A DNA stretch of 64,000 bases from assembly GCF_000196115.1 (NCBI RefSeq), contig NC_005027.1, forward strand, positions 124,001 to 188,000, written 5' to 3'. The notes beneath the pieces were generated by a model. The model was not told the DNA's origin, did not search any database, and saw only the letters and a list, made by a program, of their open reading frames with translations. Position 1 is the stretch's first letter; every line of letters starts with the position of its first letter. Both the position numbers and the translations under genes were made by a program. Positions 1 to 64,000 of the stretch are shown piece after piece. The stretch comes from Rhodopirellula baltica SH 1 (GTDB lineage: Bacteria; Planctomycetota; Planctomycetia; Pirellulales; Pirellulaceae).

Positions 1-1
1 G

Positions 2-316
2 ACTCAGTGGAACTTGGTCTACCAACCTGAAGAACGCCGGATCCACTTTCGCACACAAAACTCGCAACAACAACGATGGATTGACCTGGATGATCTGTCC
101 TTCGAACCGGAGCAGACTCCCCAGGCAATCGACATTGATCGCAACATCAACGGCAACGTTGTGCCGCACATGAAAGCGGTCACCGATGCGGACAACGAAC
201 GAATCGTGAATCATGCGTTTGATCACTTTGTGCCGGCGGGTCTGCCCAGCCTGATGATCAAACAGCTTCTTCTGGACTATCCGAGCAAGCTCCGATCGCC
301 TCAAACCGCTCCCTGA
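2..316 (+). CDS. Linear amide C-N hydrolase / choloylglycine hydrolase-like, C-terminal part
   Basis: The gene enters from the left edge, open from base 2, so only about 104 C-terminal residues are visible and no start can be given. The first residues read WNLVYQPEERRIHFRT. This resembles the C-terminal strand pattern of choloylglycine hydrolase-family enzymes (W-x-V-Y followed by I-x-F-R-T), which hydrolyse linear amides using an N-terminal nucleophile cysteine. That cysteine would lie outside the window, so activity cannot be judged. The family call rests on this short pattern alone. No other gene follows closely on this strand until the DUF1559 gene. Confidence 0.55.
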   Translation, partial: TQWNLVYQPEERRIHFRTQNSQQQRWIDLDDLSFEPEQTPQAIDIDRNINGNVVPHMKAVTDADNERIVNHAFDHFVPAGLPSLMIKQLLLDYPSKLRSPQTAP

Positions 317-631
317 AATCAGGTTGCGATTCGGGAAACGAACTTTCTCGAAAAATTCTTCCGAGGCACCGAAACCCCTCCACGGGGCCAATCGCCGCTT
401 TTATGAAGCTGAGCGGAACGTTAACGGCAGCGGAAAGCGTCGCTCACGCACGCAATTTCCCCGCTGCGCACCGGCTGAAGAACGCTCATTTCTGTTCATT
501 AAACCTTCACTTTGAGCTTCGTCGTTTCTTCACAGTTGTTTCCTAGAGTCCCGCCCAAATCACTGACGGCGGCTCATCAGCAACGACGCTTCCCGCCGTC
601 TTCCCCCCACATAATTCGCTGGAAGAAACGA
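317..631. other. Intergenic stretch, no gene seen
   Basis: About 315 bases between the hydrolase-like gene and the DUF1559 gene. The open frames here lack family features and a convincing ribosome-binding site. I see no tRNA or strong terminator. It presumably holds the promoter of the DUF1559 gene. Confidence 0.5.
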
Positions 632-1636
632 ATGACCTGCCTGACGACCCAATCGAGTCGCCGAACCCCAGCCACCCCGTGCACCGCTCCATCCACCGCC
701 CGCCCAACCACATCGACTCGCGGATTCACGCTGGTCGAGCTGTTGGTTGTGATCGCCATCATCGGCGTTTTGGTTGGCCTTCTTTTGCCAGCGGTTCAGT
801 CCGCTCGCGAAGCTGCACGTCGCATGCAATGCGGTAACAACCTCAAACAAATCGGCTTGGGACTTCACGTTTACCACGACACGTTCAACAAGTTCCCCTA
901 CGGATGGGACAACCGAGGCATGACCTGGAGCGGTCACATCTTGCCTCAGATTGAACAAGCCAACCTGTACCAAACCTTGATCTTTCAAGAGTCGGGGCTT
1001 GGCAACTGGGGAACCGACGATGGCCCCAATGAAGAAGCCTGCGAAACCGTTATCCCAACCTATCGTTGCCCCAGCATGGCGCTGCCATTGCACATGGATT
1101 ACAACGGCATTCCACAACGCGTGCCCGCCAGCTATCGCGGTGTTGCCGGAACCTTGGCCACGTCGGATGACACCAGCACCGCTCTGCCCGACACGATTTC
1201 GTTGGAAAGCTTGGACCAAGACGGCATCTTCTATGCCTGCAGCAAAACCAAGTTCCGCGACATCTTGGACGGCACGTCCAACACGATCATGATCGGCGAA
1301 AGCTACAACAACCCGAAGTTCGTGAAAGACGGACAAGGGATGGATTACTGGTACATCGGTGCTCCACAAACCGACCCTTGTCGTTGCGACGGCGGAACTG
1401 GCGGAACGGAATTCTCGGAAGTCGCCGGCGTCACGATCACTCCGGTCAACGCCGTCATCCGTGCTCCATTGATGAGCGGCCGATTGATGGAACTTTCGTT
1501 CGGCAGCTACCACCTCGGCGGTGCTCACTTCTTGAAGTGCGACGGCTCCGTTTCATTCCTAACGGAATCGCTGGCCGAAGACGTTTACGACGCACTGGGC
1601 TCACGTGATGGCGGCGAAATCCCCGGCGAAATCTGA
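632..1636 (+). CDS. DUF1559 domain protein with prepilin-type N-terminus
   Basis: The protein has about 334 residues from the ATG at 632. A basic, Ser/Thr-rich leader is followed by the class III (prepilin) cleavage motif RGFTLVELLVVIAIIGVL at about residues 30-48, then LLLPAVQSAREAARRMQC, the start of the DUF1559 (SBP_bac_10) domain. The H-x-G-G-A-H and C-D-G-S-V patterns near the C-terminus (LGGAHFLKCDGSVSF) are typical of this large planctomycete family. The role is unknown; a pseudopilin-like, membrane-anchored exported protein is inferred. The frame stays open about 120 bases upstream, but 632 is chosen because it puts the cleavage motif at a normal distance. A small lipoprotein gene follows, a common pairing in planctomycetes. 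Confidence 0.9.
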   Translation: MTCLTTQSSRRTPATPCTAPSTARPTTSTRGFTLVELLVVIAIIGVLVGLLLPAVQSAREAARRMQCGNNLKQIGLGLHVYHDTFNKFPYGWDNRGMTWSGHILPQIEQANLYQTLIFQESGLGNWGTDDGPNEEACETVIPTYRCPSMALPLHMDYNGIPQRVPASYRGVAGTLATSDDTSTALPDTISLESLDQDGIFYACSKTKFRDILDGTSNTIMIGESYNNPKFVKDGQGMDYWYIGAPQTDPCRCDGGTGGTEFSEVAGVTITPVNAVIRAPLMSGRLMELSFGSYHLGGAHFLKCDGSVSFLTESLAEDVYDALGSRDGGEIPGEI

Positions 1637-1687
1637 TTCGCCGATCGACCTTCACGTTCCACATTACAACACATTGACTTTTCAATC

Positions 1688-2200
1688 ATGGCTATGAACT
1701 CAGCAATCCAACAAGCGATGGCTCTGACATCGGTCGCCTGCCTCGCGCTCACTTTGGCAACCACCACTGGGTGCGGACCAAGCGCCCAAGCCGACTACGC
1801 ATCGATCGGATTGGTTCCGATCACAGGCAACGTCACCTTGGACGGTCAACCTCTTGAAGGAGCCGTCGTGATGTTCGAATCGCCCGATACGACGTTCTGT
1901 TACGGAACGACGGACGCAGAGGGCAACTACGAAATCAAATTCAACAGCGAAGTGATGGGTGTTCCACCCGGAGACAAAATGGTGCGAATCAGCACGACAG
2001 CGTCGACGGGTGAGGTCGACTCCGAAGGCGCTGACGAAGATGACGACGACGCCGTTGCTCGACGCAAAAAGAAAAAGAAACGCAATCCGAACGAGTTGGT
2101 TCCTGAAGCCTACAACGAAGATTCGCAAATCAAAGCGACGATCAGCGACAGCCAAACGGTGTACGACTTCGCCTTGAAGTCAGACGGCTCACCGCTTTAA
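1688..2200 (+). CDS. Small lipoprotein with carboxypeptidase-regulatory-like fold
   Basis: The protein has 170 residues. A hydrophobic signal segment ends in a lipobox-like TTTGC at about residues 26-30, so membrane attachment by a lipidated cysteine is likely. It is followed by VTLDGQPLEGAVVMFES and a Y-G-T-T-D-A-E-G-N-Y-E-I pattern, the beta-sandwich seen in carboxypeptidase regulatory-like (transthyretin-like) domains. A low-complexity acidic run (DEDDDD) followed by a basic KKKKKR run sits near residues 120-137. It starts 51 bases after the DUF1559 gene on the same strand, so co-transcription is likely. Function is unknown; these lipoproteins recur beside DUF1559 genes. Confidence 0.8.
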   Translation: MAMNSAIQQAMALTSVACLALTLATTTGCGPSAQADYASIGLVPITGNVTLDGQPLEGAVVMFESPDTTFCYGTTDAEGNYEIKFNSEVMGVPPGDKMVRISTTASTGEVDSEGADEDDDDAVARRKKKKKRNPNELVPEAYNEDSQIKATISDSQTVYDFALKSDGSPL

Positions 2201-2275
2201 GCAGGTCGGCAGCAGTGCTGGGGCGTGTCCCATGAGCTACTGCGACGATATCAATCGATTGATCTAGTTGTACGA

Positions 2276-2291
2276 CGGACTTCCTAGTCCG
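2276..2291. repeat. Short hairpin repeat
   Basis: CGGACT and AGTCCG form a 6-bp stem around a TCCT loop, preceded by TTGTACGA. It lies in the noncoding gap between the lipoprotein gene and the insertion sequence. It resembles the short dispersed palindromes common in planctomycete intergenic DNA, and there is no T-run to make it a terminator. Confidence 0.45.
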
Positions 2292-2464
2292 CTCGAATCC
2301 TGGACGATCGAACAAATCGCCAAGATATGCTTGCCAACGACAACGGGTGCTTCCCAATGGGAGCCCCCGTTCTTCGTTGGCTGAAATGATTCGGCATTGT
2401 CTTGGGCTGCTAAACCTTGGGATCGACCCTGCTTTGAACTGCGTGAGTTTTGTCCCACGACTTC

Positions 2465-2493
2465 GCCCCAACGGGCAACGCCGTGAACGATTT
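2465..2493. repeat. Left inverted repeat of the IS element
   Basis: These 29 bases are the exact reverse complement of 4125-4153. They overlap the last codons of the transposase. Confidence 0.8.
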
Positions 2494-4021
2494 AGGCGAC
2501 GGTACAAAATCCCAGTTTTTGAAGTCGATCGCGATCTTCTTTCGTGGCGCGAGTGACGTTGGGGAGACCGCAACGAGGTTTGTCTTTCTTGTTCGGTTTA
2601 TACCTCGCCTCCTTGCTCGACTTGCGTTCGTAATTATCGATCAGCGCATCCCCCAGCATCTCCGATAAGCTCGGTTCCTCGAGATCGGTCTCGTTGAGAT
2701 TCTCAAGAATGCGTTGGAAAGAACGCACCACCCCTGCGAAGCTGATTCGCCCAGGCATCGCGACCGGATCACCCCGGCGACGTTTCTTCGCGAGGTGTAC
2801 TTTCAAGGCATACAGCTTGACGATCAGAATACTGAGGATCGACCAATGCAACTCCACCAACGCCCGGATGCTCTGGCGGCAGCGAAGTTGCCGTCGTCCA
2901 TACGTTTGCTTTAGGTTGCGAAATTCCAGTTCGATTCCCCAGCGGCTCTTGTAAATCACAAGTGCTTGCTTGTCGGTGAGCTTCTTCTCATCCAAGACGC
3001 TCGTTAAGAGAACTGCCTTTTTGCGGCCGAGTTGGATCTGAATCATGCGAAGCTTCAGGGGACGCATGCCTTCACGGCGTTTGTCCTTGGGCCAGCAGTA
3101 AACAAGGTTGTCTTCGTCAGGCTCGACATCGTAGCCGAGGCTATGCAGCAAGTTGACGTTCGCGCCAACGCGCACGAGAAAGTGGTGCCCCCCATCGATA
3201 ATGCTCTTCCAAAATTCGTAGCCAACGAATCCCGCGTCACCGGTAAACAACGTTTTCTCCGGGAATTCACCGTTTTCTAGCATCTCTTGCACGTGTGCTC
3301 GTTCGGACGCATTGCTAGGCCCAAGTTTCCAGCACCAAGTCAGTTGCGTGGCAACGTGCCAAATCATTGTGATCCAAATCTGGGGTACCGGCGGTGCCGG
3401 TGGATTCTTCTCGATGGCCTGACGGCGCATTCCTTTGGTCTTCTTTTTTCGATACCGAGCCGTTTTCCCGTGACCATGATTGGGAGCGCAAAACGCTTTT
3501 TCGTTACTCAGTGTTCGCGGCGTTGTGTCTCGAGAACCATCGACAGCCATGACGACCCAACCAGTCGTCCTCCAAAGCTTGCCGGCGGTTGTCTCAATTT
3601 GCTTCTGAATCCGAGTAAGCAAAACCTCGGACAACCATGGAGTCCATCGAACCAACGCCTTGATCAGTCCAGAGTAACTTGAAAATGCGATCCTCCCGTG
3701 GACCTTTTTGCATTGCCGGGTGCCTGAATCAAAAGCATCCTTGAGCTTGTCCTTGTCAGAGAAGATCCACAGCAAGGCTTGGATCATCAGAGTCATTGTC
3801 TTCCAGCCAGTGTTGCCGTGGGCCTGCGTCGGCACGGCCTGCTCATCACCCAGCACCCAATCGATCGCACTGCGGATTTCTTTGGCGTTGCGCGTCTGGG
3901 CTTTGCGATAGTGCTGTCGCTGAGATTCGGACTTGACCTTGCGTTTGGCTCGATTGAATTTCCTTTGTCGAGCATGTTCTTTGGCCTTGCTTGATTCGTG
4001 AGAATCGAGTTTTTTTGACAC
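2492..4021 (-). CDS. IS4-family DDE transposase
   Basis: This 509-residue protein catalyses cut-and-paste transposition of its own element. The DDE triad can be placed: D161 in VMAVDGSRD, D262 in LFTGDAGFVGYEFW, and the IS4 signature Y-(2)-R-(3)-E-(6)-K as Y357, R360, E364 and K371 in YKSRWGIELEFRNLK. The N-terminus is Lys/Arg-rich and probably binds DNA. The start is GTG at 4019-4021, directly against the base of a hairpin that contains its ribosome-binding site. The frame is intact and all catalytic residues are present, so it may be active. It lies between the lipoprotein gene and hisS. Confidence 0.92.
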   Translation of the reverse strand: MSKKLDSHESSKAKEHARQRKFNRAKRKVKSESQRQHYRKAQTRNAKEIRSAIDWVLGDEQAVPTQAHGNTGWKTMTLMIQALLWIFSDKDKLKDAFDSGTRQCKKVHGRIAFSSYSGLIKALVRWTPWLSEVLLTRIQKQIETTAGKLWRTTGWVVMAVDGSRDTTPRTLSNEKAFCAPNHGHGKTARYRKKKTKGMRRQAIEKNPPAPPVPQIWITMIWHVATQLTWCWKLGPSNASERAHVQEMLENGEFPEKTLFTGDAGFVGYEFWKSIIDGGHHFLVRVGANVNLLHSLGYDVEPDEDNLVYCWPKDKRREGMRPLKLRMIQIQLGRKKAVLLTSVLDEKKLTDKQALVIYKSRWGIELEFRNLKQTYGRRQLRCRQSIRALVELHWSILSILIVKLYALKVHLAKKRRRGDPVAMPGRISFAGVVRSFQRILENLNETDLEEPSLSEMLGDALIDNYERKSSKEARYKPNKKDKPRCGLPNVTRATKEDRDRLQKLGFCTVA

Positions 4022-4076
4022 AGCCGGATCCCTTTCTGACTGAAGTGTTTCAGTTGGTTGGTAGGGGGATCCGGCT
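4022..4076 (-). promoter_or_regulatory. Hairpin covering the transposase ribosome-binding site
   Basis: An 11-bp perfect inverted repeat (AGCCGGATCCC at 4022-4032 with GGGATCCGGCT at 4066-4076) encloses a second stem (ACTGAA 4039-4044 with TTCAGT 4049-4054). On the transposase strand the likely Shine-Dalgarno AAAGGGA lies at the 3' arm and GTG follows the stem without a gap. Folding would hide the ribosome-binding site and reduce transposase translation. The structure is seen directly; the regulatory effect is inferred. Confidence 0.6.
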
Positions 4077-4124
4077 TTTACACTTCAAGGGCAGTTCAGC
4101 AAAACACCACAAATCACGGCCTCA

Positions 4125-4153
4125 AAATCGTTCACGGCGTTGCCCGTTGGGGC
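4125..4153. repeat. Right inverted repeat of the IS element
   Basis: Exact reverse complement of 2465-2493. It is followed by two more hairpins, CCCCAGGC-GAT-GCCTGGGG (4178-4196) and GCCCC-GTT-GGGGC (about 4208-4220). The stretch to hisS is therefore a small cluster of GC-rich palindromes. Confidence 0.8.
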
Positions 4154-4315
4154 TCGTGTCGGGGTCTCCACAACGAACCCCAGGCGATGCCTGGGGCTAT
4201 CTTAGAGCTGCCCCGTTGGGGCGTAGGACAGAACAAGTACCAACGTCGTAACTTGCATCTCAACCCTCAAGTTTTAGCGGCCCAACGCTGTCCCAATCGA
4301 CCGTGCAAAAACGTA

Positions 4316-5644
4316 CTACGAAGTTGCCGCTTGGATCGCTTCGATCAATGCGTCGGGCGATTCATGCGAGTATGCCACGTCTTGCGACTCTTTCGTTGCC
4401 AACGTTTTGACTTGCACCGCACCGGCTTCCCATTCGTTCCCGCCGGCGATGATGGCGACGGCAAACCCTTGAGAGTCGGCGTACTTGAGTTGTTGGCCAA
4501 GCTTCTTCGGTTCCGGGTAAACCTCGACGCCAATCCCTGCATCGCGAAGCTGCGAAGCCAACTTCAAATAGTCGTCCCGGTGTCCTTTGTCGAAGAACGG
4601 AACAAACACCGCACACGGTTTGCTGACACCTGACAATCGGCCAAGGCTTTCCAGCGCGGCGAGCAATCGATCCAGTCCGAGTGAGGCACCGATGCCCGGC
4701 AGATGTTGCTTGGTGTACAACCCCGCCAAGTTGTCGTAGCGTCCGCCGCTGCAAACGCTGCCGATGCCCGGCAACTCATCCAGCGTCGTTTCAAAGATGA
4801 CTCCGGTGTAGTAATCCAACCCGCGAGCGATCGAGACATCGATCTTCAAACGATCCGGGCTGACTCCGGATGCCAACGCACCGCGATAGATTTGAGTCAA
4901 TCGTTCGATTCCCGCTGCCGCGGTTTCATTGCCACCGGTGATCTCCGGCAGCGACGCCAGGATCGACTCCGCGTCCCCATCGCATTCCGCCAATCGCAAG
5001 ACGGCGTCGGCTTGCTCGGCCGTCACACCTGCGGATTCGACCATCTCATTGGCCGTTTTTTCACGGCCGATCTTTCCGAGCTTGTCGAGACTTCGCAGCA
5101 CCGGCGTCGTCTTGTCGGCCAATCCCAACGATTCCAATAGACCGGTCAAGATTGCACGGTTGTTGATGCTGATCGTGAACGCGTCGATCCCGATCGCTCG
5201 CAACAACGCATCGATCACGCAAACGGCTTCGATATCCGCTAGTTCCGACGTCGTACCAATCGTGTCGAAGTCACACTGCACGAATTCACGGTACCGGCCT
5301 TCCTGTGGTTTCTCACCCCGCCAAACCGGAGCGATGTGATAACGCTTGAACGGCGTTCCCAACGTGCCAATGTGTTGAGCGGCGAAGCGAGCCAATGGAA
5401 CCGTCAGGTCAAAACGCATCCCGACCGGACGACCGCCGTTGTCTTCGAACGAGTAAAGCTGACGATCGGTTTCGTCGCTACCTTTGCCGGTCAAAATTTC
5501 CAGGTGTTCGAGCGTCGGCGTGTCGATTGGAGCAAACCCAAAACTGCGAAACACTTCGCGAGCGGTTTGCATCAATTGTTCCCGCGGGATCATCGCGGCG
5601 GGCAAGTAGTCGCGGAATCCCTTCAGCGTGCGAGGTTGAATCAT
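4316..5644 (-). CDS. hisS: Histidyl-tRNA synthetase
   Basis: This 442-residue class II synthetase charges tRNA-His with histidine in the cytoplasm. The N-terminus RTLKGFRDYLP is typical of HisRS. GKGSDETDRQLYSF, RFDLTVPLARF, the motif 2 segment YREFVQCDFDTIG and the histidine-specific LDYYTGVIFET are all present. The C-terminal ~90 residues fit the anticodon-binding domain (VEVYPEPKKLGQQLKYA). Length and start (ATG, 5642-5644) match the family. It is transcribed away from the YkgJ-type gene on the same strand, with about 115 bases between them. No T-box or similar leader is evident. Confidence 0.97.
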   Translation of the reverse strand: MIQPRTLKGFRDYLPAAMIPREQLMQTAREVFRSFGFAPIDTPTLEHLEILTGKGSDETDRQLYSFEDNGGRPVGMRFDLTVPLARFAAQHIGTLGTPFKRYHIAPVWRGEKPQEGRYREFVQCDFDTIGTTSELADIEAVCVIDALLRAIGIDAFTISINNRAILTGLLESLGLADKTTPVLRSLDKLGKIGREKTANEMVESAGVTAEQADAVLRLAECDGDAESILASLPEITGGNETAAAGIERLTQIYRGALASGVSPDRLKIDVSIARGLDYYTGVIFETTLDELPGIGSVCSGGRYDNLAGLYTKQHLPGIGASLGLDRLLAALESLGRLSGVSKPCAVFVPFFDKGHRDDYLKLASQLRDAGIGVEVYPEPKKLGQQLKYADSQGFAVAIIAGGNEWEAGAVQVKTLATKESQDVAYSHESPDALIEAIQAATS

Positions 5645-5758
5645 GGAAGTCGGTGAGGGGTGAATGGGAAGAAGGAAAGTGGAGGGTGTGAGTCGTAGCG
5701 GAAGTCGTCAAGCCTTTCGGTTGGCATCCAAATTTGCCGAAACTCTTGACGAGTTCCG

Positions 5759-6250
5759 CTACCCAACAATCGGGAGTCCCGTCGGACGTCGACTGCGGAT
5801 CGAATCGATGTCCCGGTCGGCTCCTTCGGGGAACTGCGGCCCGAACAAAGCGTCCGCGTACTCGTCAATCTGCTCAGGCGTTTCGAAGTACTTCTCGTAG
5901 CACCAATCGTCCTCGAACTCACACTCCTTCGTCGTGTATTCGCGACAAATCTGAGGCCGGGTTTCGTAGATGCCGCATCGATGGTCGTCCTGCAGGTGTT
6001 TGCAAGTCGTGTGAACGAGCAAGTACCAGGTGTCTTCGTCCACGAACACGGTCGCTCGGTCGTGCAGCAGATACCACCGCATGAAGTCGAAATCTTTTCG
6101 CGTCACCGGTTCGTCGATCGGCAGCGCGAAGTACTTGCAGCACTTTGCCGTGCAGTGATCACACAGATTCGCGTCGGCGGGAAAGTCCGATCGGCGACGG
6201 CCATTGACCGAAGGCGGCGTGGCGACTGGCAACTTGGATGCGGTGGGCAT
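5759..6250 (-). CDS. YkgJ-family cysteine-cluster protein
   Basis: The protein has 163 residues. It contains C-x2-C-x3-CC in NLCDHCTAKCCKYFALP (about residues 28-44), then THTTCKHL-type and C-x3-C patterns (TTCKHLQDDHRCGIYETRPQICREY). This arrangement defines the YkgJ family of predicted zinc- or iron-binding proteins. The biochemical role is not established for the family. A second acidic, Cys-containing stretch (KECEFEDDWCYEKYF) follows. It is divergent from purU (65-bp gap), so the two may share a promoter region, and it is upstream of hisS on the same strand. Confidence 0.88.
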   Translation of the reverse strand: MPTASKLPVATPPSVNGRRRSDFPADANLCDHCTAKCCKYFALPIDEPVTRKDFDFMRWYLLHDRATVFVDEDTWYLLVHTTCKHLQDDHRCGIYETRPQICREYTTKECEFEDDWCYEKYFETPEQIDEYADALFGPQFPEGADRDIDSIRSRRPTGLPIVG

Positions 6251-6315
6251 GATTGGGTCGAATGTGATAATTTGCGATTTCGTCGGGCCAACAGTTTCCT
6301 CGCAAAAGCCTCCAC

Positions 6316-7215
6316 ATGGAAGTCGTCATCACCGCCCTTGGTCCGGATCACTCCGGTTTGGCCGATCCGATCATTCACCACGTCACCGCACGAGGGGCTC
6401 GGATTTCCGAAATTCAGATGTACGACCACGACGAGGAAGAACTCTTCGCGATGCTCTGCCGCTTGCAGTTCGATGCGGGTGCCGATCCAGCGGAACTGCT
6501 CGGGCAATTGCAGGACGAGATGAAACAAATCGGCGAGCACACCGGATTGTCGATCCGGGCGTGGAGCCCCGATGCTCGTGCGAACCGGCCGCGTTTGGCG
6601 GTCGCGTGCACCTATGTCGAACACACTCCGCGAGCGGTATTGGAAGCTGTTTCCTCGGGTCAAATCGCCGCGGAAGTCCCCGTGATCATCTCCAACCGGA
6701 AGAAACTGGGCTTTCTGGCCGATGAGTTCGAATGTGATTTCCGGATGATCGGCGATGGCACGGGAGCCGTCGATGACGCCGCACTTTTGGCCACGCTGGA
6801 CGAATACGACATCGATTACCTGATCCTGGCTCGCTACATGCGAATTCTTCCCGCCGATGCGTGCTGGCAATTCGCGGGCGGCCGGATCATCAACTTGCAC
6901 CACGGATTGCTACCAGGCTTTCCCGGATTCCGCCCGTACCACGATGCCCACAATGTCCGAATGCTGACGTTTGGCGCGACGTGCCACTTCATCATCCCCG
7001 AACTCGACGCGGGAAATCAGACGATCAACCAGCGAACTTTTTCTGTAGCCCCCGGCACGCCTCTGGAGCGGATCATCGCTCAAGGCGAATCAGAAAACGA
7101 ACCGGCCTGTTTGGTCGAAGGCGTCCGACGGGTCGTTGATCGAGAGGTCCACCTGCACTTCCATCGAGTCGTGCCTCGCAAAGATCTGGTGGCGAAATCC
7201 GCCGCAGCCAAGTGA
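6316..7215 (+). CDS. purU: Formyltetrahydrofolate deformylase
   Basis: This 299-residue protein is predicted to hydrolyse 10-formyl-tetrahydrofolate to formate and tetrahydrofolate, balancing one-carbon pools. Residues 1-85 form an ACT-type regulatory domain (VVITALGPDHSGLADPI). The rest is a formyltransferase-like catalytic domain with the expected NLHHGLLPGFPGFRPYHDA, in which the His pair is the PurU signature, and GATCHFIIPELDAGNQTINQ, which carries the catalytic Asp. Length fits the family. The start is the ATG at 6316. It stands alone, followed by a tandem repeat array. Phosphoribosylglycinamide formyltransferase is the nearest alternative, but the N-terminal ACT domain favours PurU. 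Confidence 0.92.
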   Translation: MEVVITALGPDHSGLADPIIHHVTARGARISEIQMYDHDEEELFAMLCRLQFDAGADPAELLGQLQDEMKQIGEHTGLSIRAWSPDARANRPRLAVACTYVEHTPRAVLEAVSSGQIAAEVPVIISNRKKLGFLADEFECDFRMIGDGTGAVDDAALLATLDEYDIDYLILARYMRILPADACWQFAGGRIINLHHGLLPGFPGFRPYHDAHNVRMLTFGATCHFIIPELDAGNQTINQRTFSVAPGTPLERIIAQGESENEPACLVEGVRRVVDREVHLHFHRVVPRKDLVAKSAAAK

Positions 7216-7224
7216 ATGATTTAA

Positions 7225-7625
7225 CCGACGGCCGTTAGGTCCGGTTCTTACACACGAAAACCGGTGCTAACGCACTGCGGCTAACACTTTCAGCCCCAAC
7301 AAACCATCCGTCCCGCCCTCAGCGACCGCCACTCATCAGCCGACGGCCGTTAGGCCCGGTTCTTACGCTCAAAAACCGGTGCTAACGCACGGCGGCTAAC
7401 ACTCCCAACCCCAACAAACCATCCGTCCCGCCCTCAGCGACCACCACCCATCAGCCGACGGCCGTTAGGCCCGGTTCTCACATACAGAAACCGGTGCTAA
7501 CACACGGCGGCTAACACTCCCAGTCCCAACAAACCATCCGTCCCACCCTCAGCGACCACCAGCCGACGGCCGTTAGGCCCGGTTTCTACACTCAAAATCC
7601 AGTGCTAACGCACTGCGGCTGACAA
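7225..7625. repeat. Tandem palindromic repeat, about 3.5 copies of 115 bp
   Basis: Copies begin at 7225, 7340, 7455 and 7563, each with CCGACGGCCGTTAGG. The spacing is 115, 115 and 108 bases. Each copy pairs an outer arm CCGACGGCCGTTAG with a near reverse complement CTAACGCACGGCGG and an inner CCGGTT with AACCGG, so each can fold into an imperfect hairpin. A linker containing CAACAAACCATCCGTCC separates the hairpins. The last copy is truncated. Confidence 0.85.
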
Positions 7626-7635
7626 ACCTCAACGA

Positions 7636-7956
7636 TCACGCGTTCATCCAACCCTCCGCCCGATTCTCGATCCACCGCATCTGATTGGATTCCGGCGGAA
7701 CTTGCAAAATTCGCTTCAGCGACGGCGTTTCGTCCAACAACGGCCCCAATCCGTCTGATCGACCGGAATGGCTCCCCCCGTCTAATCGCGCAAGTCTGCC
7801 GCAACGCGTGCAATGGGAATGAATTTCAATTGGCTTGGCCGCACGACCGGACCTGAACCAGATCGCCCCCAAGATTCTCCGTGTGGCGCGTCGATACCCA
7901 CGGCGTCTGATGCACGCAGTGACCAGATGGCCTCGTTTTTCGAGGAAATTTGCCAT
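7636..7956 (-). CDS. Doubtful small protein
   Basis: Possible protein of about 106 residues from the ATG at 7954-7956. The C-terminal half (LLDETPSLKRILQVPPESNQ, then MRWIENRAEGW) looks like real protein, and HCTRCG could be a CxxC metal site. The N-terminal half is Arg-rich and could be noncoding. No family is recognised. It is divergent from the small gene starting at 8013. It may be a real gene with a later, non-ATG start. Confidence 0.3.
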   Translation of the reverse strand: MANFLEKRGHLVTACIRRRGYRRATRRILGAIWFRSGRAAKPIEIHSHCTRCGRLARLDGGSHSGRSDGLGPLLDETPSLKRILQVPPESNQMRWIENRAEGWMNA

Positions 7957-8012
7957 GTCGAGGCGGCGTGGCACCATCGGCAGCAGACCTCCCGCTGGAC
8001 GAAAGGATGTTG

Positions 8013-8300
8013 ATGATCGGGTACTCCCTCGAAACGATCGATTTGCCGCAACTGCGTCGCCAAGTCGAAGACAAACTGTGCGATCTGGGACAACTTGAGC
8101 CCCATCAGTTCCCGCTGACTCAGCGTGAAGTGGTTCGGCGGGGAGCGACCTGCGGACTCTATTTTTGTCTGCACGGTCCTCGAAGCGTGAAGTTGACCGC
8201 GATCGCCGACCTCAAAACCCAATCGCTCGTCTATTACGGCGTCGACGGAGTCCGTTGCGAAACGGTTCCGATGGAAAACCTCACGCGGGCCGCCGCTTGA
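8013..8300 (+). CDS. Small hypothetical protein
   Basis: Protein of about 95 residues starting MIGYSLETIDLPQLRRQVED. An AAAGG lies six bases before the ATG at 8013, which is why I prefer it to the in-frame ATG at 8007. The sequence has a helical charged N-terminal half and a beta-rich C-terminal half (RSVKLTAIADLKTQSLVYYG, then VDGVRCETVPM). No known domain is recognised. The balanced composition and a good ribosome-binding site support a real gene. Its function is unknown. Confidence 0.6.
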   Translation: MIGYSLETIDLPQLRRQVEDKLCDLGQLEPHQFPLTQREVVRRGATCGLYFCLHGPRSVKLTAIADLKTQSLVYYGVDGVRCETVPMENLTRAAA

Positions 8301-8676
8301 ATCCGATAGATCAACTTCTTGTGGGTCACCTGCCAACTGAGATTCGACGCCGGTGAAGCTGATCCAGAGATCACGGATGTCGTTTCAATCGCGTCGCGAC
8401 GGACCATTCATCCGTGCCTCGACGGTGGCAAAACGCCCAAGTTCACACGCGAAGTGAAATTCCGTTTTGGATCAAGATTGAAAGCGGCGTTTTCGCCATA
8501 AAACGACTGTATTTTCCGTTTCCTCGGTTGTGGGGGGCGGTGTTAGGTCGTTATGATTCGCGGCCTTCACCGCGACGGGTTTGGCATTTGCTGCGCTCGG
8601 ACGCGACACTTCATTCCTCGACTTGGAGGATTTGGACCATGCAAACGATTGAATTGAAAGGGTTTACGGAGCGGCA
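8301..8676. other. Intergenic stretch before rpsU
   Basis: About 375 bases with no convincing gene. Short open frames overlap without family features. It probably contains the promoter and leader of rpsU. A GGAGG lies about 18 bases before a short ATG frame at 8640, which ends next to the rpsU start and could be a leader peptide, but this is weak. Confidence 0.4.
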
Positions 8677-8871
8677 ATGGTAAAGTTATTGGTGCGTGAT
8701 CGGGAAACGATTCAGGAGGCAGTACGCCGGTTTAGAAAATTGGTCGAGCGAAGCGGTATCAAGAAAGAAATGCGTCGCCGCGAGTTCTACGAAAAGCCGA
8801 GCGAAACCAATCGCCGTGCCCGCCTGCGTGCCGAACGCCGCAACAAACGCACCCGCATGTTGTCCCGCTGA
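8677..8871 (+). CDS. rpsU: 30S ribosomal protein S21 (bS21)
   Basis: This 64-residue basic protein is a component of the small ribosomal subunit. [19 protein letters not shown] and [20 protein letters not shown] match the bS21 core, and the Arg-rich tail is typical. Length is normal. Upstream sequence has no strong Shine-Dalgarno; TTACGGAGCGGCA is the nearest. A tRNA gene follows 151 bases downstream. The usual dnaG-rpoD neighbours are absent here. Confidence 0.95.
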
Positions 8872-9022
8872 TTGTCGATTGCACGGCAGCTTTGACCGTG
8901 CAGTGGAAACCATCAGCCCCAAGTCGTTCCGTTTCAATTGAAGCGGAACCTGCCCGAAAAGCAGACACCAGGTCTCTCAAAAGACCGGAAACAAAACACA
9001 GAAGAGTCCATGACTTTTCGAC

Positions 9023-9097
<75 letters not shown>

Positions 9098-9099
9098 CA

Positions 9100-9127
9100 A
9101 GCCCTGCTTTTCAGCAGGGCTTTTTTT
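9100..9127 (+). terminator. Rho-independent terminator after tRNA-Val
   Basis: GCCCTGCT (9101-9108) pairs with AGCAGGGC (9113-9120) around a TTTC loop, followed by seven Ts. It starts four bases after the tRNA. Confidence 0.92.
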
Positions 9128-9251
9128 GTGCGATGACAACTTCATCTAGCGCTATCCCAATGCGTCGAGCCACGACTGGGAAGCCACTTTGCATCACGTC
9201 ACCCTGGAACGTCAAAGATCGCTCCCACAGGGACCATCTTTGAGAACGCAC

Positions 9252-9707
9252 CTAGAACCATTGCTGCTCTCGGACTCTGTAGTCCTCGTAGAAACTCTCA
9301 TCCGACTTCGCCAAGTAGATAAAACCTTCGACGAAAGAGATCGTCGCCATCACAAACACCAGTAAAAGTGGCCAGATGAAGAACATTCCCCCAATGATTC
9401 CAACGACTGAGACGCTGGCCATCAGCAACGCTCCGCGATTCAACCCAAGGTAAAACTTGTGGGAGCCGTATGCACCAAGCAAAAACATCCCCAGCAATCC
9501 AGCCGTCAGCTTCTTATCGATGAATTCTTCTCGGAACGGATCGTTGAAACGATCTAGACCATCAGCACCGACAATCACCTCAGCGGCTAATGTGACTAGC
9601 GACGAGCAATTCGGACACGCCTGAATACCGCCTGATTCAGCGACCGAGAACTCGAACTCGCTTTGACAATCGGGGCATCTCACTCCTGCTTTAGCTGACT
9701 CGGTCAC
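9252..9707 (-). CDS. Zinc-ribbon and TM2-domain membrane protein
   Basis: The protein has 151 residues. The N-terminus has two CxxC pairs (CPDCQSEFEF at ~11-20 and CPNCSS at ~32-37), forming a small zinc ribbon. After a linker comes a TM2 domain: KKLTAGLLGMFLLGAYGSHKFYLG, with a second membrane helix from about residue 95 (VVGIIGGMFFIWPLLLVFVM). TM2 proteins are small inner-membrane proteins of unknown function. The start is GTG at 9705-9707 with AGGACAGGCAAG just upstream. It is flanked by the tRNA terminator on one side and repeat modules on the other, so it is probably a single-gene transcript. Confidence 0.85.
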   Translation of the reverse strand: MTESAKAGVRCPDCQSEFEFSVAESGGIQACPNCSSLVTLAAEVIVGADGLDRFNDPFREEFIDKKLTAGLLGMFLLGAYGSHKFYLGLNRGALLMASVSVVGIIGGMFFIWPLLLVFVMATISFVEGFIYLAKSDESFYEDYRVREQQWF

Positions 9708-9837
9708 CTTGCCTGTCCTGTCCTAGTTCGCTTGATCAATGTGAAACAGCAGCACTGTTTAAAAGAACCACCGTAACAAGTCACCCACAAAAGCAGGTTC
9801 TATCACGCTCCTTTTTTCGCGAGATCGTGATTCCCTG

Positions 9838-10079
9838 AGGTGCCACCCGCCATTTGGGATTTCCTGGTGCAGACGCGTTATTGCCTGTAGGCCAGGTTCC
9901 ACCTGGCGTGGGTGACTGGCCAATTGAATTTCCACGTCGCTGTCACATGGAATGGTGCACACGCCTCGTTTTGTTCCAAAACATTGCGTGATTGCCAGGT
10001 GGAACCTGGCCTACATTTCGAGAACCCACCCGTTGCAGAGGCAGGGCAGATTACCGAGGCCGCGTTTTTAGCATTCCGA
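9838..10079. repeat. Palindromic repeat unit, copy 1
   Basis: The unit starts AGGTGCCACCCGCCATTT. It contains two 21-bp arms that are exact reverse complements, at 9887-9907 and 9994-10014 (core GGCCAGGTTCCACCTGGC), separated by 86 bases. The next unit starts 243 bases later with the same AGGTGCCACCCGCC. Each arm is itself nearly palindromic (CCAGGTTCCACCTGG). Confidence 0.85.
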
Positions 10080-10080
10080 A

Positions 10081-10310
10081 AGGTGCCACCCGCCATTTAA
10101 GCTTTTCTGATGCAGACGCGTCGTTAGCTGTAGGCCAGGTTCCACCTGGCGTGGGTGACTGGCCGATTGAATTTCCACGTTGATGTCACATGGAATAGTG
10201 CACACGCCTCGCTTTGTTCCAAAACATTGCCGTCGTTGCCAGGTGGAACCTGGCCTACATTTCGAGAACCCGCCCGTTAAAGAGGCCGCGTTTTAGCGGG
10301 TTTTCGAACT
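10081..10310. repeat. Palindromic repeat unit, copy 2
   Basis: Second copy of the 243-bp unit, with arms at 10130-10150 and 10238-10258. It is strongly similar to copy 1 through the spacer (TGGGTGACTGGCC, ACACGCCTCG, TTTGTTCCAAAACATTGC). It runs into another repeat module at 10311. Confidence 0.85.
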
Positions 10311-10390
10311 GCGCACCTCTCCTGAAACGCAGTTTGGAGAGAGATATATACGAGGTCGAGCGACGCAGTTCAGGCGTACGCGAGGGTGAG
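10311..10390 (-). repeat. Dispersed repeat module R1, copy 1
   Basis: Read on the minus strand this contains TACGCCTGAAC, GCGTCG, TCGACCTC, then GAAAC/CGTTT and GGAGAGGT. It matches the plus-strand segment 29216-29280 in order and spacing with moderate divergence. Both copies are followed, in the same relative order, by a CCAGGT...ACCTGG palindrome. Confidence 0.65.
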
Positions 10391-10461
10391 GGCTAAGCAT
10401 AGGAAGCGGCGCGGATTGCCCTGCCCCAGAACGAGAAAAGACTGACTCACAGCCATCGAAC

Positions 10462-11280
10462 TCACTTCGACTCAGGCTTTTTGAGCATCGCCTGCACTCG
10501 CTTCTGCTCTTTGGCCAATGCTGCTGGCGGGATCGCCATCGGCTCAAAATTCGGTGACGGCTTCAGACTTTCTTCATCTGGAATCTCGCGCCACCGCAAA
10601 TTGCGATACCAAACCGGCTGGCCATGATCCTGCAGCCACAGCTCGCCGCCACGACCAGTGAGGTCTCCGCCCCGAATTGTTAACAGCCTCACCATCTCGG
10701 CCCACTTTGGATCGGTGTAGTCAAAGTCCAGGACCTTTTGACCATTGAACCAATGCTGAATCACGGTTCCCTTGCAGACCACTCGTCCTGAATTCCACTC
10801 GCCCACAGGTCGCGTGGCATCTTTCGAAGGGGCCATGCAAAAGAACAACGAGGCCGCTGATTGCCGCGGGTTTTCACCGTACGGACTGCCCACGTTGTCG
10901 AGCACCTGATACTCGACTTGACCAGGCCTGTAGTAGACGCCGCTGTTGCACCCGTCGGACACCTTCCATTCGAACCGAAGCTCAAAGTCATCCGGGACGA
11001 GAGTACGTTTGTACGTCAGGGAACCTCCGCCAGCCGCACGGAAAAACGCTCCATCTTCGATTCGCCAATTCCCGCTGTGCTCCCAACCATCGAAGGATTT
11101 GCCATCAAACAGTTCCACAAAATCTGCGGCAGCATCGGACTGCTCGGCTGATGGAGCACCCTCCGTAGCGGTCCCAACGTTGTCTGCGGCATTCAAAAGG
11201 CAGCACATCCAAACGCTCGCGGTCCAAATCACGGCACCGATCAAATGAAATTTCCGATTGGGCAGACACCGGCACTTCAT
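10462..11280 (-). CDS. Secreted DUF1080 (3-keto-disaccharide hydrolase-like) protein
   Basis: The protein has 272 residues. An N-terminal signal peptide (hydrophobic residues ~12-30) is followed by a single DUF1080 domain: FVELFDGKSFDGWEHSGNWRIEDG, then ELRFEWKVSDGCNSGVYYRPG, VEYQVLDN and LWLQDHGQPVWYRNLRWREI near the end. These laminin-G/concanavalin-like domains are abundant in planctomycetes. Some characterised members act on 3-keto-glycosides, but the substrate here cannot be read from sequence. A charged C-terminal tail (residues ~240-272) follows. It is monocistronic, with repeat modules downstream. Confidence 0.9.
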   Translation of the reverse strand: MKCRCLPNRKFHLIGAVIWTASVWMCCLLNAADNVGTATEGAPSAEQSDAAADFVELFDGKSFDGWEHSGNWRIEDGAFFRAAGGGSLTYKRTLVPDDFELRFEWKVSDGCNSGVYYRPGQVEYQVLDNVGSPYGENPRQSAASLFFCMAPSKDATRPVGEWNSGRVVCKGTVIQHWFNGQKVLDFDYTDPKWAEMVRLLTIRGGDLTGRGGELWLQDHGQPVWYRNLRWREIPDEESLKPSPNFEPMAIPPAALAKEQKRVQAMLKKPESK

Positions 11281-11459
11281 CGCAAATCCTTGGTTGCAGA
11301 TAGAAAATTCAACACCTCGCCCACTCTATCAGCCCTCGGCGGTGCCGAGAAGCAAAACGCCTCAAGGACCTACAGCCCGGTGGCGGCGTGGACTAGGATG
11401 TAGTACCAGCAAGCGCATGCTGCGTCGCGGCTCTTCTTCCTCCAACGAACGTTTCCACC

Positions 11460-11786
11460 ATGCCTTTGTTTGAAATCGAAACGGACGCCCACATCATCAT
11501 CACTTGGGCCGAAAACGAAGACGACGCTCGCGAAGTCGTCGACGACGCGTACCCCGAAGATGAATTGATGCGTTTGACCAAACGCCCTCGCGATTCTTGG
11601 GTGATCAGCAAAGGTGCACTCGGCCTGACCGATCGCACACTCGACCCGTGCATGACCGCTCGCGAATGCCTCAGCAAATCGGCCGGCGACAAAGTCAACG
11701 CGATTCGTTTGTACCGAATGGAAACAGGTTGCGACCTCGAACAAGCACGCATCGCGATCGAATCCAATATGGTAATGGGATGGTAG
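11460..11786 (+). CDS. Small protein with ribosomal L7/L12 C-terminal-like segment
   Basis: The protein has 108 residues. The N-terminal half (MPLFEIETDAHIIITWAENE) is acidic with an alternating pattern. The C-terminal part, residues ~77-103 (GDKVNAIRLYRMETGCDLEQ followed by ARIAIE), closely follows the K-x2-AIKxYRxxTGLxLxEAKxxVE pattern of the L7/L12 C-terminal domain. In ribosomes that domain recruits translation factors; stand-alone versions in other proteins have no defined role. It lies 50 bases upstream of the large membrane-anchored protein on the same strand and could be co-transcribed with it. The fold call is from pattern only. Confidence 0.7.
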   Translation: MPLFEIETDAHIIITWAENEDDAREVVDDAYPEDELMRLTKRPRDSWVISKGALGLTDRTLDPCMTARECLSKSAGDKVNAIRLYRMETGCDLEQARIAIESNMVMGW

Positions 11787-11836
11787 TGGACACCGCCGAG
11801 TCCTCACCGCTTCCATCACTTCCAGATTGAGATTCT

Positions 11837-14587
11837 ATGATGAATGCAGCGTCGCCTCCTAACCCATGGCTGTGGTTTGCGTGGGTGATGCTTGTTCCGT
11901 TGCTCGTCGGCTGCGATGGTTGTCGCCAAACCGAAGAAACGGACCTGAAGGAAGAAGTCGCGCAGCAGAAATTGCCGCCATTCACCATCGGCCCAGCCAA
12001 AGCGTTCCCCGCCACACGTGCCGATGCGGGAACCAAAGGTGCCACGGACGGAGCCGTCAAACCGGGGCACTGGTTCGCCGCGGGAGTGACGTTGAAAAGC
12101 AACCGCGAAGACGAACGCGGTGCAATCGTCACCGACACTAAAATCGTTCGCCCCGTCAACGCGTTGACCGACCAAGTCGAACGTTTCGAATTGGATGCCA
12201 AGATCGCTGACGCGTCCTCGAGAACGGTTGGCAAATCCTTTCGAGTTCGACGACCGGCAGTTCTGCCAAAGGGCCAGCGCCGCGAATTGGAAACCCGAGC
12301 CTTGGCGTCGGAGGCGGGCGGCAGATTGATCGAAGGCCTCGAGTTCGATGGCGACTTCGTCTCATCACGAACCGGCGCTGCCGTGCCGCTGCGACCAAGC
12401 AAATTCGCAGCGTTGCAACCGCAATCGTTTTTCTTTGTGGTGCTCACCGAACGATCCGAACGTTTCACCCGACTGCAGACGGCGGACTGGGTCGAGCCGA
12501 TGAGGGCGACCAACGAGTTTTATCGACCACGAGAAAACTACCGCATCGTCATCCCGCCGACAAAAGGTGTCCTACCACTATCCGAAACAATGCTGGATTG
12601 GACATCCACCGCGGTCCTGTTTTGGGACGACCTGACATCATCAGCACTGACGCCCGGCCAGCGAAACGCCATCGTCGACTGGTTGCATTTTGGTGGCACG
12701 CTGATCGTCAACGGCCCCTCGGGAGCGGACGCGATCGACGATCCAAAATTGAAATCGTTGTTACCGATTCAAGCTGACGGGAACGAAGAACTCAACGGCG
12801 ACAACGCGATCGCGTTTTTGAAATCACACCGGGTCCAGACCGACGAATCCATTCCCGCGATCGAAGCGAGATTGTCAGGTGACAACAGCACGGTCTCGGT
12901 GGCCGGCCAACCCACCGCCGACGCAACCTCATTGGGCACCGGCGACTTGGTATACCAACGGAGAATCGGTCGCGGACGAATCGTGCAAAGCCGCGTGGAC
13001 CTACTGAGCGAATGGATGACGGCTTGGAAATCCTACGACAGCTTCTTCAACAGCGTCGTCCTGAGTCGACCGCCACGTGTATGCCAAAAACTCGAGGGGA
13101 CTCCCGCGTCCATGCCGCAGCCTTTTCTGAGCGAAGATGAAATCGATACCGTTTCAGAAGAAGAGATGGCCGCGATCATCGATCAACCAATGGTTCAGCA
13201 AAATCTGGTGGGCATGACAATTGAAGATGCTCCGCCCACAATCAATTCGGGCTTCCGCCTTTTCGCTCGAGACATGCGATTGGGCAAGCTTCCAAGCCTC
13301 GACGAAGTCAAAGACGCATCCGATGAACCGAACGGCGATGAAGCGTCGGTTGGATCAGGACGATCCAGAACGAGCCTGGTTCGTTCCGCCAAAGATTACC
13401 GAAACCGTCTGGACGAAGAGGTGATGCAGCATCCAGTCAGTGGTGTCGGCGGCTGGAAAGATGACAGCGCTTTGATGTTGTCCTTTCGCAATTCGCTGCA
13501 AGAACGCATCGGTGTCACGATCCCCGATTCGTCGCTGGTCGTAAAAAGCTTGCTGATCTACCTGATCGTTCTCATCCCGCTCAACTACGCCGTTTTCCGT
13601 TGGATGGGACGTCTTGAGTGGGCTTGGTTGGCAATGATTCCAATCGCATTGGTGGGCGCATTCATGGTCGCGCGAGCGGCACAACTCGACATGGGCTTTG
13701 CCCGCAGCCGCAACGAGCTGGCGTTCTTGGAAATCCCACGCGACCACGATCGAGGTCACCTGACTCGCGCGATCGCGTTATACAACTCACTCGCCAGCAA
13801 CTATTCGGTCCAGTTTGAAAACCCCGATGCGGCGATCACGATGCTCGCGTCTCGACGAACCGACTCACGCAACGAAGCCATGTTCGGCTCTGATGGCCTG
13901 ACATTGCAACTTGGTTTTGATGCAGGCCCCCGGCTCGACGGAATCGCGGTTGGCAGTAACTCCTATGGTTCCGTTCACGTTGAGCAGATGGTTCCGGTCG
14001 GCGGGCAAATTTCTTTGTCTCAAGACGGCAGCACGCTTCGCAACGATTCCAATTTGGACCTGACGGACGTTTACGTCATTCGCCAACCTACCGGATCAAG
14101 TGACACATCGAAGACCGAAATCGCGGTACTCGGCAGTGTCGCTCCGGGAGAGAATCCCAAAATTTCGTATCAGTCCGCGGACCAAGTGAGAGTTCCAGAA
14201 GGCGTTGATTCGGGTGTGCGACAATGCATGCGAAGAATTCTCAACAGTACCTACATCGAACCTGGCACAACACGGTTGCTAGGTCGACTCGCGAAGGTCC
14301 CACTCGATCAGGCGGACGACGACGAAAGTCCCGCATGGGGCGGTTTGGAAATCCAACCGGTCTGCAAGCAAGTCGAGGCGGACACCATCGTGCTGGCACA
14401 TTTGGAATACCCGGCCGTCCCCACGCCTCAACCCGACGAAAACTTGATGGACGACTTCCGCAGTCGAACCACCACGCTGGAAGAAGAGAAGGCCAACAAA
14501 GCGAAAGAAGCCAAGAAGAAAAGCGAAGAAGAATCCGCGGGCACTGAAGTCACCGAAGAATCCGACACCACGAAGGAAACGCCATGA
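11837..14587 (+). CDS. Large membrane-anchored periplasmic protein coupled to an ABC ATPase
   Basis: The protein has 916 residues. The N-terminus has a hydrophobic segment ending LLVGC, a likely lipobox or anchor. The long middle part contains a glutamine-amidotransferase-like fold region (LFWDDLTSSALTPGQRNAIV ... WLHFGGTLIVNGPSG, residues ~255-295). Two transmembrane helices lie near residues 565-625 (SLLIYLIVLIPLNYAVF and WAWLAMIPIALVGAFMVA). The C-terminus is charged (KKKSEEES). Such proteins often sit beside ABC-2-type exporters in planctomycetes. Its stop overlaps the ATPase start (ATGA), indicating translational coupling. The exact function is unknown; a surface or export accessory protein is inferred. 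Confidence 0.8.
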   Translation: MMNAASPPNPWLWFAWVMLVPLLVGCDGCRQTEETDLKEEVAQQKLPPFTIGPAKAFPATRADAGTKGATDGAVKPGHWFAAGVTLKSNREDERGAIVTDTKIVRPVNALTDQVERFELDAKIADASSRTVGKSFRVRRPAVLPKGQRRELETRALASEAGGRLIEGLEFDGDFVSSRTGAAVPLRPSKFAALQPQSFFFVVLTERSERFTRLQTADWVEPMRATNEFYRPRENYRIVIPPTKGVLPLSETMLDWTSTAVLFWDDLTSSALTPGQRNAIVDWLHFGGTLIVNGPSGADAIDDPKLKSLLPIQADGNEELNGDNAIAFLKSHRVQTDESIPAIEARLSGDNSTVSVAGQPTADATSLGTGDLVYQRRIGRGRIVQSRVDLLSEWMTAWKSYDSFFNSVVLSRPPRVCQKLEGTPASMPQPFLSEDEIDTVSEEEMAAIIDQPMVQQNLVGMTIEDAPPTINSGFRLFARDMRLGKLPSLDEVKDASDEPNGDEASVGSGRSRTSLVRSAKDYRNRLDEEVMQHPVSGVGGWKDDSALMLSFRNSLQERIGVTIPDSSLVVKSLLIYLIVLIPLNYAVFRWMGRLEWAWLAMIPIALVGAFMVARAAQLDMGFARSRNELAFLEIPRDHDRGHLTRAIALYNSLASNYSVQFENPDAAITMLASRRTDSRNEAMFGSDGLTLQLGFDAGPRLDGIAVGSNSYGSVHVEQMVPVGGQISLSQDGSTLRNDSNLDLTDVYVIRQPTGSSDTSKTEIAVLGSVAPGENPKISYQSADQVRVPEGVDSGVRQCMRRILNSTYIEPGTTRLLGRLAKVPLDQADDDESPAWGGLEIQPVCKQVEADTIVLAHLEYPAVPTPQPDENLMDDFRSRTTTLEEEKANKAKEAKKKSEEESAGTEVTEESDTTKETP

Positions 14588-15510
14588 TCACCCTGGAAGG
14601 CTTTGGCAAAGACTATGGTGAGTTCACCGCGGTCGAATCGATCGATTTGCAAATCGACGCTGGGGAAACGTTTGGCTTCATCGGCCCCAACGGAGCCGGC
14701 AAGAGCACCACGATTCGTTTCCTTGCCACATTGTTGCGAGCCACTCGCGGACGCGGTGAAGTTGCCGGATGCGACGTGATGAACGACCCGATGGGTGTTC
14801 GCCGCGCGATTGGCTACATGCCCGACAACTTTGGCGTCTACGACGGGATGCGGGTGTGGGAATTCTTGGACTTCTTCGCCGTCGCCTACGGTATTGCTCG
14901 ATCACAACGTGGCCCCATCATCGACAACGTGCTCGAACTGCTGGACCTGGGTCACAAACGAGACGACTTCGTCAACGGCTTGTCTCGCGGAATGAAGCAA
15001 CGGCTGTGCCTCGCCAAAACGCTGGTGCACGATCCACCGGTACTGATCTTGGACGAACCCGCCAGTGGCTTGGATCCGCGTGCTCGTGTGGAAGTCAAAG
15101 CGTTGCTGAAAGAACTGCGCCGGATGGGAAAGACCATTCTGATCAGCAGCCACATTCTCACGGAACTCGCCGATTGCTGCACATCAATTGGCATCATCGA
15201 GCGCGGCCAACTGCTAATGAGCGGGCCGATTGACCAGGTCTATCGCAAGATCCGACGCAATCGAACAGTCGAAATCGCATTCACCGAGAACGCCGAAGCC
15301 GGGATCTCGATCCTTCGCAGCAGCCCCGCCCTTCGTGACTTGGAGATGCGTCCGGATCGAGTGATCGCGGAACTGGAAACCGATGACGCTGGTTTGTCGA
15401 CGTTGCTCAATCACTTGATTGCGCAGGGCGTTCAAATGCGATCCTTCTACGATCGCGATCCGACGCTCGAAGACGTCTTCATGAGCGTCACCGAAGGTTT
15501 GGTCTCATAG
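14584..15510 (+). CDS. ABC transporter ATP-binding protein (ABC-2 exporter type)
   Basis: This 308-residue ATPase has Walker A GPNGAGKSTT (~residues 37-46), Q-loop region GYMPDNFGVYDGM, signature LSRGMKQRL, Walker B LILDEPASGLDPRAR and an H-loop ISSHILTEL. The sequence after ~220 is the C-terminal extension usual in exporters of the CcmA/NatA type. It overlaps the upstream 916-residue gene by four bases. No membrane permease gene is adjacent: after the stop the next gene is convergent groES. The permease must be elsewhere or the upstream protein's helices must stand in, which is unproven. Confidence 0.93.
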   Translation: MITLEGFGKDYGEFTAVESIDLQIDAGETFGFIGPNGAGKSTTIRFLATLLRATRGRGEVAGCDVMNDPMGVRRAIGYMPDNFGVYDGMRVWEFLDFFAVAYGIARSQRGPIIDNVLELLDLGHKRDDFVNGLSRGMKQRLCLAKTLVHDPPVLILDEPASGLDPRARVEVKALLKELRRMGKTILISSHILTELADCCTSIGIIERGQLLMSGPIDQVYRKIRRNRTVEIAFTENAEAGISILRSSPALRDLEMRPDRVIAELETDDAGLSTLLNHLIAQGVQMRSFYDRDPTLEDVFMSVTEGLVS

Positions 15511-15596
15511 GCCGGTTGACTATCGCATCGACGGCAGCAAGCCGCGGACAACACGAACGAGCAAACTGCCGCTGGCACTCTGCTCGGTTGGGCCCG

Positions 15597-15926
15597 TCAC
15601 TCTTCCGGAGCCTCTCGACGGAAGACAGCAACAATGTCGTCGACCGGCACTACGAACAATTGATTGTCGTGTTCCAAGTCCACCGGGATCGCATTCTTCG
15701 GGTGAAATAGAATTTTGTCGTACTGACGCAGCGGCAACTCTTCATCGTTTTCGACCACGGCACTGATCGTTACGATTCGACCGGTGATGGTTGGAATCTC
15801 GGCCGCATCAGGCAGAGCGATCCCGCCGCGAGTCTCTCGCTTGGGTTCGTCCTTGCGAACCAAAACGCGATCGCCGATCGGTTCGACGTATTCGAATACT
15901 TTCGGCGCGGTTTTCTTTTTGGCCAT
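15597..15926 (-). CDS. groS: Co-chaperonin GroES
   Basis: The protein has 109 residues, a little longer than the usual ~97 because of an extra Lys-rich N-terminus (MAKKKTAPKVFEYVEP). The GroES core is clear: IGDRVLVRKDEPKRETRGGI with the mobile loop, then ALPDAAEIPTITGRIVTISA, LRQYDKILFHPKNAIPVDL and the terminal beta strand FVVPVDDIVAVF. It caps the GroEL ring during protein folding in the cytoplasm. No groEL is adjacent. It is convergent with the ABC ATPase (86-bp gap) and co-directional with the PIN-TRAM gene upstream. Confidence 0.9.
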   Translation of the reverse strand: MAKKKTAPKVFEYVEPIGDRVLVRKDEPKRETRGGIALPDAAEIPTITGRIVTISAVVENDEELPLRQYDKILFHPKNAIPVDLEHDNQLFVVPVDDIVAVFRREAPEE

Positions 15927-16046
15927 GTCTTATTTCTTTGGTGCACATTCAGATGAAGCGTCCGGGGGGACTGAAACGGAATCCCCTAGACATCCCGCGA
16001 TACGTCGCCAGGATGCCCGAGTCGAGTGGGTCAATCGAAAAGGACC

Positions 16047-17054
16047 CTAGCGACCGTCCACTTTTGAGAAAATCATTTTGCCAGCGTTGGTTTGCAGCGT
16101 GCTGGTCACACGCACGTCAATCTCTTGCCCGATTTTATGACGCCCGCCTTCGACAACGACCATCGTGCCATCATCGAGATAGCCGATGCCTTGCTCGGGG
16201 CCTTCACCGGGTTTAATGATCCGCAATCGGAACGATTCATCCGGCAAGAAGACTGGCCGCAACGAGTTGCTGATCTCGTTCAAGTTGATCACCGGAACAC
16301 CTTGGACCTTGGCAACCTTGTTGAGGTTGTAGTCGCCGGTGACGACCTTGCCTTCCAAATGTTTGGCCAACAAAACCAGCTTCAGATCGACCGTTTGTCC
16401 TGCCAGTTCGGGCAGCTCTCGGTCGAAGATCTGCAAGTCCACGTTCTCGTCCGCACGCAGCCGGTTCAGCACGTCCAAACCGCGGCGACCGCGAGTGCGA
16501 CGCAACTTGTCGCTGCTATCGGCGATCGCTTGCAGTTCACTCAACGCAAATCGCGGCATGATCAATTGGTTGTCGAAGACTCCCGTCGCGACCAAATCCG
16601 CGATCCGGCCATCGATGACGACACTGGTGTCTAGCACCAAAGGCTTGAACCCTTTGACTTCGCGAACAAATTCCACATAAGGAATGAGGAATCGGAAGTC
16701 ATCTTTGGTCTGCAGCAAGACTGACGTGCAGACATAACACAGCACCAACCCGACGACCAATTGGAAGACACGCAGGTTGCTCGTCATCTCAATCAGCGGT
16801 GCCGCTGCGATCGTCAGGATGAAAGTCAGCAGGACACCGATCAGCACCCCGAAATACACCGAGGTGATGGTGTCGATCCGCTTCCGCGGCACATAGATGT
16901 CCAGCACCACGATCGCCACAGCCAGCCCCATGATGGCGACAAACGTCAACCACGGAACCGCCTCTGACCCGCCGCTAGGCAGGGAGGTGTTGATGATCGC
17001 TGAAACGCCTCCGGCGCACAGCAAAAAGATGAATCGCAGGACAATCAGTGCCAT
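16047..17054 (-). CDS. Membrane-anchored PIN-TRAM domain protein (YacL-like)
   Basis: About 335 residues from the ATG at 17052-17054; the frame also stays open to a TTG at 17075, but the ATG gives a normal N-terminus. Four hydrophobic helices fill residues ~1-115. A PIN ribonuclease domain follows, starting LVLDTSVVIDGRIADL, with the later acidic positions in SELQAIADSSD, RGRRGLDVLNRL and KVVTGDYNLNKVA. A TRAM RNA-binding domain ends the protein (GIGYLDDGTMVVVEGG, then HKIGQEIDVRVTS). The order is that of the YacL family, integral-membrane predicted ribonucleases. Neighbours (groES, dgt) give no pathway clue. Confidence 0.92.
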   Translation of the reverse strand: MALIVLRFIFLLCAGGVSAIINTSLPSGGSEAVPWLTFVAIMGLAVAIVVLDIYVPRKRIDTITSVYFGVLIGVLLTFILTIAAAPLIEMTSNLRVFQLVVGLVLCYVCTSVLLQTKDDFRFLIPYVEFVREVKGFKPLVLDTSVVIDGRIADLVATGVFDNQLIMPRFALSELQAIADSSDKLRRTRGRRGLDVLNRLRADENVDLQIFDRELPELAGQTVDLKLVLLAKHLEGKVVTGDYNLNKVAKVQGVPVINLNEISNSLRPVFLPDESFRLRIIKPGEGPEQGIGYLDDGTMVVVEGGRHKIGQEIDVRVTSTLQTNAGKMIFSKVDGR

Positions 17055-17289
17055 GGTGGGTGCAGCGTTGGTCAAAACGCCGCTTCAGCAAATACGGGGA
17101 CGAAAAGAGGGAGGCTCCAGTGTAGATGGTACCGCTGGAACGCCCAGGGGGTTCGCCTGTGCAGGAGAACCCTAGGTTAACGGTTGCCACAAATCGATTG
17201 AGTGCGTCCACGGGAGACAAATTGTCCGACCGGAACCATTGATTTCAAGCTCTTCCGGCGGATCAAAAGCATGCTCTGCACTGATTTGC

Positions 17290-18465
17290 TCACCAATCCG
17301 ACAGCGGACCATTCTTGGACTGCCGCAAGACAGAAAACTGCTGGTCGCAGAACCGATCGGTCATTCCCGCCAAGTACTCGCCCACCACCCGGTCTTTCGG
17401 CCGGTGTTCGAGTCGACGTCGGAACCGCAACGGCAAACGCTCGGGGTTTTGGTGCAATGCCTCAAACAGCGTCCGGACTCGATTCGCGGCAGCTTCCCGG
17501 ACCGGCATCAGCCGATCGTGCCGGTAAACAGCCTCGAACAAAAAGCTCTCCAATTCGGCTCGTTCGGATGCCATGGTCTGCGAATGCCCGACTCGAATCC
17601 CAGCCTGACAGGCGGCATCGGCGGACAAACCGTCCGCGTCCTGCATCCGCTCGATCGAAATGTGAAGCAAATCGCCGACCTGCAGATCAATCAGCTCGTG
17701 AACCAACAATTGACGCAGCGGCCCAACGGGCAACTCGCCCGCCTTTTCGCGAACGCGTTCTAGCGTTCGGCGGATGATCGCCAGTTCAGACAAAGCGTCG
17801 ATCGACAACAATCCCATCTGCAATGCATCGTCGATGTCGTGAGCGTCGTAGGCGATTGAATCCGCCGCATCGACGATTTGGACCTCCAACAACGGTGCAT
17901 GTCCAACCGCGGCTTCGGCTTTATGCGCACGGGTGTCTTGGCCGGCCAAAGTCTCCTGCGACAGGTTCAACCCTGGAAACGCGTGGTATCGCTGCTCCAG
18001 TTCTTGAACGATCGTCAGAGCGAATTGATTGTGTGAAAAACCGCCGACCGATTGCATGCATTCCGAGAGAACGTCCTCACCACAATGACCAAAAGGCGGA
18101 TGCCCGATGTCGTGCATCAACGCGAGCGCCTCGGTGAGGTCTTCGTTCAACCGGAGGACTCGTGCCAACGTCCGAGCCACCGATGCGACTTCAAACGTGT
18201 GAGTCAATCTCGTTCGGTGATACGTGCCCATCTCACCGGTGAACACTTGCATCTTTCCCGACAACCGCCGAAACGCACTGCTGTGCAAGATACGGTCTCG
18301 GTCGCGACCGTAGGGACCGCGGTAAGCGTGCGGTTGTTCGGGGTGCACTCGCCCCGCCGTGTCAGAACTGTGCATCGCGTAGGACGCCAGCAACAGGTGT
18401 TCGCGATCGGCGTAACGGCGAAGATCGATCATCGGACCGGCTAGAGACATGAGTCGTCGTTCCAT
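17290..18465 (-). CDS. dgt: dGTPase-like HD-domain triphosphohydrolase
   Basis: About 391 residues from the ATG at 18463-18465. It is predicted to release tripolyphosphate from dGTP or other dNTPs. The HD metal site is visible: TRLTHTFEVASVARTLARVL with the first His, HDIGHPPFGHCGEDVL with the HD pair, and a later Asp in IVDAADSIAYDAHDIDDAL. RILHSSAFRRLSGKMQVF is the typical N-terminal Arg-rich motif of this family. In-frame ATGs at 18450 and 18435 are also possible starts. It is followed on the same strand, after about 235 bases, by the PIN-TRAM gene. Confidence 0.92.
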   Translation of the reverse strand: MERRLMSLAGPMIDLRRYADREHLLLASYAMHSSDTAGRVHPEQPHAYRGPYGRDRDRILHSSAFRRLSGKMQVFTGEMGTYHRTRLTHTFEVASVARTLARVLRLNEDLTEALALMHDIGHPPFGHCGEDVLSECMQSVGGFSHNQFALTIVQELEQRYHAFPGLNLSQETLAGQDTRAHKAEAAVGHAPLLEVQIVDAADSIAYDAHDIDDALQMGLLSIDALSELAIIRRTLERVREKAGELPVGPLRQLLVHELIDLQVGDLLHISIERMQDADGLSADAACQAGIRVGHSQTMASERAELESFLFEAVYRHDRLMPVREAAANRVRTLFEALHQNPERLPLRFRRRLEHRPKDRVVGEYLAGMTDRFCDQQFSVLRQSKNGPLSDW

Positions 18466-19104
18466 CAATGCCGACCATTGTCGGCGATTTAGTTTTGTCA
18501 GCGAGTAATTTCAGTGGTCGTAGAAAGCGGACTCTCGATCGACACCTCCACCATCAGATGCCAAGCGATGGCAGATTCCGTCTCTACCCTCCTAACATGC
18601 AGCACGATTCGCGCCGCGACGACACTTTGCGCCGCATTCACGCGACGAATCTCAATTCCGTCCCCATCCAAACGTTGAAGAAACGGGCTTGAGATGGCCA
18701 TCAGCAGCCGCCCAGCAGCCATTTTCTAACTCGATGGCTTCTACCGGGTGGCCTGCGGCCGGTTCAGAGTAGCTTTCATTGCGCCATTCTCCCATAGCAT
18801 CTGACCCCACCGTCGCCTTCGCAACGAGCCATTTTGGCATGCAACGTTCTGACCGCGGCATTTTCAGCCAATTTTCGCCTCGAAACCGGTTTCCTCACGA
18901 ATTCGGCGGTGAATCGTGCAGGAAACTCGCGAGAAAGCCTCCTCCCCGGCAGACGGGGGAACATGCGCCCAACGAATTGGTTGCTGAAAACAAACATCGG
19001 AATAGACTGAGCCCGCCGAATCGGTGCGGTCCCTACAAACGGTTCTCGCGTCTTTTTCCGACCCATCACTACGATCGGCCCTCCACCCCACCTTGATCAA
19101 CAGC
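18466..19104. other. Intergenic stretch between dgt and the GT2 gene
   Basis: About 640 bases between divergent genes. A minus-strand frame at 18498-18722 could encode a small protein but has no recognisable family or ribosome-binding site. No RNA gene or strong hairpin stands out. It is expected to hold the promoters of both flanking genes. Confidence 0.45.
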
Positions 19105-19932
19105 ATGACTGACCCAGTAATCGGCTCCGAGTCGCCCGTCCCCGCCGCCTCGGCGACCACCACCGCCCCGATCACCAACCGATTTCGTCCAGCCAAAGTC
19201 ATCATGGCCCTGCCGGCCTACAACGAAGAACAATCGTTGCCGGAACTGCTGGAACGAATCGGCGAAGCCTTCGCAGACAGCGGACTGCCCTATGAAGTCG
19301 TCATTGTCGACGATGGCAGCAAAGACGACACGGCCAAAATCGCTTCGCAGATGTCGTTTCAAATGCCCATCCATTTGGTCCGTCACGAAGTCAACCAAGG
19401 ACTCGGCGTCACCATCCGCGACGGACTCAAAGAAGCGGTCGACCGCGCCGGAGAACGCGACATCATCGTCACGATGGATGCCGACAACACGCACCCACCT
19501 GGATTGATCAATCGCATGGTGCAATCGGTCCACGAAGGATGTGACTGCGTGATCGCGTCGCGATTCCAAAACGGCGCACGAGTCGTTGGCGTACCAATCG
19601 AGCGTCACTTCCTCAGCATCGGGGCTCGCGTATTGTTCACGGTCCTGTTCCCCACACGTGGTGTTCGCGATTACACATCCGGTTATCGAGCCTATCGTGC
19701 ATCGGCCCTGCGAGCCGCCTTCGATCACTACGGCGACGACTTCGTTGGCGAGACCGGCTTTTCCTGCATGGCCGACATTTTGCTGAAGCTTCGCAAACAA
19801 GGATGCGTGTTCGGCGAATCGCCGCTGCGTCTGCGTTACGACCAAAAGGGTGGCGATAGCAAAATGCAAGTCTTCAAGACCATTTGGCTGACGCTCAAGA
19901 TGTTGGGTCGCCACCGTGTCTCAGGAACCTGA
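19105..19932 (+). CDS. Family 2 glycosyltransferase (polyprenyl-phosphate sugar transferase type)
   Basis: About 275 residues from the ATG at 19105; the frame extends to a GTG at 19024 but the extra residues look noncoding. The GT-A fold is clear: MALPAYNEEQSLPELLERI at the N-terminus, EVVIVDDGSKDDTAKIA, and the metal-binding D-x-D as VTMDADNTHPPGLI. FRDYTSGYRAYR-type sequence (VRDYTSGYRAYRASAL) is typical of the DPM1/GtrB group that loads a sugar on a polyprenyl phosphate, yet no C-terminal membrane helices are present. It lies three bases before an FAD oxidoreductase on the same strand, so the two probably work together. Confidence 0.9.
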   Translation: MTDPVIGSESPVPAASATTTAPITNRFRPAKVIMALPAYNEEQSLPELLERIGEAFADSGLPYEVVIVDDGSKDDTAKIASQMSFQMPIHLVRHEVNQGLGVTIRDGLKEAVDRAGERDIIVTMDADNTHPPGLINRMVQSVHEGCDCVIASRFQNGARVVGVPIERHFLSIGARVLFTVLFPTRGVRDYTSGYRAYRASALRAAFDHYGDDFVGETGFSCMADILLKLRKQGCVFGESPLRLRYDQKGGDSKMQVFKTIWLTLKMLGRHRVSGT

Positions 19933-19935
19933 TTG

Positions 19936-21348
19936 ATGTCGGTTGCCTCCCCATCCAACCCGGTGTCAGATTCCTCCTCCACGCCCCACTCCAGTTCAAC
20001 CAACGACGGCTCTCCCAGCACACGTTGGTTGGTCATCGGTGGTGGCGTCATGGGATTGCAGGTCGCTCGTGACCTGATCGATCGCGGTCAAGAGGTCACG
20101 ATTGCCGAAGCCGCACCCACCTTCGGTGGATTGACCAGTGCTTGGAACTTAGGCGATGTGATCTGGGATCGCTTCTATCACGTGACGCTGCTCAGCGACA
20201 CCAAACTGCGAGACCTCCTGACCGACCTTGGTTTGGAATCGCAAATGGACTGGGTCGAAACCAAAACGGGTTTCTACTCGGGTGGGCAATTGATCTCGAT
20301 GAGCAACACGGCGGAGTTCTTGAAATTCCCGCCGCTGAATCTGATTCAAAAACTGCGGCTCGGCGGCACGATCTTCTACGCCTCCAAGATCAAGAATTGG
20401 CGTCGCCTCGAAAAACTGTCCGTCGAAAAGTGGTTGCGTCGCTGGTCGGGCAAAGGCGTCTTCGAAAAGATCTGGCAACCGCTCCTGCAAGCCAAACTGG
20501 GCGAAGCCTACAAGCAAACCTCCGCCGCGTTCATCTGGGCCCACACCGCTCGGATGTACAAAGCCCGCCGAAGTGGCATGAAGACGGAGATGTTCGGTTA
20601 TGTGCCAGGTGGCTACGCAACGATCCTGGACAAATGGGTTGGCTGGCTGAAAGAGCGAGGAGCTGAAACACTCACGTCATCGCCGGCACGCCAAGTCCGC
20701 AAACTCGAAAGCGGTGAGTTTGAAGTCGATTTCGGTGACGGCCGCACGCAGAAATTCGACAACGTCGTTTCCACCATCGCGTCGCCCGTGATCGCCGACA
20801 CGGTCCCCCAACTTTCCGACGAAGAAAAGAAACGACATCGCGGAATCCGCTATCTCGGCGTGGTGTGCGCTTCGATGCTGATGAAGAAACCCATCAGCGA
20901 GTACTACGTCACCAATATCACCGACACCTGGGTCCCGCTGACCGCCGTGATCGAGATGTCAACGATCGTGAATCCAGACAAGCAACTTGGCGGCAATCAC
21001 TTGGTCTATTTGCCCAAGTACTTGCCCGATGATCACGAGGGCCTGAACGAATCCGACGAAGACTACAAAGAGAAGTGTTTGTCGACGCTGGAGAAGATGT
21101 ACGACCATTTTTCCCGCGATCAAGTTCTCGATTTCAAGATCGCGCGAGCGAAATACGTCGCGGCACTCGCCACGATTGATTACTCAACGCGTTTGCCTGA
21201 CATTGTGACCAGTGTCCCTGGCTTCTACGCTTTGAATTCCGCTCACATCGTCAAAGGCAACTTGAACGTCAACGAGACGATCACTTTGGGCGAAGAAAAG
21301 TTCACCGAAGAAGTCTGGCCCGACTACCAACGTCGCGTTGCGAAATGA
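19936..21348 (+). CDS. FAD-dependent amine-oxidase/protoporphyrinogen-oxidase-like enzyme
   Basis: The protein has 470 residues. A Ser/Thr-rich leader of about 30 residues precedes the dinucleotide-binding motif WLVIGGGVMGLQVARDLIDR and EAAPTFGGLTSAW, which bind FAD. GTIFYASKIKNW, SVEKWLRRWSGKGVFEKIW and the C-terminal FYALNSAHIVKGNLNVNE (the FAD-contacting end) fit the NAD(P)-binding Rossmann flavin amine oxidase superfamily. Its start follows the glycosyltransferase stop by three bases, so it is in the same operon, and a role in sugar- or isoprenoid-lipid modification is inferred. Protoporphyrinogen oxidase itself is less likely given this context. Confidence 0.88.
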   Translation: MSVASPSNPVSDSSSTPHSSSTNDGSPSTRWLVIGGGVMGLQVARDLIDRGQEVTIAEAAPTFGGLTSAWNLGDVIWDRFYHVTLLSDTKLRDLLTDLGLESQMDWVETKTGFYSGGQLISMSNTAEFLKFPPLNLIQKLRLGGTIFYASKIKNWRRLEKLSVEKWLRRWSGKGVFEKIWQPLLQAKLGEAYKQTSAAFIWAHTARMYKARRSGMKTEMFGYVPGGYATILDKWVGWLKERGAETLTSSPARQVRKLESGEFEVDFGDGRTQKFDNVVSTIASPVIADTVPQLSDEEKKRHRGIRYLGVVCASMLMKKPISEYYVTNITDTWVPLTAVIEMSTIVNPDKQLGGNHLVYLPKYLPDDHEGLNESDEDYKEKCLSTLEKMYDHFSRDQVLDFKIARAKYVAALATIDYSTRLPDIVTSVPGFYALNSAHIVKGNLNVNETITLGEEKFTEEVWPDYQRRVAK

Positions 21349-21358
21349 ACTGACCGCC

Positions 21359-21973
21359 ATGCCACACGCCGCTCCTCCTCCATTGCTCGGCGTGTTGCTA
21401 GCCGGTGGACGTTCGTCGCGAATGGGAACGCCAAAGGCCTTGCTGCCACATCCAAGTGGCGGGACGTTTCTGACACACAGCCTGGACCGATTGCGATTGG
21501 TGTGTGAAGAAAAGATTGTGGTCAGCTTGGCCTCCGAGGCCCATCGAGCCCAAGTTCAATTGCCGCCGTCGGTTCCTGCGTTGTTTGATTCCCAGCCGGC
21601 CTTGGGGCCAGCGATGGGCGTGTCGGTCGCCCTGCAACACGCGTCGTCCAACGGTTTCGCAGGTTGTCTTTTCACGCCGGTGGACCTACCTGATTTGTCC
21701 GTCGACGATCTGCTGTCGTTGGTTCATGCCTGGCGAGAATCGCCGACGCAAATCGTGCTGGCACAGCAAACCGATCCGGAACGTCTGCAGCCTTTGGTGG
21801 GCATCTATCCCGTCGCCTGCATGGACTCTATTCAACGCGTCGTCGAATCCGAACACCGCAGCCTGTATCGTTCCCTACGTTCGAGCGACCACCAAACCGT
21901 TGCGATTCCCTCCACCCGACTGCGCAACGTCAACACGCCCGCCGACTTGGGCCCTCCTTTCGACAGCACCTGA
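21359..21973 (+). CDS. mobA: MobA-like nucleotidyltransferase
   Basis: About 204 residues from the ATG at 21359. The N-terminal signature LLGVLLAGGRSSRMGTPKALL (G-G-x-S-x-R-M-G-x-x-K) is that of MobA/MocA enzymes, which join GMP or CMP to molybdopterin. LFTPVDLPDLSVDDLLSL contains the metal-binding D of this family, and LQPLVGIYP is also characteristic. It follows the FAD enzyme by 10 bases and precedes moeA by 10 bases, so a molybdenum-cofactor role is well supported. Whether it makes the guanine or cytosine form cannot be told. Confidence 0.85.
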   Translation: MPHAAPPPLLGVLLAGGRSSRMGTPKALLPHPSGGTFLTHSLDRLRLVCEEKIVVSLASEAHRAQVQLPPSVPALFDSQPALGPAMGVSVALQHASSNGFAGCLFTPVDLPDLSVDDLLSLVHAWRESPTQIVLAQQTDPERLQPLVGIYPVACMDSIQRVVESEHRSLYRSLRSSDHQTVAIPSTRLRNVNTPADLGPPFDST

Positions 21974-21983
21974 TTGAACCAAC

Positions 21984-23264
21984 ATGAACGCCACTCCCAA
22001 ATTCGCGTTCGACTCACCCGAAGAAGCCATTGATGCACTGTCCCGTCGGATCGGGACAACCGGCGTCCAGCGAGTCGAAATCGGCGAATCACACGATTCA
22101 TTGCGATCACTCCATCGGCGAGTTCTCGCCACACCAATTCTTGCCGACCGTGACAGCCCCGCGGCAGACGTTTCAGCGATGGATGGCTACGCGATTCGCG
22201 AATCGGACTTGCTAAATGAAGGGCCGATCGAAGTGACCGGCGAGAGCGTTCCCGGTTCACCTCCACCGTCCGCATCCGACACCGGCGTCATTCGAATCTT
22301 CACTGGCGCGATCGTTCCCGTCGGTTGCGATCGAGTCATCCAGCGAGAACACACCGACGAAACCGCACCGGCTTCGGCAAGCGACTCCCATTCGCTCGGC
22401 CAAATCCAGTGGACCGATCAGGCCAAGTCGATCCCCGCCGGAGCCAACATTCGTCGTCAGGGAGAAAACCTTTCGGCGGGCTCGATCGCGGTGGAAGCGG
22501 GTTTGGAACTGACCTCTCCGCGGCTCGCTGCATTGACCAACTTTGGCGTCCAACAAGTCGACCTGCACAAACCCGTTCGCGTCGCGGTGTTGACGACCGG
22601 AGACGAATTGGCATCTGGCACTGCCCCGGATCAATCGCCTTTGCCACCCTGGAAAATCCGCAACAGCAACGCGTCCGCTTTGCTCGGATTGTTGACCAAT
22701 CAACCTTGGATTGATTGTGCACCGCCGATGCACGCGGTTGACGAACCCGCCGCACTTCTCACGGCCGTGCAACATGCCATCGAGCACCACGATGTGGTGC
22801 TGATGACCGGAGGCGTTTCGATGGGCGACTACGATTACGTCCCTCGAATCTTGCGAGAAGCCGGCGCAGAGATCGTCTTTCACAAGCTTCCGCTGCGACC
22901 GGGCAAACCGATTTTAGGTGCCGTTCACCAAAGCGACTCCAAGTCGACGCTGATCCTTGGACTGCCCGGAAACCCAGTCAGCGCAACGATGGGAGCCCGA
23001 CGATTCGCGATGCCACTGATTCGCAAACTAGCCGGCATGACAAACTGGGAGGAGTTTCCTCCGCTGGTGACGCTCGAAGAGGTCAGTGAGAAGACGCTGC
23101 CGCTGCACTGGTTGCGAGGCGTCCGCCTGACACAACCGGGCCGTGCGGCATTGGTGATCGGCAAAGGCTCGGGCGATGTCGCCACACTCGCCGGTACCGA
23201 CGGCTTCATCGAGATGCCACCTCATGCAAATCACGCCGGACCGTGGCCGTATTTCGCGTGGTGA
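21984..23264 (+). CDS. moeA: Molybdopterin molybdenumtransferase
   Basis: The protein has 426 residues. It inserts molybdate into adenylated molybdopterin. Visible motifs are SAMDGYAIRESDL at ~residues 63-75, GVIRIFTGAIVPVGCDRVI, then VLMTGGVSMGDYDYVPRIL and LILGLPGNPVSA, all standard for MoeA domains. The C-terminal domain IV is present (RGVRLTQPGRAALVI). The start is ATG at 21984, 10 bases after the MobA-like gene, so the pair is an operon. A bidirectional hairpin separates it from the convergent ammonium transporter. Confidence 0.95.
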   Translation: MNATPKFAFDSPEEAIDALSRRIGTTGVQRVEIGESHDSLRSLHRRVLATPILADRDSPAADVSAMDGYAIRESDLLNEGPIEVTGESVPGSPPPSASDTGVIRIFTGAIVPVGCDRVIQREHTDETAPASASDSHSLGQIQWTDQAKSIPAGANIRRQGENLSAGSIAVEAGLELTSPRLAALTNFGVQQVDLHKPVRVAVLTTGDELASGTAPDQSPLPPWKIRNSNASALLGLLTNQPWIDCAPPMHAVDEPAALLTAVQHAIEHHDVVLMTGGVSMGDYDYVPRILREAGAEIVFHKLPLRPGKPILGAVHQSDSKSTLILGLPGNPVSATMGARRFAMPLIRKLAGMTNWEEFPPLVTLEEVSEKTLPLHWLRGVRLTQPGRAALVIGKGSGDVATLAGTDGFIEMPPHANHAGPWPYFAW

Positions 23265-23295
23265 TTGACCCCGCGAGTATTGACGTTAACAAAGA

Positions 23296-23329
23296 AAAAC
23301 GCCCGAGCATCGGAATGCTCGAGCGTTTT
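23296..23329. terminator. Bidirectional terminator between moeA and amt
   Basis: CGAGCAT and ATGCTCG pair around CGGA, with flanking AAAACGC/GCGTTTT extending the stem past one mismatch. A-rich sequence lies on the left and TTTT on the right, so it can serve both convergent genes. Confidence 0.85.
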
Positions 23330-23354
23330 CGAATTCAATCTTGGAAACAAAAAA

Positions 23355-24881
23355 TCAGGCGAACTGATAACCTTCTTCGCCGTGATCTGAAATGTCCAAA
23401 CCACGCTGTTCGCTTTCGGCAGGAACTCGCAGTCCGATGCAGATGTCGATCAGCTTCAGCAGGATCAGACTTCCGACTCCGGCGAACACGTAGGTGACCA
23501 GCACGGCGACAACCTGCCCGATGACCAAGGTGAAGTCACCGCCCGATTCGATCAATCCGATTGGCACACCATCGCTGACATCCCAGGCCGCACGAGTCGC
23601 GAAAACGCCGGTCAGAATTGCGCCGAGTGTGCCGCCGACTCCGTGGACGCCAAACGCATCCAAAGCATCGTCATAACGAAGTTTGTGCTTCAGCGTCGAA
23701 CACGCCCAATAACAAACTCCGCCCGCCATCGCTCCCATGATCAAAGCTGGCATGGGCTGAACAAATCCAGCGGCCGGTGTGATGCAAACCAATCCGGCGA
23801 CCGCACCACTGCTGGCGCCCAGAACGGTCGGCTTGCCAAGGACCAGCCATTCAAGTGTCACCCAAGCAACCGCCCCGGCGGCGGCCGAAAAGTGAGTCAC
23901 GGCGAAAGCACTGGCTGTCAAATCATCCGATGCAAGTTCACTGCCGGCGTTGAAGCCGAACCATCCCACCCATAACATCGCGGCACCAAGTGCCGTGTAG
24001 GTCAAGTTGTGCGGTTGCAAAGGTTCGCGTGGGTACCCCATTCGAGGACCGATCAGCAACGCCGCGACCAAAGCCGAGATCCCGCTGCTGATGTGAACAA
24101 CCGTCCCACCCGCAAAGTCGAGTGCTCCCCCGGCCAAGGCTTTGTCACCGGCAAAGTACGACAAAGGTCCTTCGTCCCAAACCCAGTGGGTCAGTGGGCA
24201 ATAGATGAATGTTCCCCAAAGGATCGAGAAAACCACCATCGCGCTAAACTTCATCCGTTCCGCGAATGCACCGCAGATCAGAGCGGGCGTGATGATGAAG
24301 AACATGCCTTGGAACAACATGTGAGTCATTCGCGTCATCGCGCCTTCCATCGGCGTGATGGCTTTGCCCAAGTCATCGTCCCAGTACCGCTGGACACCTT
24401 CCATGAACAAGTAGTCCGTGTTGCCGAACCAACCGCCTGATCCACCGAAGGCAAACGAGTAACCGTAGAGTGCCCAAAGCACCGTCATCATTCCCATCAA
24501 GAAGATGCACTGCATCATCACGCTGAGAACATTTTTGCGACGCACCAAACCACCGTAGAACATCGCCAGGCCTGGTGCGGTCATGAACAACACCAAAGCA
24601 CAACAAACCAGCATCCAACCGTTGTGTCCGGCCAGCAAAGCCTCATCGACTCCCGCTTGCAGGCTTTCCAATGTCGGAGCGGCCGGCTCCTCGGCTGCTT
24701 CGTTTTCCTCCGCCGGGGCAATTTCCTCCGCCGAAGCCGACGGTTCGGCCGGTGCAGTCTCAGCCGCCGAGGTATTTGCGACCTCGTCCTGAGCCCCCAC
24801 ACTGGCAACCGGCAGGCCGACCAGGGGCACACCGAGAATGCACGTGAGCAAACAAACGACAACCAACACGCGTGACAACAT
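23355..24881 (-). CDS. amt: Ammonium transporter Amt
   Basis: About 508 residues from the ATG at 24879-24881; the frame continues to a GTG at 24944. The N-terminus is a signal peptide (MLSRVLVVVCLLTCILG) followed by a Glu/Ala-rich stretch. The Amt channel then begins (LALFYGG-like LAMFYGGLVRRKNVLSVMMQ) and has the usual eleven helices. Family motifs include FAFGGSGGWFG, DFAGGTVVHISSGISALVAAL, LWVGWFGFNAGSELASDD, and AFGVHGVGGTLGAILTGVFA with the conserved pore His. It conducts ammonium across the inner membrane. No glnB/glnK regulator gene is adjacent, unlike many bacteria. It is convergent with moeA. Confidence 0.95.
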   Translation of the reverse strand: MLSRVLVVVCLLTCILGVPLVGLPVASVGAQDEVANTSAAETAPAEPSASAEEIAPAEENEAAEEPAAPTLESLQAGVDEALLAGHNGWMLVCCALVLFMTAPGLAMFYGGLVRRKNVLSVMMQCIFLMGMMTVLWALYGYSFAFGGSGGWFGNTDYLFMEGVQRYWDDDLGKAITPMEGAMTRMTHMLFQGMFFIITPALICGAFAERMKFSAMVVFSILWGTFIYCPLTHWVWDEGPLSYFAGDKALAGGALDFAGGTVVHISSGISALVAALLIGPRMGYPREPLQPHNLTYTALGAAMLWVGWFGFNAGSELASDDLTASAFAVTHFSAAAGAVAWVTLEWLVLGKPTVLGASSGAVAGLVCITPAAGFVQPMPALIMGAMAGGVCYWACSTLKHKLRYDDALDAFGVHGVGGTLGAILTGVFATRAAWDVSDGVPIGLIESGGDFTLVIGQVVAVLVTYVFAGVGSLILLKLIDICIGLRVPAESEQRGLDISDHGEEGYQFA

Positions 24882-25161
24882 TCCGGGCAGGCTCCAGTGA
24901 AAAGTCGATGGGGATGATGGTGGATGAAGCGTAATTTCCGCCACATCACGACCAGAGAGGACAACCGCGACTTCCCGCTTCGATGGGTTCGCTCCCCCAA
25001 GGAAACGGACCGCAATCGACGCGACTGACGCGTGCGTTCTTCATGATTTCCGGTAGAATACGATGACGGCCGAACCCGGGACACCCTGCCCTTTGTTTCA
25101 AAGGTGTCATCCTGCTCCTTACCATGCCATTTCGCGGCCCTCCCACCCATCATGTGGCCCC

Positions 25162-26331
25162 ATGCGTTCCGTTTCTTTGATTCACCAAAGCACGAAAATT
25201 GCTGGTTTTCTACTGCTTTCCACCCTCGCTTCGGTCTCCCACGCCGCCACCCCCGAGGAAATTGCCGCTCAAATTGAAAGCTTGTCCAGCGATTCATATT
25301 TGCGACGAGAGAACGCCACCGAAGCACTTTTGAAAGCTGGCCCCGCCGCAATTGACCCCTTGGTCAAAGTGCTCGAACGTGGCGATTTGGAAACCACTCA
25401 ACGGGCGATCGGTATCCTACAATCGATCGCCATGGCTCGGCCGATCATCGAAGGAGAATCAGAGCGGCCCAAATTGGCTCGGTTGGATCCCGACGAACCG
25501 GATGCCTGGGAGACACTGCTGTCGCTTTCGACAATGGGCGGCAGTCGTGGCGAAAGAGCTTCCATGGCGGTCGAAGAAATCACCCATGTCCGGCGAGCCC
25601 AGACGATCCAGACACTGTCATTGCAAGGTGCCGTGATCGGCGTCAAAGAATTTGTTTACGGTGCAACGAGCACTCTGCAACGCGTCGTCGAAATCAACGA
25701 GGCGTACCAAGGCGACGATTCGCTCTTGGAACTCCTACGCTGGATCGATCGAGTCGAGTACGCTCGCATCGAAGGCCCCGCCATTCGCGAAGGCGTCTTG
25801 AAAGGCATCACCCAAATGCCCGACCTAAAAACGCTATCGCTGCTCTACGGCGACATCAACATGGAAACGATGAAGGTCATCGGTGACTTGGAATCCATCG
25901 ATCATTTGGAGTTTCGTTACGTCACGTTGAACGACGAAATGATCGACGCGATCGCGAAGCTTCCCATTCGCGTTTCGTTGACGCTCAACGGCACCGATGC
26001 GTCCTCCGACCGAGTGGATCGATTGCGGCAAACTCTGCCGGGATTGAAGATCGAATACAAACGCGGCGGGTTCTTGGGTGTCCGCTGCAATGACACGTTC
26101 AACGAGTGCATCATTCAAAGCGTCGTCGAAGACAGCGGAGCCGAAGCTGCTGGACTTCGTCGAGACGACGTGATCATCCAAGCCAACGGCGAACCGGTTC
26201 GAAGATTCGCCGACCTGCAAGCCGTGATCAACACGCGAGACCCCGGGCAAAATATTCATATCGTTTATCGACGACTCAATGTCGAGTATGAAACCGATGC
26301 GAAACTTGGCAAACTGACAGAACCCAACTGA
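25162..26331 (+). CDS. Secreted protein with HEAT-like start and C-terminal PDZ domain
   Basis: About 389 residues from the ATG at 25162, chosen because a signal peptide follows (IAGFLLLSTLASVSHA). Residues ~26-85 look like an armadillo/HEAT-type helical repeat (EEIAAQIESLSSDSYLRREN ... AIDPLVKVLERGDLETTQRA). The middle resembles leucine-rich-repeat-like strands (LKTLSLLYGDINMETMKVIG). The last ~100 residues form a PDZ domain (GFLGVRCNDTFNECIIQSVV, then GLRRDDVIIQANGEPVRRFADL), which binds peptide C-termini. No protease domain is present. Periplasmic location is inferred; the function is unknown. It precedes mutY by about 140 bases. Confidence 0.8.
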   Translation: MRSVSLIHQSTKIAGFLLLSTLASVSHAATPEEIAAQIESLSSDSYLRRENATEALLKAGPAAIDPLVKVLERGDLETTQRAIGILQSIAMARPIIEGESERPKLARLDPDEPDAWETLLSLSTMGGSRGERASMAVEEITHVRRAQTIQTLSLQGAVIGVKEFVYGATSTLQRVVEINEAYQGDDSLLELLRWIDRVEYARIEGPAIREGVLKGITQMPDLKTLSLLYGDINMETMKVIGDLESIDHLEFRYVTLNDEMIDAIAKLPIRVSLTLNGTDASSDRVDRLRQTLPGLKIEYKRGGFLGVRCNDTFNECIIQSVVEDSGAEAAGLRRDDVIIQANGEPVRRFADLQAVINTRDPGQNIHIVYRRLNVEYETDAKLGKLTEPN

Positions 26332-26469
26332 TTCGCGACCAACGCGGATTCAAGTTCGCCCATCGGTTCACGCTCGCTTCTTCTCCTCTCGCATCCGCGC
26401 AACACCATCGATACCGAAGCTCCGCAGATCGATTCCGGCAATTGGCAAGATTCCAATTGGCGGTCTCGA

Positions 26470-27573
26470 ATGCGCAAGCGACTGCTGAGTTGGTTCTCGG
26501 ACAACGCTCGCGACCTTCCCTGGCGACGCGATCATTCGCCGTACCGGGTTTGGATCAGCGAGATCATGTGCCAGCAAACTCAGGTGGCGACGGTTCTGCC
26601 GTACTTCGAACGCTTCCTCAGCACCTACCCAACGATTCGCGATTTGGCGGACGCTGACGAAAGCCAGCTGATGCGAATGTGGGAAGGCCTGGGCTATTAC
26701 CGCCGGGCCAGATCACTGCACGCCGCAGCGAAAAAAATGGTCGAAGAACACAACGGCGAGTTCCCGGAGTCTTTCGACGATGTGCTGGCATTGCCGGGCA
26801 TTGGTCGCTACACCGCGGGAGCGATCCAGTCGATTTCTCGCAACAAAGCGTTTCCAATACTGGAAGGCAACACCCAAAGGGTTTTCAGCCGATGGATCGG
26901 TTTGACCGTGCCGCCAACCGAGAAAGTCGCTCAGGCCAGACTGTGGGAATTATCCGACAAAATGCTGCCACCCCGAAAGGCGGACGATCGATCCAATGGC
27001 CCGGCGGGATTCAACCAAGCCGCGATGGAACTGGGGGCACTGATTTGTTCTCCGCGATCGCCAAAGTGCGACGAGTGCCCGGTGGCGACAATGTGCCACG
27101 CCAACCAAATGGGGCTGCAAGACGAAATTCCGGGCAAGATCAGCAAGGTTCAGTACGAGTCCCGAACCGAACTCGCCGTTGTGATTTCTCGCGACGATCG
27201 GTACCTCGTTCGAACAATTCCCGAAGGAGTTCGCTTCGCGGGAATGATCGATTTTCCTCGCGCGGGTCCACCAGAGGCCGCCGACGTTGTCGGAATGGAA
27301 TCCTGGCTGGCAGATCAACTGGGCGGCGACGTGAGGATCGGAATGTGCTTAAAAACCATCAAACACGCGGTCACTCGCTACCGAATGACGTTGCACGTTC
27401 ACATCGGCGAATGGATTGCCGATGGCGACCGCGTCGCAGAAAGTGGACCGATACCCGACTCCTGGCAATGGGCTACGGTCGATGAGTTGGCGGACATGCC
27501 AATGAGTGTGACCGGGCGAAAAATTGTGCGTTTACTCGACCGTCCTCAGCGTTCTCTTTTCTCCGAACTCTGA
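26470..27573 (+). CDS. mutY: A/G-specific adenine glycosylase
   Basis: This 367-residue repair enzyme removes adenine mispaired with 8-oxoguanine. The helix-hairpin-helix LPGIGRYTAGAI is at ~residues 108-119 and the 4Fe-4S loop cysteines are C193, C200, C203 and C209 (6-2-5 spacing). The catalytic Glu is present as E31 in VWISEIMCQQTQV. The second catalytic position, usually Asp in LDGN-x-x-RV, is Glu here (E132 in PILEGNTQRVFSR). The C-terminal NUDIX-like domain that recognises 8-oxoguanine is present but short. It starts with ATG at 26470 and stands alone. Confidence 0.93.
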   Translation: MRKRLLSWFSDNARDLPWRRDHSPYRVWISEIMCQQTQVATVLPYFERFLSTYPTIRDLADADESQLMRMWEGLGYYRRARSLHAAAKKMVEEHNGEFPESFDDVLALPGIGRYTAGAIQSISRNKAFPILEGNTQRVFSRWIGLTVPPTEKVAQARLWELSDKMLPPRKADDRSNGPAGFNQAAMELGALICSPRSPKCDECPVATMCHANQMGLQDEIPGKISKVQYESRTELAVVISRDDRYLVRTIPEGVRFAGMIDFPRAGPPEAADVVGMESWLADQLGGDVRIGMCLKTIKHAVTRYRMTLHVHIGEWIADGDRVAESGPIPDSWQWATVDELADMPMSVTGRKIVRLLDRPQRSLFSEL

Positions 27574-27799
27574 ACCGCCGCGTCGACGTTTGCGTTCGAA
27601 ACGAATCACCTCGTTTTGAGTCGCGAGCCGTGCCCAAGATGCTAAACTGTAGGTCCTGCCTCAAGGCGAGAAACCAACGCGTTTCGCACCGCCTTGCCAT
27701 CGGTTTTCCCGCTGTCACTGCCAGCCGAGAGAACAAGCCGGACTCGTCCGCCCGATGCTTCGTTTCAACGACGCCTTCCCAAACACTTTGAATTTCACC

Positions 27800-29029
27800 A
27801 TGACCATTCATCGCTTCTTGATGTGTGCCGCGGCGACTTTGGTTGCCGCCGGCCCAACCGCCTTCGCCGCCGAAACCGTTTCGCTCGGCGACCCAACACT
27901 CACCGCTGGAATCCCCGGCGACGGCCCTCTGACGCTGGAACAAGCCCAACGTTTTTTGGCCGATGACGACAACCACACGGAACTGAACGTTGAACTTCCC
28001 AAGGGGCTCGATGCCGCCTCGGGCAACATTTATATCCCGGAAGACAACCCGATCACGCGAGCCAAAATCGAGCTGGGACGTCAGCTGTATTTCGACCCGC
28101 GCCTGTCAGCCGACGGCACGATCTCTTGCGCCACATGCCACGCACCTGAAACCGGCTGGGGTGCCCCGACTCAATTTGGCGAAGGCATCCGAGGTCAAAC
28201 CGGCAACCGCAACTCACCGGTCTCGTTCAATCGCATCCTCAGCAAACATCAATTCCATGATGGACGCGCGGCGTCCTTGGAAGAGCAAGCCGTGGGACCG
28301 ATCGCCAACCCAATCGAAATGGGCAATACCCACGAAGTCTGCGTGAAGACACTCGCTGACAACCCGGTCTACAAAGCTCAGTTTGACAAGGTATTCGACG
28401 ATGGTGTGACGATCGATAACATCGGCAAAGCACTGGCCACGTTCGAACGAGCGATCGTGACCGGGCCCGCTCCGTACGACTACTACGCTCCTTTGTCGGC
28501 GTTTGAAAAAACGTTTGCCGAAGATTTGGAATACCTCGACGAAGAGCCCGCACTCGCCGAGCAATATGCCAAGCTGAAAGAAGAAGCCGCCAAAAACCCG
28601 ATGACCGAATCATCGATTCGCGGCATGGAACTGACCTTTGGAAAAGCCAACTGCACCGCCTGCCACGCGGGTGCCAACTTCACCGACGAGCAATTTCATA
28701 ACATCGGTGTTGGCATGGATTCGGAGAATCCTGACTTGGGTCGTTTCGAAGTGACCAAAGAAGAAAAGGATCGCGGCGCATTCAAAACGCCCACCATGCG
28801 TAACGTCGCCGACACGGGACCGTACATGCACGACGGCAGTCAAGCGACGCTGGAAGAAGTCATCGAGTGGTACAACAAAGGTGGACACCCCAACCCCTAC
28901 CTCAGCAACAAGATGAAGCCACTGAACTTGACCGAACAAGAGAAAGCGGACTTGGTCGAGTTCATGCGTCAGGGATTGCAAAGCGATTTCCCCGTCATCG
29001 AAGCCGGCCGTTTACCAGCCGAAGGCTGA
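27800..29029 (+). CDS. Di-haem cytochrome-c peroxidase (MauG/CcpA family)
   Basis: About 409 residues from the ATG at 27800, which gives a signal peptide (FLMCAAATLVAAGPTAFAAE). Two haem c sites are visible: CATCH at 110-114 and CTACH at 285-289. The first is followed by the family segment GQTGNRNSPVSFN and FHDGRAASLEEQA; RGAFKTPTMRNVADTGPYMHDG near the C-terminus is also diagnostic. Such periplasmic enzymes reduce hydrogen peroxide or act in related oxidations. The frame is open 45 bases further upstream. Neighbours give no specific partner; mutY upstream suggests only a general oxidative-damage theme, which is speculative. Confidence 0.93.
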   Translation: MTIHRFLMCAAATLVAAGPTAFAAETVSLGDPTLTAGIPGDGPLTLEQAQRFLADDDNHTELNVELPKGLDAASGNIYIPEDNPITRAKIELGRQLYFDPRLSADGTISCATCHAPETGWGAPTQFGEGIRGQTGNRNSPVSFNRILSKHQFHDGRAASLEEQAVGPIANPIEMGNTHEVCVKTLADNPVYKAQFDKVFDDGVTIDNIGKALATFERAIVTGPAPYDYYAPLSAFEKTFAEDLEYLDEEPALAEQYAKLKEEAAKNPMTESSIRGMELTFGKANCTACHAGANFTDEQFHNIGVGMDSENPDLGRFEVTKEEKDRGAFKTPTMRNVADTGPYMHDGSQATLEEVIEWYNKGGHPNPYLSNKMKPLNLTEQEKADLVEFMRQGLQSDFPVIEAGRLPAEG

Positions 29030-29215
29030 TCCGCAAGCATTCAACCTGTGGCTCGGTGGTCTCCACCGAGAACGAGGTCGTGCAGTTGTGAAATGCTGTG
29101 CCAGTAACCCCTTGAGAACCCCACCCGCGCAGCGGGAGGAGTCGGAAAGAGAGCGTTCAGCGAGATTTCCGGGGGAGGGCAACGTGCGCCGTTTCTCATG
29201 CTCGGCCCCCTCCCT

Positions 29216-29280
29216 GACGTACGCCTGAACGGCGTCGTTCGACCTCCCCCGAAACTTCGTTTTGGGAGAGGTACGCCGCG
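29216..29280 (+). repeat. Dispersed repeat module R1, copy 2
   Basis: Contains TACGCCTGAACGGCGTCG, TTCGACCTCC, GAAACTTCGTTTTGGGAGAG and GGTACGCCGCG. It matches the minus-strand copy at 10311-10390 block for block. Confidence 0.65.
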
Positions 29281-29392
29281 TGCAAATCCGCCGAAAAGCG
29301 GCACTTAAAAACTGCACAACCAAGAATCATGGCGGGGACCGCCGTGCTACAGCACTTCACGCTTCGCTTTGTTGCAAAGCATCGGTGCGGTT

Positions 29393-29414
29393 GCCAGGTG
29401 AGAACCTGGCCTAC
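29393..29414. repeat. CCAGGT palindrome
   Basis: GCCAGGTGAGAACCTGGC forms a short hairpin and is close to the 21-bp arms of the 243-bp repeat units at 9838-10310, which read GCCAGGTGGAACCTGGC. Confidence 0.7.
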
Positions 29415-29442
29415 TTCTACTTCACAGCGAAAACCATCGAGC

Positions 29443-30873
29443 CTACATGATGTCTTCGGCGGGTTTGTTTCGCCGACGTGCGACGCCGGTGTCCACCGCA
29501 GCTTTCGCAACCGCCTGAGCGACCACTTTCGCGACACGCCGGTCAAACACGCTGGGGATCACATAGTCATCCAGCAGATCCGACTCAGGGATCGTTGCCG
29601 CGATCGCTTCCGCGGCAGCCAATTTCATCTCGTTGTTGATCGTTGTTGCTCGAACGTCTAAGACCCCACGGAACAAACCAGGGAAGCACAGCACATTGTT
29701 GATCTGGTTGGGGAAGTCGCTCCGTCCGGTCGCCATGATGCGGACGTGAGGGGCCGCGTTGGCGGGCAAAATTTCTGGATCAGGATTGGCCAAAGCAAAC
29801 ACGATCGGATCAGCCGCCATCGCAGCGACGTCTTCCGTCTGCAGAACGTTGGGTGCCGACACACCGATGAACACATCGGCTCCTTGAATCACTTCAGAGA
29901 GCTTGCCCGACGCACCACGCGGGTTGGTGTTGTCTGCAATCCACTGCTTGGATGCATCCGGCTGGCTGGGTTCGCCCGCGTGAATGGCTCCATCACGATC
30001 GCAAACCACGATGTCTTTCGCACCGGAGATCAACAGCAACTTGACGATCGCGGTTCCAGCCGCACCGGCGCCGTTGACGACGATGCGAATGTTTGGAAGT
30101 GCTTTGCCAACGCGAAGCAAACTGTTCTTCAATCCCGCCAACACCACGATCGCGGTGCCGTGTTGATCGTCGTGAAAGACCGGGATTTCGAGTTCTTTGT
30201 CCAGCCGTTCTTCGATCTCGATGCAACGTGGTGCCGAGATGTCTTCCAAGTTGACTCCGCCAAACGTCGGTGCCAGCTGACGGACGGTTTCGATGATCGC
30301 TTCGGTGTCTTGAGTGTCCAAGCAAATAGGGAACGCGTCGACGCCCGCGAATTCTTTGAACAGCATCGCTTTGCCTTCCATCACCGGCATGGCGGCGCGA
30401 GGCCCGATGTTTCCCAACCCCAAAACGGCGGAACCGTCACTGACCACTGCAACGGTGTTTTGCCGAATGGTCAAAGCGAACGACGAATCGGGATCTTCCG
30501 CGATCGCATTGCATACACGAGCAACGCCGGGCGTGTAGGCCATCGACAAATCGTCACGAGTTTTGATCGGCATCTTTGGCAAGACTTCAATTTTGCCGCC
30601 CAGGTGCATCAGGAAGACACGGTCGGAGGTGTGCACCACCTCGACCTCTTCCACCGTGCGAAGATGTTCCACAATCCGTTTGCCGTGGTCGACATCGCGA
30701 GCGTTGACCGTGAAGTCACGCGAAATTTTGCCGCCGCGAATGTTGACGATGTCGACTGCGCCGATCGCCCCATCCGCTTCGCCAATCGCGGTGGTGATCT
30801 TGCCCATCGCGCCGGGCGAATCGGAATAACGCAAACGGATCGTGATGGCGTACGACGGACTGTGCTGGTTCAT
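29443..30873 (-). CDS. NAD(P)-dependent malic enzyme with N-terminal ACT domain
   Basis: The protein has 476 residues. It decarboxylates malate to pyruvate. Residues ~1-85 form an ACT regulatory domain ([20 protein letters not shown]). The malic enzyme part begins [20 protein letters not shown], then [60 protein letters not shown] and the NAD-binding [26 protein letters not shown]-like [11 protein letters not shown] ends the core. It lacks the phosphotransacetylase tail of MaeB. It begins with ATG at 30871-30873. The AAA ATPase gene lies upstream on the same strand with a gap of about 120 bases. Confidence 0.95.
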
Positions 30874-30992
30874 CTTGGCGAGTCACCCTTCAAGGCTGGG
30901 GTGTCGGCGGTCGGGTCAACGAGCGGACCTTGTACCACGTCGCCGCAATCACGTCATTGCCAGAGGATTTCTGCCGCGTCTTTCCGCCGAGC

Positions 30993-32405
30993 TCAAGTTT
31001 CGTAGCTGATCTTGCCGTGGCGTTGCGAGCGGCTGATTTTATCCATGCTATAGAGCCCCGCGAGAACGAACTCGACGCACGATGCTCGCATCGCTTCGTT
31101 TTCGCTCGCATTGACCTCAAACGCACGGTCCCATGCTGGAGGAACATGCTGCAACCGCTCCGCGTATTCGCTGCTCGGCAGCATCGTTCCGACTTCCACG
31201 CGAACGCCGCCGCGGAAGATCTCCGCGATTTCCGCCAGCCCGTGTTCTTCGATGTATTCGCCGAACACAGTTTGAATGGCTTCCGCGATCACCGAATCAA
31301 TCACTTGCTTCTCGGTCATTTGGTGCGTGCCCATCAGATCCAATTCCAGCTTGCCGAGGCTGCTGGCATACAGATGCCCGAGGTCGCTGATTCGAGGAAC
31401 GGCGGGACTTTCGCCGTGCACGATACCGCGTTGGCGAGCCGAGGCGACGATCGTCCGGAAATTCGCCAACGAGAAACGTGCTGACACCCCCGACGCCTGA
31501 TCGATGTATTTGCTCTGGCGAGCTTGATGAGTGATTTCCTCAATGATTTGGTACATGAACAGAGGCACATGCACCGGGTAAGGACCACCCAAATCGTCGC
31601 CAACCTCTTGCTGCAGGATTTCGATTCCCTGCGTCCGTTCGGACGGATAGTGAGTTTGCACGATCGTCCCGATTCGGTCCTTCAGCTGAGGAATGACTTT
31701 GCCGGATCGGTTGTAGGTCGACGGGTTGGCCGAGAACAAAATCATCACGTCCAGTTCGAATCGAATGGGATAGCCACGAATTTGGACGTCGCGTTCTTCC
31801 AGGATGTTGAACAAACCGACTTGGACCAAATCATCCAGCTCGGGCAATTCGTTCATCGCGAAAATGCCGCGGTGCATCCGCGGGATCAAACCAAACGAGA
31901 GTGCTTCCTCGGCACTCATGCTGACTCCGCCCGTCAATTTTGCCGGATCGATTTCGCCAATAATGTCCGCGAATTTGGTCCCGGGGGACAACCGTTCCGC
32001 ATACCGTTCGCTGCGATGCCACCACCCGATTTGGATGTCTTCCGGGGAATGCTCGGCGACCAAACGCTTACCCAAGGATGAAATCGGGTTCAGCGGGTCC
32101 TCGTGAACGGGAAGATCCGGGTGATCGATGAAAGGAATCCACGGATCGAGAAATTGAACCAACTGCCGCATGATTCGGCTTTTGGCTTGGCCTTTTTCGC
32201 CCATGAACAACATGTCGTGACCGGCCAACAACGCCAGACTGATTTCTGGGATGACCGTGTCTTCGTATCCCACAATGCCCGGAAACAACTCTTCACGGTT
32301 GGCCAGCATCCGCGAAAAGTTGTCGCGGATTTCTTGCTTGACCGATTTGGATTTCCATCCGCTCTCGATCAATTGCTGCAAATTGCGGGCTTCGGGGGCA
32401 TCCAT
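30993..32405 (-). CDS. MoxR/Mg-chelatase ChlI-like AAA+ ATPase
   Basis: About 470 residues from the ATG at 32403-32405; an in-frame GTG at 32441 is the alternative. The Walker A is unusual, GEKGQAKSR (~residues 68-76 from the ATG), within [18 protein letters not shown]. Further motifs are [20 protein letters not shown] (Walker B type) and [20 protein letters not shown] with sensor 1 and the following arginine finger region. [16 protein letters not shown] resembles magnesium-chelatase subunit I. Such ATPases usually work with a VWA-domain partner; none is adjacent. It is divergent from rpmF. Substrate unknown. Confidence 0.85.
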
Positions 32406-32744
32406 CGTCGTTTTCGCGGGACTTGGCACAGGGCTGGTCACGTGTGGGCTCTGGGAAAAGAGGCGTCGGTGCAGGGAAGCATCTCGCTGCGATGCATCCT
32501 ATCTGATTCAATCGTATGCAACCGGGGAGGCCCTTGGTTCGGACAACTCCGCCGAATCGGAGACTCTTTCCGAATTGGTGCAATCCAACCTGGAAGCGAA
32601 CCCGGTGTTGCAAAAGGCCACGGAAAGCGGGAGTTTTGGGTCCAGGACGCGTTGACGAAACCCTCACCGGGTGCTTATCTTTCGCGGTTTGAAATTCGTC
32701 CACTCCACCCATTCTAAGATCGCCCGTTCGCGGGCTTGTCTGCC

Positions 32745-32927
32745 ATGGCCGTCCCAAAACGCAAGCACTCCAATAGCCGTACCGGCAAACGCCGCGCCCA
32801 CGATCACTTGAAAAAGCGTCAAGTGACCTACTGCCCGCAGTGCAGCACCGCCGTGCCAACGCACGTCGTATGCCCGAAATGCGGTTATTACCAAGGTCGC
32901 ACCGTCGTTGAATCGACTGACCAGTAG
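32745..32927 (+). CDS. rpmF: 50S ribosomal protein L32 (bL32)
   Basis: The protein has 60 residues from the ATG at 32745. It begins MAVPKRKHSNSRTGKRR, the strongly conserved L32 N-terminus. A zinc site follows as C-x2-C in YCPQCSTAVPTHVVCPKCGY (two CxxC pairs). Length is normal. An upstream in-frame ATG at 32736 is less likely because the conserved protein starts at MAVPK. It opens the fatty-acid cluster, with fabD 40 bases on. Confidence 0.96.
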   Translation: MAVPKRKHSNSRTGKRRAHDHLKKRQVTYCPQCSTAVPTHVVCPKCGYYQGRTVVESTDQ

Positions 32928-32967
32928 TTCCAACCGCCACAGCATTCTGAACTGAGAACGACCTGCC

Positions 32968-33897
32968 GTGAGTCTCGACGCAGCGAAACCAGCGATCCTG
33001 TTTCCCGGCCAAGGTGCTCAGACGCCCGGCATGGGAACATGGTTGTGCGCGGAATACCCCATCGCCAACGAACTGTTTGACGAAGCCGCCGATGTCCTGG
33101 GATACGACCTGAAATCCCTTTGCGCAGATGGCCCCGCTGAAAAACTGAACGAAACCGTTCACAGTCAACCAGCTTTGTTCGTCGTCGGAGTCGCGGCCGC
33201 TCGGGTTCACGATGATCTGAATCCGGAACTTGCGAAAAAGATCGTGGCCGCCGCGGGTCTCAGTTTGGGTGAATACACCGCCGTTTGCTACGCCGGCGGA
33301 GTTTCCTTTGCCGATGGTTTGAAACTGGTTCAAAAGCGAGGCGAAGCCATGCAGGCTTGTGCCGACGCAACGGACTCGGGCATGGCAAGCGTGCTGGGGC
33401 TGGACCTCGAGAAACTGACATCGGTTTGCGAAGAGTGCCGCAGCGGGGACGAAATCCTGCAACCGGCCAACCTTCTGTGCCCAGGCAACATCGCCGTGTC
33501 AGGACATCGGTCAGCTCTGGAACGACTCGAACCCGCAGCTTCCGCTGCCGGTGCGATGAAGGTCGTGCCACTCAGTGTCGCCGGTGCTTTTCACACTCCC
33601 ATCATGGATGGCGCAGTGGAACAACTCACACGGGCTCTAGAAGAGGTCGAGTTGTCGGACACGCGAATTCCGGTGTACAGCAACGTCGACGCGAAACCAC
33701 ACACCTCCGCTGATGAAATTCGCCAGTTGCTGGCACGCCAAGTCGTCAATCCAGTCCGCTGGGACGACTCCATCAACGCGATGCTCGGTGACGGAGTGGA
33801 TGGTTTCTTGGAAGCAGGAACCGGTCGCGTGTTGCGAGGAACGATCAAACGGATCGCTCGCAAAACACCCACCGACGGTTTCGGCGACCAGCCCTGA
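32968..33897 (+). CDS. fabD: Malonyl-CoA:ACP transacylase
   Basis: This 309-residue enzyme moves malonyl groups from CoA to acyl carrier protein. The N-terminus has ILFPGQGAQTPGMG, the standard FabD opening. The nucleophile Ser lies in AGLSLGEYTAVCYAGGVSF; the residue before it is Leu rather than the common His, a variant also seen in other bacterial and plastid FabD. The catalytic His is in SVAGAFHTPIM, and PVYSNVDAKP is present. The start is GTG at 32968. Gene order rpmF-fabD-fabG-acpP-fabF places it in fatty acid synthesis. Confidence 0.95.
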   Translation: MSLDAAKPAILFPGQGAQTPGMGTWLCAEYPIANELFDEAADVLGYDLKSLCADGPAEKLNETVHSQPALFVVGVAAARVHDDLNPELAKKIVAAAGLSLGEYTAVCYAGGVSFADGLKLVQKRGEAMQACADATDSGMASVLGLDLEKLTSVCEECRSGDEILQPANLLCPGNIAVSGHRSALERLEPAASAAGAMKVVPLSVAGAFHTPIMDGAVEQLTRALEEVELSDTRIPVYSNVDAKPHTSADEIRQLLARQVVNPVRWDDSINAMLGDGVDGFLEAGTGRVLRGTIKRIARKTPTDGFGDQP

Positions 33898-34030
33898 CCT
33901 GGTGAAATCAGATCAGATGACCCTCCAAGGGCATCGTACAATCGCTTACGAACGCCACCGACGCTGGCAACGACGCTAGCGTTTCGCCACCATTCTTTCC
34001 CCAACCTCCCAACCCCACAGACCTGCCCCC

Positions 34031-34789
34031 ATGGATCTCTCTCTGTCGGTTGATTTGAAAGATCAAGTCGCCATCGTCACCGGTGCCAGCCAAGGCCTCG
34101 GACGCGCTGTCGCCGTCGCACTGGGACAAAACGGAGCCCATGTGGTCTGCGTCGCTCGCAATGCAGAGAAGCTGGCCGCCACCGTCGCCGAAATCGAAGC
34201 GGCCGGCGGAAAAGGCGAAGCACTGCCATGCGACGTCACCGATCGCAAAGCGGCCGCGGAAGCCATCGAGGGAACTCACAAAAAGCACGGTCGTCTGGAT
34301 ATCCTGGTCAACAACGCCGGGATCACTCGCGACAAACTGATGCGTGGCATGTCCGACGAAGAATGGGATTCCGTCATCGCCACCAACCTGACAAGTTGCT
34401 TCGTGTGCTGCCGATCGGCCGCCGGAGTGATGCGGCGGAGCAAGTACGGCCGAATCATCAACATGGCCAGTATCTCGGGCCTGATCGGCAACCCCGGTCA
34501 AGCCAACTACTCGGCCAGCAAAGCGGGCATGATTGGAATGACGCGAACGATGAGCAAAGAGCTCGTCTCACGAGGCGTGACCGTCAACGCGGTTGCCCCC
34601 GGTTTCATCGCGAGCGAAATGACGGCGGAACTTGGCGAAGTCGTTTTGGAAGAAGTCAAGAAACGAATCCCTGCCAAGCGAGTTGGACAACCCGAGGACG
34701 TCGCCGCGGCGGTATTGTTCTTGGCCAGTCGCGATGCCAGCTACATTTCAGGGCAAACCATCGTCGTTGACGGTGGAATGGTCGGCTAA
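34031..34789 (+). CDS. fabG: 3-oxoacyl-ACP reductase
   Basis: This 252-residue short-chain dehydrogenase reduces 3-oxoacyl-ACP with NADPH. The cofactor motif is [19 protein letters not shown] (residues ~14-32), the NNAG motif is [11 protein letters not shown], the catalytic Ser is in [11 protein letters not shown], and the Tyr and Lys are in [11 protein letters not shown]. The C-terminal signature [17 protein letters not shown] is typical of FabG. It starts with ATG at 34031, about 130 bases after fabD, and precedes acpP. Confidence 0.95.
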
Positions 34790-34927
34790 CGGCATATTGA
34801 CGCGTTTTAGCTGCGTCCCCTATGTTCTGCCACGAGCGGCTATGGAGTGCCGCCTCGGTTGTGCCCTGCCCCACAGATCTGCACTTTCCCTTTTCGAATT
34901 AACTGACATTTAATCGGAGTTACGCCC

Positions 34928-35173
34928 ATGGCGTCTATCGAAGAACGCGTGGTCGACATTGTTTCTGAACAGCTCGGCGTTGATAAAGACAAAATCACCC
35001 GCGAAACATCGTTCGTCAACGACCTCGGTGCCGACTCGCTCGACACTGTTGAATTGGTGATGGAGCTCGAAGAAGAGTTCGACATCAGCATTCCAGATGA
35101 CTCCGCCGAAAAGATCCAAAAGGTCGGCGAAGCAATCGATTTCATCGAAAAGGAAAAAGGCGAAGACGCCTAG
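34928..35173 (+). CDS. acpP: Acyl carrier protein
   Basis: This 81-residue acidic protein carries growing acyl chains on a phosphopantetheine arm. The attachment serine lies in [20 protein letters not shown], the invariant DSL motif. Length and the four-helix pattern are normal. A CGGAGTTACGCCC ribosome-binding region (GGAG) precedes the ATG. It lies between fabG and fabF, as in most bacteria. Confidence 0.97.
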
Positions 35174-35617
35174 TTTTCGGTGAACCTGTTTGTTGGACAA
35201 ATTCACTTCGTCCAATAGCAGCGTGAACATGACGGAACGCCTCGCGGGATCTTTCTTGCAAGATCCGTGAGGGGCTCCCAACCGATGGCGGCGAAGCCGG
35301 ACGCGGTTTTGCCCATTGTGAAAATCCAGCTGTGTGTGCTCCAGCCATTCGTGCTTGTGCCCATGCGTTTGTACCGATCGCCGGATCCTTGTCTGCCCTC
35401 ACTCAAACGAGCGGCTTGACACGACGTCAAACCATGCGTCACCCGGCAATGTTTCGCCAATCGCAATCATCCGCAACGCAGACTGCATCGCCGCCATTTC
35501 ACACTGTCAATTCGTTATATTGACAAGGTGCTGGCGGCGTTTTTTGTTATGTTGCCTCTCGCGTGTGCCGCGGTCCCTTCTCTCAACACTCAACCACGTT
35601 AATTCGTCACCACGCTC
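35174..35617. other. Intergenic stretch between acpP and fabF
   Basis: About 440 bases without a convincing gene, longer than usual for these two genes. A hairpin is visible at about 35238-35273 (CGGGATCTT with AAGATCCG plus flanking CCTC/GAGG), without a T-run. A possible promoter lies at TTGACA (35520-35525) with a weak TTTGTT seventeen bases later. fabF may therefore have its own promoter. Confidence 0.45.
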
Positions 35618-36907
35618 ATGACGGACGCTTCTTCAACGCCTTCTTACGATCCTTCCATGTCACGACGTGTCGTGATCACCGGCTTGGGTACCGTCACACC
35701 TTTGGGCTGCGACGTCGAAACTCTTTGGTCAGCCTTGTTGGCCGGAAAGTCCGGGATCCATGAGTTGTCCATCATGGACACGTCGAAATACAAGGTTCAC
35801 TTTGGCGGCGACATTCCTGACTTCAATGTTGCGGATCATGTCGAACCCAAAGAAGCCAAACGTCTGGATCGTTTCACTCAGTTCGCCGTTCACGCTGGTG
35901 CACAAGCGGTCCAGGATTCCGGCATCGACTGGGAAAAAACCGACCGAACACGCTGTGGTGTGATATTGGGTTCGGGCATTGGTGGCCTCAACGAAATCGA
36001 AGAACAAATCGAGCGAATGCTCAACAAGGGCCCCGACCGAGTCAGCCCGTTCACCGTCCCAAAGATGATGGTCAACGCCGCCGGGGGAAACATCTCCATC
36101 CGCTATGGACTCAAAGGCCCCAACTACGCGGTCGCAACCGCATGTGCCAGTGCAACCAACGCCATGGGAGACGCTCTACGCAGTATCCGTGGTGGCGAAA
36201 CCGATGTTGTGATCACCGGCGGAACCGAAGCCGCGATCACTCGCATGGGCTTGGCTGCTTTCCAAAACATGAAAGCCCTTTCGACCCGCAATGACGAACC
36301 TCAACGGGCCAGCCGTCCGTTTGATTCTGACCGCGATGGTTTTGTCTTGGCCGAAGGCGCAGGGCTGCTCGTCTTCGAAGAACTCGAGCACGCGAAAGCT
36401 CGCGGTGCAAAGATCTACGCGGAAGTCCTCGGCTATGGAACAACCAGCGACGCGGGCCATATCACCGCTCCTGATCCAGAAGGATTGGGTGCCGCCGCTG
36501 CCATGCGAGCCGCGATTCAGGACAGTGGCCGCGCGGCCTCTGAAATTGATTATATTAACGCTCACGGGACGAGCACACCTTTGGGTGACAAAGCAGAAAC
36601 TCGCGCGATCCACACCGTTTTAGGTGACCATGCCCAAAACGTTGCGATCAGCAGTACCAAAAGCGCTCTGGGACACTCCTTGGGTGCTAGCGGCGGGATT
36701 GAAGCGGTGATTCTTTGCCAAACGATCCAAAACAATGTGATTGCCCCGACAATTAATCTCGACACACCAGATCCAAGTTGCGATCTCGACTATGTTCCCA
36801 ACCAACCCCGGGAACAAAAAGTTGACCTGGCAATGAGCAATAGCTTCGGATTTGGCGGTCACAACGCATGCGTTCTCTTTGGACGGTTCTCTCATGACGG
36901 CTCTTGA
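35618..36907 (+). CDS. fabF: 3-oxoacyl-ACP synthase II
   Basis: This 429-residue condensing enzyme elongates acyl-ACP with malonyl-ACP. The active-site Cys is in NYAVATACASATNAMGDAL, and the two catalytic His are in YINAHGTSTPLGDKAE and SALGHSLGASGGIEAV. The conserved C-terminal SNSFGFGGHNACVLF is present. The start may be the ATG at 35618 or at 35657 (MSRRVVITGLGTVTPLG), the latter closer to typical FabF. Its last 14 bases overlap the following response-regulator gene. Confidence 0.95.
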   Translation: MTDASSTPSYDPSMSRRVVITGLGTVTPLGCDVETLWSALLAGKSGIHELSIMDTSKYKVHFGGDIPDFNVADHVEPKEAKRLDRFTQFAVHAGAQAVQDSGIDWEKTDRTRCGVILGSGIGGLNEIEEQIERMLNKGPDRVSPFTVPKMMVNAAGGNISIRYGLKGPNYAVATACASATNAMGDALRSIRGGETDVVITGGTEAAITRMGLAAFQNMKALSTRNDEPQRASRPFDSDRDGFVLAEGAGLLVFEELEHAKARGAKIYAEVLGYGTTSDAGHITAPDPEGLGAAAAMRAAIQDSGRAASEIDYINAHGTSTPLGDKAETRAIHTVLGDHAQNVAISSTKSALGHSLGASGGIEAVILCQTIQNNVIAPTINLDTPDPSCDLDYVPNQPREQKVDLAMSNSFGFGGHNACVLFGRFSHDGS

Positions 36908-37607
36908 TAATCCGAACTCCGATTTGTTCGACCCCAATGCATCGCCTCAAGAAGACGCTGGTCCTGAACCAGTCGTTTACTTGGTCGATGACCAACAAGC
37001 CGAACTGGACCTGCTACAACGCTGGTGCTCCCAAGAAGGCTTGAAGACAGAAACGTTCAATCAGGCAGAAGACCTTCTCAAGCTTTTGCACGCCGACTCA
37101 CACGGTTGTGTCGTCGCTGACTTGCGAATGCCACGCCTGAGCGGCTTGGAACTGCAAGCCGAAATGTCGCGGCGTGAGTTGACCATCCCGGTCATCTTGG
37201 TCACCGGCCATGGTGATGCCGAAAACTGCCGAGCTGCATTCCAGCAAGGCGTGTTTGACTTCATCGAAAAAGGTTTCCGCCACGAGGAAATCCTGCATGC
37301 AATCAACAGTGCAATCCGCAAACACCGTCGTGATCGCTTTCGTCACCAAGTCCGCAAAGAAGCCTTGGACTTGCTGCGAAAGATTTCGCCTCGCGAAACC
37401 GAAGTCATGTTGCTTCTCGCTGGTGGCTCACCCCTGAAGGGCATCGCTCAGGAACTCAGCATCAGCGTTCAGACCGCATCGAAGCACCGCGGCAGCATCT
37501 TCACCAAGCTCAACATCGACAACGAAGTCGACTTGTACAAAATGCTGCTGGCTGCCGAAGTCAACCTGGACGTCGGTCCCGCCGCGTTGATTCCACCGGC
37601 TCCTTGA
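36894..37607 (+). CDS. Response regulator with LuxR/FixJ-type DNA-binding domain
   Basis: The protein has 237 residues. A ~20-residue acidic leader precedes the receiver domain: acidic pair at D32-D33 in YLVDDQQ, phosphoacceptor D76 in CVVADLRMPRLSGLEL, T104 in VILVTGHGDA and K126 in DFIEKGF. A linker helix leads to a LuxR-type helix-turn-helix (ISPRETEVMLLLAGGSPLKG ... AQELSISVQTASKHRGSIF). It is a FixJ-like transcription factor. No sensor kinase gene is near. It starts inside the end of fabF, so translation is probably coupled; control of fatty-acid genes is a hypothesis only. Confidence 0.88.
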   Translation: MTALDNPNSDLFDPNASPQEDAGPEPVVYLVDDQQAELDLLQRWCSQEGLKTETFNQAEDLLKLLHADSHGCVVADLRMPRLSGLELQAEMSRRELTIPVILVTGHGDAENCRAAFQQGVFDFIEKGFRHEEILHAINSAIRKHRRDRFRHQVRKEALDLLRKISPRETEVMLLLAGGSPLKGIAQELSISVQTASKHRGSIFTKLNIDNEVDLYKMLLAAEVNLDVGPAALIPPAP

Positions 37608-37690
37608 TCAAAGCGTTACCAAATCCGCGCGGCGAGAATCTTGATCCCGTGCGGAAGACGCTTTCATTTCGTTGAAGACAAACTCATTCT

Positions 37691-37716
37691 CGCCGGCTCA
37701 CTCAGCCGGCGTTTTT
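37691..37716 (+). terminator. Terminator after the response regulator
   Basis: CGCCGGCT (37691-37698) pairs with AGCCGGCG (37704-37711) around CACTC, followed by TTTTT. It overlaps the stop codon of the convergent HlyD gene. Confidence 0.9.
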
Positions 37717-38702
37717 GCTTCACCAACCGCTGGCAAGATCCGCATTGTTCCGCGGACTCCCGGTCTCGCGAGTTGATCGGGATTGCGAAGAGTGGCCCAC
37801 ATCCGGACCTGCGAATTGACCGGATGAACTTCGAGTGACACAAACGTCACCTCGCCGCTCAGCACGATGCTTTGGTCTTCGCCGCCAATCGACTGCGTCC
37901 ATTCAAATTCGACAGGCCGGCCTTTCAGTTCACCTCCGTGAACACGCCCATCAACGAATCCGCTCACTCGGATCGGGTCCAAAGAAACAACACGCAGCAA
38001 CGGTGCGCCGGCTTCAACCCACTCGCCCACCGAGACCATCGTTTCGGCCACGTTGCCCACGACAGGCGAATCGACACGGTGCTCGGACAACCTGAGTTTG
38101 GCCATCTCCACCAATGAGAGCTTCTCGTCCGCTTGAGCCTCGGCGACTTCCAACTCCTTGCGAGCTTGTTCGATCGACAATCCGGCTTGGTCAATCACCA
38201 ATTGCAAGCGATCAATTTCCGTCGCGGTCACGCTGTTCTGATAGCGTTTATTCGCATCGATGCTTTGCTCCAACTCCCTCATCCGAACTTCGCGTGTCCG
38301 TTCGGCATATCGCTGATCAACATCGCTGGTCGATCGCAATTCAGCCGCCTTCGCGGCTGACTCGGCCGCCGCCAGTTCAGCCTTCGCACGCCGGTCGTCT
38401 AGTTGAACGAGGACATCGCTTTTCGAAACCTGCTGCCCTTCGGTCGCGGTCACCGACATCACTCGCCCGGCGATCGGCGCGGCCAACGTGAGATCGGTGA
38501 CCAACGTCGTTTGGGCACCTTCGATCACGATCGGCTTGGATTTCGCATCATCAGCCAACAACATTGACGCACCGCCAAATGTCATTGTGACAAACGCTGC
38601 GGCTGCCAACGCCTGATTCGCAGGCATCCGGCGAATCGAAAATGCATCCGAGCGACGACTGAATAAATTCGCGATTTTGAGTTCGGTGCCAGAAGCGAGC
38701 AT
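37698..38702 (-). CDS. HlyD/RND-type periplasmic adaptor protein
   Basis: The protein has 334 residues. The N-terminus has a hydrophobic signal/anchor segment (ANQALAAAAFVTMTFGGASML). A biotinyl-lipoyl half follows (APIAGRVMSVTATEGQQVSK, SDVLVQLDDRRAKAEL), then a long coiled-coil hairpin (residues ~105-195) and the second lipoyl half (HRVDSPVVGNVAETMVSVGEWVEAG). The beta-barrel end has RVVSLDPIRVSGFVDG. Adaptors link an inner-membrane pump to an outer-membrane channel. No pump or channel gene is adjacent, so its partner is unknown. It is convergent with the response regulator. Confidence 0.87.
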   Translation of the reverse strand: MLASGTELKIANLFSRRSDAFSIRRMPANQALAAAAFVTMTFGGASMLLADDAKSKPIVIEGAQTTLVTDLTLAAPIAGRVMSVTATEGQQVSKSDVLVQLDDRRAKAELAAAESAAKAAELRSTSDVDQRYAERTREVRMRELEQSIDANKRYQNSVTATEIDRLQLVIDQAGLSIEQARKELEVAEAQADEKLSLVEMAKLRLSEHRVDSPVVGNVAETMVSVGEWVEAGAPLLRVVSLDPIRVSGFVDGRVHGGELKGRPVEFEWTQSIGGEDQSIVLSGEVTFVSLEVHPVNSQVRMWATLRNPDQLARPGVRGTMRILPAVGEAKTPAE

Positions 38703-38939
38703 CGGGCAACTCTCCGACGAGACATATTGAGTGAATCAAACCAGTCGCCAGTCTAATTCAATCGTCTGCGCCTGCCGCCCGCTTTCAAAGCCCGCTTCTG
38801 ATCCGGCAGAAATGCCAAACCGGGTTGGGATTTGTTACGATGCTCGCCGTCGGCTCACCACCTCGATCAACATCCTGTGACCGACCGATGAAACAAAGAA
38901 ACTCATTCGTTCTTCTTGGAACCGCCCCCGGAAACTGTC

Positions 38940-39155
38940 GTGCAACAAGTCAAACTCTTCAAAGGTGTGGATTCCGAATTGCCCGAACTCGAGCGGCAAA
39001 TCAATCGCTGGATCCGCAAAAGCGGTGCTCGGGTCCTATCCATCAACGGTAACCTGGCGCCCGCTCCCGCCGCCGGCAGCGGCCCGATGAATTCGTTCGC
39101 CGCCGGAGATGTTCTGATCATCGTGCATGTCGAGATCGACACGCCTCAGGGTTGA
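38940..39155 (+). CDS. Small conserved-looking hypothetical protein
   Basis: About 71 residues from the GTG at 38940, which has GGAA eight bases upstream; a TTG at 38916 is the alternative. The sequence QVKLFKGVDSELPELERQIN is helical and amphipathic, followed by WIRKSGARVLSINGNLAPAP and a beta-strand end (SFAAGDVLIIVHVEID). It resembles small proteins of unknown function I associate with planctomycetes. Its stop codon directly abuts the stop codon of convergent pyrE (39155/39156). Confidence 0.7.
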   Translation: MQQVKLFKGVDSELPELERQINRWIRKSGARVLSINGNLAPAPAAGSGPMNSFAAGDVLIIVHVEIDTPQG

Positions 39156-39737
39156 TCAGGGTTCCAAACCGAAATCGCGGATGGTCGTCAGCGTTTTCAG
39201 CTCGAGCCCTTTTTGAGCGAATGCCTCGGCGCCTCCCGCCAATCGGTCGATGATCGCGAGCACGTACTGGACTTCCAGCCCAAAGGCCTGGACAGCTTCC
39301 ACGGCTTTCAGAGCACTGCCGCCACTGGTGATCACGTCTTCCACGATCACAACTTTTTGACCGGGTGTGACGGGGCCTTCGACCTGCTGTCCCATCCCGT
39401 GCCCCTTCGGTTCCTTGCGGACCATGAAGCCTTTCAGATCCACGTCATCGCCACCGGCCAACGTCACGATCGATGCGGTGATTGGATCGGCGCCGATCGC
39501 CATTCCGCCGACGGCCGCAGGCATGACGCCGGATTCCTTTGCGTTGGCAAGCACAACGTCCAACATCGCTCGCCCAATCAAGCAAGCGCCCTTGGGGTGC
39601 AACGTGACGCGGCGACAGTCCAGGTAATAGTTCGCTTTTTTGCCGCTTGCCAGCGTGAACTCACCACGCTGGAGAGCTTCGGTTTCCATCAAGGCGATCA
39701 ACGGGGCAAGGTCACGATTGGCCGAGTCAGACGACAT
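39156..39737 (-). CDS. pyrE: Orotate phosphoribosyltransferase
   Basis: About 193 residues from the ATG at 39735-39737; the frame extends further upstream without typical sequence. It joins orotate to PRPP in pyrimidine synthesis. The N-terminal FTLASGKKANYYLDCRRVTLHP is the PyrE signature, and the PRPP-binding loop is QKVVIVEDVITSGGSALKAVE with the paired acidic residues. GMAIGADPITASI and FMVRKEPKGHGMG are also typical. It ends tail to tail with the small gene at 38940 and is divergent from the large secreted protein. Confidence 0.95.
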   Translation of the reverse strand: MSSDSANRDLAPLIALMETEALQRGEFTLASGKKANYYLDCRRVTLHPKGACLIGRAMLDVVLANAKESGVMPAAVGGMAIGADPITASIVTLAGGDDVDLKGFMVRKEPKGHGMGQQVEGPVTPGQKVVIVEDVITSGGSALKAVEAVQAFGLEVQYVLAIIDRLAGGAEAFAQKGLELKTLTTIRDFGLEP

Positions 39738-39942
39738 CCAAGTATTCTCCAGCGAGGAAGTGAGCGGTTCAATCGGAACGAATACCACAATCGCTTCGAT
39801 TCAGACACCCGCCCCAACCTATCCGAGCCGTCCGACCCGACAACGGTTCGAATCACGATGCCAACCGGGGCCTTGCGTGGCGCCAGCACCAGCTAGAATA
39901 CCCACTCCACTCAATCCGCATATCCTCTCGCCAGCGTGCTCC

Positions 39943-41901
39943 ATGCCTTCCTCTGTTTTTCGCGGCTCCCTTCGTTTCGTCTTTGCGATCGCCTTCGCGG
40001 GTGCATCGGTTTGCGTGAACCAGGCTTTCGTGACCGCGGATGAAACGACTCAGTGGTTACAACTGATCGAGCAATCCAAGTCCGAGCTGGATGCGAATCG
40101 CTTGCCATCGCAGGAACAAACCGAAGTCGAAGTGGTTGCGGCGATGGAGGCAGCAGACGCCTTTTTTCAACGAGTGACAGATCCATCCAACTACGACGCT
40201 TGGATGAAGTTTTTGGACTTCGGCCCCCTTCAATCGGCGATCGAAGGCCATGAATCGGTCGCGAAACGCGGCAACGCCGCTGTCGAGCTTTCACAACGCC
40301 TCAGCGGCCCCGAAGAAGGCCTTGAGCTTTCGCGATTGGTCGCACTGCGAGAGTCGCTTGATCGCTACCTAGCCGCGCTCCGCTATGGAGATCCCAAACG
40401 CGGTCTCGCTGTGATTGAGCGGCAACTGGAAACTCTCACCGAGATTCTTTCGCCTGAAGAAATCGACGGCGAGCAATCCGAATCCACACCGCGATCGCTC
40501 GTCGACTTGTCGGGTGAAGAAGTCGCCCAAATCGAATCGATCGTCGAAACGCTTGCCGCAGCCAACCAATCCGGCGACTTGGTCTCCCGCATCACAGGAC
40601 GATACTCGTCACCCAACCTGCGTGCGTTTGTGGACGGTCGCGTGATTGCCGACGCCATCACCCGTCCGGTTAACAATCCTGAACGAGTTAACGATTGCTT
40701 GCTCGGCACTCGAATCATTGGCGATGCACGGGTTGTCGGCAACGTCACCGGCTCACTGTTGCCATCCGAAGGCAACGTCCGTTTGTTGATTCGTCTCGAT
40801 GGACAATTTTCAACATCGACAAAAGGTTACAACGGTCCGGTCACACTGCGGTCTTCCGGGTTTGGCCAAGTCTACGCGGCTCGACAATTGGTCATCACCG
40901 AAAAGCGAATCTTCGCTGGCGAGCCAATCGCAACAGCCAGCCTTTCAACGCAGATCAATCAAATCAATCACCCGCTCAAACTCGTTCGCAAAATCGCGTC
41001 CAAGAAAGCGGCTGAGATGAAACCGCAAGCCGAAGCGATCTCTCGCAGAAAACTACAAGACCGGGTGCTGGAAGGATTCCGCCAACAAACCGACGAAGCA
41101 TCGGCTCGCACGTTCCCTGATCTCGACGCAAAGATGAGTCCATGGTTGCGTCGTCTGGACCTGCCCGCGCCCACTCGCACCATCGGATCGACCACGGATG
41201 CGGTGCATGTGCAAGCGACAATGCGGCGACCGTTTGGATTGTCAGCCGCTGGCGAAGGCCCGTCGCTGTCGATGGTTCGAACTGCGACCTCATCGGGGAC
41301 CTATCCCGGTGGATACAGCGCGGCGATCCAGGTGCACGAAAGCATCCTCAACAACACCGTGATGAAGTTGCTCGCCGGGGAAACGTTCACGCCAGAAAAA
41401 CTGCGTGATCTCACCAGCTCGTTCGGAATCCCATCGGACAAAGACGACGCGTCCGTGGAAACGGATTCCAATGACGATGAGCAAGCTGAATCCTTTGAAG
41501 TCGACTTCTCCGGGTTCCGTCCCGTCTACTTCGAAGCTCGCGACCAGACGCTTCGAATTGGATTGCGTGGCGATCGATTCGCGCAAGGCGACCGAGAACT
41601 CGATCGTCGTTTGGAAGTTTCCGCGGTGTATCGTCCCGCGATTACCGGAGATGGACGCATGATCCTGATTCGAGACGAAGACATCGATCTGAAATTCCCT
41701 GGCGGCCGTCGCTTGACGCTTTCGCAAACCGCAATCAAAGCCAACATCGAAGAGGGCTTTGACAAACTGTTTCCGATGACGCTTCTTCATCGCGAATGGA
41801 CGCTGCCTTCAACGCTGCAGCTACCAGCACTCGCGGGACGCTCCGCGAAAGTCATCGGCATCGACGCTCGCGACGGCTGGCTCACCATCGTCGTCCGCTA
41901 G
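39943..41901 (+). CDS. Large secreted protein of unknown function
   Basis: About 652 residues from the ATG at 39943, chosen because a signal peptide follows (FRGSLRFVFAIAFAGASVCV). No catalytic motif is recognised. The N-terminal third is helical and acidic (EVEVVAAMEAADAFFQRVTD). A central beta-rich region has GSLLPSEGNVRLLIRLDGQF and GYNGPVTLRSSGFGQVYAAR. A Lys/Arg-rich helix (SKKAAEMKPQAEAISRRKLQ) precedes a region containing SILNNTVMKLLAGETFTPEK. The last part is strand-rich and ends WLTIVVR. It is probably periplasmic or surface exposed. Neighbours (pyrE, copper ATPase) give no functional hint. Confidence 0.75.
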   Translation: MPSSVFRGSLRFVFAIAFAGASVCVNQAFVTADETTQWLQLIEQSKSELDANRLPSQEQTEVEVVAAMEAADAFFQRVTDPSNYDAWMKFLDFGPLQSAIEGHESVAKRGNAAVELSQRLSGPEEGLELSRLVALRESLDRYLAALRYGDPKRGLAVIERQLETLTEILSPEEIDGEQSESTPRSLVDLSGEEVAQIESIVETLAAANQSGDLVSRITGRYSSPNLRAFVDGRVIADAITRPVNNPERVNDCLLGTRIIGDARVVGNVTGSLLPSEGNVRLLIRLDGQFSTSTKGYNGPVTLRSSGFGQVYAARQLVITEKRIFAGEPIATASLSTQINQINHPLKLVRKIASKKAAEMKPQAEAISRRKLQDRVLEGFRQQTDEASARTFPDLDAKMSPWLRRLDLPAPTRTIGSTTDAVHVQATMRRPFGLSAAGEGPSLSMVRTATSSGTYPGGYSAAIQVHESILNNTVMKLLAGETFTPEKLRDLTSSFGIPSDKDDASVETDSNDDEQAESFEVDFSGFRPVYFEARDQTLRIGLRGDRFAQGDRELDRRLEVSAVYRPAITGDGRMILIRDEDIDLKFPGGRRLTLSQTAIKANIEEGFDKLFPMTLLHREWTLPSTLQLPALAGRSAKVIGIDARDGWLTIVVR

Positions 41902-42017
41902 TTCCCCACGACGGTCACCCAAGACCGTCGCCACACATTGCCCGTACGATGGTCTTCCAAGACCGTCGCCCAACTGTCCATAGAACAGTCGGAATGAGAA
42001 TTGCGTAAGCTGCAGGG

Positions 42018-44441
42018 ATGCCTCCTTCCCAAGCCAACGCAATGAATCCTACCGAAATCCAAGCCATCGACCCCGTCTGCGGCATGTCGGTGGACCCTGC
42101 CAAGTCACTTTCCAGTCAGCACAACGGACGAACCTTCTACTTTTGCAGTGCGGGCTGTCAAAAGAAGTTCGATTCAGATCCTGACGGTGTGCTGGAATCT
42201 CGAAAGAAAGAGAACGCCGAATCGGAATCGTCTGACTGCTGCAGCACTCAGCCCACTTGCTGCGGCGGTGGCTCGCACGGCAAGCCCCAAACCAGCCAGC
42301 AATCCGACGACCCCGAGGCAGTCTACACCTGCCCGATGCACCCGGAAGTCGAACAGGTTGGCCCGGGAGACTGCCCGATCTGCGGCATGGATTTGGAACC
42401 CAAGTTTGTCGATCCGACTTCTTCGGGAGACGAAGCCCAATACAACGATATGAAACGCCGATTCTGGATCGGCGTCGCTCTTTCGGTTCCGCTGTTGATC
42501 TTATCGATGGGCCCCATGGTCGGTCTCCCAATCAATCGCTGGATTTCGTCCGGCATGGATGGCTGGTTGCAATTCGCTCTCGCGACTCCCGTCGTGTTTT
42601 GGTGCGGGTGGCCTCTGCTTGTTCGTGGTGCGAAATCGTTCCGATCGTGGAATCTCAACATGTTCTCTCTGATCGCACTGGGATCATTGGCCGCGTTTGG
42701 CTTCAGCGTCCTCGCGATCTTGCTTCCCGACTGGATCCCCACTGCGTTCTACGAAGCCGATCGACCACCGCTGTACTTCGAAGCTGCCGCGGTGATCATC
42801 ACGTTGGTTTTGCTCGGCCAAGTCCTCGAACTCCGAGCTCGACAGCAGACCGGCGGTGCGATCCGCGAACTAATGCAACTCACACCTGACATCGCTCATC
42901 GAATTGAGGGGGAAGACGAACGCGATGTTTCGCTCGACGAAGTCCAATCGGGCGATCATTTGCGAATTCGTCCAGGCGAAAAGATCCCCGTCGATGGCGA
43001 AGTCATTCGCGGTTCGTCGCGGGTTGACGAATCAATGCTGACAGGTGAACCGGTCCCCGTTGAAAAGAACGAAGGTGACGCGTTGACCGGTGGGACGCTC
43101 AACCAATCCGGATCGCTGGAAATGACCGCCACACAAGTTGGCGGCGATACTGTTCTGCACCGGATTGTACAAATGGTCGCTGATGCGCAGCGCAGCCAAG
43201 CCCCCATTCAGAAACTCGTCGACCAAGTGGCCCAGTACTTTGTACCGGCCGTCATCCTCAGCTCCATTCTCGCGTCCATCGTTTGGTCAATTGTCGGCCC
43301 TGAACCCGCACTCGCCTACGCCTTCGTTTCCGCAATCGCCGTATTGATCATCGCTTGCCCATGCGCACTTGGGTTGGCTACTCCCATGTCCGTCATGGTG
43401 GGTGTGGGACGTGGTGCGAAAGAAGGCGTTTTGATTCGCGACGCTGAAATCTTGGAGATCATGGAAAAGGTCGATACCATCGTGGTCGACAAAACCGGAA
43501 CTCTCACCAAGGGGCGTTCCGCAGTCACGGCCATCGAAACCCAAGGGGACTGGAGCGAATCCGATGTGCTGGCCATCGCCGCCGCGGTGGAACAATCCAG
43601 TGAGCATCCGCTCGGCCGAGCGATCGTCGAATACGCGGAGGCCTCCGACACTCAAAGACGTGTTGCGAAAGATTTCCAAAGCACAACAGGCAAAGGCGTG
43701 GTTGCAGAGGTCGATGGCAAACACGTTGCGATCGGCAATCCCAATTGGTTGGCTGAGTTGAATGTGACCGGTTTGGAATCCGTTCGTGATCCAGCGGAAC
43801 AACATCAGGCGAACGCCGCCACGGTGGTTTACGTCGCCGTCGATCGATCACTCGCCGCAATCATCGCTATTAAAGATCCGATTAAATCAAGCACGCCCGA
43901 CGCAATTCAAGCCTTGCACTCTTTGGGACTGCGAGTCGTGATGCTGACCGGTGACGCTCGATCCACTGCCGAGGCCGTGGCCAAACAACTCGGAATTGAC
44001 GACTTCCGAGCCAACGTGTCACCGGAAGCCAAACACGACTTTGTCCAACAACTCAAACAGGAGGGCAAAACGGTTGCGATGTGTGGCGATGGCATCAACG
44101 ACGCGCCGGCCTTAGCCGCATCCAATGTCGGAATCGCGATGGGAACCGGGACCAGCGTTGCGATGGAGTCAGCGGGCGTGACACTGGTTGGCGGTGACTT
44201 ACGGGGCGTGGTCGCCGCGAAACAACTCAGCCAAAAAACCATGCGGAACATCCGCCAAAACCTGTTTTTCGCGTTTGCTTACAACGCCCTGGGAATCCCA
44301 ATCGCGGCCGGTCTGTTGTATCCCTTCTTCGGGATCCTGCTCAGCCCCATGATCGCCGCCGCCGCGATGAGTTTCAGCAGCGTCTCAGTCATTGCCAATG
44401 CTCTTCGACTGCGCACCATCCAACTGAGCGCACCGAACTGA
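42018..44441 (+). CDS. copA: Copper-type P1B ATPase with YHS and heavy-metal-binding domains
   Basis: This 807-residue pump uses ATP to export Cu(I) or a related metal. A YHS domain ([13 protein letters not shown] to [10 protein letters not shown], ~18-51) comes first, then a Cys-rich linker ([13 protein letters not shown]), then a heavy-metal-binding domain YTCPMHPEV...[12 protein letters not shown] (~103-129). The classical HMA CxxC domain is absent. The core has TGEPVPVEK, the membrane metal site [11 protein letters not shown] (~residue 447), the phosphorylated Asp in [10 protein letters not shown] (~491), [14 protein letters not shown] with the HP motif, and [13 protein letters not shown]. 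It starts with ATG at 42018 and appears to be a single-gene unit. Confidence 0.94.
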
Positions 44442-44559
44442 ATTGATGATGAGCCTTGGGTTCACGTTCGGAATAAGAAGTCCGCTACGGGGCAGCGCCA
44501 CACCACTAGGAAGTTTTCGCCGCCGCCTCGCTATGATCCTCGTTCCTTCGCCTAACTTC

Positions 44560-44634
44560 GTTAGCGGCAGGGCGCGAGCCCTCCGGCCCCACACGCTGAC
44601 TTTGTTAGCGGCAGGGCGCAAGCCCTCCGGTCCC
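44560..44634 (+). repeat. Two REP-like hairpins left of the RAYT gene
   Basis: Two direct copies of about 31 bases at 44560-44590 and 44604-44634, 44 bases apart. Both begin GTTAGCGGCAGGGC. The stem AGGGC/GCCCT closes a GCGA loop in the first and a GCAA loop in the second. Confidence 0.85.
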
Positions 44635-44675
44635 GCACGCAACTACCAAACCGACGTCGGATTCATATAGCTGAA

Positions 44676-45191
44676 TCACAACGAGTTCGCACTCGAACCG
44701 CCTACGTCCTGAGCTTCCGACGCGTACGTTGTCGCAGCCGAAAGCGAATCCTCATCGAACAAGTATCTCACGCTTCCCTTCCGCGTCCACCAGCGATCAC
44801 GCACGCATTCTTCAGCCACACCCAACTGACGCTCACGCTCTTTCATCCGCCGCTTGCCCCATGACTTCAACTGATCTCGAACCTGCTCACCGTCGTAGTT
44901 CGGTGCCGTCACAACAACATGACAATGGTTGGTTCGACAATTGACGGCGTGCAAACACCAACACCGCTTTTCGCAATGTTCGCGAACGACGGATTCGATC
45001 ATTGTTCGCTGCTCTGGTAGCAAAAGGACTGCCGAATCAACCATCTTGTCGCGACACCAATCCGCGAGCCGAGGTTGTGGCACCTGGTCCCCACAATGCC
45101 ATTTGGTCCAGCCGCGATCATCACCTGGCATCCAGGTTCCATAGCACGTCCAAGTCAAAAAGAATGCGATTGGGTCGTCTTGCAACCTCAA
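44676..45191 (-). CDS. REP-associated tyrosine transposase (RAYT, Y1/IS200-like)
   Basis: The protein has 171 residues. It resembles single-strand Y1 transposases: N-terminal ITLTWTCYGTW-type sequence (FFLTWTCYGTWMPGDDRGW), metal-binding HUH motif as H89-C90-H91 in NHCHVVVTAP, RRMKERERQ helix, DRWWTRKGSVRYLFDEDSL and a candidate catalytic Tyr at Y156 in TTYASEAQD. RAYTs process or mobilise short REP palindromes at their own locus. REP-like hairpins lie on both sides here (44560-44634 and 45342-45445), matching that arrangement. It starts with ATG at 45189-45191. All key residues appear intact. Confidence 0.88.
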   Translation of the reverse strand: MRLQDDPIAFFLTWTCYGTWMPGDDRGWTKWHCGDQVPQPRLADWCRDKMVDSAVLLLPEQRTMIESVVREHCEKRCWCLHAVNCRTNHCHVVVTAPNYDGEQVRDQLKSWGKRRMKERERQLGVAEECVRDRWWTRKGSVRYLFDEDSLSAATTYASEAQDVGGSSANSL

Positions 45192-45530
45192 ACTCCTCGT
45201 GAAATGAGCCGTCCGGTTCGGACACGTTGCTCACTCTTCGGTGCTACCGCCGCGAGCCGTTCGTATTCTACCTGGCAACCAAGAACTCGTTTCCTTCCGC
45301 ATGGATCGCTTAAACCGTCAATTGCAAATGCGGGGGTCGGCACCGGGTGGCTTGCGCCACTCCGCTAATAAAATCCCACTCCCTTCAAGTCTTCGACCAA
45401 CCAATTCGCCGCCCCTGTTGGCGGTTGGGCGCGAGCCCTCCGGTTTTCAACACAGACTGAAGTTCGAGCGTTGGCTTGGATTTCGGAACATACAGAATCC
45501 TTTCATTTTTCTCTGCTCTATTGGGTGGTT
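45192..45530. other. Noncoding stretch right of the RAYT gene
   Basis: About 340 bases. The right part carries two REP-like hairpins, described separately. I see no gene in the rest. Confidence 0.6.
45342..45445. repeat. Two REP-like hairpins right of the RAYT gene
   Basis: An inverted copy lies at 45342-45368; its reverse complement reads TTAGCGGAGTGGCGCAAG. A direct copy lies at 45417-45445 (GTTGGCGGTTGGGCGCGAGC). The inverted copy has stem GTGGC/GCCAC instead of AGGGC/GCCCT, so both sides of the stem changed together. Loops are GCAA and GCGA. Confidence 0.8.
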
Positions 45531-45830
45531 CTAAGTCGTCTTCTCAACCACGCTATCGATCTTGTCCTGCATGGATTGCTCGCGATCAGTTCGCGTTCCA
45601 ACTTTGATGCTGGTGGTGATGCGTGGCGCACCAAACGCATGAACTCGTTCGTGGCAAAGCTTGATCGCGGCGAACACTTCGTCCCAATCGCCTTCGATGT
45701 TCGTTCCGTAGGCGTGAAGCTGATGCTTCAATCCAGCCTCTTGCAACACTTTTTGACACTCGGCAACGTATTTGCCCACCGAGACTCCCACACCCATTGG
45801 GACGACGCATAAATCGACAATGACTTTCAT
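45531..45830 (-). CDS. Thiamine-binding-type (DUF77/MTH1187) protein
   Basis: This 99-residue protein has a ferredoxin-like fold. MKVIVDLCVVPMGVGVSVGKYVAEC at the N-terminus and HAYGTNIEGDWDEVFAAIKLC in the middle are the family signature (LCVVPxG...SxxxYVAEC, then TxIEGDWDEV). Members of this family bind thiamine-like ligands, but the physiological role is uncertain. It starts with ATG at 45828-45830. It is divergent from the FKBP gene and has no thiamine genes nearby. Confidence 0.88.
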   Translation of the reverse strand: MKVIVDLCVVPMGVGVSVGKYVAECQKVLQEAGLKHQLHAYGTNIEGDWDEVFAAIKLCHERVHAFGAPRITTSIKVGTRTDREQSMQDKIDSVVEKTT

Positions 45831-46120
45831 CTCACTTGAATCCCTCGCCCTTTGGCTCGATCGGTTGGTTGGCTATTGAGTTTACGCGGTCGCGACGCCA
45901 GCGGCACCGCCCATCGTCTGGCATCCTGTGATTCATGTTTGGGACGAACAACCAGATTCGTCTGCGTTCTCGCGAACTCGACGCTATCCGCCCAGAAAAG
46001 ATCGGACTTTCGAGAACGGCTCGATTTCGCTACCGTCGAATCGAAATATGAAAGCAAGGCTCATTTCCGGCGGTCGTGTCGGAGGAATGCAGGATGCAAG
46101 ACCGGAGCGAAAAAGTGGAA

Positions 46121-46666
46121 ATGAAGACTTGGTTGCCAGTGTGTCTGATCGGCATGCTGCTGATTGTTCCGGCGTGTCGCTCCACGGCACCGTCCACCCC
46201 GCCGATCGTTTCCGAGCCGACGCTCCCCGATTTCCCGGATGCTCAGCCGGCGAAACCGAACTTCGTTTCGTTCGTCGACCGACCTGAGTTGCAAGCCGGC
46301 ACGGGCCCGATGGACTCGGATGCGTCCTTGGAGTTCATCGAAACAAGCTCAGGTTTGAAATATCGGATCCTCCGAAAATCGGACGGCAAAAAACCGACTG
46401 CCTTTGACACCGTTTCAGTCCACTACCGTGGCTGGCTCAACAACGGAAAAGTCTTCGACAATTCCTATGACCGCGGTGAAGCAACCACCTTTCCTTTGGA
46501 CGGCGTCATCGCCGGATGGACCGAAGGCATGCAACTCATCGGTGAAGGCGGGATGATCGAACTGTGGGTGCCGTCCTATCTCGGGTATGGCGAACGCGGC
46601 TCGCCCGGCTCCATCCCCGCTCACGCGATTCTCCACTTCATCGTCGAACTCGAAAGCGTGAAGTAG
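46121..46666 (+). CDS. FKBP-type peptidyl-prolyl isomerase lipoprotein
   Basis: About 181 residues from the ATG at 46121. A short signal peptide (VCLIGMLLIVPAC) ends in a lipobox, so it is probably a lipidated envelope protein. A proline-rich linker leads to the FKBP domain: SGLKYRILRKSDGKKPTAFD, VSVHYRGWLNNGKVFDNSYD, VIAGWTEGMQLIGEGGMIEL, then PSYLGYGERGSPGSIPAHAI and LHFIVELESV. All strands of the FKBP fold are recognisable. It accelerates proline isomerisation during folding of exported proteins. Confidence 0.93.
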   Translation: MKTWLPVCLIGMLLIVPACRSTAPSTPPIVSEPTLPDFPDAQPAKPNFVSFVDRPELQAGTGPMDSDASLEFIETSSGLKYRILRKSDGKKPTAFDTVSVHYRGWLNNGKVFDNSYDRGEATTFPLDGVIAGWTEGMQLIGEGGMIELWVPSYLGYGERGSPGSIPAHAILHFIVELESVK

Positions 46667-46781
46667 ACGACCGAGCTGATCGACCTACGAAACCGCAGCA
46701 TAGCGAGTTCCACAAATTGGCACGCTTTGGTCAATCAGGATCGTGAACGAACTCACCGAAGCACGCATAGGTGCTCATTCA

Positions 46782-47504
46782 CTACTCCGTGACGCCTGCA
46801 TTTGCGCGGATGGCTGCCACGATCGCGCTGGCAATCGCCTGCATCCCTTTATCACCGGGATGAGCCGCCACTCCGGCGTGCTCAAAGTCTCGTTCGGCGC
46901 TCGCTCGATTCGCCTGATCGTTCCCCAATTCGGTGATATCGATGAAGGTCGCGCCCGCAGCCTCGCTGGCATGACGCATGATGTCATCCTTGACCGAATT
47001 CGGCCAAAACGAACTGCGAACGAAGATCTCTGGTTTGCCGTGTTGCCGCACCGAATCCAACAACCCTGAGAACGCCTCTGCAAACGCAACCTTGGCTTCC
47101 TCTGTGGCCGGTGCGGTCACGTTCTCACCGATCGCCACGATCACAATGTCCGCTCGAAATCCGAACTCGTCTTTAAGACCGGTCGCGACGTCGAACGTCT
47201 CGTACTCTCGCTCAAACGCAGCGATGTTGCGGACCTTGATCTTCGGACGATCCCCGATCGATTTGGCAATTCTCGCTGTTACAAGGTGAACATAGTCCTG
47301 CTCTTTTGAGCTCGCCGCCATCCCCCAGTTGCCTTTCCATCCAATCTTTTCCGACGGTCCATGGAGCGTGATGCTGTTTCCGAGAAACAAAACTTTCCCC
47401 GCCGGCAATTTCCCGAGGGTCAACGAAGCTGCATCAGAGTCCACCGCTTTGGCGGTGGTCGTGAGCGTAATCGCAACGACGAAAAGCATCCATCGACAAT
47501 TCAT
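46782..47504 (-). CDS. Secreted SGNH/GDSL-type hydrolase
   Basis: About 240 residues from the ATG at 47502-47504. A signal peptide (MLFVVAITLTTTAKA) precedes the hydrolase. Block I is VLFLGNSITLHGPS with the nucleophile Ser, a later GEN (AIGENVTAPA) fits block III, and the catalytic His is in AAHPGDKGMQAIA. The Asp usually three residues before that His is not there (GVAAH). The family includes esterases and carbohydrate acetyl-esterases; the substrate is unknown. The divergent region to its left and the oxidoreductase gene to its right are separate units. Confidence 0.82.
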   Translation of the reverse strand: MNCRWMLFVVAITLTTTAKAVDSDAASLTLGKLPAGKVLFLGNSITLHGPSEKIGWKGNWGMAASSKEQDYVHLVTARIAKSIGDRPKIKVRNIAAFEREYETFDVATGLKDEFGFRADIVIVAIGENVTAPATEEAKVAFAEAFSGLLDSVRQHGKPEIFVRSSFWPNSVKDDIMRHASEAAGATFIDITELGNDQANRASAERDFEHAGVAAHPGDKGMQAIASAIVAAIRANAGVTE

Positions 47505-47692
47505 AAAGGAACTCAAACAACATTGGAAGGAATAACTTTGGCAATTGGATGAAGACGAAAAAACGTGGGCTCTCTCGTTCCATAGTGGCTAGCTGCGTTT
47601 TGGCTAGCAGCGTTCACTTCGAGATGATCAACCGCGACAAAGTTTTCGTCGCTGAATCAGTTGTCACATCCAGACCGGTGGCTTGGACAACC

Positions 47693-49795
47693 TCATTCGC
47701 CGGCAACGCCAACGGGAATGAACTGCACCGCATCCGCGATAACGTAGCCATCCGAATCTTCGTTCTTAATCTCGACGGTTGCGGATGCCTCCAGTTCAAA
47801 CTCACCGAGGTTCGCTTGACCACCGGATTTTGAATCGCGTTGATTCACGCGAACCTCATGCTGCTTTCCCGAAGCATCCGTGATTGTCACCAGCGTGTTG
47901 CTGGCACGGTTTGGATGCACCGGCCACAGCAGGTTCACCTGGTAGCGTCCGGGTCGTTTCAATTTGCCTTCATAGACCGCAACGCAATCGCCTTTGCTGG
48001 CGTCACCATCGTGCAAGTAGTTCATCCCGACGCGTTGACCCGATGAGTTACTGACCATCCAACCGCCCTCCGTCTTGGCTTGTGAGTTGTCAACGACAAC
48101 GCCATCGAGTGACTTGGGGTCGATCCCGGGTTTCGCTTCCGGACCGGCGTAGGTCAGCACTTGTTTGTCTTCGAGCAAGCGACTTGCCAGCCGTTCGTAA
48201 TCAACGTTTTGAACCGCGACTTGGTCGTCGATTGCGATGACCGCCGCGGTCGCGGTTGTTTGGCCAAGCACCATGAACACGGGCTCCATCCGGATCGAAC
48301 CAAATGCGATGTGCGTTGCCGACAAGCAAACCGGCACCAGTAGATTGGAAACTTCACGTCGTTTGGGAACCAACGATCGGTAGCTGATGCCGTACGGCGG
48401 AAAACCACCGACTTGAACATCGCCTTCGTTGCGTGCATGTCCGTTCTCATCGACATAGCGTTGCTGGTTGTGCGAATCCATCGTGTACGCCGCCAATCCG
48501 ACCGGGTCTTCGACCGGCAAACCTTGGCAATTTTTCTGTGTCATCACGTACTCACCAACCATCCGTCGAGCTTCGCGAATGTAGAGCTGGTCTTGCCAGC
48601 CGTTGCCTTCCTCAAACTCGTCTTTGCACATCCCCCAACGAGCGACTTGTTTGCGAACGTTCTCGGGAACGCGAGGGTGATTGGCCAACGTCCACATCAA
48701 CCCTCGTTGATAGAGCCGATGAGCCGCGACGATCTTTTCACGTTCCTCGTAGGTGGCCTCCGGATAGTCGTAGTTTTGGCCTATGAAGTCCGTTGAAAAA
48801 CCCAAGCGATTGTTGGTGTCCGTCTTGCGATTGGGCATGGGGGAATTGATCCACGGTGCCGCGTTCTCTCCCGCCTCGTAGTTGCGAAGCATCAACTCGT
48901 ACCACAACGGTTGATACCCATCCGGTTTCTCGAACGGGATGCGATTGTCGGGATGGTCGGTCAAACACATTCGAAAACAATAGGCCTGTACCCGATGGTC
49001 GGCACCGCCTTCTTCCCCCGGTCCGTCTGGATCAATATGCGGTAGCAAACCGCTGCTGGCGTCACCGGGAACGACATACGGATCAATGCCATTTCGCAGT
49101 TGATGATGAATCGCCATCTTGGTCTGCACGCCATTGAGCGTTTCGCCATATTGCTCGTTTGCTTCGCGTCCCACGGTGTAACTGACCCCGGCGGCGGCCA
49201 ACAAATCGCCTTCGTAAGTCGCATCGATGAACATGCGAGCCCGATAGGTTTCGCCCGACTCCATTCGAATCGCGATGATCCGAGCGGGCAGGCTACGAGT
49301 CATCATCACTGCGGAACGATCGAGACGCTTGCCGTAGTCGACTCGGATGCCATCTCGCTCAATCCAATCTTCATAGACCGACAACGCCGCGCTCGGTTCG
49401 AACGTCCACATGGCAGCTTCTCCCGCCGCGGTTTTCGATTGGCCTCCGCCGCGATACTCATCCGACCGTTGAAACTTCCACGCCGACGCATATTGGTAGT
49501 ACGTCGCGATATCTTCATAGAACTCTCGAGCTATCCCACCGATGGCCGCCTTGTTACCAATGTCCGTTTGTCCCAAACCGCCCGTGGTCAGCCCGCCAAC
49601 TCGCTGACTGGGTTCGATCACGATCACAGTCTTGCCCATCCGTTGAGCCTGAACCGCAGCAGCGATTCCGGCCGAAGTGCCACCGTAGACGACCAAGTCC
49701 ACTGGCTCGGGATCCGCCGCGCCGGTCGGCATCGACCAAACAAGCGTCAGCAGTACCGACAGAAAGACGGTGGTCGCTCGTGTTATCAAACTCAT
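47693..49795 (-). CDS. Secreted FAD-dependent oxidoreductase with Golvesin-like C-terminal domain
   Basis: The protein has 700 residues. A signal peptide ([20 protein letters not shown]) is followed by an FAD-binding motif [20 protein letters not shown] and [20 protein letters not shown], typical of the FAD_oxidored family. [21 protein letters not shown] is a second hallmark of this group. The last ~130 residues ([20 protein letters not shown] through [13 protein letters not shown]) match the Golvesin/xanthan-lyase-associated beta-sandwich. Such proteins are common and unexplained in planctomycetes. A role in polysaccharide breakdown is a guess from the domain partner and nearby sulfatases. 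Confidence 0.9.
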
Positions 49796-49845
49796 GCAAA
49801 CGTCCTGGGAAAGATTGTGATCAAGAGAAAGTCAAGGCAGTCGAT

Positions 49846-50259
49846 TCAGCGATTCAATTCGTTGCGAGTGAAGCAGTATTCTTCCACTATTTCACCACCA
49901 ATCAGGTGTTCCTGAATGATGCGTTCAAGCACCTCCGGGGTGCAGTCGCGATACCAAACACCATCGGGATAGACCACCGCGATTGGGCCGGCCGCACACA
50001 CTTGCAAACAATTGGCTTTGGTGCGAATGACACTGGCGTCAGGACCAACCAAACAGAGTTCCTTCAAGCGTCGCTTGAGAAAATTCCACGATTCTAAACT
50101 GGCGTCTTTGTCGCAGCACTTGGGCTTCGTCTGATCTGCACACAGAAAAAGATGCCGCTTCGCGGTTTGGATCCCAAGCTTGCCCGCGATCGCGCGCAAG
50201 GATTCAGAATCGCATGGATTGATGGCTTCCGTCGATTCGGAGTTAGGTTCAGAAGTCAT
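49846..50259 (-). CDS. [2Fe-2S] ferredoxin-like protein coupled to a sulfatase
   Basis: The protein has 137 residues. The thioredoxin-like ferredoxin fold is recognised by [20 protein letters not shown] with the first cysteines and [21 protein letters not shown] with the last two. [18 protein letters not shown] is also typical of this group. It probably carries a [2Fe-2S] cluster in the cytoplasm. Its ATG overlaps the TGA of the sulfatase gene by four bases, so translation is coupled. No sulfatase-maturation enzyme gene is adjacent. Why the two are linked is not clear. Confidence 0.88.
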
Positions 50260-51752
50260 TGGGGCTCCTTCGATGTCGTCGTTTCCGGCTCGGGCCTCGG
50301 TTCCCAAGCATCGTAGTGTTTCGCAGATTGTCCCGACCAATACGGCGAGGATCCCCACAGCGGGACCGTGGTCAACATGGATTCCCATGCTCCCAGTTCG
50401 TCATACAGTTCGCGAAAGCGGGATGGGTTCTGTGCCGACAAGTCATGGCTTTCCGAGACATCAGTGGAGACCTCAAACAGTTCGGCCGGACGATGCGAGG
50501 GACGCAGTAGTTTGTCAGTGCCATCCAGGATCGCGGCTTGCCCCTGCAATCGCCAATACAAACGACGATTGGGCGGTTCGCTGCCGTCTGCCAAATGAGG
50601 TGCCATATCAATTCCGTCATGTGTGCCGGACAAACGATTCATACGTTTGCGATTCGATGCATCTTCGTGGGACATGGGATCCGCGAGTGCCAACGGCTCT
50701 GCACCCGCAGCGGAACAAAACGTTGGCAGCAAATCCAACGAACTGACCACGCCGTCGTATAGCACACCAGCAGGAAATTTGGCCGGCCAAGTCCAGATCA
50801 TTGGGACGCGAATCCCGCCTTCTCGCATGGAACCTTTCACACCTCGAAGGGGTCCATTCCAACTGCCGTTGTTGGTCGCACCGCCATTGTCCGAAAAGAA
50901 AACCAACAACGTGTTTTCCCACTGCCCCGTCTCTTCCAAGTGCTCACGGATTCGCCCCACGCCGCGGTCCAACGCGTACATCATCGCGGCATAGGTCCGG
51001 CGTTTCTGATTCTGAATGTTTGCAAATCGTGCCAAATCAGCTTCCGTGGCGTGCATCGGCGTGTGCGGTGCGTTGTAAGAGAAGAACACAAACCAGGGTT
51101 GGTCCGGGTTGGCGGATTTGTGCTGATCGATGAACCGCAAACCTTCGTCGGTGAAAAAGTCCGTCAGGTACTCGCTGGAAAAATCGTCCACACGTTTCCC
51201 GTTCCGTTCGATGACGTGCTTCATCGTCGCAGGAAAGTAGTGATGACTGCCGGTGAGCATCCCGCAAAAATGATCAAAGCCACGGCGGTTGGGATGGTGC
51301 ATTTCGCCCATTCCCAAGTGCCACTTGCCAATCAAAGCGGTCGCGTAACCAGCTGCGCCGAGATGATCCGCCAGCGTCTTTTCGCTCGTCGGCAATCCAA
51401 GCAGCTCAGGCCGAGTCGCGTAATTCTCATCGGACGCGTTCAGGTTGCCTTCGTATCCAAACCGCCGAGGATCGCGGCTGGTCAGCAATCCCGCTCTTGA
51501 AGGCGAACACACCGCACTGGCAACATAGGCTTGCGAGCACAGCACACCGGATTCGGCCAGTCGATCTAAATTCGGTGTTTGCAACGTTTGGCTGCCCATG
51601 CATCCCATGTCACCGTAGCCCATATCGTCGGCCAAAATCACAACGATGTTTGGCGGGGTTGATTCAGCGGCACGCGAAGCTTCAGTGGCGAATACAAAAA
51701 TCAGTGGCAGAAAAACAAAACGAGAAACCGCGGCAAAATTGGTCGCTGGCAT
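50256..51752 (-). CDS. Secreted sulfatase
   Basis: About 498 residues from the ATG at 51750-51752, giving a signal peptide ([17 protein letters not shown]). The type I sulfatase N-terminal signature is [19 protein letters not shown] with the metal-binding acidic pair. The formylglycine site is C82 in [11 protein letters not shown], with the required C-x-P-S-R. FGKWHLG-type sequence is seen as [10 protein letters not shown], and [16 protein letters not shown] carries another metal site. It should cleave sulfate esters, most likely from polysaccharides. The frame is open a further ~150 bases upstream but without a signal. A ferredoxin gene follows, overlapping. Confidence 0.95.
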
Positions 51753-51962
51753 GTTGGCTGGGGCGGGGTTCGAACTGGAAGGCGGAAAGTCGGAGGGGCA
51801 CAGTTTATTTGACACCAAGGCGTCTACCCAAGATGCTAGCGACTCCAGCGACAAAGAAGACGAAAAACATCTCTTCCCCGTCGCTTCACAGGTGTTCATG
51901 CTTCAACAACAACACTGTGATCCCACCGCGTTTCGACGCACCTTCCCCACCTATTCAACGCA

Positions 51963-53417
51963 ATGTCCAATCCATCCTTCTTCGCAAAGGCTGTCGCTGC
52001 CTTTTGCTGTCTCGTTGCTTCGGACTCACACTTCGCAGTCGCCGACGCGGAGAATCGCCCAAACATTTTGTTCATCTTGGCGGACGATTTGGCGTGGTCG
52101 GACCTCGGCTGCTATGGGCACCCATGGCATGACACACCACATTTGGATCGGTTGGCATCCGAGGGGGCCCGCTTCACTCAAGCGTATTCGCCCGCACCCA
52201 TTTGTTCGGCCTCACGTGCATCCATCCTCACCGGCAAGACACCCGCTCGATTGCAGTTCGAATTTGTCACAAAGAACGAACCGGGACGACAGAAGATCGA
52301 TTTCCCAACGCCGATGTCGGCCCCTCCGTTGACTCTGAATCTGCCGCTTGAAGAACAAACCATCGCCGAGTGCTTGAAGGACGAGGGATATCAAACCGCG
52401 TTCTTCGGCAAATGGCATGTCAGTTCTCACCATGAACGCTATTTGGGATGGAGTCCAACGCACGGTCCCGCAAAACAAGGATTCGAGTTCGCGGAAGAAG
52501 ACTACGGAGCTCATCCTTACGACTGGAAACGTTCACCCGTTGCGACGATCAAAGAGCCTGGCAGATTTGCTCCTGATTCGATGGTCCAGCGTGTCGGTGC
52601 TTTTCTTCGTCAGGACCATGATCGTCCATACTTTGCAATGGCGTCTTCGTTTTATGTCCACACACCCGTTCGCACACCGTGCCAATGGTTGCGGGAAAAG
52701 TATGACGCTCGAGTTCCGGCAACTTCGAAGAAGCGAAACAATCGAATCGAATACGCCGCCTTTTTGGAAACATTCGATCATCACGTTGGTCAAATTCTCA
52801 ATTCACTTGAAGCATCGGGCAGAGCCGATCGGACCATCGTGATTTTAAATTCTGACAACGGTGGTCACCCGGAGTACACGGCCAACGCACCACTGCGCGG
52901 ATCAAAATGGAATCTGTACGAAGGCGGAATTCGCGTGCCGATGATCGTCCGCTGGCCAGGTGTTGTCCAACCGAAGACTGAAATTGACCGTCCGGTGATC
53001 GGGTACGACTTGCTGCCAACCATGGTTGCTTTGGCAGGTGGCAATCCACCGAAGTGTGATGGTGAAAGCTTTGCTGGATCGTTGCGTGGCGACTCTCCGC
53101 CAACCAACGAACAACATTCTTTGATTTGGCATTTTCCGTATTACCATCCTGAGAATGGGTTCGCCAAAGCGCCGGACTCGATCGGCATCGACGATTTCGC
53201 TACGAGCCGGACTCGACCGCAGTCTGCTATTCGGCGAGGCCAATTCAAGTTGTTGCAATTCGCCGAAGACAATCGAGTTGAACTGTACGATCTCTCCAAC
53301 GACATCGGCGAACTGCATGATTTGTCCACTCAGCAAGCGGACCTCGCATCAGAGTTGCAGCAAGAGTTGCGACAAACGCTCACGCGGCAAAATGCAAGAT
53401 TTCCGATGGCGAAGTGA
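51963..53417 (+). CDS. Secreted sulfatase, divergent partner
   Basis: The protein has 484 residues. Its signal peptide (SFFAKAVAAFCCLVASDSHF) is followed by NILFILADDLAWSDLGCYGH. The formylglycine site is C81 in PICSASRASILTG, with C-x-A-S-R, the alternative cysteine-type signature. FFGKWHVSSHHERYLGWSP and TIVILNSDNGGHPEYTANAP hold metal and substrate positions. The C-terminal YDLSNDIGELHDLS is typical. It is divergent from the other sulfatase with about 210 bases between them, which may contain a shared control region. The two differ in sequence, so they probably have different substrates. Confidence 0.95.
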   Translation: MSNPSFFAKAVAAFCCLVASDSHFAVADAENRPNILFILADDLAWSDLGCYGHPWHDTPHLDRLASEGARFTQAYSPAPICSASRASILTGKTPARLQFEFVTKNEPGRQKIDFPTPMSAPPLTLNLPLEEQTIAECLKDEGYQTAFFGKWHVSSHHERYLGWSPTHGPAKQGFEFAEEDYGAHPYDWKRSPVATIKEPGRFAPDSMVQRVGAFLRQDHDRPYFAMASSFYVHTPVRTPCQWLREKYDARVPATSKKRNNRIEYAAFLETFDHHVGQILNSLEASGRADRTIVILNSDNGGHPEYTANAPLRGSKWNLYEGGIRVPMIVRWPGVVQPKTEIDRPVIGYDLLPTMVALAGGNPPKCDGESFAGSLRGDSPPTNEQHSLIWHFPYYHPENGFAKAPDSIGIDDFATSRTRPQSAIRRGQFKLLQFAEDNRVELYDLSNDIGELHDLSTQQADLASELQQELRQTLTRQNARFPMAK

Positions 53418-53763
53418 TGCGAGCAGTTCTGACAGGATAACGAACGAAGCAGATCGGCAGGAATGATCGGGTGTTACGATTTGAGCCGTTCGGGCGTCGG
53501 CCCCGGTTGCACGTGGAAGCAACAGGGCTATCCAAAACAGTTCCAATGCCGAAAAACTCCTGCGGACCTGCTTGTCACCCGGGAGGAGCCGCCAACCTCG
53601 TTCAACCGTTTCGATTGAAAATGATCCCGGCTAAACGCGCTGACAATACGATGTCAAAGTTTGCGGCCAATGCTGGTTCTGGGACCCGAGCAAACCGAAC
53701 AGTGGGCTCGCTTTGATTCTTCCGATTCAAGCGAATATTCCCATTGTCCCCAGGATGTTTGAT
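53418..53763. other. Intergenic stretch, no gene seen
   Basis: About 345 bases between the second sulfatase and the outer-membrane-type protein. Open frames here lack family features. No strong terminator or repeat was recognised. Confidence 0.45.
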
Positions 53764-54822
53764 ATGCGTTTGTGTTTCACAGCGACAGCTGTCCTTTTCG
53801 CCTTCACCTGCACCGTGGTTCATGCGGATCACCCCAGTCGAAAAGGCCTTGCCGACAAGCACGCACCAGCGGGCATTATGGGCGACCACTTGCATCAAAA
53901 AGGCGAGTGGATGGTCGAGTACAAGTACATGGTCATGTCGATGGAGGACAATCGCATCGGCGAAACCACTGTCAGCGACCAAGACGCGATTGGGCCGGCA
54001 GGTGCTCCCGCAGGCATCGTGGTGGATGGCATCCAAACCAACGCGGGAGCCACGCCGACGCAGATGACCATGGAGATGCACATGGCCCACATCATGTACG
54101 GTGCATCGGATGACGTCACGCTATACACGATGCTGATGATGCCCGCGTTGACCATGGATCACATTCGCGGCGATGGCAACCCGGCCGGCCGAGGTGGCGA
54201 ATTCACGACTCACAACAGTGGCTTTGGCGACACCGCGTTGGGCGCACTGCTGCGACTGTACAGCACCGATTCGCAAGACTTACTGTTCAACCTGGGATGC
54301 TCAGTGCCGACTGGTGACATCTATCGTGAAACGACCGCACCGACGGGCGGGCTGATGTCACAACCGTTGCCATATCCAATGCGACTTGGTAGCGGCACAT
54401 TCAACGCTCGCCCCGGCGTCACGTGGAAGTACTTTCGCGAATGGTGGAGCGGTGGGGTCCAGTTTCAAACCGATTTGCCGATCGGCCGCAACTACCGCGG
54501 GTACAGCGTCAGCGACGAATTCCGTTTGAACTCCTGGACCAGCGTTCTGCTCACCGACAACTGGTCGGTCTCGCTTCGCGGTGAGCATTTGTGGCGTACC
54601 GACTACGACGGATCGGATTCTTCCGCGAACAACCTGGTGATCTCCACCAACGTCGAAGAGTTTCGCGGCGGTTACTGGTACAACCTCGGCATCGGAACCC
54701 AGTTGATGGCACACGGCCACTACTTCAACGTTGAATTTGTTCCCACCATCGCACAAGACCTAGACGGAATCCAACTCGAAACGGATTACTCGGTCATCGC
54801 GAGTTGGTCCAAGGCTTGGTGA
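53764..54822 (+). CDS. Predicted outer-membrane beta-barrel (transporter-like) protein
   Basis: About 352 residues from the ATG at 53764, which has AGGA nine bases upstream; ATG at 53755 is an alternative. A signal peptide (CFTATAVLFAFTCTVVHA) precedes a Met/His-rich start (APAGIMGDHLHQKGEW, YKYMVMSMEDN). The rest alternates like beta strands (WWSGGVQFQTDLPIGRNYRG, LTDNWSVSLRGEHLW) and ends with an aromatic residue (WSKAW), typical of outer-membrane barrels. It resembles proteins annotated as transporters or phenol-degradation MetA-type barrels. Met/His clusters could bind metal, which is only an inference. It is convergent with btaB. Confidence 0.75.
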   Translation: MRLCFTATAVLFAFTCTVVHADHPSRKGLADKHAPAGIMGDHLHQKGEWMVEYKYMVMSMEDNRIGETTVSDQDAIGPAGAPAGIVVDGIQTNAGATPTQMTMEMHMAHIMYGASDDVTLYTMLMMPALTMDHIRGDGNPAGRGGEFTTHNSGFGDTALGALLRLYSTDSQDLLFNLGCSVPTGDIYRETTAPTGGLMSQPLPYPMRLGSGTFNARPGVTWKYFREWWSGGVQFQTDLPIGRNYRGYSVSDEFRLNSWTSVLLTDNWSVSLRGEHLWRTDYDGSDSSANNLVISTNVEEFRGGYWYNLGIGTQLMAHGHYFNVEFVPTIAQDLDGIQLETDYSVIASWSKAW

Positions 54823-54843
54823 ACGAACCAAGCGAAACGCTCC

Positions 54844-55599
54844 TCAGTTGGCTGGTTTGCGACCGAGGAAAAGGTAGTACGGTGCCTTCACGAGCGGCAT
54901 GTAGGGCACGCTACCCAACCGCTCCTCACATCGTTCTATTTTGAATTGCCGATGAAGCATCGCAAGATGATCGCTGGATAAGTAAACGTTGTCCGATGCG
55001 AACCAGAGCGACCAAAACGTCCTCCTCAACCATCCGTGCTGGCGACTCGGTGCGGCAGCATGTTTTCGTGAGACGTGAAAGTCGGTCACCGCGATCACTC
55101 CGCCGGGCTTGAGAATCCGCCTGGCAATCAAAACGCTTTCGAACCAGTCCGGAATCATCGTCAGCGAATACGAAAACGTGACGACATCGACGCTGTTTTC
55201 AGGCAACTCAAACTGAGTCGCATCCGCGTGATGCAGCGTCACATTGCTAAGCTGGCGTTCTTCGATGCGTTCGGACGCGATCTGGAGCAGCGACGGCGAC
55301 AGATCAACCAAGTGAACTTCGGCAAGCGACTTGGAACGTTCTTCGATCGAGAACAAATTGTGTCCGGTCCCGGCACCAATATCGACCCACACACCATTGT
55401 CGGGAAAATCGACCCAAGACATCAGTTCCGAGCGTCCGTGCAGCAGCCTCGCACGAAACGAATCATAGTGGGACGCTTGACCTTCGTAGAAACTTTCCAA
55501 TCGTTCGCCATGCGTGTTACCACGAACGGGTCGAAACAACAAATGCCAAAGAATTTTCAGATCGTCAAAACGGGACGTCGGTTTGATGGCCTCGCTCAT
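54844..55599 (-). CDS. btaB: Betaine-lipid N-methyltransferase BtaB-like
   Basis: This 251-residue SAM-dependent methyltransferase has motif I as WVDIGAGTGHNLFSIEE, an acidic residue at the end of strand 2 (VHLVDLSPSLL) and the later strand VDVVTFSYSLTMIPDWFE. YEGQASHYDSFRARLLHGR near the N-terminus resembles BtaB-type sequences. It would add three methyl groups to diacylglyceryl-homoserine, giving the betaine lipid DGTS. Its ATG overlaps the btaA stop by four bases (ATGA), which supports the assignment more strongly than sequence alone. On its own it could be another lipid methyltransferase. Confidence 0.85.
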   Translation of the reverse strand: MSEAIKPTSRFDDLKILWHLLFRPVRGNTHGERLESFYEGQASHYDSFRARLLHGRSELMSWVDFPDNGVWVDIGAGTGHNLFSIEERSKSLAEVHLVDLSPSLLQIASERIEERQLSNVTLHHADATQFELPENSVDVVTFSYSLTMIPDWFESVLIARRILKPGGVIAVTDFHVSRKHAAAPSRQHGWLRRTFWSLWFASDNVYLSSDHLAMLHRQFKIERCEERLGSVPYMPLVKAPYYLFLGRKPAN

Positions 55600-56843
55600 G
55601 CCGCGACTCCAGCTGCCCCGCGTGTCTCAACACACTCACCGACGGAGTGTCCAAACAAATCAGCGATGTAGAAGCTGCCGTAGGTGTGCACCCGGTCCCG
55701 AGCATGCAGCGAACTCGCCAACTCATCGTGGTAGTGCAGCAAGTCACCAAGCTGAACCTGGCTGCCATTGTGCTGCAGCATCAATGGATTGACGAAGTCG
55801 ACTGCCAAAGCGGCGCTACGCCACAAAACGCGGGCGTCCGAGGTCGCTCGATTCAAAATGCTCTGCCATTCCGATGCGAGCAACTCGGGATAACGATCGT
55901 ACAACCAATCCATGTGGTCGAGCAGCACGAATCGCGAAATCGGCTGATCGTGCTCAGTCAAGAATCCTTCCACAGTATTGGTGTGTGTCTGAACACAATC
56001 CACCAAACCGTTCTTCAGTTCCGTGAAGTTCTCTTCCTTCAAATATTCCGGGCAGCAATCCGGGGTGTAGCTCCCTGTCAAATAGACTCGCCAAAAGTAA
56101 TTGTCTCGCAGCGGGAGCGTCTTGAAGACAGCCTCGATCCGGTCCTGAATGAATCCACCGATGCCACCGGGATAACATTGGTCCAACTGATTGCGTTGGC
56201 TGCGGGGCACGCCCAACATCGCAAGCGTCGTGTCACGACGCAAAGCCCAACGCAGCGGTTTGCTCCAGAGTAACCGATTGATCTCACGTTTCTGATAGAT
56301 CTCTCGCTGTTGATCAACCGATTCCGCTTGCAGCAATTCCGCAATCGCTTCCCTCAAACCCGCAGGACGCTTCAGGTAACCGTTGACCAACCAAGCAAAC
56401 AGTCCGGATGTGCCGCGAAAGTAGAAGCTCTTTCGGCGAGACGTCCCATCAAAGAAGTCCAAACGACGATCCCAAATCGCACGCGTGTCCGGTGTCAACG
56501 CACCGCGAACGTGCTTGTGATAGAGCGATTGCCAAGCGGGATGGTAACCACGGCCAAACACGTTGAAGAAATCGTCATAAGTCAGACATCGAATCGAGGC
56601 GCACTTCAATTCCAACAATGCATTTTGCAGCGGGTTCATGTCCACCGCATGAACTGACTTGGGTGCCTGCAGTGCATAATCCAACGCATTGCAACCCGCA
56701 GAGGTGATCACCAAAACGGAATCATCCGGTCCCAGCGAAAGCGCCTGCCGGTCAATCCGAGGATCTTCCCAACAAGTGTTGTAGACAAGGTTCTTTTGAT
56801 GAACGACTTTGAAGCACTTGTTGCCAAGCCAGTTTGCGACCAT
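55596..56843 (-). CDS. btaA: Diacylglycerol 3-amino-3-carboxypropyl transferase BtaA (DUF3419)
   Basis: About 415 residues from the ATG at 56841-56843; the frame continues upstream into the preceding gene, but that sequence is antisense-like. DUF3419 features are NLVYNTCWEDPRIDRQAL, VLVITSAGCNALDYALQAP, VHAVDMNPLQNALLELK and the late FVLLDHMDWLYDRYPELLAS. BtaA transfers the aminocarboxypropyl group of SAM to diacylglycerol, the first step of DGTS synthesis. Length equals characterised bacterial BtaA. It is preceded by the metallophosphoesterase gene and followed by coupled btaB. Confidence 0.93.
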   Translation of the reverse strand: MVANWLGNKCFKVVHQKNLVYNTCWEDPRIDRQALSLGPDDSVLVITSAGCNALDYALQAPKSVHAVDMNPLQNALLELKCASIRCLTYDDFFNVFGRGYHPAWQSLYHKHVRGALTPDTRAIWDRRLDFFDGTSRRKSFYFRGTSGLFAWLVNGYLKRPAGLREAIAELLQAESVDQQREIYQKREINRLLWSKPLRWALRRDTTLAMLGVPRSQRNQLDQCYPGGIGGFIQDRIEAVFKTLPLRDNYFWRVYLTGSYTPDCCPEYLKEENFTELKNGLVDCVQTHTNTVEGFLTEHDQPISRFVLLDHMDWLYDRYPELLASEWQSILNRATSDARVLWRSAALAVDFVNPLMLQHNGSQVQLGDLLHYHDELASSLHARDRVHTYGSFYIADLFGHSVGECVETRGAAGVAA

Positions 56844-56892
56844 GCGAAGTTGTCTTTCGATTAGGTGAGTGATTACCGAGTGAACGAGTGCA

Positions 56893-57789
56893 TCAGGCGG
56901 CGTAACCGCACGAGGAATCTTCGCCGTTGACCGACACGAGTTCTGTTGCGTCGGTACTTGGCGTTTTGCTGGCATCGAAACAACGACGCAGCGTTTCTTC
57001 TTGTGTGGGCAGACGAAGGAATAAGTCCTCGTCGTAGCGTCGGACCAAATGCAGTCGACCGTCATGACGTTCCACCAGTCCGGTGCAGTTCTCAACCCAA
57101 TCACCCGTGTTGCAGTACCACATCGAATCGCTGCTCACGATGTCAGGCGTGTGGATATGTCCGCAGATAACTCCGTCGCATTCGCGTTGCTTCGCGTGAT
57201 GCAGAATGCGGGATTCGAAATCACTGACAAAGCGAATCCAGCGTTTGACTCGGTCTTTCAGAACGGAACACAACCCATAGGGATTGCCTTCGCTTGGCTG
57301 CCATGTCCGATAACACCAACGGTTCATGCTCAGGCAGGTGTCGTAGAACGCAGTCGTCCCTTTGGACAACCACGGTGCGATGCTTTCGACGCGATCGAAG
57401 AGATCACCGTGAGTGATCAGAAACTTCCACCCTGTCAGTGTTTGCAAAACGAACTCGTTGCCAACTTCAAACCGTGGCAAAGTCGCCAAACAACCTGCGC
57501 GAAAGGCCGGATTACGCAGGAACGCGTCATGGTTGCCGGCGACGTAGTGAATCTTCGTGCCTCGTCGCGCCAAGCCGATCAGATGAGCAATGATCTCGTC
57601 GCAAACGCTCGACCAGTGCCAACCCGTATTGATCTTCCATCCGTCAATGAAGTCCCCCACCAAATACAGCGATTCGGGATGGAACTCACGCAGAAACGCC
57701 AGAAACTCGTCGGCACGTGAATGCTTGGATCCAAGATGCACATCGCTCACCAAGAGGGTCCGGACCGACGTCGGGGCGAGCCTCTGCAT
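56893..57789 (-). CDS. LpxH/PlcP-type metallophosphoesterase, first gene of the betaine-lipid operon
   Basis: About 298 residues from the ATG at 57787-57789; the frame extends to a TTG at 57831. Metallophosphoesterase motifs are LLVSDVHLGSKHSRADEF (D16-x-H18), YLVGDFIDGWK (GD), YVAGNHDAFLR (GNHD), LITHGDLFD and VICGHIHTPDI. By fold it resembles UDP-diacylglucosamine hydrolase LpxH, but the PlcP group, which cuts phospholipids to diacylglycerol under phosphate limitation, has the same fold and is often found with btaA/btaB. Its position 49 bases before btaA makes PlcP the favoured reading. LpxH is the alternative. Confidence 0.8.
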   Translation of the reverse strand: MQRLAPTSVRTLLVSDVHLGSKHSRADEFLAFLREFHPESLYLVGDFIDGWKINTGWHWSSVCDEIIAHLIGLARRGTKIHYVAGNHDAFLRNPAFRAGCLATLPRFEVGNEFVLQTLTGWKFLITHGDLFDRVESIAPWLSKGTTAFYDTCLSMNRWCYRTWQPSEGNPYGLCSVLKDRVKRWIRFVSDFESRILHHAKQRECDGVICGHIHTPDIVSSDSMWYCNTGDWVENCTGLVERHDGRLHLVRRYDEDLFLRLPTQEETLRRCFDASKTPSTDATELVSVNGEDSSCGYAA

Positions 57790-58050
57790 GCCAGCGTCCT
57801 TGGCTTGAAAGGGATGAGAACGACCAAACAAGACTCAACGATTTCCTGCGCTGAGTGACCGGCGAGAAACCCGGCGTCGATCGACCGTTGCTTGAAATTG
57901 ATTTCGAGCGAAGACTATCAACCGAGTGTGACGTTCTCGTTAACGCCCGATGCGGGTTGCAGGAAAATTCCCGAGCAAGACAAAGGCTCAAGTTCCTGAA
58001 CCATTTCGAAAACGCAAATCGGCAAGGTTGCGCAAACATCACTGCGCATA

Positions 58051-58084
58051 AAAAAATCGCCCGATGTGAGACACATCGGGCGAT
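58051..58084 (-). terminator. Terminator of the porin gene
   Basis: ATCGCCCGATGTG (58056-58068) pairs with CACATCGGGCGAT (58072-58084) around AGA, a 13-bp stem. On the minus strand it is followed by a T-run (AAAAA at 58051-58055 on the plus strand). It lies 33 bases past the porin stop. Confidence 0.92.
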
Positions 58085-58116
58085 CAAAATGCTTTCCTAG
58101 CTTCCGTCGTCGCGAC

Positions 58117-59754
58117 TTAGAATCGCGTTTGATACTGGAAGTAGAAGAAGTCGGCGTCCAAGTCCTGCACACCGGCGGTGGTGCTGTAGTACTTGCCCGA
58201 GTTGAAGTGCGAGTAGCCGATCAACGCACTGTTGCGTGGGTTGAGCGCGATCTGGAACAAGACATCGATCTCATGGCCTAGTTCGCGATCGCCCGCAGCG
58301 TTGCCAGGATTGCTTGGATTCATCACGACGTTAAACGGCGTCGTTTTTTCGTCCAACATGAAGTAGTGGTACCAAAGCACCAACTTGACTTTCTCACCGA
58401 AGAATGGCGTGATGAACTGTGCGTTGATGTCATGAATGTTTCGACGACCGAACAAATCCATGAAGCCCAAGTATTTGTGAGCCAATGGGAACATGTGGTC
58501 AAAACCATCGCCACCACGAAGTTCATCATCACCACCTGAAGCGTAGTCATACCAGAACCAAAACGTTGGTTTCCAATCGCTGGTCATCGCGACTTGACGT
58601 CCCAAGCCACCGGTGAAGAACCCGGCGCTGTGGTCGGTCCCGTCGCTGTTGGTTCCGAACTGAGTTCCGCCTTCGTATTCGTACAACCAATCCGAATCCG
58701 TTTTGCCAACGATACGGCTACCAATCGTGTGGTAGTCGAAATTGGTCGTGTCGTTGTTGAGACCCAGGTAGTAGTTTTCCCACTGACCCAACCAAGTGTC
58801 CTTGCGCGTCATGTACGCACCAAAGAACTGAACATCTTGGTTCGTGGCATCCCACTTGTCTTCGTAGGCAGCGGTGCGTTTCACGGGGTGGGTGTAGAAC
58901 GCATCGATCGAACCGTCTTTGTTTGCGTAGGTTGCACGCACACCGTCAAAGGTACGACGAGTGTTGGCCCAATCCAAAGGCGAAATCAATCGCTGAGCAC
59001 CCAACAACAACTCTTGGCGTCCACCGCGAACAGACAAGTTGTCCGTCAGTTGTGCTTCCAAGAACAAGTTCTGTGCCTCGCCACGGTTCTCTTCGATCGG
59101 ACGGTTGTTGAACAACTCCCCGCCCGAATCCGCATACAAGTACTCTCCGTAGAACCGGAGGTTGTCCGACAAACGCCAGTTGGCAAACATGCGGTAACGA
59201 GTCAACCAAAAGTTGTCATCGTTGCCGGTGATGCCCAATCCACGGTGGTTGTTTTCGTTGTGATAGCGAACACGTGCTTCACCACCCACATCCAACGTGC
59301 CGTTGAACATTCCCTTCAGTGAGTCACCGAAGAAAGACGGACCGTCGTAGCATGGGTCATCCAGGTAGCTGAAGTCGTTGGCATAGAAGACGCCTTGGTA
59401 GGCACCTTTCATCTTTGCCATCGCAGCTTCCTTTTTCTTCTTTGTGCAGCATCCATTTGCACAGCAGGTGCAGGGAGCTGAGTACGAAGCGTAGGGGTCC
59501 GAGTAGGTGGACGAATCCACAACTGGTTCCGCGATTGGCGACTGCGATTCAACAATCGAGGAAGCAGCGGGCGCTTCGCTCGGAGAAGTCGGCGAGGGCC
59601 CAGGTTCCGTCAGAGCCCCTGAGTCCTGTTGAAAGACGAGGACCTCAACCGGTTCGAGACCGGAAGTGTCTTGAGCGTGAGAGTGAGTGGAAATGGCCGC
59701 TGTTGCGATCGCGATCGCACTTAGCAAGCGGCGTTTCCAATTGCGTTGGGACAT
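58117..59754 (-). CDS. Outer-membrane porin of the alginate-export family
   Basis: The protein has 545 residues. After a signal peptide (LSAIAIATAAISTHSHA) comes a Pro/Ser-rich stretch and a cysteine cluster (CTCCANGCCTKKKK, ~residues 97-110). The barrel follows with typical strands: LDVGGEARVRYHNENNHRGL, WLTRYRMFANWRLSDNLRFY, LSVRGGRQELLLGAQRLISP and RTFDGVRATYANKDG; the last residues (FFYFQYQTRF) end in Phe. It matches the alginate_export pattern, a family that includes general and substrate-specific porins. It sits divergent to the nitrate-type transporter, so nitrate or anion passage is possible but not shown. Confidence 0.87.
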   Translation of the reverse strand: MSQRNWKRRLLSAIAIATAAISTHSHAQDTSGLEPVEVLVFQQDSGALTEPGPSPTSPSEAPAASSIVESQSPIAEPVVDSSTYSDPYASYSAPCTCCANGCCTKKKKEAAMAKMKGAYQGVFYANDFSYLDDPCYDGPSFFGDSLKGMFNGTLDVGGEARVRYHNENNHRGLGITGNDDNFWLTRYRMFANWRLSDNLRFYGEYLYADSGGELFNNRPIEENRGEAQNLFLEAQLTDNLSVRGGRQELLLGAQRLISPLDWANTRRTFDGVRATYANKDGSIDAFYTHPVKRTAAYEDKWDATNQDVQFFGAYMTRKDTWLGQWENYYLGLNNDTTNFDYHTIGSRIVGKTDSDWLYEYEGGTQFGTNSDGTDHSAGFFTGGLGRQVAMTSDWKPTFWFWYDYASGGDDELRGGDGFDHMFPLAHKYLGFMDLFGRRNIHDINAQFITPFFGEKVKLVLWYHYFMLDEKTTPFNVVMNPSNPGNAAGDRELGHEIDVLFQIALNPRNSALIGYSHFNSGKYYSTTAGVQDLDADFFYFQYQTRF

Positions 59755-60469
59755 GGCGTTGTGCCTCCTTCATGGAGTGGGCTGTGAATTCGAATCATCC
59801 GGATCGATTTGGATCGCCTTGGTTCCTTCCGCCTGAGATAAAGGAAGTGCAATGAAAACGGAGATGAAACGAACTCAACATCCAAAACTTCATAGCGACC
59901 CGTTTTGGCTATCGGCGCATTCAAAGTGATGCTGAATCAACAAACGCCGAGTGTTTCAATATGCATCCCCACCGACCGCACCCAAACGTTGCAATGATCA
60001 AAGTCTCCCAACTCATTCAGCAACGCTTCTGCCCTGTTCACGAGTGATTGCGGTGGTGTTTTCGAGCAATCACTCGCAACCGATTGGGCCGCGATTCTGG
60101 GGTTACGGTGAGGCCAACCCCGCCAAAACCCGTTTAAGAATGGGCATCCCTCCCCAGGCAAACACGGACAGATTCCGGCCTGAAACAGCTCTCAAGGCAC
60201 GTGCCCAATCCGCGTGCAGAGTCGCTCTCAGTCTGCTGAAGACTTAAGCAGACCCAACGCGACCGACGATTTCCCAATCGACTGCCGAACCGCCTTGGCG
60301 CACTTTCCGCTCTCTAACGCCGCCTAAGGTTCGCTCACGCACCACAAGAACCAGCAGCGCACATCGCGCCCCTGCATCCGGCATGACGCTTGCGATTCGC
60401 TAAACCTGCATCACTGATGCCACTTTATTGCTCACGGTTTCAGCACTCTTCTCGACGGACAGTTTTCTA
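59755..60469. other. Intergenic region between the porin and nrtA
   Basis: About 715 bases between divergent genes, with no convincing gene. A perfect 11-bp inverted repeat CGAGTGATTGC (60041-60051) and GCAATCACTCG (60066-60076) is present, described separately. Promoters for both genes are expected here. No RNA gene was recognised. Confidence 0.6.
60041..60076. promoter_or_regulatory. 11-bp inverted repeat, possible operator
   Basis: CGAGTGATTGC and its exact reverse complement are separated by 14 bases (centre-to-centre about 25). There is no T-run, so it is not a terminator. It could be a regulator site or an RNA hairpin. This reading is inference. Confidence 0.35.
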
Positions 60470-62089
60470 ATGCTTTTTCGCGTTCCCGGCTTCTGCCTCG
60501 AATCACAGAGCGTTCCGCTCATCTCCACCGAATCAGAATCCAATTCGCGAAGCGAATCAGCGGGAACGCGTCAAACGGCTAGCTCAAGAACGACGTCCGG
60601 ATCCGCGTGGAAGAAAGCGATCAGGACCACCAACAAACTCATGCTGCTTGGTTGTGTCGCTCTCGCCGCTGTCTTCACCGGATGTGCCGACTCCGGAGTG
60701 TCACTGGAGGATCTCGAAGCCGCCGCTGCAAAAGTCGACATCAGCAAAATTGAAGTGGACGTCAATCCAACTGAGTCTGCTGCAATGTTGGACTTGGAGA
60801 AATCGGATTTGACATTCGGCTTCATCAAACTGACCGACTGCGCTCCTTTGGTGATCGCCAAAGAGAAGGGCTACTTCGACGACGAAGGACTGAACGTCAC
60901 TTTGGAAACCCAGTCGAACTGGAAGATCCTTCTCGACAACGTCATCAATGGGCAACTCGACGGCGCACACATGTTGGCCGGCCAACCGATCGGTGCAACG
61001 ATCGGTGTCGGAACCAAGTCGCCAATCGTGACCGCTTACAGCCTGGACTACAACGGCAATGGCATCACGGTCAGCAACGAAGTTTGGGCACAGATGCAGG
61101 AGAACGATCCTGAACTGAAGAGCCCCACACCGAAACATCCCATCAGCGCCGCCAGCCTGAAACCGATTGTCGAGGATTACCTGCAAGACGCGGGCGAACC
61201 ATTCCCGATGGGCATGGTGTTTCCTGTTAGCACTCACAATTACGAGATTCGATATTGGCTGGCCGCGTCAGGGATTCATCCCGGCATGTACACCGAATCT
61301 GACATCAAAGGCTTCACGGACGCACAGGTCAAATTGTCGACGGTGCCACCGCCTCAAATGCCTCAGAACCTGGAAGCGGACATCGTCAAAGGTTACTGCG
61401 TTGGCGAACCGTGGAACCAAAAAGCGGTTGTGACTGGCATCGGTGTTCCAGTCACCACGAACTACGACATCTGGAAGAACAACCCTGAAAAGGTCTTCGG
61501 CGTGACCGGAGAATGGGCGGAGAAGAATCCACAAACTCACTTGGCCGTGATCAAGGCTCTGATCCGTGCTGGCAAATGGCTGGATGCCACCGATGACTCG
61601 GGCAAATTGGTCAATCGCGAAGAAGCCGTCGAAATCCTCAGCCGCAAAGATTATGTCGGTGCGGAGAAAGAGGTGATTGGCAACTCGATGATGGGCACGT
61701 TTGTCTTCCAATCCACCGACGTTCGCGAGATGCCCGACTTCAACGTGTTCTTCAAACACGAAGCCAGCTACCCGCACTACAGCGATGCGATTTGGTTCCT
61801 CACACAGATGCGACGCTGGGGACAAATCACAGAATCCAAACCCGCCAGTTGGTACGCCGAAACGGCCAAGAAGATCTACAAGCCTGAGATCTATCGCCAA
61901 GCCGCCGAGCTTCTAATCAGCGAAGGCAAACTCGATCCAAATGAAATCCCGGCTCCGGACTACGACGGTTACCGCGCAGTCACGACCGAGTTCATCGACG
62001 GCAACAAATACGACGCGAAAGATCCGATTGGCTACATCAATAGCTTTGAAATTGGCAACAAGGATGACGAGTCCTTGGCCAAGAAGTAG
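60470..62089 (+). CDS. nrtA: Nitrate-type ABC transporter substrate-binding lipoprotein
   Basis: About 539 residues from the ATG at 60470; a TTG at 60428 is also in frame. A long Ser/Arg-rich leader of ~55 residues precedes a lipobox region ([16 protein letters not shown]). The mature part matches NrtA/CmpA binding proteins: [60 protein letters not shown] and [20 protein letters not shown]. It binds its anion (nitrate, possibly bicarbonate or cyanate) outside the inner membrane for the downstream permease. The leader is unusually long, and the true start is uncertain. Confidence 0.88.
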
Positions 62090-62172
62090 CCACGACATTC
62101 GGGCTCTCACCAGCCCACATCGAATTCCCTCATTGCATTCAACCTTTCACCATTTTCTGGACGCATTCCCTG

Positions 62173-63288
62173 ATGAATTGGCGTGGCAATCTTCTCCGTT
62201 TCTGCGACGTGGCCGGACTTCCGATTCTCGAACCGTTTGTTCGCTTGGCAGCAGGCGAGGACAAACGCGAACAGTGCATTGGCATCGCGAAATTCATTTT
62301 GCTGCCGATCGTGGCGGTCAGTGTGTTTCTGTTGCTTTGGGCCGGGGCCGCATCCACCGTCGTGACAGACAGCGCCAAACTGCCTAGCCCGCAAGCAACT
62401 TGGGCCGCCGGCAAGCAACTGATCACGATGCACTACGATCAACGCGCCGCTGACAAGGCAGCCAAGCAAGAAAAGCTGACCGAAGCGGTGCAGTTGTTGG
62501 CCGAGGCAAATGCCTACACCGCTGCCGCCACCACGGAATCGGGTCAAACCCAAACCCTTCTCGAGAACAAAGCGTTGTCGTTGAAGAAGCGAGCCGTCGC
62601 GGCCGCCAACTTCACGCCATCGAGTGCCCCGACATTCATCGACCAAATCTGGACAAGTGTCAAAACGGTGTTCTTCGGTTTCTTCTTAGCAACCATTGTG
62701 GCCGTGCCGGTGGGCGTGCTCTGCGGGATGAGCCCATGGTTCAACGCGGCAATGACACCGTTCATTCAGATCTTCAAACCCGTCAGCCCGCTGGCTTGGT
62801 TGCCTTTGGCGTTCATCGTCATCATGTGGTACTACGCCGGCTACTCCAGCGGCGAAACGTTCTTCAACAAAGCGTTTCTGATTTCAGCATCGACGGTTTG
62901 TCTGTGTTCGCTTTGGCCCACATTGGTCAACACAACCCTCGGCGTTGCCAGTGTTGACAAGGACTTCATCAACGTTGCCGACGTGCTGCGACTTTCTTGG
63001 TGGCAACGTCTGACCAAGATCATCTTGCCCGCCAGCCTGCCACTGATGTTCGCCGGCATGCGGATCAGCCTGGGCGTTGGTTGGATGGTTTTGATCGCCG
63101 CCGACATGCTCGCCCAAAACCCCGGACTCGGAAAGTTTGTTTGGGACGAGTTCCAAAACGGTAGCGAACTCACGTACGCCCGCATCGCCTTCAGCGTGAT
63201 CGTCATCGGACTGATCGGATTGGTCTTGGACCGCATCATGATCTTCTTCCGCAACTTGGTCAGCTTCGGCAATCCATCTCCCGTTTGA
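62173..63288 (+). CDS. nrtB: Nitrate-type ABC transporter permease
   Basis: The protein has 371 residues. A first helix ([20 protein letters not shown], ~41-60) is followed by KLPSPQATW, a normal start for NrtB. A segment at ~85-155 ([20 protein letters not shown] and onward) is an extra helical insert not usual for the family. The permease core starts at ~160 ([20 protein letters not shown]) with the EAA-like loop [52 protein letters not shown] is the hallmark of nitrate/taurine-type permeases. It lies 83 bases after nrtA and 47 before the ATPase gene. Confidence 0.92.
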
Positions 63289-63335
63289 TTCTGGATGTCT
63301 CGGTTTCTTCTCTTTCTTCATCCATCGGTGCAAAC

Positions 63336-64000
63336 ATGAGCGCAGTTCTCGAAACATCACCCACGATCAAACGCCGAGCGATCTCGTCGGCCCCTAAGCC
63401 GATCCTACAGATGCGTGGAGTCTGCAAGGGCTATGGCAGCGGTGTGACGCGAAACGAAGTCCTGCAGAACATCAACCTCAACATTCGCGAGGGCGAGTTC
63501 CTGGCGGTGGTCGGGTTCAGCGGCAGTGGCAAAACCACGTTCACGCAGTTGTTGGCTGGATTGATCTCGCCTGACAAAGGCACGATCACGATGAATGACG
63601 AACCTGTCAAAGGACCGTCACCAGACCGCGGGATGGTGTTCCAAAACTATTCGCTGCTGCCATGGTTGACCGTCCGAGGCAACATCGCACTTTCGGTCAA
63701 CGCGGTTTTCAAAGAATGGTCACGTGAACAACGCCGCGACCATGTTGAAAAATTCATCGACATGGTCGGTCTGAGTCACGCTGCTCATCGCCGACCTCAT
63801 GAGCTCTCCGGTGGAATGCGTCAACGGACCAGCCTCGCTCGAACGTTGGCACTCAAACCCAAAGTCTTGTTGCTCGACGAGCCACTCTCCGCACTCGACG
63901 CACTGACACGTGGCCAACTCGGTGACGAAATCCTGAAGATCTGGAGCGAAGAGAAACAGACGTGCGTGATGATCACCAACGATGTCGACGAAGCCATCAT
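63336..64000 (+). CDS. nrtC: Nitrate-type ABC transporter ATPase, truncated at the window edge
   Basis: The reading frame is open from the ATG at 63336 to the last base, about 221 codons, so the C-terminus is missing. A leader of about 25 residues precedes [13 protein letters not shown]. Walker A is [14 protein letters not shown], the Q-loop is [20 protein letters not shown], the signature is [17 protein letters not shown] and Walker B is [16 protein letters not shown]. The final visible residues, [12 protein letters not shown], carry Asn where the switch histidine usually stands (TH-D-VDEA). It would power the NrtA-NrtB importer. Confidence 0.92.

Follow-up and report, generated by a model that had tools for sequence, protein, structure and literature searches.

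The window analysed here is the whole stretch of 64,000 nucleotides at positions 124001-188000 of the single-contig genome of Rhodopirellula baltica SH 1 (7,145,576 bases). On its minus strand lie three tightly packed genes, plcP, btaA and btaB in the order of reading, with a 49-bp gap after the first and an ATGA overlap between the other two. The first-pass annotation of this DNA had reported this packing, and we confirmed it at the following coordinates, counted within the window:

54844-55599, minus strand: btaB, SAM-dependent methyltransferase, ATG start, 251 aa; predicted trimethylation of the homoserine head group
55596-55599, minus strand: ATGA overlap of the btaA stop and the btaB start, 4 bp
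55596-56843, minus strand: btaA, DUF3419 family, ATG start, 415 aa; predicted SAM:diacylglycerol 3-amino-3-carboxypropyltransferase
56844-56892, minus strand: intergenic gap from the plcP stop to the btaA ATG, 49 bp
56893-57789, minus strand: plcP-like metallophosphoesterase, open reading frame with ATG start, 298 aa
57912-57943, minus strand: promoter-like element TTAACGAGAACGTCACACTCGGTTGATAGTCT, candidate PhoB-type site with -10, 122 bp to the plcP ATG
58055-58085, minus strand: terminator-like hairpin of 14 pairs with a T tail, behind the upstream porin at the porin/plcP boundary
58117-59754, minus strand: Alginate_exp porin (domain match), upstream of plcP

The ATG starts are those at which the alignment with close relatives begins at residue 1, despite longer upstream frames (TTG 57831 for plcP, GTG 57104 for btaA). 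The operon appears to stand alone, separate from its neighbours, since the terminator-like hairpin lies upstream and a downstream gene, matched to Phenol_MetA_deg in the domain search, runs convergently. The hairpin call rests on length and conservation, because a scan of the region gave 3 sites where shuffles gave an expected 5.1; this hairpin is the longest of them and is kept behind the porin in most congeners in an alignment of upstream regions.

The three family assignments made in the first-pass annotation hold. The first gene, described there as carrying metallophosphoesterase motifs, matches Metallophos_2 (3e-12) and Metallophos (1.5e-11). The second is a full-length DUF3419 protein (PF11899; E 9.9e-124, 413.8 bits, residues 10-394) and the only PF11899 match in a profile search of the genome; among solved structures nothing matched its model (mean pLDDT 84.1) at an E value of 0.001 or below. 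The third, searched with 54844-55596 and thus with the start codon left out, matches Methyltransf_31 (2.8e-19), and its family co-occurs with BtaA in the class genomes described below. This BtaB meets no cut-off among the 25 listed of the 28 matching NCBIfam families. It is 30% identical over 169 columns to the methyltransferase next to btaA in Sinorhizobium meliloti, a value that we count against our best explanation. A 948-residue open frame resembling a btaA fusion in one genome (G060) was taken as spurious in GC-rich DNA, as its extension overlies a flagellin-like frame recognised by eye.

Identity of the phosphoesterase

PlcP and the lipid A enzyme LpxH have the metallophosphoesterase fold in common, and public annotation names both kinds of protein UDP-2,3-diacylglucosamine diphosphatase. 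The window protein carries the metal-ligand motifs SDVHLG, GDFID, GNHD, HGD and CGHIH. Its seven metallophosphoesterase metal ligands D16, H18, D46, N86, H127, H211 and H213, listed after the available part of PMC5016852, do not vary across an alignment of 18 PlcP-like proteins. In the same available text, Okada et al. 2016 describe a conserved His replaced by Arg solely in LpxH, where the Arg of GNRD binds the phosphate of lipid X (PMC5016852). GNHD occurs in all 26 planctomycete rows of our first tree, including the window protein and a second copy in the genome, and GNRD in all four gammaproteobacterial LpxH compared, of which the E. coli one is annotated and the other three were chosen by similarity to it. 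The Thiodictyon row shows GNRD only with a frame begun upstream, its annotated start giving GNHD, and a Bacteroides LpxH-like row has GNHD.

The second copy (genome positions 5721864-5722625) is about 40% identical to the operon copy and falls below the LpxH cut-off. Beside it we recognised by eye glycyl-tRNA synthetase-like and succinate dehydrogenase subunit-like frames and no lipid gene. This PlcP-like gene could do the job of PlcP instead of the operon copy, which counts against our reading of the operon. The first-pass annotation had called for a search for a second, true lpxH; none was found in the genome, the second copy being PlcP-like. The genome does encode LpxI with both domains (3.3e-33 and 1.6e-50), in a run with LpxD-like and IspE-like frames read by eye, and an LpxB barely above its cut-off (191.4 versus 190.25 bits). 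With a two-domain LpxI, no LpxH is needed for this step of lipid A synthesis.

A first alternative, in which the operon phosphoesterase acts as LpxH in lipid A synthesis and has btaAB only as neighbours, would agree with its public annotation name and with its structure model (mean pLDDT 80.0), whose best solved folds are LpxH structures; the predicted fold, however, does not separate PlcP from LpxH. It would also draw on a first tree of 37 rows, very divergent ones included, in which the second copy of the genome, and not the operon copy, stood beside LpxH at 86/87. Against it, the window protein reaches 48 and 38.9 bits with two NCBIfam LpxH equivalog models whose cut-offs are 134 and 190.35, and it has GNHD where LpxH has GNRD. 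In a tree of 34 rows, 4 LpxH separate from 30 PlcP-like rows, the S. meliloti and Pseudomonas aeruginosa homologues among them, with split support of 100/100. This tree drops five divergent rows of the first (three weak planctomycete matches, the Bacteroides LpxH-like row and a Thioclava row), adds two second copies and trims the Thiodictyon row to its annotated start. The second copy of the R. baltica genome now pairs with the second copy of G274 at 99/99. In addition, LpxI is present, and LpxH and LpxI are reported in the available part of PMC5016852 not to occur together in one organism. We therefore rejected the LpxH identity, which we regard as very improbable. Judged by motif, model scores, tree and the presence of LpxI, the operon phosphoesterase is a predicted PlcP-type enzyme and not LpxH, as had been proposed from the sequence at the outset. 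The sequence part of the refuting condition named in the first-pass annotation, grouping with LpxH as the genome's only lpxH, did not hold.

Distribution and gene order

DUF3419 was found in 86 of the 392 sampled genomes of the phylum. All 40 members of the window's class among these, the window genome included, were searched for PlcP and BtaB, with thresholds of E 1e-110 or better for strong BtaA, 1e-20 or better for BtaB and 1e-90 or better for strong PlcP. Strong BtaA is present in 27 of the 40 genomes; a divergent match in G353 (7.6e-23) was counted with the other 13. BtaB accompanies strong BtaA in 27 of 27 genomes and occurs in none of the 13 others. Strong PlcP is present in 25 of the 27 versus 2 of the 13 (G369 and G257), and four of the genomes without strong BtaA have weaker PlcP matches (3.5e-29 to 1e-6). 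Fisher tests that treat the genomes as independent of kinship give p values of 8e-11 for BtaB and 2e-6 for PlcP. The two genomes having btaAB without strong PlcP, G024 and G167, were counted against our best explanation.

The genes are not always adjacent. btaB is missing beside btaA in 4 of 29 btaA loci of relatives; its loss was rejected, as each of the four genomes has btaB elsewhere. For eight genomes we fetched the regions of unlinked or second plcP copies, and in six of them a glycosyltransferase frame stands beside plcP: PF13528 was confirmed in G291, G121, G137 and G257, a GT4-type enzyme occurs in G369, and the frame in G381 was recognised by eye. No glycosyltransferase neighbour was recognised in the regions of G274 and G373. 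Both genomes with strong PlcP and no strong BtaA are thus among the six. plcP beside glycosyltransferases is another reported context of phosphorus-free lipids, according to the available part of PMC4796936.

Among the best 80 of 569 named btaA loci, each taken with up to 5 kb of flanking DNA per side, 53 have btaB downstream and 17 have plcP upstream, in each case on the strand of btaA; the 17 include a distant homologue (L339) and a copy about 1 kb away (L291). Both are present in 14 loci, and neither is in reach in 24, in some because of a contig end. Taking the best match per locus, none of these 80 loci has either gene on the other side or strand. One carrier of the same operon is Stieleria mannarensis JC639 (L269).

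In the 13 genomes of the genus, plcP adjoins btaA in eight. It lies on a different contig from btaA in three (G392, G400 and G401), in G402 no DUF3419 match was found and the only plcP is a different copy, and G403 keeps remnants only (plcP and btaB without their first parts and a btaA of 51 residues). The separated genes and the decayed operon look like derived states, given that Stieleria-like relatives (L268-L271) have the intact plcP-btaA-btaB order.

The arrangement itself is already known from other marine bacteria of another phylum. The type 1 plcP-btaA-btaB cluster described in Phaeobacter sp. MED193 (Sebastian et al., PMC4796936), where plcP is reported essential for lipid remodelling, resembles the window operon in its three families and in the position of btaA and btaB after plcP, all three sharing one strand in the window. 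The likeness is one of gene families and not of directly compared proteins, and planctomycetes are not named in the main text of that paper as far as it is available; the window operon differs further in its promoter element with TTAAC and GTCAC half-sites. S. meliloti has homologues of PlcP (36.5% identity), BtaA (29%) and BtaB (30%), and its btaA-like frame and methyltransferase gene overlap as well. Its plcP, however, is some 390 kb away from btaAB in the record of strain Ak57, in which btaA is unannotated and matches in two pieces, so that we infer the identity with the characterised genes. PhoB control of btaAB is reported for S. meliloti (available part of PMC3972451), whereas for the window operon it is a prediction. 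In the plcP-agt pair PA3219-PA3218 of P. aeruginosa, a plcP homologue 41% identical to the window PlcP over 247 columns is followed by a glycosyltransferase; the copy compared is on a plasmid and was taken as PA3219 from its neighbour. Unlike the proposed window pathway, that pair makes glycolipids and not a betaine lipid (PMC8528852, available part).

Planctomycete BtaA is already in print, at the base of marine eukaryote BTA1 in a BTA1 tree (PMC10685587); the available part of its planctomycete BtaA section includes neither the operon context nor plcP. We also asked whether the BTA1 fusion of marine eukaryotes could have arisen from a btaAB operon of planctomycetes; the gene order does not favour this, btaA-btaB being found in S. 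meliloti too. The open-access literature, seen mostly as listings and the beginnings of abstracts and with most subscription journals outside it, gave no planctomycete plcP-btaA-btaB, no DGTS in a relative of Rhodopirellula and no planctomycete Pho box or PhoB-type switch.

The element before plcP and the proposed lipid pathway

What is new in this analysis is the promoter-like element before plcP. An alignment of the upstream regions of five congeners shows a conserved block amid diverged sequence, with the pattern TTAAC-N6-GTCAY-N10-TANNNT. The spacing of its half-sites is 11 bp, and 10 bp lie between GTCAY and a -10-like hexamer. The element occurs once in the window; a slightly relaxed pattern has a single match in the whole genome and is found at plcP in 8 of the 13 genus members. 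Across these 13 genomes the genus-wide pattern gives 12 matches versus 17 for a reversed control. As the total is below the control, the matches carry weight through their position, 8 of the 12 standing before plcP. Partial elements stand at plcP in G396 (12/13), G395 (11/13) and G399 (10/13). The intact operon copy of G398 has no element (8 of 13), which counts against our best explanation, as do three congeners that retain the element at plcP on another contig than btaAB.

We scored 67 upstream regions (50 of plcP and 17 of loci beginning with btaA) against shuffles. Eighteen reach at least 11/13, every one of them before plcP (shuffle p 0 to 0.03), and none of the 17 btaA-first regions is above 9/13. 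Ten of the 18 come from the genus and family that supplied the motif, which makes their scores circular; the other eight, from one genus of another family outside the motif definition, count as one independent recurrence. A score of 9 in G403 comes from a plcP fragment that misplaces the start, and in the pattern search its site proves complete. No element was seen at second plcP copies within the genus, that of R. baltica itself included. Among 16 named plcP loci, five score at least 10 (shuffle p 0.005 to 0.075), and in L268-L270 the second half-site has drifted to AACA. The element thus belongs to plcP of these lineages, and by its spacing has the layout expected of a PhoB-family site.

The first-pass annotation had seen no clear PhoB site upstream. 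This stands for the strict E. coli-type Pho box, which is absent upstream of plcP even with 3 mismatches, and not for a PhoB-like site in general, as the conserved element is present. The sequence upstream of E. coli pstS, compared by eye, reads GTCAT-ATTCCTTACA-TATAAC with the same 10-bp spacing, TATAAC being the pstS -10. The TTAACA half-site is Bacillus-like. We tentatively suggest, at somewhat less than even probability, that TTAACR-N5-GTCAYA-N10-TANNNT is a planctomycete Pho box that mixes a Bacillus-like TTAACA with an E. coli-like GTCAY and places the exchange of membrane lipids under a PhoB-type phosphate switch.

To look for pst genes with promoters to compare, we surveyed the window and 120 stretches of 20 kb, in all about 2.46 Mb or a third of the genome, with one 6-kb overlap. 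No PhoU, PstA, PstC or PstS match at E 1e-5 was found in them. The PstB, PhoB and PhoR matches (about 24-36% identity in the top rows) look like general ABC and two-component proteins. Across the same sequence, a matrix of 12 sites, the window's own among them, scores 39.5 bits at plcP versus 15.2 at the next best place.

Judging by the coupled genes in their observed order, the protein families, their co-occurrence and the conserved promoter-like element, we consider it probable that the operon serves lipid remodelling. PlcP, as an intracellular metal-dependent phospholipase C, would cut phosphate-bearing head groups off membrane phospholipids and leave diacylglycerol. BtaA would move the 3-amino-3-carboxypropyl group of SAM onto diacylglycerol, giving diacylglyceryl-homoserine. 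Three methylations at the nitrogen of this lipid by BtaB would then yield DGTS, which is zwitterionic, free of phosphorus and a substitute for phosphatidylcholine. Shortage of phosphate would induce the operon through a PhoB-type regulator. In proteobacteria short of phosphate, PlcP turns PE, MMPE and PC into diacylglycerol and phosphoalcohols, and BtaA and BtaB convert diacylglycerol into DGTS (PMC3972451 and PMC4796936, available parts). By analogy, the same chemistry is most likely in R. baltica SH 1. The lipids reported for S. mannarensis JC639 in the available part of PMC12254169 are PC, PE, two unidentified phospholipids and two unidentified lipids; substrates of PlcP are present there, and DGTS is a possible product. 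A complete remodelling pathway in this planctomycete, as suggested in the first-pass annotation, thus gains support from the predicted families, the gene order, the co-occurrence and the assignment of the phosphoesterase to PlcP and not LpxH.

Two other readings concern product and trigger. The operon might make another head group, either unmethylated DGHS or a product of BtaB acting on a different lipid, as BtaB comes from a broad methyltransferase family, stays below the NCBIfam cut-offs given above and can be unlinked from btaA. Within the 40 class genomes, however, BtaB accompanies strong BtaA without exception and is found nowhere else, and the two genes overlap by 4 bp in the window; both points speak against this reading and make it quite improbable. 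Constitutive synthesis of DGTS, or synthesis under another cue such as salt, nitrogen or temperature, we hold to be rather unlikely, with a chance clearly larger than that of another head group. It would fit the missing strict Pho box, the btaAB copies that stand apart from plcP without the element, and the uniqueness of the element to plcP within the 2.46 Mb, in which the lack of pst and phoU leaves no known Pho genes for comparison. The PhoB-family layout of the element, spaced as upstream of E. coli pstS, and the reported tie of plcP elsewhere to phosphate starvation argue instead for DGTS synthesis under phosphate control.

PlcP and LpxH, which share the LpxH annotation name, may be told apart by the presence of LpxI and by GNHD versus GNRD. 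The promoter-like element offers a concrete handle on phosphate control in Planctomycetota, for which the literature listings gave no Pho box. Planctomycetes often turn up in samples from the sea and other waters, and DGTS is often taken as an algal marker. If the proposed exchange of phospholipid for betaine lipid is true, bacteria of the Rhodopirellula type would be an added bacterial source of DGTS.

Genes flanking the operon in the window

Beyond the predicted betaine-lipid operon, the window encodes two sulfatase-like frames, read by eye, that form a divergent pair, and the substrate-binding protein of an ABC importer (for nitrate, sulfonate or similar), recognized by a domain match, together with an ABC ATPase-like frame.

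50256-51899, minus strand, sulfatase-like frame
51963-53417, plus strand, sulfatase-like frame
60428-62089, plus strand, NMT1_2 substrate-binding protein of the ABC importer
63381-63995, ABC ATPase-like frame accompanying the NMT1_2 gene

Operon remnants and separated plcP genes in congeners

In the congener G403 the operon is reduced to remnants (L110, contig C1, about 6201800-6202600), and the promoter-like element upstream is intact. In all three congeners with plcP apart from btaA (L103, L104 and L105), the next sizeable same-strand frame, as judged by eye, encodes a small phosphatase-like protein.

DUF3419 and PlcP in other genomes

The planctomycetes also have a divergent DUF3419 subfamily, seen as weak matches to PF11899, the BtaA family (e.g. 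G353:C43, G178:C83 and G396:C3, given as genome:contig); a search of G353 for BtaB found none at E 1e-20. PlcP is also part of a second planctomycete module, in which it is adjoined by a PF13528 glycosyltransferase, at loci L089, L091, L092, L093 and L095. The domain was confirmed at four of them, and the glycosyltransferase of L092 was read by eye. The same pairing occurs in Parabacteroides (L042).
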